This document shows, in pieces, positions 1 to 23,069 of a DNA stretch of 23,069 nucleotides. The DNA lies in the IMG/VR virus record IMGVR_UViG_3300042691_011656, positions 1-23,069 of that record; one strand, given 5' to 3'. The stretch is from a virus. Position numbers and translations under genes: made by a program. Positions within the stretch are counted from its first letter, which is position 1, and each line of letters opens with the position of its first letter. The notes beneath the pieces are model-generated. The model worked only from the letters and a program-made list of their open reading frames with translations, did not search any database and had not been told where the DNA came from.

Positions 1-84
1 TGACAGGTATATTCTATAATCCCATTATACCTTTGCTGTACGGGTAGAGCCGCAGTTATTAGAAACCAACAGATAGATACCGAT

Positions 85-333
85 ATGTTCACCGTTAAAT
101 ATTTCACCAAAAGTTTTGAGAACGGGCCGATTGAAAGCGCCCTCTTGTTTACCGCTCACTCAGTGCGTTTAGACGCCGAAGAGGGCTACATTCTTTATCT
201 ATTGGATGAACGCGACAACGTAATCCGCACACTTAACCTGCCAAACAACACCTATACCGAGGTTTATATTGAGAACATGCAGGGTAAGAACGTCCAAAAA
301 TTTGCCTCAACTTGGGTTCACGAGGGGAAATAG
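85..333 (+). CDS. Hypothetical protein, lone plus-strand gene
   Basis: An 82-residue open frame from ATG to TAG. It is the only credible plus-strand gene and converges on the minus-strand lysis operon. The protein looks soluble and beta-rich, with many Tyr/Phe/Thr residues and no signal peptide, membrane segment or recognisable motif. The ribosome-binding site is weak: only a purine-rich AGATAGAT stretch lies ahead of the ATG. A TATAAT hexamer sits at 15-20, but no -35 element is visible inside the window. The gene is followed at once by a good rho-independent terminator (362-390), which supports a short real transcript. It could belong to an early or middle plus-strand block that continues left of the window. 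Function unknown. Confidence 0.6.
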   Translation: MFTVKYFTKSFENGPIESALLFTAHSVRLDAEEGYILYLLDERDNVIRTLNLPNNTYTEVYIENMQGKNVQKFASTWVHEGK

Positions 334-361
334 CTTCCCATAAAGGAAGGCGCGCCAACGC

Positions 362-390
362 AAACCCCGCATAAGCGGGGTTTACTTTTT
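362..390 (+). terminator. Rho-independent terminator between convergent genes
   Basis: A perfect 9-bp stem (AAACCCCGC / GCGGGGTTT, arms 362-370 and 375-383) closes an ATAA loop and is followed on the plus strand by TACTTTTTCTT. It ends the plus-strand gene. The stop codon of the minus-strand gene 382-594 lies inside the right arm, so the hairpin may also serve as a weaker terminator for the lysis operon, although the U-tract on that side is poor. Confidence 0.85.
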
Positions 391-594
391 CTTAGGTTTT
401 TTCACTTCGCCCCAAACTACCCCGCCTTCGCCATAAAACTCCATAAACGGCTCAACCAGTTGGCATAGGCTTTGTGCTAAGTCCATAGCGGCATGTTCGG
501 GGTTAGAACCTTTCCACTTTCCCGTGAAGGTCACAAAAACATCGTAAAGCTCTTCAGGCTGGTTCTTGCGCTTAAAGGGAACTACATCACCCAT
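382..594 (-). CDS. Small hypothetical protein, last gene of the lysis operon
   Basis: A 70-residue protein starting MGDVVPFKRK and ending in a lysine-rich tail (KKPKKK). I chose the ATG at 594 because it shares one base with the TGA stop of the upstream gene (TGATG), the usual coupling in this operon. A longer frame reaching 717 exists, but its extra 41 residues only shadow the neighbour's coding frame. There is no signal peptide or membrane segment; the middle is amphipathic (AAMDLAQSLCQLVEPFMEF). It is not recognised as a known family. Position downstream of holin and spanin candidates suggests an accessory protein rather than a lysis effector. Confidence 0.6.
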   Translation of the reverse strand: MGDVVPFKRKNQPEELYDVFVTFTGKWKGSNPEHAAMDLAQSLCQLVEPFMEFYGEGGVVWGEVKKPKKK

Positions 595-836
595 CACTCT
601 AAACCATCTTTCGTGATGCGATGTGCCAAAGTGTGAGCAGAGCCGCAAAGCGTATGGAACACGCCCCCATGGTCGCACCACATCGTTCTTATAGTTCCAT
701 CTTTTCCAACCATACAAATACCAAACGCAACAGCTTCTAGGTCTTTCATAAGGTCTTTTGCATCATTAAACTCACCCATAGTCAGCTTGTGGGCTTCCTT
801 ACGGGTAAAGACCTCAAGTTTCTTTACCTGCCCCAT
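594..836 (-). CDS. Small hypothetical protein in the lysis operon
   Basis: An 80-residue protein beginning MGQVKKLEVF. The start at 836 is preferred over an upstream in-frame ATG at 917 because it overlaps the TAA of the 46-codon membrane-protein gene (TAATG), and because the upstream extension is a low-complexity Gly/Cys shadow of that gene. The C-terminal half (GKDGTIRTMW, then LCGSAHTLAHRI) has the look of a small soluble domain found in many phages without assigned function; this is an impression, not a family call. Two Cys and several His residues are present but form no clear metal site. It is probably co-translated with the genes on both sides. Confidence 0.6.
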   Translation of the reverse strand: MGQVKKLEVFTRKEAHKLTMGEFNDAKDLMKDLEAVAFGICMVGKDGTIRTMWCDHGGVFHTLCGSAHTLAHRITKDGLE

Positions 837-976
837 TAACGCAGCACCCACACCGCAGCGCCTACTAGAACAGCCACCACAGCCACCAGGGAGCGCAGCC
901 ATAGGGGTAGCGCCCACACCACCACGAAAAGTGTCCCTAGGGCCGTCCAGGCAGCGGTGCGCTTATCTAAAGGCAT
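836..976 (-). CDS. 46-residue membrane protein, holin candidate
   Basis: A short gene, 46 codons plus TAA. It begins MPLDKRTAAW and is almost entirely hydrophobic after the charged N-terminus, with Val/Ala/Leu/Trp-rich segments at about residues 9-26 and 29-45 split by a short break containing one Arg. This is compatible with one long or two short transmembrane helices. The ATG sits 10 nt inside the end of the o-spanin gene, preceded by GAAGAGCA, and its TAA overlaps the next ATG. Those couplings at both ends argue that it is translated. Small size, membrane nature and position beside the spanins suggest a holin or antiholin. Other small membrane proteins in the cassette compete for that role. 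Confidence 0.6.
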   Translation of the reverse strand: MPLDKRTAAWTALGTLFVVVWALPLWLRSLVAVVAVLVGAAVWVLR

Positions 977-1176
977 TGCTCTTCATACAGTGCATTGTTC
1001 CAATCAATCGCCTCTAGCGCCTGGCGGTTAATCATCATGACCTCCGCTTCCTCTAGCAGCACGGGCTTTAAGGCGCAGCTTGATACGTTCAATACGTTGG
1101 GCCGTAACATCGCGCAGCCCGCCATCGGAAAGACCATCATGGAAATCACTAAGCTCTTTAAGAAGCGCTTTCTCAC
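967..1176 (-). CDS. Outer-membrane spanin lipoprotein (Rz1-like)
   Basis: A 69-residue protein with a charged N-terminus (MRKRFLK), a hydrophobic core, and the lipobox MAGC with the modifiable Cys at residue 21, giving a mature lipoprotein of about 49 residues. In o-spanins this lipoprotein is anchored in the outer membrane and binds the inner-membrane spanin to fuse the envelopes in the last lysis step. It starts with GTG, 6 nt after a near-perfect Shine-Dalgarno AAAGGAGG that lies inside the upstream gene. About 149 nt of the gene overlap the i-spanin in another frame and about 60 nt run past it, an arrangement typical of Rz/Rz1 pairs. Cys35 in the mature part could form a dimer disulfide. 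The sequence is not Pro-rich, which is unusual for classical Rz1. Confidence 0.82.
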   Translation of the reverse strand: MRKRFLKSLVISMMVFPMAGCAMLRPNVLNVSSCALKPVLLEEAEVMMINRQALEAIDWNNALYEEQCL

Positions 1177-1312
1177 GTTGGGCCTCCTTTAGCTTGGTTT
1201 CCATTTCCTGGTATTCTGCCAGTCCCTTCCCGGCCATAAATGCGGTAAAGGTACCAAGCAACGGCTTCAACGCCTCTAGCAGCGCAACGAAGGCCGCTAG
1301 CAGGCGCTCCAT
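1028..1312 (-). CDS. Inner-membrane spanin (Rz-like)
   Basis: A 94-residue protein with an N-terminal hydrophobic segment (residues about 4-30, Leu/Ala/Phe-rich) followed by a heptad-like charged helix (about 33-55, rich in Glu/Lys/Leu) and a basic C-terminal region. That is the layout of an i-spanin: an inner-membrane anchor with a periplasmic coiled coil. The identification rests mainly on the lipoprotein gene embedded in its 3' half in another reading frame. The ATG at 1312 follows the TGA of the upstream gene by one base. The first segment includes Glu and Lys, so the membrane anchor is weaker than in lambda Rz. Together with the lipoprotein it should bridge inner and outer membranes after the wall is cut. 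Confidence 0.7.
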   Translation of the reverse strand: MERLLAAFVALLEALKPLLGTFTAFMAGKGLAEYQEMETKLKEAQREKALLKELSDFHDGLSDGGLRDVTAQRIERIKLRLKARAARGSGGHDD

Positions 1313-1313
1313 A

Positions 1314-1499
1314 TCAGTTTACCACGGTTGGGCTGACAATCGGTGCCGCCACTTGTTCAATCTTATCTGCCGTAAAGGCTTTCACCGGGTCTAAGCCCAG
1401 CACCCCAGCCACAGCACCAGTACCGCCCAGGCCGAAGATAATCAGCAGCAGTTTCCAATGGCTCTTGGCAATTTGAATGGCGTTTAGCAGTACGTTCAT
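1314..1499 (-). CDS. Small membrane protein, holin-like
   Basis: A 61-residue protein with a short amphipathic N-terminus, one clear transmembrane segment (about residues 16-36, WKLLLIIFGLGG followed by Gly/Ala/Val) and a polar C-terminal tail. It begins at ATG 1499 behind a good Shine-Dalgarno (AAGGA, 6 nt spacing). It is the first gene after a 55-bp gap holding an inverted repeat, and it is followed immediately by the spanin genes. Size, single helix and position fit a holin or a holin regulator. The Gly-rich part after the helix does not match a holin class I can name, so the functional call is weak although the gene itself is well supported. Confidence 0.65.
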   Translation of the reverse strand: MNVLLNAIQIAKSHWKLLLIIFGLGGTGAVAGVLGLDPVKAFTADKIEQVAAPIVSPTVVN

Positions 1500-1508
1500 G
1501 GTCTATCC

Positions 1509-1534
1509 TTTACTTACGTTTAGCTTAAGTAAAC
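1509..1534. promoter_or_regulatory. Inverted repeat upstream of the spanin/holin genes
   Basis: The gap between the metallophosphoesterase and the small membrane protein contains TTTACTTA (1509-1516) and its exact complement TAAGTAAA (1526-1533). Nested in it is a second dyad, GTTTA (1518-1522) with TAAAC (1530-1534). The TTTACTTAC half-site is shared with the operator-like palindrome seen in four other gaps, but the left half does not fit that consensus, so it is only a possible divergent copy. There is no T-tract, which argues against a terminator. A TTGCCA hexamer lies upstream on the minus strand, with no good -10. Confidence 0.4.
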
Positions 1535-1554
1535 TTTGGTTGGCTTGGCAAGGG

Positions 1555-2406
1555 CTATATTTCCCCTACCCACTCGTGCTTGTCGTTTAACTTCATCGTA
1601 AGGTTTTGGGGCACGTTATCAATAATCGCCCCAACCGATATAATCGGGCGCGGTATAAACTTGCGAGAGTATTTAAAGGCCAGGCGGCTTTCATCAATCC
1701 CGCAACCCGTGTTCATGCCGAATAGCTGCTTACCCATGAGGGCGTTTGCCCATTCCACCTTGGCCTGGGTGTGGCGGTCAGCCATGACAAAATGCTTCCC
1801 GCAACTCTTGGCGTTCGCCGCTGCGTTCTTGGGAACCTTATCCCCGTGAACGCACACGATTGGCCCTAGGTATGGGTGTTCTAGCTCTAGGCTTGTGCCG
1901 TGTTCAGTCCACCCGTCAGGCAATCCCATGGCCTCGCGTATGCCCTTAATCACTATATCCGGTATCCCAGCTTCAGCGGCCCGTACAAGATACCGAACAT
2001 CGTGGTTTCCTGATACCATATTAGCCTCTGGGAAAATTGCGTATAGGCGCTCTCGTAAAGGGATTGTCTCGGCATATTCATCGGCTGGTGACCGCATGTT
2101 GGGATTCGTACCGTGACGGGATACGTTGCCCCAATCGTACAGGTCGCCCAGGTGGATAACCCGCGCAAACTTGTATTTGGCATTGAGCGCTTCAATCCAG
2201 CGGAAATAGTCAACGTGCTGATAGGGTAAGTGCGTGCATCCCATAAACAGCCAGTTGCCGTAAACCTTTCTTTCTGCCGCCCGCCTATTGCGTTCAACCT
2301 CAGCCTCACACACCTTGCAGCGGCGGTTTAATCGGCCCGCTTTATCCTTTCGGGTGAAGGCGCTGGCAGGAAGTATTTTTTCACAGTCACAACAGGTAAA
2401 CATCAT
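1555..2406 (-). CDS. Zinc-ribbon / metallophosphoesterase fusion
   Basis: A 283-residue protein of two parts. Residues 1-34 form a zinc-ribbon-like knuckle (C5-x2-C8, then C30-x2-C33, with a P-x-S-x-F turn between) of the sort seen at the start of some phage nucleases. Residues about 50-280 form a calcineurin-like metallophosphoesterase: GCTH (56-59), GDLYD (87-91), GNHD followed by Arg138 (133-138), VHGD (186-189) and a final ADRH (209-212). Family members hydrolyse phosphomono- or diesters with two metals. Two canonical ligands are changed: D-x-H reads C-T-H, and GHxH reads ADRH. Activity may therefore be altered. It lies alone between a terminator (2426-2454) and an inverted repeat (1509-1534), inside the lysis region. 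The substrate cannot be inferred. Confidence 0.85.
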   Translation of the reverse strand: MMFTCCDCEKILPASAFTRKDKAGRLNRRCKVCEAEVERNRRAAERKVYGNWLFMGCTHLPYQHVDYFRWIEALNAKYKFARVIHLGDLYDWGNVSRHGTNPNMRSPADEYAETIPLRERLYAIFPEANMVSGNHDVRYLVRAAEAGIPDIVIKGIREAMGLPDGWTEHGTSLELEHPYLGPIVCVHGDKVPKNAAANAKSCGKHFVMADRHTQAKVEWANALMGKQLFGMNTGCGIDESRLAFKYSRKFIPRPIISVGAIIDNVPQNLTMKLNDKHEWVGEI

Positions 2407-2425
2407 GCATAAGCAGTTCCCATTG

Positions 2426-2454
2426 AAAAAGGGCAGCCGAGGGTAGCTGCCCTT
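2426..2454 (-). terminator. Rho-independent terminator after the endolysin gene
   Basis: A 9-bp perfect stem (AAGGGCAGC / GCTGCCCTT, arms 2429-2437 and 2446-2454) closes an 8-nt loop. On the minus strand it is followed by a run of T (A-run at 2426-2430 on plus). It lies 22 nt past the endolysin stop and ends the tail-protein/endolysin unit. Confidence 0.88.
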
Positions 2455-2475
2455 AGATTACACACAGGGGACTGG

Positions 2476-3009
2476 TTAGGCACCATAAGCTTGAGCAATC
2501 GCTTCGGCTGATACCTCTAAAACTCGCCGCTTCCATCCACGGCCAAAATGCTTCCAATCCGCCAGGCGCATTAAGTGCTCTAAGCGGGTCACGGAAATCG
2601 CGGCTATAACCTTCTTGGCTTCCACACGCTGCGCAGCCCGTACCGTCATCGGGCCAATCATGCCATCCACAGGCACTTTAACGGCCATTTGCAGCGCTCT
2701 TGCCGGACGGTCTGGCCCAGCGTGGTATGCCCAATCAAAAACCGCGTAATCCACGCCTGTGGGTAGAAGGTCGCCACCAATCTTATCCCAATAAAGGAAC
2801 TTGGCTATATCCTGCGCTTCTTCAATCTTGAGCGCCTTCACCATATCGGCGGTGACAATGGCTTTAGGGTTTGTGCGCCGCCGCCAATCTTGTAAAACGC
2901 CTTGGGTTACACCAAACTTGGTAGCGCCGCCGTTGTCATGGGGGTTATTAACAAAGCCGCCTTCATGCTCCATTAGAAGCTTAAAGGAACGCGGCCAGTT
3001 ATCTTTCAC
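2476..3009 (-). CDS. Endolysin, GH108 N-acetylmuramidase with C-terminal binding domain
   Basis: A 177-residue lysozyme-like endolysin that cuts the glycan strands of peptidoglycan. Residues about 8-100 match glycosyl hydrolase family 108. The signature EGGFVNNPHDNGGATKFG runs from E16, the expected catalytic acid, and is followed by a DWAYHAGP stretch. The C-terminal part (about 100-170), with VDGMIGPMTVRAAQ, fits the peptidoglycan-binding domain often paired with GH108. There is no signal peptide or SAR segment, so export must depend on a holin. The start is GTG at 3009 with no strong Shine-Dalgarno in the 62-nt gap upstream, which may lower expression. It is followed by a terminator and preceded by the XhlA-like gene. 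Confidence 0.93.
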   Translation of the reverse strand: MKDNWPRSFKLLMEHEGGFVNNPHDNGGATKFGVTQGVLQDWRRRTNPKAIVTADMVKALKIEEAQDIAKFLYWDKIGGDLLPTGVDYAVFDWAYHAGPDRPARALQMAVKVPVDGMIGPMTVRAAQRVEAKKVIAAISVTRLEHLMRLADWKHFGRGWKRRVLEVSAEAIAQAYGA

Positions 3010-3071
3010 GCAGGCATGCTATGGGTGGTGTGCCTCGCTCGTCAAGGCTACCGCTTATTGTATCTTTGCAA

Positions 3072-3311
3072 CTATCGGTGGAATACCGTGATAGCTTTGC
3101 CAGCAATCTCTAGCGACCAGCCAATAAAAGCTCCCACTGATAGCGTAATACCCATGGCGGCTTTACCTAGAAGCTTTGCCCCATTTACGTCAGTTTCAAG
3201 CTTACCTAAGCGCCCTGATACTGTGTCTCGTTCATCCCGAAACTCTTGCCGGAAGTCACGAAGCTCGCTCAGCACAAGCTCAATCGGGTCAAGGCGGCTC
3301 TTACCCATCAC
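3072..3311 (-). CDS. XhlA-like coiled-coil membrane protein, lysis accessory
   Basis: A 79-residue protein with a charged helical N-terminal part (residues about 8-43, Glu/Arg/Asp/Leu heptads) and a C-terminal transmembrane segment (about 49-68, Ala/Gly/Ile/Leu/Phe). This coiled-coil-plus-helix layout is that of XhlA-type haemolysin/holin partners beside phage endolysins. It overlaps the upstream gene by 4 nt (ATGA) and lies directly upstream of the endolysin. It may act as holin, holin partner or endolysin tether at the inner membrane. The call is from architecture and context, not a recognised signature. Confidence 0.65.
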   Translation of the reverse strand: MMGKSRLDPIELVLSELRDFRQEFRDERDTVSGRLGKLETDVNGAKLLGKAAMGITLSVGAFIGWSLEIAGKAITVFHR

Positions 3312-3517
3312 GCAAACACCCGCACAGGATTGTTAGGGGCAGGAATGCGGTAGGCTTCCCATGCTTCAGGCTCAATACCCCACCAGCGGGCGTTGACGTG
3401 GTAGCCTTCAGCGCCCTCAATCGCGCCTACATGGTCAATCGCGCAGGTTTCCGGCACAGCCATAGCTTCAGCCGTGGCTTGGTCAGGGAAGCGGTAATAG
3501 TGAGTATCAGTCCACAT
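3308..3517 (-). CDS. Small hypothetical protein, tail/lysis junction
   Basis: A 69-residue soluble protein starting MWTDTHYYRF, with several Trp/Tyr residues and the C-terminal pattern EAWEAYRIPAPNNPVRVF. It has no membrane segment or signal peptide. It starts 1 nt after the stop of the LamG-like tail protein and overlaps the XhlA-like gene by 4 nt, so it is coupled to both. Small proteins in this position often accompany tail adhesins, but I see no sequence evidence for a chaperone role. Family not recognised. Confidence 0.7.
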   Translation of the reverse strand: MWTDTHYYRFPDQATAEAMAVPETCAIDHVGAIEGAEGYHVNARWWGIEPEAWEAYRIPAPNNPVRVFA

Positions 3518-3518
3518 G

Positions 3519-4511
3519 TTAGGCTGTCAGTGCTTGGAGTTGGGCGTTGGGAAGGCGAATTGGGTAGTACGTTACGCGGCGAAGCCAACCAAACAGGTTG
3601 TTTGCGCCACCAACCTCTTGGCCAAACCGAAGCGTGGTTATTCCTGTTGCCACACTTCCTAGGGTATCGGTGACAGCAGCCGCGCCGTTTACTGATACAG
3701 CAAAATCGTTGGCTTTATATGCCGCCGCTTGTTTTACAATTGTCATAGCCGTGATTGAGCCTGCTGTAAGTGACGCCTGGTCAACACCGCCATCGCGAAC
3801 GCTGTAGTTTGCGTTCCCTACAAAGTTATTCACCGTGATGCGGTTATTGTTGGTTCCGTCATCGAACGTAATGGCACGGTTGTTCCCGCTCACATTCATA
3901 AGCTCGTATTCAACGTAAATCGTACCTTCCAGCGGGTTAAACCCGATGCTGGCCAGAATGCTGTTCAAAGCGTTATCAATCGCACGGGTTGCTGCTGCCC
4001 CTGTGGTGGGGATGTAAGATGAGGCTAAAGACCCGACCTCAAGCTGCGCAAACTGCACACTCCCTGTGACGGTAAGGGTAAGCGTCCCAGCCGAAGGGGT
4101 AAACGTCAGTGAATTGCGGTTAGGGAACGCGCCAGAGCCAATCAGAGGCCCTGCTACCGATGCACCGGAGAGAGTGACCGTACCAGTGCCGTAAAAGCTT
4201 AAAGTGTGCGCTACTGCTGTCACAGTGACGCTCTGCGTGGAAAGCGTATCGGAGTTTAAAACTAAGTTCGTTCTCGCTCCCTCTAGTAACAACCCACGGG
4301 GCTGTAGGGTAAGGGGGTTGTAGTCAAAGCGAGCTACGTTGGTTGAAGCTGTGATAAGCGACCCGGCAGAATTAAACTCTGTCGCATTAGAAGCACGGGT
4401 AAAGGTCACATAGCTAGGTACGTCAGAAGCCGTTAGGTCTAACAGAACAATACCACCATCGCCCCCTTGTGGAGGCCCCATGCGTCCGGGATAGCCTGCG
4501 CGATGTACCAT
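3519..4511 (-). CDS. LamG-like tail protein, candidate receptor-binding
   Basis: A 330-residue protein. After a Gly/Pro-rich start (about 1-20) comes a phage-tail pattern I recognise from many prophage tail proteins: a TFTRASNAT motif, then RFDYNP, then PRGLLLEGARTN (about 35-80). A beta-sandwich follows whose end reads QLEVGSLASSYIPTTGAAATRA. The C-terminal half (about 185-330) fits a concanavalin/LamG-like jelly roll (GTIYVEYE, then RRVTYYPIRL). Such domains bind carbohydrate or decorate tail tips. There are no catalytic residues to call. The start codon shares a base with the upstream stop, so it is translated with the small beta protein. Likely a virion surface protein involved in adsorption. 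Confidence 0.75.
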   Translation of the reverse strand: MVHRAGYPGRMGPPQGGDGGIVLLDLTASDVPSYVTFTRASNATEFNSAGSLITASTNVARFDYNPLTLQPRGLLLEGARTNLVLNSDTLSTQSVTVTAVAHTLSFYGTGTVTLSGASVAGPLIGSGAFPNRNSLTFTPSAGTLTLTVTGSVQFAQLEVGSLASSYIPTTGAAATRAIDNALNSILASIGFNPLEGTIYVEYELMNVSGNNRAITFDDGTNNNRITVNNFVGNANYSVRDGGVDQASLTAGSITAMTIVKQAAAYKANDFAVSVNGAAAVTDTLGSVATGITTLRFGQEVGGANNLFGWLRRVTYYPIRLPNAQLQALTA

Positions 4512-4801
4512 TACTGTTGCAGACAGATGTTGAGAATACCGTCAGTCGTCTCGCGAATCGCGGCGATTTCCTCACCATTGTGCAAAGTAATGTAAACCAG
4601 AGTATTGGCTGGAATCCGCATCGACCCCGCACCAACCGTAGCCGTTGGGCTCGTCCCAAGCTGAATGTAACAGGTTTGGGTAGGGCAAAGGCTGTAAACC
4701 CCACCACGGCGTACGGCGGATTGCGCACTTGTTCCAGTAAAGGAAAGGTTCTCACCTTGTCCGGGCACAGGGCGATAAACGCTGCGGGTTTCGTAATTCA
4801 T
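4511..4801 (-). CDS. Small beta-rich protein, tail region
   Basis: A 96-residue protein beginning MNYETRSVYR, with short beta-type stretches (YIQLGTSPTAT, VYITLHNGEEIAAI) resembling small head- or tail-decoration folds. It has no signal peptide or membrane segment. The ATG is preceded by a strong Shine-Dalgarno (AAGGAG, 7 nt spacing). It is the first gene of the unit that also encodes the LamG protein, the XhlA-like protein and endolysin, and a palindrome/TTGACA element sits just upstream (4824-4851). Function unknown; a virion accessory role is inferred from position only. Confidence 0.75.
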   Translation of the reverse strand: MNYETRSVYRPVPGQGENLSFTGTSAQSAVRRGGVYSLCPTQTCYIQLGTSPTATVGAGSMRIPANTLVYITLHNGEEIAAIRETTDGILNICLQQ

Positions 4802-4823
4802 AGGGGTTCTCCTTGGTTAATAA

Positions 4824-4851
4824 GTTAGTGGTTACTTACATTCGCTGTCAA
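4824..4851 (-). promoter_or_regulatory. Operator-like palindrome with TTGACA, upstream of the tail/endolysin unit (site A)
   Basis: The 50-bp gap holds GTTAGTGGTTACTTAC (plus strand, 4824-4839), an imperfect dyad GTnAG-N6-CTnAC shared with three other gaps. On the minus strand a perfect TTGACA (4851 to 4846) abuts the TAG of the fibre gene, and the palindrome begins 6 nt later. The region 17-18 nt on reads CTAACTTATTAA, only a poor -10. I read it as a regulated promoter with an operator inside the spacer. Confidence 0.55.
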
Positions 4852-6216
4852 CTACGGATAGTAAACAATCACGAGTCCACCAGCGCCATCACCACCAGCT
4901 TGTGAGGAACCGCTAGAGTTAGCGCCGCCACCACCTGCGCCGTATCCTACGGCAGCAAACCCTGCGCCTTGGCCTTCAGTATTTGTCGGACGGAACTTAC
5001 CGGGGATTCCAACACCACCAGCGGGAAGGCCACCAGCACCACCCCAGATACCAGTACCAGATGCACCAGCACCAGCTTGACCAGCGCCGCCTGTAATGTT
5101 CAGAGTCCCGCCAGAGGCCGTACCACCAGCACCACCAGCAGCAGAGCCAAACGAGGCAGTACCAGTACCACCAGAGCCACCATTAGCAGTGAGCGTTGAC
5201 CCACCTGCAAAGCTGCTGTTTCCACCACCCGTACCGTTGTTTGCACCAGCCGCGCCGCCAGTACCAGCAGCGCCAACGGTAACAGTGACACCAACACCGG
5301 GTGTTACGGTCACAAAACCTTCAGAATACCCACCAGCACCACCACCGCCAGCGCCAAGAGTGTTTGCAGCACCTACTCCACCACCACCAGCACCAGCACC
5401 CCAAACGCGCACAAATACACTCGTAACACCAGAGCCTGGGGTGAAAGTTCCACTGCCAGTAAACACTTGCATGTTGCGGAAGATTGACACCGGGCCATCA
5501 GAAGTTGGAAGCGTCAGGGTTACGTTGCCGCCAAGGGTATCAGCAGCCTTTAATTTAACGGTATTAGAGCCGTTGTCTGTGTCTTCAGCCAAAGTAATGC
5601 TAGAACCCTCGCTAGACGTGGCAGGAACGCTAATCGTTCCACTCTCAATCACAGGTAGGGTGCCGTTTTTGTCTTGAACGGTAAGAGTACGGGTTGTCCC
5701 AGTCGTCAGGCCGTCAACCTCAAGGGCCACTTTCTTGGTCGCATCGCTGCTACCAACCACACGGAAGGTGTTATCTGGTAAGTCAGTAGAAGGAAGGCCC
5801 GTAATCGCAGCAACACCAATCGGGTCGCCAGTCGGGTCAATCACACTCACCGCAACTGCCGTAAGCGAGGCAGAAAGACTCCCGCTATCCAAGGTGACAG
5901 TCACCGTGGTGTTTGGGGCTGAATAGGAAGAGCTATCAATCGTTCCATACAGGGTACTTGAGTCAGTGCAGCGAATCCGGCGTCCAGCGATATAAAAGGC
6001 CGTTACATCGCTGTTAATGGTAAACGTGGTCGCCCCGGTACGGGTGGGGGTATGGCCTAGGTCAGTCCAAGTCGCGCCTTCATAGAACGAACGGGTATCA
6101 GCCATCATGGCGCGCATACCGTTGTTCACGTTCGCGGCTGGGCAGCCTTCGGCAATGTTAATCCCTGCAACGGACGTGTTGCTGCCAGCGGTGATTGAGT
6201 AATCTTTGATAGGCAT
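4852..6216 (-). CDS. Tail fibre with glycine-rich C-terminal domain
   Basis: A 454-residue fibre. The N-terminus (MPIKDYSITAGSNTSVAGIN followed by IAEGCPAANVNNGMRAMMAD) is a phage-fibre attachment sequence seen in many prophage tail fibres. The middle (about 60-245) is a low-complexity Ser/Thr/Val beta region. Residues about 249-454 form a glycine-rich domain opening with VRVWGAGAGGGG and containing VTPGVGVTVTVGAAG, closing with VIVYY. Such domains are known at the tips of receptor-binding phage proteins. The coding strand carries GGT/GGC repeats, seen on the plus strand as CCACCAGCACC runs at about 5020-5410. The Shine-Dalgarno AAGGGAG precedes the ATG. Probable role: recognition of the host surface. 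Confidence 0.88.
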   Translation of the reverse strand: MPIKDYSITAGSNTSVAGINIAEGCPAANVNNGMRAMMADTRSFYEGATWTDLGHTPTRTGATTFTINSDVTAFYIAGRRIRCTDSSTLYGTIDSSSYSAPNTTVTVTLDSGSLSASLTAVAVSVIDPTGDPIGVAAITGLPSTDLPDNTFRVVGSSDATKKVALEVDGLTTGTTRTLTVQDKNGTLPVIESGTISVPATSSEGSSITLAEDTDNGSNTVKLKAADTLGGNVTLTLPTSDGPVSIFRNMQVFTGSGTFTPGSGVTSVFVRVWGAGAGGGGVGAANTLGAGGGGAGGYSEGFVTVTPGVGVTVTVGAAGTGGAAGANNGTGGGNSSFAGGSTLTANGGSGGTGTASFGSAAGGAGGTASGGTLNITGGAGQAGAGASGTGIWGGAGGLPAGGVGIPGKFRPTNTEGQGAGFAAVGYGAGGGGANSSGSSQAGGDGAGGLVIVYYP

Positions 6217-6228
6217 ATCGGTTCTCCC

Positions 6229-6474
6229 TTAACAATCCCAACGTTTCAGTGCCAATGCCTTACGGGTAGGACGGCCCTTCTCGTCTTTCATTGGGCCTTT
6301 TACACCACTCATACGGGCACAGAATGACTTGCGCCGCGCAGCTTTGGCAGGTGACTTCTTGGCAGCCGCAGCGGTAACAGGCTCTTTAAGGTTTGCACCT
6401 TCGGTACGCTTAAAGTACGCCCGACCTTTGGCGTTCAATCCACCCTTTGGCGATTGGTAAGCTTTCTTAACCAC
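6229..6474 (-). CDS. DUF6321-like small basic protein
   Basis: An 81-residue, Lys/Arg-rich protein with the conserved core SPKGGLNAKGRAYF, a middle TEGANLKEPVTA, and the C-terminal SFCARMSGVKGPMKD plus GRPTRKALALKRW. I recognise these as the DUF6321 family of marine and other phages; its function is unknown. I place the start at a GTG (6474), preceded by AAAGGG with 8-nt spacing, because DUF6321 homology begins there. The upstream in-frame ATG at 6516 would add 14 residues that only shadow the neighbouring small gene. It overlaps that gene by 8 nt. Charge suggests DNA or RNA binding or packaging inside the head, as an inference. Confidence 0.8.
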   Translation of the reverse strand: MVKKAYQSPKGGLNAKGRAYFKRTEGANLKEPVTAAAAKKSPAKAARRKSFCARMSGVKGPMKDEKGRPTRKALALKRWDC

Positions 6475-6622
6475 GCTTTTTGCCCTTTGCAGCTTTGGCC
6501 TTTGCCTTCTTGGCAACGTTCAAGGCAATCGCTACGGCTTGCTTTTGTGGCTTGCCTTCCTTCATGCTTTTACGCACGTTAGAACTCACACTTTTTTTGC
6601 TGTATCCTTGCTTGAGAGGCAT
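6467..6622 (-). CDS. 51-residue lysine-rich phage protein
   Basis: A short gene, ATG 6622 to TAA 6467. The protein opens MPLKQGYSKKSVSSNVRKSM, continues EGKPQKQAVAIALNVAKKA, and ends in an alternating Lys/Ala tail. The pattern K-S-x5-N-x10-GKP-x2-QAVAIA is familiar from small basic phage proteins with no known role. It starts one base past the stop of the ejection-protein gene, with AAGGA about 9 nt upstream, and overlaps the DUF6321 gene by 8 nt. With DUF6321 it forms a pair of highly basic proteins beside the internal virion proteins, suggesting a nucleic-acid-associated role. Confidence 0.75.
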   Translation of the reverse strand: MPLKQGYSKKSVSSNVRKSMKEGKPQKQAVAIALNVAKKAKAKAAKGKKRG

Positions 6623-6623
6623 T

Positions 6624-8105
6624 TTAAGGCATCCTTACTTTGGTTTTAGGGTTTGGCTTCAGTAAACCAGTCAATACACCCACATCACGTTGAACTTGCC
6701 CACCAACCTCACCAGCCACATTGCGGGCCATGCCAGAGGCGCGTTGAAGTATACCCCTTGGGCGACCTAATGCTACGCTCTCAACCAAACGGTTAGCGCG
6801 GGCAAGTTGGGCACCAGAGGCACCAGAGCGGGCCAATTCAGAGCCTGCAACCGTACCAAGCACGCCACCAACACCGCCACCAGAGGCAACATTGATAATC
6901 GGCAGCAAGCGAGAGCCAAAAGTCTGCATTAAATCGCCTACGCGGCCACTTTCTGCGGCTTGACGTACCAATTCCTTCTCGTCAGCAGAAAATCCTTTAA
7001 TGCGGTTAGGATTGGTCAGCAGGTTGCGGAAACCAGTTTTAAGGCTTTGGGCTGGGTTTTGTGTCAATTCAGCCCGGGCGATAATCTTTTCAATATCCCG
7101 CAGCTTGGCTTGGCGTTGCCACAACTGACGTCCTTCTGCCAAAGCATCCACGCCTGCACGCCCGCCAACAATTTCGCTTTCAGGTGCTTCTAATACCGTG
7201 CGGCGCAATGTGTCTTGCACGCTTACCAGCTTTTGCCCTTGCTTGCTTACCTTTCCAGTCGTGGTATCGACAAAGCTGTCAATCGCATCGCCAAGGTATT
7301 CATCCAAGTATTGGGCATCTGCCAGACTCATTGGCTTATCAGCAAACACTCCAAAGTCCTCAATATACTTTAAGGCTTCGGAAGGTTTGGCCGCTTTGGC
7401 TGCAAGCTCTGAAGGGGCTTCAAACTGCTTTGTTGCTTCGGCCAAGAACTTATTGCTCAACTTGGGCGAGAACACCCCGCCAGCCTGTGCTGCCTCTTGG
7501 TACTTTTGGTTTGCAAGGCTGCGAATATCATCGGCAGTCGGCACATCAATAGCAGGTTTAGCCAATCCACGCGCAACAGGTGCCGCGCCATAGCGGTAGG
7601 TTGAAGCACCGCCAAGTAAGCCACCAATCAATCCGCCAACGGGGCGGTATTCTTCACCAGCCATTGCTGCTACGTCACCACCAGCTTCAGCACCAGCGCC
7701 ACCAAGCAAACCGCTAAACACACCGGGAAGCCCACCTACAACACCCGTTGCAGCACCCGCTCCCATAGCACGAGCATAGCGCCCAGCTTCGGTTTGTGGC
7801 TGGTATGGTTGACCCACAGCCTGGTTAATTACAGGCGTAAGTGGGGCTTGTGCCATAAGGCCGCGAAACTCATTCCCAAGCCCTTCGTATTGGCCACGGG
7901 CTGCACTTATAGCTGCGCTTGGCAGGGTAGCAGTTGCAGCGCCCAAGAACTCAACCGTTTCGGGAATACCACGGCCTAAGCCACTAAGTGCGGATGCGCC
8001 AATATCACCAGCTTGCGCAACACCGCTTGCAAGGGGCGCTTCAGTCCACCATTGCTCACTCTGTGTCTTGCCGACTTCAGGCGCGGATTCCCACCATTTA
8101 GCCAT
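6624..8105 (-). CDS. Ejection-type internal virion protein (Gly/Ala-rich)
   Basis: A 493-residue protein starting MAKWWESAPE. Two small-residue hydrophobic stretches (about 113-145 and 156-168, Gly/Ala/Val/Leu) could insert into membranes. A long helical, charged region follows (about 190-370), then another Gly-rich hydrophobic patch (about 400-425). This alternation is typical of podovirus DNA-ejection proteins, which are stored in the virion and form a trans-envelope conduit. There is no catalytic motif such as a lytic transglycosylase EGG or SLT signature. It overlaps the previous gene by one base and is the last of three ejection-type genes in a row. The exact homology class (P22 gp7/16/20 or T7 gp14/15/16) cannot be set from sequence alone. 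Confidence 0.7.
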   Translation of the reverse strand: MAKWWESAPEVGKTQSEQWWTEAPLASGVAQAGDIGASALSGLGRGIPETVEFLGAATATLPSAAISAARGQYEGLGNEFRGLMAQAPLTPVINQAVGQPYQPQTEAGRYARAMGAGAATGVVGGLPGVFSGLLGGAGAEAGGDVAAMAGEEYRPVGGLIGGLLGGASTYRYGAAPVARGLAKPAIDVPTADDIRSLANQKYQEAAQAGGVFSPKLSNKFLAEATKQFEAPSELAAKAAKPSEALKYIEDFGVFADKPMSLADAQYLDEYLGDAIDSFVDTTTGKVSKQGQKLVSVQDTLRRTVLEAPESEIVGGRAGVDALAEGRQLWQRQAKLRDIEKIIARAELTQNPAQSLKTGFRNLLTNPNRIKGFSADEKELVRQAAESGRVGDLMQTFGSRLLPIINVASGGGVGGVLGTVAGSELARSGASGAQLARANRLVESVALGRPRGILQRASGMARNVAGEVGGQVQRDVGVLTGLLKPNPKTKVRMP

Positions 8106-9583
8106 TATGGTTTTCTCCGTAAAACACCGTTAGGGTCTAAGAATTGAGAACCTGAAGGAAGGGCATCAAACTCTGCCTTGCTCTTTGGCTGCGGCATACC
8201 AGCATTCTGCACAGAAGTACCCTTGCGGATAGCCTCAAGTTGCTTGCGTTCATCTTCATTCCAAAGAGAAATCGCACCTTCTTTCTTAAGTTTCTCTAAA
8301 TGTTCGGTAAACCCGCGCATTGTACGATTGTTATAGGCAAAGTTTTCAGCTTCGTTTGAAATCGCGTTTTGATACTCTCGCACGCGTTCAAAATACTGAT
8401 ATGCCTTCTGTGCACCAGTTGGAGTTGTCAGGAGGTTTGGCAAACTGTCAAAGAATACAGCCATATCTTTATCTGAAGCCGAGCCAGAGCCTGTTGGGCG
8501 CATTGTTGGAACAAGTTTGCTTACAATTTTTGATGCAAGCTCGCCTTCAGCAACTCTTTCGGGGTTTGCTACACCAAAGTCAGCAGCCATCTTGTTTAAG
8601 GTCAGGCGCATGTTTCCGAAACTGCCAGTGTCGCCATAAGCCTGAATCGCCATGGCAAGGCGTTCCATATCAGGGGCGCGGGCGTTTAAGTTTGATGCTT
8701 GCTCGCGAAGTCCCTTAAGGCGTTCGGCTTCAATGTTGGCAAGCTGTTCGGCAAACTTACCCTGAACACCAATTTCAGCATTCCCAGCCTCTTCACGTAA
8801 AGCTTGCTCAGTCTTTGGCCCAGCCCCTGAAATCTGTGGGACTTGGATTAATGAACCGCGTCCACCACCAGAAGGCATAGCACCATCACTCAATACAGGG
8901 GCAGATAGCACACCTTGCGTTGGCATAGCACCTTGCGGTTGGGTGCCGCTAGGCGGTGGCATAAGTGTGCCAGACGGGATGCCAAGGTTCGCAGCGGTCT
9001 GGTCAATCGCGTCAGGTTGTGTTGGAATTTGTGCCGACACAGGTTGCGCAGGTTGACCGCCAAGGCTTGGAAGTGTGCGGCCAGGAACCGGGATAAGCTG
9101 ACCTTCTGCCCCTTGGATGTAAGAAGGCTCGCGGTTAAACACCGCCTGCGCTGCCTTAACCTGCGCTTCCATCGGCGACATACCTTGAGCAAGGTAAGCT
9201 TGGTAGTAAGTCCCCGCGACTTGGTTTTCAAAACCCGTACCGCTGAATGGGCTGGAAGGTTGTGCCTCGGCATTAGCTTTGTTAATCTGCGCTTGGATAA
9301 GCTGGTTTTGCATAGCCTGCGCACGGGCCGCTTCAGTATCTTTTTGCGTCTGTGCAGCAGCAAGGCTTAGGCTATCCAAGAAACCTTCGTTTTGCGTACT
9401 TGCAGCGGCTAGGTTGGCACCCAAACGGCTAAGGGTGGTGGCGAACTCCGGGGATTGCCAGAACTTCGGTTTGGGTTGCATTGGTTGCGGCGCAAAACCT
9501 TGTGGGGCTTGTTGCATTGCCGCGCCAAGCACGCCACCTGGTTGTTGCGTCTGAATACCTGCGAGTTGTTGGAATAGACTCAT
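8105..9583 (-). CDS. Ejection-type internal virion protein (Gln/Ala-rich)
   Basis: A 492-residue protein. The start at 9583 (MSLFQQLAGI) is chosen because GGAG lies 7 nt upstream and the ATG is one base past the preceding stop. A longer frame to 9643 overlaps the upstream gene and looks spurious. The N-terminal 110 residues are Gln/Ala/Pro-rich with helical segments. A proline/glycine-rich linker spans about 150-250, and a charged helical part follows (EQALREEAGN, then EQLANIEAERLKGLREQ). It has no signal peptide and no clear transmembrane segment. Composition and position between two similar genes support an internal virion/ejection role. The function is inferred. Confidence 0.68.
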   Translation of the reverse strand: MSLFQQLAGIQTQQPGGVLGAAMQQAPQGFAPQPMQPKPKFWQSPEFATTLSRLGANLAAASTQNEGFLDSLSLAAAQTQKDTEAARAQAMQNQLIQAQINKANAEAQPSSPFSGTGFENQVAGTYYQAYLAQGMSPMEAQVKAAQAVFNREPSYIQGAEGQLIPVPGRTLPSLGGQPAQPVSAQIPTQPDAIDQTAANLGIPSGTLMPPPSGTQPQGAMPTQGVLSAPVLSDGAMPSGGGRGSLIQVPQISGAGPKTEQALREEAGNAEIGVQGKFAEQLANIEAERLKGLREQASNLNARAPDMERLAMAIQAYGDTGSFGNMRLTLNKMAADFGVANPERVAEGELASKIVSKLVPTMRPTGSGSASDKDMAVFFDSLPNLLTTPTGAQKAYQYFERVREYQNAISNEAENFAYNNRTMRGFTEHLEKLKKEGAISLWNEDERKQLEAIRKGTSVQNAGMPQPKSKAEFDALPSGSQFLDPNGVLRRKP

Positions 9584-9584
9584 G

Positions 9585-10529
9585 TTAGCTCCAAAATACC
9601 GGCCCTTGACTGAACATACTATACGAACCCGTAGGCCCACCAATCATTGTGGGGGCTGGGGCACCAAACCCACCGCCAACCGCACCGCCTAAGCTGCCAC
9701 CAATAGAGGCACCAATCGGCCCACCTAGCGCAGCCCCACCCAACGTCCCGGCTAAGCCTAAAAGCTGGCCAAAGGTGTTAGAACCCTGACGCGGTGCAAC
9801 CGTTGTACCAATCTGCCCAGCTTGCGGGCTGATACCAGTGATACGGGCAAGGAACTGGTCAAGTTGATCTTGGTCAATCGTGTTCTCGTACTGATAACGC
9901 GCCATGGCTTCATCAATGCCAGCCTGATTCATGGCCTGACGCTGTTCGCCAACCATCGCCAGTTTTCCGAAGTCTGCATAATCCTGCGCTGCAAGGCCGG
10001 GAGCTTGACCGATTGCCGCGTTCATCATCTGGCGCTCGTTTTGATAATTGGCCCCACGGATGTTAGCCTCTGTGTCGGCTAATTGTTGCGCCAGAGTCCG
10101 TTGAGCATTGGTAAATAGCTGTTGCGTGGAGGCGTTAGAGCCATACCGCCCAGCCCGGCCAAGGCTAGACTGCACGCTTGGCATGACGGTTTCCGCAAAG
10201 CGTTGAGTCGTCCCACGGGTTGCAGCATTAATCTGTGCGTCAAGGTATGGGTTGGCATTTAGAAACTCACCAGATAGGGTGCGCTGAAGCTGATTCTGTG
10301 CTTCACGAGTCAGGGGACTACCAGACAAGGCCCGTTGTTCGGTAAGGTTAAGAGCCTGCTCTTGTTGCGGGGTGAATCCGGCGTAGGTCTGGCCCGGGAA
10401 AAATCCCGGAGCACCCTGCTCATACAAGCGGCGCGCTTCATCAGTCCCAAACTTTAATTGGTTTTCAATATAAGCCGGAGGCGCAGAAGTCTGCGTGGTG
10501 GTTTGGGTCTTGCTTTTCCCGCTAGACAT
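9585..10529 (-). CDS. Ejection-type internal virion protein with Gly-rich membrane segment
   Basis: A 314-residue protein that begins with a Ser/Thr/Gln-rich polar head (MSSGKSKTQTTTQT), continues with Gln/Ala-rich helices (about 30-230, many NQ pairs) and carries a Gly/Ala/Leu hydrophobic segment at about 253-289, close to the C-terminus. That segment resembles membrane-penetrating parts of small core/ejection proteins such as T7 gp14, a comparison from architecture only. Its ATG shares a base with the preceding TAA. Order adaptor, nozzle, GNAT-like protein, then this gene matches the usual arrangement of tail then internal virion genes in short-tailed phages. Confidence 0.68.
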   Translation of the reverse strand: MSSGKSKTQTTTQTSAPPAYIENQLKFGTDEARRLYEQGAPGFFPGQTYAGFTPQQEQALNLTEQRALSGSPLTREAQNQLQRTLSGEFLNANPYLDAQINAATRGTTQRFAETVMPSVQSSLGRAGRYGSNASTQQLFTNAQRTLAQQLADTEANIRGANYQNERQMMNAAIGQAPGLAAQDYADFGKLAMVGEQRQAMNQAGIDEAMARYQYENTIDQDQLDQFLARITGISPQAGQIGTTVAPRQGSNTFGQLLGLAGTLGGAALGGPIGASIGGSLGGAVGGGFGAPAPTMIGGPTGSYSMFSQGPVFWS

Positions 10530-10936
10530 TAGAGCAGTCTTTCATTGACATAAGATACTGTTTCAAATCCTGCTTTCTGCAAAACCCTTGTCCACCCCTT
10601 GCGCCCGGATGCAAGTAAGCGTTTACAATCTAACTCTGCTGCCCACACAGCTACTTTGTCAATAACCCACAGCCAGTCTTGGACATTTTTACCGCCAATC
10701 GCTACAAACTCTAAAGTCTTGCCCCGTGGGGTATTATAAATAGTGGTCGTAAAGGCTAATTCATAATCCCCACACACCCAGGCTTGAACCTCACCGTTTA
10801 GAATGGCTTTGAAAGTGTTTTCTTCCTCAATCGGTACGCCAGCGTTGTATTCCTCAGCCAACGCAAGCAAAGGCCAGAAGCGTGGCCACTCGTTCTCAAT
10901 TTCATAGGGCTGGATTCCTTTAAGGCTGGGAGACAT
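10529..10936 (-). CDS. GNAT-like protein in the tail/internal virion block
   Basis: A 135-residue protein. The C-terminal pattern of a strand, a helix ending CKRLLASGRKGW, then RVLQKAGFETVSY is that of the last part of a GNAT acetyltransferase fold. The classical Q/R-x-x-G-x-G/A acetyl-CoA motif is not visible. Short-tailed phages commonly have a GNAT-like gene here; T7 gp13 is a small virion-associated protein of this sort. It may therefore be a structural derivative of the fold rather than an enzyme. It overlaps its upstream neighbour by 17 nt and shares one base with the downstream gene. Confidence 0.6.
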   Translation of the reverse strand: MSPSLKGIQPYEIENEWPRFWPLLALAEEYNAGVPIEEENTFKAILNGEVQAWVCGDYELAFTTTIYNTPRGKTLEFVAIGGKNVQDWLWVIDKVAVWAAELDCKRLLASGRKGWTRVLQKAGFETVSYVNERLL

Positions 10937-11294
10937 ACCACTTCATCCCATCGCTTACGACTTCTAAGCAAGCTTTTGCGCTGTTAATGTCAACCGTTGG
11001 GTCGCCATCAATCGTTTCGCTGCCGTTACCGTCAACCGTAACTTTGTGCGTTCCTGTAAGATTTTTAATCTTAATCCACTCACCTTTGGCTTCTTTTGCA
11101 GGGGGGAGGGTAATCGTCACAACCCCACCGCTAGTATCTACCACATAAAGGGTGCGGGTAATTCTTATCTCCTGACTCGTGCTTAACTCTTCAATCCGAT
11201 ACTGTGTTAAATCAAATAACCGCCGCACCCAAAAAGCTAGGTTGCGCACATACTCCACATCATTGCGGCTTTCAGTCGTTAGGCCGAATATCAT
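10920..11294 (-). CDS. Small beta-sandwich tail-associated protein
   Basis: A 124-residue protein. The N-terminal third is helical (NDVEYVRNLAFWVRRLFDL). The rest contains a beta pattern TLYVVDTSGGVVTITLPPA, then WIKIKNLTGTHKVTV and GSETIDGDPTV. This LPPA...IKN...V-x-G...ETI-G arrangement recurs in phage tail and fibre-associated proteins and suggests a short beta-sandwich or fibre-like module. The gene overlaps the nozzle gene by 4 nt (ATGA) and the GNAT-like gene by 17 nt. A minor tail component or fibre connector is likely; no enzymatic motif is seen. Confidence 0.68.
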   Translation of the reverse strand: MIFGLTTESRNDVEYVRNLAFWVRRLFDLTQYRIEELSTSQEIRITRTLYVVDTSGGVVTITLPPAKEAKGEWIKIKNLTGTHKVTVDGNGSETIDGDPTVDINSAKACLEVVSDGMKWYVSQP

Positions 11295-12775
11295 CGCACA
11301 CCTGTAGGTCTAAAAGCCAACTTAACCCCGTCAAAGAAGCTCCAATCCGTCCCGGCCGGGATAACCATATTGGCCCGGTGGTAACGGGCGTCTTTCCGCA
11401 AACATGCTGTGCCAGTGTAAGCATTAAGCGCCGCCGTATCGCCAACGGTTTCTGATTCATAAAGGAAGTTGCGGGTTTTTAAGGCCACGGTCACACTCTG
11501 ACTGTCAGTCACAGGCTGGACTTCCTGCACCAAAGCGCGTCCTTGCGGGTTTAATTGCACTTCCGTGGTCTCAACCTCTGCGGCTAAGGTTGTACCGCTA
11601 AGTGTCCCTAAAGCTCCGTCCGTCATGATGGCAGCAATGAGAGGGCGGCCACCTCTAAACGCTGTAGCATCCAAACTACCGTCAATAGCATCAAGGTTCC
11701 CATAAATCGCGTCCAAGTCATCAATGCTAAGTGAACGGCTGAAAGACTGCATCAAAGCCTGTTGGGACTGTTCAAAGTAGCTCCAACGGTTCTCTGCCCA
11801 GTGGTAAACAAGAACCAGGTCAGGATTACCATCCGGGCTGTTGTTGCTGACAAACGAGAGGTAATAAGACTTAGCTCGTGGGTCAATCACCGCGCTAAAG
11901 CGTTCGGTCTTGCTAAAATCTGCCTGCCCAGCAAACCAGCGGTCAACCTTACCGTGGCCGATAGGAACACTCTGGCCATTAAACATGAAGAATCCATCTT
12001 CGCCGTAATAAAAAATCATCTTGCCCGTTGCGGCGACAGTTCCACCAATGAAACACCCACGGTTAGGCTCAACCTCGCTGAAGCTGAAAATCGCTTCACC
12101 GCCGACATACTCCATGCGGCGGATTGAGTTGTTTTGCATAATAATGGCATAGTTATCGTACCCCACAATCGCCTTCACCGGGCCACCCGTAGGTAAGTCC
12201 TGCTGGTCTGATTGCGTGGTAACACTTTGCGTCCATTGGGTAACGTTATCAAACCCACTCCACCGTACACGGGATGGCTGTTCATCATCTGTTACATCAA
12301 AGGTATTCCCAGTAACCACAAAGTTATTCACCACGGCTAACACGCGGGCTTGTGGTGGGGTTCCCGTAAGGTCGGCAAAGTCCGTACTTACACCTAAATC
12401 AAATGATTGTGTTTCATCTGTGTAGTTAGAGGCTATAACATTATCCCCGTACTGCACGAAAACCCACCGTTCTCCCGCTGCGGTATTATAATCCCCTGCA
12501 CGGCTCACATCCTGCCAAGCGTTGGAAACCAATTTATAAAGCTTTGTGGTCGTCCCCAAAAAATAATGAGGCGTCCCTAAGCGGTCTAGGCAAGAGAACG
12601 CCCCTAATACCGTCCCTGATACCGTTCCGCTGGAAGCCAAAAGCGCCCGGACGGGAGCATAGCCCTTTCCATAGGGCACGGCGTTCTTGACAACATTAGC
12701 CCCAGGGTTGTTAAAAGAGGTCTGGTCTGGCAACCATTCCCCCAGCGGAATCAGGTCGGAGAGACGCGGGTACAT
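11291..12775 (-). CDS. Tail nozzle / tail tubular protein B-like
   Basis: A 494-residue, almost all-beta protein without signal peptide or membrane segments. Repeated strand pairs, such as RWVFVQYGDNVIASN, VVNNFVVTGNTFD, YDNYAIIMQNNSIRR and GKMIFYYGEDGFFMF, give a propeller-like rhythm typical of nozzle proteins of short tails (P22 gp10-type). In those phages it forms the distal tail tube after the adaptor. I start it at ATG 12775, which shares its first base with the adaptor stop (TAATG). A longer frame to 12802 would add only nine residues overlapping the adaptor. It is the longest gene of the tail-machine block and sits in the expected place. Confidence 0.75.
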   Translation of the reverse strand: MYPRLSDLIPLGEWLPDQTSFNNPGANVVKNAVPYGKGYAPVRALLASSGTVSGTVLGAFSCLDRLGTPHYFLGTTTKLYKLVSNAWQDVSRAGDYNTAAGERWVFVQYGDNVIASNYTDETQSFDLGVSTDFADLTGTPPQARVLAVVNNFVVTGNTFDVTDDEQPSRVRWSGFDNVTQWTQSVTTQSDQQDLPTGGPVKAIVGYDNYAIIMQNNSIRRMEYVGGEAIFSFSEVEPNRGCFIGGTVAATGKMIFYYGEDGFFMFNGQSVPIGHGKVDRWFAGQADFSKTERFSAVIDPRAKSYYLSFVSNNSPDGNPDLVLVYHWAENRWSYFEQSQQALMQSFSRSLSIDDLDAIYGNLDAIDGSLDATAFRGGRPLIAAIMTDGALGTLSGTTLAAEVETTEVQLNPQGRALVQEVQPVTDSQSVTVALKTRNFLYESETVGDTAALNAYTGTACLRKDARYHRANMVIPAGTDWSFFDGVKLAFRPTGVR

Positions 12776-13392
12776 TAGACAGGTGCCCCCCGGCTCCAAC
12801 AAGTCCCTTTCCCAACGCTATTAGCCTGGCGTGAAAGGGCTTGCTTGAGGCTCTCCTCTTCTCTGTCAAAGTTCTGCTGATAATTCTGTAAGGCTTCATC
12901 CTGAAGATACTTACGGGCCTGTAAGAGCGACCCAAACAGGTAAATGTCAGGGTAGTTAGTTAGCAACCAGTTGGCGTCCGAATCACTCGTCAGCCCGTTC
13001 AAGCCGCTGCTGTAATAAAGTACCAAATCGTAAGCGGCATCTGGTACAGGAAAGAGCCGAACGGTCTGTGTGCCAGTTTCCCATGCCCAAAGAGTAGGTT
13101 TAGCATTAAGCGTTCCCATGCGGTTAATCTCTTCAATACCCCCCTGACGCATATCCTCACCGTCATCATGGCCAAGGTAAGTAATAGAACGAGGAGTAAC
13201 CCCAAGGCTCAAAGTTGGCTGATTTGCTGTGGTTGTAAGTAAGGACTTACTTGCAAGAGCCTGCGCTCCGTACTCACGGCGGGCACGCGCTTCAAACAAA
13301 GCGATAAAATCTGGTATCTGTGTCGTCAGGTCATCCCGTGCCAACCAGTCGGCGATACTGGTTTTAAGCTCGCCATAATTCGTTAAAGCCAT
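12775..13392 (-). CDS. Head-tail adaptor (tail tubular A / SU10-adaptor-like)
   Basis: A 205-residue protein beginning MALTNYGELK. The N-terminal pattern of helix, D-x-L-T-x-Q-I-P-x-F-I-x-L-F-E-x-R (about 20-40) is one I recognise in podovirus and SU10-type adaptor proteins. These form a dodecameric ring between portal and nozzle. A beta domain (about 60-130) with RLFPVP and LVLYYSSGL follows, then a C-terminal helical segment (LFGSLLQARKYL, then EEESLKQALSRQ). It starts three nucleotides after the previous gene and shares one base with the nozzle gene. Its coding sequence contains a perfect 7-bp inverted repeat of the AAGTAAG type (13237-13252). Confidence 0.75.
   Translation of the reverse strand: MALTNYGELKTSIADWLARDDLTTQIPDFIALFEARARREYGAQALASKSLLTTTANQPTLSLGVTPRSITYLGHDDGEDMRQGGIEEINRMGTLNAKPTLWAWETGTQTVRLFPVPDAAYDLVLYYSSGLNGLTSDSDANWLLTNYPDIYLFGSLLQARKYLQDEALQNYQQNFDREEESLKQALSRQANSVGKGTCWSRGAPV
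13237..13252. repeat. Perfect short inverted repeat inside the adaptor gene
   Basis: AAGTAAG (13237-13243), a 2-nt centre, then CTTACTT (13246-13252). The arms contain the AAGTA core of the intergenic palindromes but do not match their 16-bp consensus. It lies in coding sequence (Lys-Ser-Leu-Leu region), so it may be chance. Confidence 0.35.
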
Positions 13393-13394
13393 CG

Positions 13395-13760
13395 TTAGAG
13401 CCTTTCATCCACGGTTTTAAGAGCAGGTGTTGCGTTAAGAAGAGAACGAAGAAACTTCTTGTGCGCATCTCTCGTCATGCCCATACCCCAATTACTGCGC
13501 TCTGGGCTGAAAATGTCAAATCCGTATAGGTTTTTCCAAGATAAATAAATCGCCTTGGGAATATCCGCCACAACCCGCATGTGCATCTGGTTGTCTGTAC
13601 CCTTTACTGACTGCATCGTGCGCAATTCAGCATTTTGCCGCAGGATTGGGTCAATATCCTGCTCAACCTTCACCAAGAGCTTACGGTCACGGCCTTCACC
13701 ATCCAAGCCAATCTTGGTGGTCGTTCCGTCTTTCACCTGTAAGTCAATTAACTTGGTCAT
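13395..13760 (-). CDS. Hypothetical protein between capsid and adaptor genes
   Basis: A 121-residue soluble protein starting MTKLIDLQVK, with GAGG 6 nt ahead of the ATG. The middle reads DIDPILRQNAELR, then a beta-type stretch MHMRVVADIPKAIY. A late aromatic segment (NLYGFDIF) and a basic C-terminal helix follow. Proteins of this size occur between major capsid and adaptor genes in several podovirus and SU10-like maps, but I cannot name a family or function. It is the first gene after the capsid terminator, so it may be expressed by readthrough or from a promoter I cannot identify. A minor capsid or completion role is possible. Confidence 0.72.
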   Translation of the reverse strand: MTKLIDLQVKDGTTTKIGLDGEGRDRKLLVKVEQDIDPILRQNAELRTMQSVKGTDNQMHMRVVADIPKAIYLSWKNLYGFDIFSPERSNWGMGMTRDAHKKFLRSLLNATPALKTVDERL

Positions 13761-13771
13761 GGCAGCCTCTA

Positions 13772-13802
13772 TAAATTAAAAGGGGGGAGGGGCACTCCCC
13801 CC
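13772..13802 (-). terminator. Strong terminator after the major capsid gene
   Basis: On the minus strand GGGGGGA and TCCCCCC form a 7-bp stem around the 7-nt loop GTGCCCC (plus-strand arms 13782-13788 and 13796-13802). They are followed by TTTTAATTTAT (13772-13781). It lies about 10 nt past the capsid stop and 20 nt before the next ATG, so it likely limits transcription into the tail genes. Confidence 0.85.
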
Positions 13803-13812
13803 CGTTCCGTCA

Positions 13813-14757
13813 CTAGGCGTTCAGGTCGGCAATTACGCCGTTGGCAGCTTCGTTGCGGCTTTCCAAGGTCGCTTCCGCGATAACTTGGAACTTCTCGTTA
13901 TCACCTGTTTTACCCAGCGACTCACTGAAGGCAGAGCGGAGTTCCGCCAAGGCCCAGAAGTCAGGGTTAATCAGAGCGATTTCACGAGTACGCATCAGGT
14001 CGTTGTCAACCACGGTCAGGTCAGCGAAGTCGGTTTCTACAACCTTTACGCTGGCAGGTAACTTACCGTTTTGCAGCTCGGTCTGACGGGTCACATTCGT
14101 GATGCTCATCGCAGAGATGTTCTTGCGTTGAGCAGGGTGGCACATCAGGATGCTTGGCATTTCGCTGCTGTTGGTACGCACGCTTTGCATTACCTGGTCA
14201 ATCAGGTCTTTGCTGAAGTCGCGCAGGTCACCGTCAGTCGCGGCAGCCGAAGTGGTACCGTTAGCACCAGAGTTACCACGGCTCACGTTGCTGCTAAACC
14301 AGCCCATCAGCGGACGCATTACACGGGCCGTAGAGGCGTTACCAGTCACAGGAGCGTTGTTGCTCACAGCGGCCAGTTCCATGTCGCGCATCAGTTGGCG
14401 CATGGCCTTTACCTGCATACGGGTGTACTCATCTTCAGCACCCACGATGTCAACGGCGATAGAAGTGCCAGACACGGTGTATTGCTTCTTGAAAATTTGA
14501 GTCGCGTTGGTGAGACGGGTCGGGGCAACATAAGCGTTGCTGTCGGTGTCGTCACCTTCCACTTGGGCGTTCGCTACAGCGGCGCCCAGGCTGTCCGTCA
14601 CCCAGTCGTGGGTACGGCTGGTGGCCTTGGTCTTCCCAATCAGCGTCAGGAAGGGGGCGTCACGGCGGCTTACATCAAAAATGACATCAGCAAGGTCTTC
14701 ACGCAGGTGAGCCGTACCAAAGTCATAGGTATCAATGGTGTTGGTTGGAACAGGCAT
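13813..14757 (-). CDS. Major capsid protein, SU10/DUF5309 type
   Basis: A 314-residue protein forming the capsid shell. The N-terminus (YDFGTAHLREDLADVIFDVS then RRDAPFLTLIGKTKATSRTH) and the following WVTDSLGAA, then GDDTDSNAYVAPTRLTNATQ, are features I recognise from the SU10/DUF5309 capsid family, a branch of the HK97 fold. A long helix (about 110-130, MQVKAMRQLMRDMELAA) would be the spine helix. The C-terminal part contains VVDNDLMRTREIALINPD. No protease is encoded nearby, so no cleaved delta domain is expected. AAAGGA lies 7 nt before the ATG. The gene follows the scaffold by 4 nt and ends at a strong terminator. Confidence 0.9.
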   Translation of the reverse strand: MPVPTNTIDTYDFGTAHLREDLADVIFDVSRRDAPFLTLIGKTKATSRTHDWVTDSLGAAVANAQVEGDDTDSNAYVAPTRLTNATQIFKKQYTVSGTSIAVDIVGAEDEYTRMQVKAMRQLMRDMELAAVSNNAPVTGNASTARVMRPLMGWFSSNVSRGNSGANGTTSAAATDGDLRDFSKDLIDQVMQSVRTNSSEMPSILMCHPAQRKNISAMSITNVTRQTELQNGKLPASVKVVETDFADLTVVDNDLMRTREIALINPDFWALAELRSAFSESLGKTGDNEKFQVIAEATLESRNEAANGVIADLNA

Positions 14758-14761
14758 TGAA

Positions 14762-15736
14762 TTATCCTTTGTTTAGTTGGCGTTTCAACTTCAACAACTG
14801 AATGGCATCACTTTGATTGCCACTCTGCTGAAGTTTTTGGCGCAACTCCGCATATTGCTTGTCTGCTACAGGTTGTCTCACTGGTGCTTTGGATGGTGTC
14901 GCAGCGGTTGCAACGGCTTTCTTGAGACCAAGCGCCTTGTTGCGGTTCCACTCACGATACTTGCGGGCTTCATCTGCAAGTAAGAGTTCACGAGCGCCTA
15001 AGTTAGAAACCGTGTCTTCATCATAGCCATTGTCTTCAATCAGGAAGGAATAAACCTTCTTGGCGTAGTCTGGCTTAGAGAAGTCAGGTTGCATCTTAAT
15101 TAGCTCCTGTGCCTCTTGGGCTTCCCGCTGTTTGCGGTAGGCCGCTTCTTGCTCTTTAGCCTGTTGGGTCTGCTGTTCCCGGTACATCTTGACCTGTGCA
15201 AAACGCTGGTGCGCTTGCTGGGCCTTAAGGTACCCGGAAGTATCCCCGGCATCCAAAAGCTGTTGCATCATCTGCGAGCTTGGTAGCCCCGACATCAGCA
15301 ACTGTTCCACTTCCTGCAACTGACCAACCAACTGTTGGCGCTGCGTTTGCACCTCTTGCACTTGCGTACTTACGGTCTTGTGGTTTTCCACAATCTCGTT
15401 GCGCAGGCGCGAAAGATGCTTCACCGATGCGAGTGCGTCTTTTGCCTCTTGTAAACTTGCCTTCTGCGGCTTGCCGTCAACGACATAATCAATGACGGGT
15501 TCCTCATCTTGGGGTTCGGCATTCGCCTCTTCAGCTTGCCCAGGTTCACCTTGTGCTACTTCTCCCTCACCTTCAACGGCGCTTGGCTCTTCAGCGTTCG
15601 CCTGTGTCGGTTCAGCGGGTTCAGCAGCAGCGGGGTGCGCTGGTTGGGCTTTAGCAGCGGCTCGGCGTTGCTTTAGCAACTCAACCGCTTGCGATTCTGT
15701 TAGTCCTTGGGCCGGGCTTGTCGCTTGGGCTTCCAT
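14762..15736 (-). CDS. Capsid scaffolding protein
   Basis: A 324-residue protein with the composition typical of phage scaffolds. It has a low-complexity Ala/Glu/Pro acidic segment (about 30-80), a long Gln/Glu/Lys/Leu-rich coiled-coil region (about 85-215) and a basic C-terminal tail (about 270-324, KKAVATAA, then KLKRQLNKG) that would bind capsid protein. It lies directly upstream of the major capsid gene by 4 nt and has a good ribosome-binding site (CAGGAG). It should be internal, templating procapsid assembly and leaving on DNA packaging. There is no serine-protease motif, so it is not a protease-scaffold fusion. Confidence 0.88.
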   Translation of the reverse strand: MEAQATSPAQGLTESQAVELLKQRRAAAKAQPAHPAAAEPAEPTQANAEEPSAVEGEGEVAQGEPGQAEEANAEPQDEEPVIDYVVDGKPQKASLQEAKDALASVKHLSRLRNEIVENHKTVSTQVQEVQTQRQQLVGQLQEVEQLLMSGLPSSQMMQQLLDAGDTSGYLKAQQAHQRFAQVKMYREQQTQQAKEQEAAYRKQREAQEAQELIKMQPDFSKPDYAKKVYSFLIEDNGYDEDTVSNLGARELLLADEARKYREWNRNKALGLKKAVATAATPSKAPVRQPVADKQYAELRQKLQQSGNQSDAIQLLKLKRQLNKG

Positions 15737-15762
15737 AGGGTTTCTCCTGTTGGTTTAGGAAC

Positions 15763-16008
15763 CTAACGGGGCATTGCTGCTTTCGTTTTGGCCTCCTCTT
15801 GAATTGACGCTGTTGCATCTTGCACCAGTGCCAACTTTACCCGCTCCAAAGCCTTCAGGGTAAACCAGACGGCTTCTCTGTTGGCGGGTTCAAGCTCTTT
15901 TTCCCACTGCGCAAACAGGCTGAGGCGTGCGCCTTCGTAAGCCCGTTCAAAGGCAGGATGACGCAGTAGTTCGTGCGCCTCTTGGGATTTGATAAACTTC
16001 TCGTCCAT
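15763..16008 (-). CDS. Small helical protein between portal and scaffold
   Basis: An 81-residue, mostly helical soluble protein starting MDEKFIKSQEAHELL, with Trp residues (FAQWEKELEPANREAVWF) and a basic Lys/Ala tail. The ATG overlaps the TAA of the previous gene by one base (TAATG). No membrane segment or motif is visible. Small unrecognised proteins commonly occupy this place in podovirus head modules. I cannot assign a function. Confidence 0.75.
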   Translation of the reverse strand: MDEKFIKSQEAHELLRHPAFERAYEGARLSLFAQWEKELEPANREAVWFTLKALERVKLALVQDATASIQEEAKTKAAMPR

Positions 16009-16286
16009 TAGCTGTTCCGCTGGATGATTTGTTGCAGAAACTGCGAGGCGATGCCACTGTTCGTGGCCTTCATGATTCCTTGCACGGCCTGCATGGTCAG
16101 GTTGTCTCCCTGAACCTCGGCTACGGCTTCTTGCATCTGCTCAAGAGTGCCTTTCCACACAAAGGGAATCAGCTTCTTGACGTTGACCTTGGCAACAGGT
16201 TCTGCAACCTCTACAGGCATAACGTCCTCACCTTCATGATAAGGGGTCACAGTTTCGGTCACTTCTACTTTACGCGGGCGTCCCAT
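16008..16286 (-). CDS. Small protein after the portal gene
   Basis: A 92-residue protein starting MGRPRKVEVTE, then an acidic/Val-rich segment and a helical C-terminal half (LEQMQEAVAEVQG, then SQFLQQIIQRN). I place the start at 16286 since AAAGGA lies 8 nt upstream. The in-frame ATG at 16295 falls within that Shine-Dalgarno and is less likely. It overlaps the portal gene by 17 nt. The MGRPRK start resembles an AT-hook-like basic patch, but a single one is weak evidence. Function unknown. Confidence 0.75.
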   Translation of the reverse strand: MGRPRKVEVTETVTPYHEGEDVMPVEVAEPVAKVNVKKLIPFVWKGTLEQMQEAVAEVQGDNLTMQAVQGIMKATNSGIASQFLQQIIQRNS

Positions 16287-18276
16287 TGGTCGCATCCTTT
16301 CTTAGTTTAGCGATTTCCAGTTCGATGTTTTGCAGGTTTTGCTTGGCCTGCAACTGAAGTTCCAAGAGTTTCAAGCGAACATCATCGCTGTGTTTCTTGG
16401 CCTCAAGCTCTAACTCCGCTGCTTTCGCATTGGTGGTGGCAATTAACTTCCCTTGCTCAAGCTCAAGCGCAGCGTCTAACGGCTGCTCTTCAGGTGGCGG
16501 CGGCGGAGGAAGGGAAGCTGGGTCATTCAGGTACTGGTCGCGGTTTACCACGTTCAAGTCCTGCATGTAATCGCGGAGGACGTTATAGACGTTCATGCCA
16601 TTAACAAGCCCGCGTTCATCCACACCACCTTGGGCTGCGACAATCTTCTCAATCAGGCCAATAACCTTCTCACCCGTCACCTGACGCTCAACGCGGTCAG
16701 TCAAGCCAACCCCGACCTTAGCCTCAACATCACGGTCAAAAGGCACACCAGGGGGCAGCATATTGGTTTCCACGAGCAAACGGCGGATGCGTTGCATCAG
16801 GGAGCGAACGCCCGTCTCCGCAAACGTCCGCAGAATCATTTTCACCCGCATCAGCGACTGATTCATCACCATCGCGCCAACCATGTTTGTAGAGTTGGCT
16901 AATGCGGTGCTATCCAATCCTTGGGCTTGGCGGCTTAAGCCAGTGCGCTTCTCAAGCAAAGCATCCACCAGCGGGAACATCTGCTGCGAGTATTTACTGG
17001 TGTCAGGCGGCGCAACCCAACCAATAGAAGAATTAGCATCCCCACGCACCCGAATCGGAGCTAATGGGTGAGTGCTGGCAAGGTCTTCATAAGTCAGTTC
17101 TGGGTCAACCGCGTTGGTGTTAAGCACAGGCCGGGGCTGAAGACTGCGGTACATCCCATCAAGCGATTCACGCCAGATAATCGTGTCAATTTCGTCAATA
17201 TCAATCACCATGTCGGCGAGAGAAAGGCCGAAGTGCTGGTGAGGCTGGCGAATCGGGGTCACAACATCATACGGGTTGTCTTCCACCTGATACATTTCCA
17301 AAATATCTTCGGAACTGTCACCAATGGTGCAAATCTTCCACATCTTGAGCTTGTTGCTCTCGTCCACATCGGCCAGAACATAGTGTTCACGAAGCTCAAC
17401 GGTCTCGGTCTCTTTATCAAACGAGCTTACCAACAGACCCTTCTGGCTGTCCTGACGGCGGGCAACGTGTTCAGGCGTGTCGTTCTCTAAATACTGCGGC
17501 GCGCGGTCAATAATCTCCGCCTTGTCCGGGTACATGGCCTTAAGCTCACCACGGAGCAAAAAGACGCTCTCCCCAACGTATGGGCAGTTGTGTAAATAAA
17601 CCTTGTTCCAGTTTGGCGCGACACGGATATTCTCCGGGGCCACATTGGCAATGGTGATTTTCTTCTCACGCTTCACCAGGGTAAACGAGGCATCATACAC
17701 GGCGGAGAACAATTCAGCTTCCGTCATGGCCTGTAGGTCTTCCACCACCACACCGTTCACACGGGCGGTTACAGTGAAGTCGTCAATCTCTTGGCCTTCC
17801 AGCGTCATCTGAAGCTGGGCGAATTGGTCAGGGTTCAACCCCTCAACCTTCTCCGGCTTACGTTTTACCACTTCCTTAACAAAGGTCTTTACATAGCCGT
17901 TCTTCTGCAAGAGGGCATCGCGGAACCACATCTCAAACAGTTCAAAGCGGTTGTTATCCACGTCCAGTACGCGGTTAACGGCCTTGGTTTCAATTTCTAC
18001 GGCTTGCTTGTCCTGCGGCGTACCATTGCCAACAAAAACCACCGCATCGCCTTGCAGGAAAGGCTCAAGGACTTGGGGGAGTACGGCTTCAATAACATCG
18101 CGGGTGTTGGCAGTCGTTACACCGCTGTGGTCTTGGGAACGGCGCTTAACATACTGGCCAGTCTCTTGACGGTAAAACTTAAGGGCTTTCTCACGCTGGG
18201 CTGCAATGACTTTTTGCGACTCTTCAGCCGCTGCAAACTGCCGATTTACAAGTGTGGCTAGTTCTCTGTCGTTCAC
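16270..18276 (-). CDS. Portal protein
   Basis: A 668-residue protein of the size of P22-like portals. The dodecamer sits at one capsid vertex and is the channel for DNA packaging and exit. Recognisable parts are the N-terminal helical segment with REKALKFYRQETGQYVKRR, then VIEAVLPQVLEPFLQGD (about 62-80), FEMWFRDALLQKNGYVKTFV (about 115-135) and EIDTIIWRESLDGMYRSLQP (about 360-380). A long C-terminal coiled coil (about 600-660, AAELELEAKKHSDDV, then KLLELQLQAKQNL) would be the barrel or crown part. It begins with GTG, supported by AAAGGGG 7 nt upstream. A palindrome element precedes it (18302-18335). Its end overlaps the next gene. Confidence 0.92.
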   Translation of the reverse strand: MNDRELATLVNRQFAAAEESQKVIAAQREKALKFYRQETGQYVKRRSQDHSGVTTANTRDVIEAVLPQVLEPFLQGDAVVFVGNGTPQDKQAVEIETKAVNRVLDVDNNRFELFEMWFRDALLQKNGYVKTFVKEVVKRKPEKVEGLNPDQFAQLQMTLEGQEIDDFTVTARVNGVVVEDLQAMTEAELFSAVYDASFTLVKREKKITIANVAPENIRVAPNWNKVYLHNCPYVGESVFLLRGELKAMYPDKAEIIDRAPQYLENDTPEHVARRQDSQKGLLVSSFDKETETVELREHYVLADVDESNKLKMWKICTIGDSSEDILEMYQVEDNPYDVVTPIRQPHQHFGLSLADMVIDIDEIDTIIWRESLDGMYRSLQPRPVLNTNAVDPELTYEDLASTHPLAPIRVRGDANSSIGWVAPPDTSKYSQQMFPLVDALLEKRTGLSRQAQGLDSTALANSTNMVGAMVMNQSLMRVKMILRTFAETGVRSLMQRIRRLLVETNMLPPGVPFDRDVEAKVGVGLTDRVERQVTGEKVIGLIEKIVAAQGGVDERGLVNGMNVYNVLRDYMQDLNVVNRDQYLNDPASLPPPPPPEEQPLDAALELEQGKLIATTNAKAAELELEAKKHSDDVRLKLLELQLQAKQNLQNIELEIAKLRKDATNGTPA

Positions 18277-18301
18277 AAGCGTGCCCCTTTACCAGCTTAA
18301 A

Positions 18302-18335
18302 GTGAGCGAATACTTACTGGTTGTCAATACTTACT
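18302..18335 (-). promoter_or_regulatory. Operator-like palindrome with TTGACA, upstream of the portal/capsid unit (site B)
   Basis: GTGAGCGAATACTTAC (plus, 18302-18317) matches the four-site 16-bp dyad. AATACTTACT occurs twice as an exact 10-bp direct repeat (18309-18318 and 18326-18335), 17 bp apart; the second copy lies between the motif and the terL stop and just touches that stop codon. On the minus strand TTGACA (18327 to 18322) is followed after 4 nt by the palindrome. The position 17 nt on reads CACTTT, not a good -10. This is the only sizeable gap between the terminase and portal genes. Confidence 0.58.
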
Positions 18336-19627
18336 TACACTGGGCGGAAAGCGGGCAGGTTAAGCTTCTTGGGGTGCATTGTACCAGTAACCCGACCAGC
18401 ATGAACGGCAAACTGCATGAACGCATCGGCAGCATTACTTGACCAATCGTGCAGCGGGCGTGACTTAAACACCTTACGGTTCTCATCATACTCTTTGCGG
18501 TACTGCTTAAGAGCCTCTAAGCCGTCTTTACAGCGGGTTTTATCAAACCAGCACTTGCCTATCATCCCACGGGCAGAATCAATATCTATAAGCTTGTCGT
18601 TAGTTCGCGGTAGTACATCCACCTGCCAGCGTAGGTCACGCATGACTTGGGCTGGGCTTTTGCCAGTCTGCACGCTGTGGCTATCGCCGTCATGGGGAAA
18701 CTGTAGCGGTTTAATATCATACCCGCCCTGTCTTTTTTCTTCCAAGATACGGCCATAGTGAGCCAGGCTCTCACCGTTGTTCTCATAGTAATCAATTACC
18801 CGGTAAGCCCCACCGCGCTGGGCCTGGATAAACCAAATGGCCGTGGTGTCATTATAACCCAAGTCCCAAAAGGTATAGACGGGCAAAGAACCATCATGGG
18901 GCACATCGGTAATCCGTCCCTCTTCAGCAGCTTTACGCATTTCAGCGGCAAAGTAAGCGCCTTCAATTGAACCTTTGAACGAGCAGTAGTATTCCTGCTG
19001 GATAATCTCTTCAGACTTACCCTGCTTACGCTCTTCATCAATCTGCTCTTTGGTAATCACGCCCGTGTCGTCAATCGTCAGCACGGAAACAAACCATTTA
19101 GGGTTATCCTTGGCCATCTCTAGCAGTTTGTAAGCGTGATTCTCACCACGAGGGGTAAAGTTGTAAGCTTCCCAGCCATCATTCTCTAAAATCATCGGGC
19201 GGATATATTCGGCCACACTAGGTTTTTGCAGGGAGTACTCGCTATAAACCACACCCACAGGCCCAGCGCCCACAAGGCTGTCAGGATTATCCGCACCTAC
19301 CAGCCGCCAGATTGAGCCGTTCTTAAGCTCAAAGCTCATCTGTTGCTTGTCTTTGCTCTTAATAAGTTCTGGCGGAACGAAGTCTAGGTATGAAGTACCA
19401 TCCTTAGTTTTACCTTCCCAAATAGCCTTACGGGCTTGGGCGTAGTACGGGTACACATGCCAGTAGTTACCCTTACGGCGTAGCATCTGGTCTAAGGTGT
19501 AGTTGAAGTCATCAAGGTCTTTGCCAGCACGACGGTGCCATACCTTGATTGAGCGCTTAATCCCACTATGCCGCGCAGCCCACGCGGGTATCTGATAATC
19601 CCGTGGGGCGTAGGGAAGTGTAATCAT
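18335..19627 (-). CDS. terL: Terminase large subunit
   Basis: A 430-residue packaging motor: an ATPase plus nuclease that drives DNA into the capsid and cuts it. Visible motifs are an adenine-binding YAPRDYQ (6-12), a variant Walker A HRRAGKD (31-37, with Lys36), Walker B VGVVYSEY ending in catalytic Glu130, and a coupling motif NFTPRG (156-161). The nuclease half has FWDLGYND, first metal Asp at 255, and a late HDWSSNAADAF (about 397-407). The length is on the short side for the family but all motor and nuclease motifs are present. It overlaps the small terminase candidate by 4 nt. Confidence 0.95.
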   Translation of the reverse strand: MITLPYAPRDYQIPAWAARHSGIKRSIKVWHRRAGKDLDDFNYTLDQMLRRKGNYWHVYPYYAQARKAIWEGKTKDGTSYLDFVPPELIKSKDKQQMSFELKNGSIWRLVGADNPDSLVGAGPVGVVYSEYSLQKPSVAEYIRPMILENDGWEAYNFTPRGENHAYKLLEMAKDNPKWFVSVLTIDDTGVITKEQIDEERKQGKSEEIIQQEYYCSFKGSIEGAYFAAEMRKAAEEGRITDVPHDGSLPVYTFWDLGYNDTTAIWFIQAQRGGAYRVIDYYENNGESLAHYGRILEEKRQGGYDIKPLQFPHDGDSHSVQTGKSPAQVMRDLRWQVDVLPRTNDKLIDIDSARGMIGKCWFDKTRCKDGLEALKQYRKEYDENRKVFKSRPLHDWSSNAADAFMQFAVHAGRVTGTMHPKKLNLPAFRPV

Positions 19628-19968
19628 TTCTTCTTGGCCAGAGATGCATAGTCCACAAGCGCAACTTCTAAAGGCGCACCATCAGGGCCAGAAAGCTCGG
19701 TGCGGTCTTTAACCTTGCCATGTAACCTATCCACAAAGAAGTTAGCCGCTTGCGTGCTGCCTTTAACCGCTGCGAGCCATTGGCCTTCCAGAATAGCCCG
19801 TAAACGCTGTTTCTCCGTGCCGTCCTTGCTCTTGGCTACCTCAAGCAGGAACTCATCAAAAACCTTCTCAATCGTGCGAGAAGCGGAGCCGCCCTTAGGG
19901 TTGCCTGACTGGCCTTTTTGCCATGACTGCGGTTGCAAGTTAGCGAGAGAATTAGGATGCTTTGCCAT
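19624..19968 (-). CDS. Candidate terminase small subunit (DUF5681-like)
   Basis: A 114-residue protein whose N-terminal part holds WQKGQSGNPKGGS (about 16-28), the hallmark of DUF5681 proteins encoded beside phage terminases. A helical part (about 32-80) and a LSGPDGAPLEV segment follow. Being immediately upstream of terL with a 4-nt overlap, it probably recognises the packaging start, though DUF5681 itself has not a firmly proven role. It overlaps the methyltransferase gene end by 17 nt. There is no classical helix-turn-helix that I can call with certainty. Confidence 0.7.
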   Translation of the reverse strand: MAKHPNSLANLQPQSWQKGQSGNPKGGSASRTIEKVFDEFLLEVAKSKDGTEKQRLRAILEGQWLAAVKGSTQAANFFVDRLHGKVKDRTELSGPDGAPLEVALVDYASLAKKK

Positions 19969-21175
19969 CTACTGCAACCTCTACTGCAAAAGGTTGCCCG
20001 TTTCGTTTCACGGGCAAATCTGGAAATAGCTTAGCCATGCGCTGCACAATCACATCGCAATACTTCTCGTCCAGTTCCATCAGGTAAGCCGTGCGCCCTA
20101 GCTTATGGGCTGCAACCATGGTGGAACCAGAGCCGCCGAAAAGGTCGAGAACGATGTCCCCGCCCTTTGTGTTGTTGCCGATCTGATACTCAATCAGATT
20201 CACAGGCTTCATCGTGGGGTGTTCGCCATTACGGCTTGGGCGATCAAACTTGAGAATAGTGGTCTGCTTGCGGTCAGAGGCCCAGAGGTGCCCTGCGCCA
20301 TCTTTCCATCCGTAGAGACAAGGCTCATGCTGCCAGTGGTAGTCTTGGCGTCCCATAACCATGGACTGCTTCTGCCAGATAAGACACTGACGGACTTGCC
20401 AACCAGCGTCTTTGCAGGCCCCGCGGAAATTGTAACCTTCGGAGTCGGCGTGCCAGATGTAGAACACAGCGCCTGGTTTCATGGCGGAGGAGGCTGCTAT
20501 AAATGCGTCCGACAGGAACTGGCGAAATCCGCTGTCGTCCATCTTGTCGTTCTGAATAGTGAGGGCGTCCTTGGTCTTGCCTTCGTAAGCAATGTTATAC
20601 GGCGGATCGGTTACCAGTTGGTCGGCCAATACGCCGTTGCGCAGCTTATCCACATCATCAATCAGCGTGCTATCCCCACACATGAGACGGTGCGGGCCTA
20701 TCTCATACACGTCCCCACGGATTGTCTTGGCAATGGCGGGAGCAGCAGGCGCTTCATCCTCATCACCCGCAGGATCGTTGACCACGCCTTCTTGCTTGGG
20801 TAGTAGGTCTTCGGGGAAGCCCCAATCAGCAAGCTCTTCTGGCGTGAAGTCATTAGCCAGCGCGTCCATATCCCACTCACCAGCTTGCAGGTTATCGCGG
20901 ATAAGCAATCGGCGGTATTCCTCTTCGGTAAGCTCGCGGCTTGGTGTCAGGACTTGGATTTCCTTCCAGCCAAGCTCTTTCAGTACGCGAATACGCTGGT
21001 GGCCACCAATTACCTTAAGGTCAGGCGTGCACAGAATGCGCTGGTGAAAGCCGTCTTGCTCTATGCTTGCTTTAAGCTTGGCGTAGGCGTCTTTGCTAAT
21101 ACGGCGTGGGTTGCGCTCATAAGGCTTAAGGTCTTTAAGCTGCGCGGTGGTTTCTGACCACTTAATTTCCATCAT
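19952..21175 (-). CDS. ParB-like domain / DNA methyltransferase fusion
   Basis: A 407-residue protein. Residues 1-100 form a ParB/Srx-type nuclease-like domain with NPR (22-24), SIEQDGF (37-43) and VIGGHQR (55-61). After an acidic Ala/Pro linker (about 130-150) comes a DNA methylase domain with DPPY (190-193) and the AdoMet-binding FGGSG (346-350). DPPY before FGGSG gives a beta-class N6-adenine (or N4-cytosine) enzyme. Such ParB-methyltransferase fusions are common next to phage terminases and likely protect phage DNA from host restriction or mark it for packaging. No cognate endonuclease is nearby, so it is an orphan. AAAGGA precedes the ATG. A palindrome element is just upstream (21201-21216). 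Confidence 0.93.
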   Translation of the reverse strand: MMEIKWSETTAQLKDLKPYERNPRRISKDAYAKLKASIEQDGFHQRILCTPDLKVIGGHQRIRVLKELGWKEIQVLTPSRELTEEEYRRLLIRDNLQAGEWDMDALANDFTPEELADWGFPEDLLPKQEGVVNDPAGDEDEAPAAPAIAKTIRGDVYEIGPHRLMCGDSTLIDDVDKLRNGVLADQLVTDPPYNIAYEGKTKDALTIQNDKMDDSGFRQFLSDAFIAASSAMKPGAVFYIWHADSEGYNFRGACKDAGWQVRQCLIWQKQSMVMGRQDYHWQHEPCLYGWKDGAGHLWASDRKQTTILKFDRPSRNGEHPTMKPVNLIEYQIGNNTKGGDIVLDLFGGSGSTMVAAHKLGRTAYLMELDEKYCDVIVQRMAKLFPDLPVKRNGQPFAVEVAVDGKAS

Positions 21176-21200
21176 GCGTTTCCTTTCAGGCTTGGCACTG

Positions 21201-21216
21201 GTAAGTAAACGCTAAC
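21201..21216. promoter_or_regulatory. Operator-like palindrome upstream of the methyltransferase/terminase unit (site D)
   Basis: GTAAGTAAACGCTAAC on plus (21201-21216); its complement GTTAGCGTTTACTTAC matches sites A and B at 13 of 16 positions. It fills the 47-bp gap ahead of the methyltransferase gene. Unlike sites A-C there is no adjacent TTGACA. A TTGCCA on the minus strand (21237 to 21232) with TAGCGT at 17-nt spacing is a possible but weak promoter overlapping the palindrome. Confidence 0.52.
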
Positions 21217-21222
21217 ATGGTG

Positions 21223-21588
21223 CTATGGGGTTGGCAATGGGATATCTGTCAGTTTTTGCCCAAGCTTTTCCTCTATGGCGTTATGAACGCACCTTAAGAA
21301 GCTTTTGTCTGTCAAGTTAATGGATTCAACCCCAACCTTGTAAGCAAGCTCTATGGCAGGCCCTATGCTCGTAGTGAAGTTTGGAACGCGGGTGTCTGGC
21401 TCTAGTACGCTGGTCATATATCCTTCTTTGCAGAGAATATGGGTAAATGGTTGGCCGTCAAAGTCAGTCTTTGGGCTTGTCAGTTTATGCCACTTGTAAC
21501 CGAAGTATTGAATTGCAATGGCACAGTCTGTCTTGCGGATGTATCCGTATGAAGTTTCTTGCTTTTGGTATTGTCTTGGGTAGCGCAT
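21223..21588 (-). CDS. Hypothetical protein, 121 residues
   Basis: A soluble protein beginning MRYPRQYQKQETSYGY. The ATG at 21588 is chosen because AAGGG lies about 9 nt upstream. A longer frame starting with TTG at 21642 runs into the terminator hairpin of the upstream gene and is rejected. The sequence has a basic N-terminus, aromatic patches (IQYFGYKWHKL), and a helical C-terminus (FLRCVHNAIEEKLG). No motif was recognised. No clear promoter was found in the short gap; it sits just after a terminator, so it is either read through or has a promoter I cannot see. Possibly an early or accessory protein. Confidence 0.68.
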   Translation of the reverse strand: MRYPRQYQKQETSYGYIRKTDCAIAIQYFGYKWHKLTSPKTDFDGQPFTHILCKEGYMTSVLEPDTRVPNFTTSIGPAIELAYKVGVESINLTDKSFLRCVHNAIEEKLGQKLTDIPLPTP

Positions 21589-21640
21589 ATTCTTATCCCT
21601 TGTTTGCCCACACAATACCTCAACCAGAACACGTTGCAAC

Positions 21641-21663
21641 AAAAAAGGCCCCCGTAGGAGCCT
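21641..21663 (-). terminator. Terminator after the small exported protein
   Basis: On the minus strand AGGCTCC, a TACG tetraloop, then GGGGCCT (one G-T pair) and a run of six T (plus 21641-21646). Arms are at 21646-21652 and 21657-21663. It lies 15 nt past the stop of 21679-22089 and makes that gene its own transcription unit. Confidence 0.85.
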
Positions 21664-21678
21664 CTCTTGTAACTGTAA

Positions 21679-22089
21679 CTAGCGCACCAGCGCTGGGGTC
21701 TTAACGATGGTGTTAGTTACTACGTTCACACCAGTCAGACCAGCGGTTGGGCTAACAAGAATATTGTCAGCAGCCAGAACACCAGCGGCATGACTTACGA
21801 TTTGCAGTGGGGTCGTACCACAGGCAAAGGCGGTTTGGCTGATGGTACGGGTACCAACGCGGTACACTACGGTTTGGCTGGTGATAGCAGAGCCAACGCA
21901 GCTTACGAACACGTTTTCATACGGGTTTACAGCTACGGCACGCACGGTAGTGGCGCTGTTCAGCGTACCAACCAGGGCGGTGTATTTGCCGACCGGGGCA
22001 GTGTTGCTGGAAGCAGCGGTTTGGAACACTTGGGCGTTAGCACCAGCGGCCAACAGAGTGGCAGCAAGAGCGAGTTTGATTTTCATCAT
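21679..22089 (-). CDS. Small exported protein with Sec signal peptide
   Basis: A 136-residue protein. The N-terminus is a clear type I signal peptide: MMKIK, hydrophobic Leu/Ala core, then ANA with cleavage expected after Ala19. The mature part of about 117 residues is small, beta-rich, Val/Thr/Ala-rich and carries Cys64 and Cys90, which may form a disulfide in the periplasm. No domain is recognised. The gene stands alone, with an operator-like site upstream (22129-22154) and its own strong terminator downstream. An exported, separately regulated phage protein suggests a role in altering the host envelope, for example blocking reinfection, but a virion component cannot be excluded. The Shine-Dalgarno is weak (GAAAG). 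Confidence 0.8.
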   Translation of the reverse strand: MMKIKLALAATLLAAGANAQVFQTAASSNTAPVGKYTALVGTLNSATTVRAVAVNPYENVFVSCVGSAITSQTVVYRVGTRTISQTAFACGTTPLQIVSHAAGVLAADNILVSPTAGLTGVNVVTNTIVKTPALVR

Positions 22090-22128
22090 GACGACTTTCG
22101 TTTGGGTTGGAACATTCCACCCCTGATG

Positions 22129-22154
22129 GTGAGTAAGTGTTTACCTCTTGTCAA
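22129..22154 (-). promoter_or_regulatory. Operator-like palindrome with TTGACA, upstream of the exported-protein gene (site C)
   Basis: GTGAGTAAGTGTTTAC (plus 22129-22144) is the most divergent copy of the 16-bp dyad. On the minus strand TTGACA (22154 to 22149) overlaps the TGA stop of the previous gene, and the palindrome begins 4 nt later, as at site B. The place 17 nt on reads CACCAT, a poor -10. Confidence 0.5.
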
Positions 22155-22363
22155 GCCCTCTTATCTTTAAGGCAAGCTTGCTTATCTGCCCACTGGAACC
22201 CCTTACGCTCACGCATAGACCATGCCTCGTTAGGATTACACAGGAACCGTTTGCCAGTCTGAATCCCTGTTACGTCACTTACGATTGGCATATAAGCGTA
22301 AATGGTTACGGGTGCGTCTTGCAGGGGTTTTTGTGGCTTCATGGTTTGGTGGTCGTTGTACAT
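22151..22363 (-). CDS. Hypothetical protein, 70 residues
   Basis: A small soluble protein starting MYNDHQTMKP, with two Cys (FLCNPNEAW, then KQACLKD) and a Lys-rich end. I choose ATG 22363 because it lies one base after the TAG of the small membrane peptide gene, consistent with coupling. An in-frame ATG at 22390 lies inside that gene and would add nine residues. No known family recognised. Its last codons and stop overlap the TTGACA of the next unit's element. Confidence 0.6.
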   Translation of the reverse strand: MYNDHQTMKPQKPLQDAPVTIYAYMPIVSDVTGIQTGKRFLCNPNEAWSMRERKGFQWADKQACLKDKRA

Positions 22364-22364
22364 C

Positions 22365-22469
22365 CTAACACCCAATCCCCTTATACCCATCAGATAGCCA
22401 GAAGATAGCCATAGCCAGGCAGAGTGTGGCGAGGATGATTAGGCTTAGCAGTGCGTTGTTCATCTCCAT
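22365..22469 (-). CDS. 34-residue membrane peptide
   Basis: A very short gene, ATG 22469 to TAG 22365. After MEMNNALLS it is hydrophobic from about residue 6 to 23 (Leu/Ile/Ala with Cys15, Phe, Trp), followed by a polar tail ending GIGC. That is one transmembrane helix. It starts five bases after the previous stop and stops one base before the next ATG, so it fits the operon spacing, but the ribosome-binding site is poor. Size makes the call uncertain; it could be a small membrane effector or a chance frame. Confidence 0.45.
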   Translation of the reverse strand: MEMNNALLSLIILATLCLAMAIFWLSDGYKGIGC

Positions 22470-22474
22470 TCTTT

Positions 22475-22741
22475 CTATATCGGTTTAACTGGTAGTGGTG
22501 GGAGTATAACGTCTTTATATTTGCTCATGTTCAACTTTTCATCGCCTGGCGCAAACGGTTTCCAAGCAATCAAATTGTATTTTCGCGATTCCGCCATATG
22601 AAAAACAACCGCATCAGGGTTGCGCTTGCTGGCACGAGCCGCGTAAACATAATAAATTCTGTTTTGTTTACCGCAGTTGTCCCAAAGCCCCCAGAATACC
22701 GTCCCATCCTTCGGCGCAGTGCTAATATCTTGCCATTCCAT
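22475..22741 (-). CDS. Hypothetical protein with WQDISTAPKDGT motif
   Basis: An 88-residue soluble protein beginning MEWQDISTAPKDGTVF, a motif (W-x-x-I-x-T-A-P-K/R-D-G-T) that I recognise in many small phage and bacterial proteins of unknown function. The rest includes VFHMAESRKYNLIAWKPF, where the late W-K/R-P is also typical of this group. No signal peptide. It follows the lipoprotein gene after 11 nt, with GAGG close to the ATG. Role unknown. Confidence 0.75.
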   Translation of the reverse strand: MEWQDISTAPKDGTVFWGLWDNCGKQNRIYYVYAARASKRNPDAVVFHMAESRKYNLIAWKPFAPGDEKLNMSKYKDVILPPLPVKPI

Positions 22742-22752
22742 ATCCTCGCTTT

Positions 22753-23069
22753 CTAGTTCGGTTTACAGTCATACCCATCAAACCCCACCACCATGCGGTA
22801 GCGGTTGTCTAATACCCAATCCCCTACCTGTACGGCAGCATGTGCTTGACCAGTAGGAAGCCGACAGCGGAACTGTACGGGTATTTCACCCATACTGATT
22901 AGCTCTGCCTCGTAAGCGTTCGCAAACCCCACACAATTTGTCTGGTAGGGCTTCAGGTGCGCTGGCTTACGGTTTGCCGGGTACTCAGCATATTCCAGGC
23001 GGCTATCCACACGGGCTTTGGCTTGCTCTAGGTGAGCAGGGGCACAGGCGGCTAGTAGAGGGAAAAGTA
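22753..23069 (-). CDS. Lipoprotein with transglutaminase-like cysteine peptidase fold (5' end outside window)
   Basis: The open frame continues through the right edge. Upstream of a GTG at 23010 the same frame encodes LFPLLAAC then APAHLEQAKA, which is a type II signal peptide with lipobox LAAC. I therefore read this as the mature part of a lipoprotein whose start codon lies beyond the window. Numbering from the GTG, Cys26 (TNC), His57 (QAHAAVQVGDW) and Asp68 (WVLDN) match the Cys-His-Asp order and spacing of BTLCP/transglutaminase-like cysteine peptidases. This family call is by motif only. Location would be the inner or outer membrane, facing the periplasm. Its role in a phage is unclear: envelope remodelling, entry or superinfection exclusion. 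Confidence 0.68.
   Translation of the reverse strand, partial: LFPLLAACAPAHLEQAKARVDSRLEYAEYPANRKPAHLKPYQTNCVGFANAYEAELISMGEIPVQFRCRLPTGQAHAAVQVGDWVLDNRYRMVVGFDGYDCKPN

Follow-up and report, generated by a model that had tools for sequence, protein, structure and literature searches.

A Ribbon-Fused Metallophosphoesterase with Two Altered Metal Ligands in a Phage Lysis Cassette, a Variant within phrog_221

Does a phage metallophosphoesterase (MPE) remain an enzyme when two of its metal ligands have been exchanged, and what would such a protein do among lysis genes? Both questions are raised by one gene of the 23,069-base virus record IMGVR_UViG_3300042691_011656, which we analyzed over its full length and call the window. 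The gene combines a Cys in motif I with a second exchange, to the residue that inactivated a tested relative, and offers a clean test of whether a two-metal site rebuilt in this way is compatible with MPE catalysis. Its place beside endolysin and spanin genes in two otherwise dissimilar-looking phages raises the question of a role for a phosphoesterase at lysis. We give even odds (a probability of about 0.5) to the reading that the protein is an active, re-ligated metal-dependent phosphodiesterase acting on nucleic acid. It would belong to the phrog_221 lineage and, within it, to a small subfamily defined by three traits that go together: a Cys4 ribbon at the N-terminus, a Cys for the motif-I Asp, and an Asp where GHxH has its first His. 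Statements cited to PMC12287305, PMC4176325, and PMC6115819 refer to parts of those papers.

RESULTS

The ORF at 1555..2406 encodes a metallophosphoesterase

The ORF at 1555..2406 is read from the minus strand, a point left unstated in the preliminary description, and encodes 283 amino acids; the plus strand of the same interval is interrupted by stops. In a profile search, residues 44 to 281 matched phrog_221 (metallo-phosphoesterase) with an E value of 1.1e-33, and the protein scored 27.7 bits against Pfam Metallophos (PF00149), for which the cut-off is 21.5. As sequence matches, these are far above chance. Codon usage supports coding. The codon index of the ORF was 0.686, above all five other frames at the locus (0.507 to 0.632) and slightly lower than that of any of the ten other window genes compared (0.695 to 0.847). 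We found no near match to the window in a nucleotide search of the phage collection and no match in the plasmid sequences searched. Phmmer found no match to the MPE among PDB sequences, and the family profile gave E values of 0.17 or higher there. None of five proteins scanned matched an NCBIfam profile.

We modeled the protein with AlphaFold2 (33 sequences) and obtained a pLDDT of 86.9, with values of 58 to 77 over the first 50 residues. The best solved folds in Foldseek were LpxH, Vps29, and YfcE. VIA-align placed the PolD DP1 exonuclease subunit, LpxH, and YfcE at Z scores of 15.1 to 15.2, with 167 to 206 residues aligned at an rmsd of 3.1 to 3.2 Å, and the best viral fold match was the phosphoesterase of Pseudomonas phage Andromeda. 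The predicted structure thus has the MPE fold. Vps29 is not known to be catalytic. Because it stands among the matches alongside LpxH, YfcE, and the PolD exonuclease subunit, the fold does not decide activity.

Two metal ligands are replaced and the others are retained

We found that GDLYD (residues 87 to 91), GNHD (133 to 136), and VHGD (186 to 189) are intact, while motif I reads G-C57-T-H59 and motif V reads A209-D210-R211-H212. Codon 57 is TGC (2236..2238, minus strand), and codons 209 and 210 are GCT and GAC (1777..1782, minus strand). The preliminary description had read a ribbon-MPE with these three intact motifs, Cys57, and ADRH, and this is confirmed by the translation, the codons, and the phrog_221 match.

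The first set of relatives held 86 sequences from among the matches listed: 80 IMG/VR loci and six phage records. The latter (L003 to L008) were the ones aligned of the best 60 among 636 phage records matched by tblastn with the window MPE. Position 57 is Asp and positions 209 and 210 are Gly-His in all 86. His59, Asp91, and the following residues are invariant in the 86 relatives and the window: Asp88, the predicted bridging ligand of GDxxD (2143..2145); Asn134 and His135 of GNHD, a predicted metal ligand and the predicted catalytic His (2002..2007); His187 of VHGD, also a predicted metal ligand (1846..1848); and His212, the final His of motif V (1771..1773), all on the minus strand. The window protein therefore shares motifs II to IV with the phrog_221 MPEs, which include those of Autographiviridae, pelagiphages, and Bxb1 (gp47), and differs from them at position 57 and at positions 209 and 210. 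The canonical ligand set (DxH, GDxxD, GNH, H, GHxH) is incomplete through Cys57 and Ala209-Asp210 and is otherwise kept; with these changes the protein is homologous by descent to the PF00149 superfamily and is not a canonical dinuclear MPE. The earlier proposal of a modified phosphoesterase agrees with the family matches and both ligand exchanges; that the protein is catalytically active is our inference.

When we widened the set to 158 ORFs at 155 loci, again among the matches listed, position 57 was Asp (154), Cys (2), a gap (1), or Pro (1), and position 210 was His (151), Asp (2), Phe (2), or a gap (3). Both Cys57 rows and both Asp210 rows were L145 and L149. The remaining odd rows were truncated or split ORFs (L138, L142, L143), a badly aligning opposite-strand ORF of L143, and two remote ORFs of L144. 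L145 is identical to L149 over 8,109 bases, and L220, recovered in a pattern scan described below, is the same contig as L145; we therefore counted the three as one sequence, L149. In Planctomycetota bins, single genomes carry two or three D-x-H copies on separate contigs (L128 and L132; L129, L133, and L142; L136, L139, and L143), and some of these copies are split or truncated where a contig ends.

A second, distant protein shares all three traits

The L149 MPE (L149:4989-5834) is 37% identical to the window MPE over its length. The window ribbon spans residues 5 to 33 (C5-x2-C8 ... C30-x2-C33; 2308..2394, minus strand), and L149 shares its four Cys residues together with F17 and G24. L149 has Cys at position 57 and Asp at position 210, its motif V being G-D-K-H, and retains H59, D88, D91, N134, H135, H187, and H212. 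Its profile scores were 9.9e-40 for phrog_221 and 21.8 bits for Pfam Metallophos (cut-off, 21.5). Among the matches listed, the Cys4 ribbon occurred in 3 of 202 ORFs with a recognizable motif I, all three being the L149 sequence, and at least 40 residues precede motif I in 60 of the 202. Asp210 was seen solely alongside the ribbon and Cys57 among the sequences examined.

Further searches left the count at two. A viral scan using the window and L149 pair found no additional member of the subfamily. Tblastn with the L149 MPE matched 635 records, and 24 of the best 25 alignments start past the ribbon, the other at residue 20. An A-D-x-H pattern scan gave seven stretches, none homologous to the window MPE. 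Of two scans of genome contigs, one gave no relative, and the 18 loci from the other all lacked Cys57, Asp210, and the ribbon. The subfamily thus rests on two distinct sequences among the matches listed, and more members may exist. It is a previously undescribed variant within a known phage MPE family, phrog_221. By title and abstract, and with subscription papers mostly outside the scope, the literature on phage MPEs with a zinc ribbon, a lysis cassette, or CxH did not describe it; one paper names a calcineurin-like ORF and, in the part cited here, names the lysis cassette apart from that ORF (PMC6115819).

As far as compared, the two proteins appear to come from different phages. When we compared the window ORFs by blastp with 10.8 of the 33.5 kb of L149, the matches beyond the MPE were one 25-residue piece and one alignment antisense to the MPE gene. 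Searches of the complete L149 record for the window TerL and portal, run without a positive control, found neither. None of 29 records carrying a TerL related to that of the window phage matched phrog_221; many of these records are short fragments, and the result says little. The 25-residue piece, with the shared segment WQDI.TAPKDGT, is 48% identical between the window at 22475-22741 (minus strand; ORF 22478-22762) and L149 7638-8147 (minus strand).

The preliminary description had asked for an alignment to see whether Cys57 and Asp210 are conserved as a subfamily, and both are found, with the ribbon, in distant L149. It had also held that close homologues with Asp and His at these sites would point to a decayed copy or a sequencing error. 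Nearly all other relatives do have Asp and His, but decay does not follow from this, because the closest homologue shares both changes.

Cys at motif I recurs in phage MPEs

A scan for C-x-H-x-P-[YF] ... GD-x2-D returned 48 stretches (L196 to L243), all of them open MPE-like frames with [GS]NH, in 26 groups below 80% identity. Cys57 is present in all 48 by design of the pattern. All nine of the proteins that were scanned match phrog_221. Position 210 is His in 44, as opposed to the Asp of the window; it is Asp in one (L220, the L149 sequence) and is not covered in three. Position 209 is Gly in 39 of the 48, and in six it is Ala, Cys, Val, or Ser, so we did not count Ala209 as a meaningful change. 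We built a tree of 54 sequences in which 17 of the 48 C-x-H proteins were combined with relatives reduced in redundancy at 70% identity, with split or remote rows and columns 57 and 210 excluded. At least four changes between Cys and Asp at motif I are required on this tree. The nearest row to the window is L149; no starred branch contains the window, and long branches caution against further reading.

The alignments thus indicate that a motif-I Cys recurs in phage MPEs, and the 48 stretches rule out that Cys57 is peculiar to the window gene. The RNA lariat debranching enzyme Dbr1 has an invariant Cys in place of the motif-I Asp, and this Cys is essential (PMC4176325). Given the recurrence in phages and this essential Cys, Cys57 is likely a working residue, by analogy. 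The motif-I Cys was treated as an exception in the Dbr1 paper (PMC4176325), whereas C-x-H phage MPEs are numerous.

We rejected membership in Dbr1 itself, since the window MPE has no intact GHxH and shows no evidence of extra parts. The GHxH is intact in Dbr1. The window protein ends with the MPE domain, and Dbr1 was absent from the best 50 rows of either Foldseek or VIA-align. What the two share is the motif-I Cys. Dbr1 carries a lariat recognition loop plus a C-terminal domain (PMC4176325); the window MPE carries an N-terminal ribbon and A-D-R-H.

The ribbon resembles those of DNA nucleases

Residues 1 to 52 of the window protein gave weak, partial matches to four PHROGs annotated as endonuclease VII, HNH, or endonuclease (6.7e-5 to 6.5e-3), and the ribbon region of L149 matched endonuclease VII/HNH PHROGs at 3.9e-7 at best. 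The likeness to these families (phrog_1035, phrog_2255, phrog_2633) lies in the Cys4 ribbon region of both proteins and is confined to the N-terminal part; the window MPE lacks an HNH or endonuclease VII catalytic part. We therefore rejected an identity as an HNH or endonuclease VII nuclease. Modeled alone, the ribbon gave a pLDDT of 62.6, too weak for naming its fold. Six relatives with N-terminal extensions were scanned against Pfam; four showed HTH or sigma-70 region 4-like matches, none of which reached the cut-offs, and the remaining two showed no match. One C-x-H relative had a Myb-like N-terminal match below the Pfam cut-off. Of the two roles first suggested for the ribbon, binding of nucleic acid or of protein, the former is better supported, by the endonuclease VII/HNH-like ribbon and the HTH/Myb-like relatives below cut-offs.

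The gene lies in a lysis cassette in both phages

On the minus strand of the window, the order is endolysin (2476..3009; glycosyl hydrolase 108 plus PG_binding_3, by PHROG and Pfam matches), hairpin, MPE, a 61-amino-acid ORF, a 94-amino-acid ORF, and an overlapping Rz1-like ORF. The terminator-like hairpin in the gap between endolysin and MPE (2429..2454, minus strand) has 9-bp perfect arms followed by T's, with a folding energy of -17.6 kcal/mol (z, -2.33), and was missed by a simple terminator pattern scan. A perfect 8-bp inverted repeat found by repeat search (1509..1533) lies past the MPE gene. The 61-amino-acid ORF (1314..1499) has one hydrophobic segment by eye and no PHROG or Pfam match; it is holin-like by position alone. 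The 94-amino-acid ORF (1028..1312) has no family match and is a putative Rz (i-spanin) by its position and its overlap with the Rz1-like spanin ORF (967..1176; phrog_1275, 4.7e-5). The gene had been placed between a terminator and an inverted repeat in the lysis region, and the hairpin, the repeat, and the flanking endolysin and spanin-like ORF bear this out.

In L149, the order is an Amidase_2 endolysin (3.1e-14), a 67-amino-acid ORF, MPE, a 56-amino-acid ORF with a weak holin PHROG match (0.0018), an Rz-like spanin (phrog_1026, 3.3e-7), and an overlapping Rz1-like spanin (phrog_1275, 1.6e-12). Both phages thus have the cassette endolysin, MPE, small ORF, Rz, Rz1, and the endolysin families differ. 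The common position suggests a tie to lysis or late expression, as a hint from two cases and not as proof.

Near 25 C-x-H relatives (76 of 84 neighbor proteins scanned), the best 25 of 66 families included methyltransferases, endonucleases, exonucleases, NinG, polynucleotide kinase, head maturation protease, and terminase; no lysis family was among these 25. For 32 first-set relatives, 120 of 121 neighbor proteins were scanned; nucleotide kinase families lead with 9 proteins, and two endolysin families, with four members each, are among the best 25 of 154. The lysis-cassette place looks particular to the ribbon lineage.

The equivalent His-to-Asp change abolished toxicity of a relative

Gp48 of mycobacteriophage A10ZJ24, a cluster A phage MPE linked to evasion of host defense, was reported to degrade DNA in vitro, and D10G, D41V, and H175D each abolished its toxicity (PMC12287305). 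Its homologue A1SD1 gp49 lost lysis in three motif variants, including one matching H175D (PMC12287305). Our translation of the primer listed in that paper identifies His175 as the first of the two His residues in GHxH, and an alignment of Bxb1 gp47 (pair E value, 1e-4) puts that His on window Asp210. From the primers and this alignment, Asp41 corresponds to Asp88, which is kept, Asp10 to Cys57, and His175 to Asp210. The window MPE thus keeps only the Asp41 equivalent of the Gp48-type ligand set. By alignment, the natural state at position 210 corresponds to a loss-of-function change in this relative, made there in a D-x-H background.

The cluster A group of Gp48 includes Bxb1 gp47, which is, like the window MPE, a phrog_221 member (4.5e-116) and has D-x-Q as motif I. 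Gp48 differs from the window MPE in having Asp and His at the two exchanged positions, both needed for toxicity, and is expressed early (PMC12287305). The Bxb1 MPE gene sits amid DNA metabolism genes, whereas the window MPE gene sits amid lysis genes.

DISCUSSION

The metal site is either rebuilt or non-catalytic. We favor rebuilding because GNH, the bridging Asp, and the last His are kept and metal-capable replacements are found in two distant proteins. On this reading, the ribbon would dock the protein onto nucleic acid. Metal 1 would be held by Cys57, His59, Asp88, and His212, in a Cys-containing site as in Dbr1, and metal 2 by Asp88, Asn134, His187, and Asp210; both assignments draw on the alignment and on general knowledge of the family. 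His135 would assist phosphodiester hydrolysis. The product would probably act late in infection, given that the gene lies among lysis genes, perhaps on host or phage nucleic acid. By inference, nucleic acid is the likeliest substrate in view of the HTH/Myb-like N-termini (below cut-offs), the likeness of the ribbon to endonuclease VII/HNH ribbons, and the neighbor families. The DNA degradation by Gp48, linked through Bxb1 gp47 in phrog_221, points the same way by analogy (PMC12287305). A fuller version is one we offer tentatively, as possible and somewhat doubtful: the two exchanges would compensate for each other, a Cys metal 1 pocket with an Asp in metal 2 would have been fused to the ribbon and fixed in lysis cassettes as a late-acting nuclease, and a change lethal to the function of a canonical relative would be functional here. 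Against activity stand the toxicity lost by the His-to-Asp variant of Gp48 and the lysis lost by the A1SD1 gp49 variants (PMC12287305), the count of two sequences, and the low confidence of the ribbon model.

The same Gp48 result would fit a non-catalytic adaptor, in which the MPE fold, its metal site weakened, would serve to bind nucleic acid or a protein partner. Two ligands are altered, and Bxb1 gp47, a phrog_221 member with D-x-Q at motif I, is described in the cited part of the paper as lacking phosphoesterase activity (PMC12287305). The recombination directionality function of Bxb1 gp47 offers one precedent, and Vps29, among the fold matches, offers another. Yet both the window and L149 retain GNH, the bridging Asp, His187, and His212. 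Both replacements are metal-capable, and the two distant proteins have the same ones, a pattern not expected from drift once catalysis has been lost. We regard the adaptor as a serious rival that is nonetheless unlikely. The protein might instead hydrolyze a small nucleotide or signaling molecule, for example, in counter-defense, in which case the ribbon would serve stability or protein binding. Use of monoesters, diesters, and cAMP is mentioned for phage D29 Gp66 (PMC12287305), and nucleotide kinases make up 9 of the 120 neighbor proteins of the 32 relatives. However, some relatives carry HTH/Myb-like N-termini (below cut-offs), the ribbon resembles those of DNA nucleases, and methyltransferases, endonucleases, and exonucleases are among the listed C-x-H neighbors. 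We consider this reading improbable, and we found nothing that points to a signaling nucleotide, which the preliminary description had offered as a substrate. Decay of the gene or a sequencing error could account for the change of two canonical ligands and for a codon index slightly under those of the other window genes. The ORF is intact, Asp to Cys takes two base changes, and both replacements recur with the ribbon in L149, which largely refutes this account; we rejected it as very improbable.

Two further features of the window were noted by eye. A possible 82-amino-acid gene lies beyond the lysis region on the plus strand (85-333), the large ORFs of the window being on the minus strand. 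At 19952-21175 (minus strand), a ParB-like domain appears fused to a DNA methyltransferase, adjoining the terminase genes.
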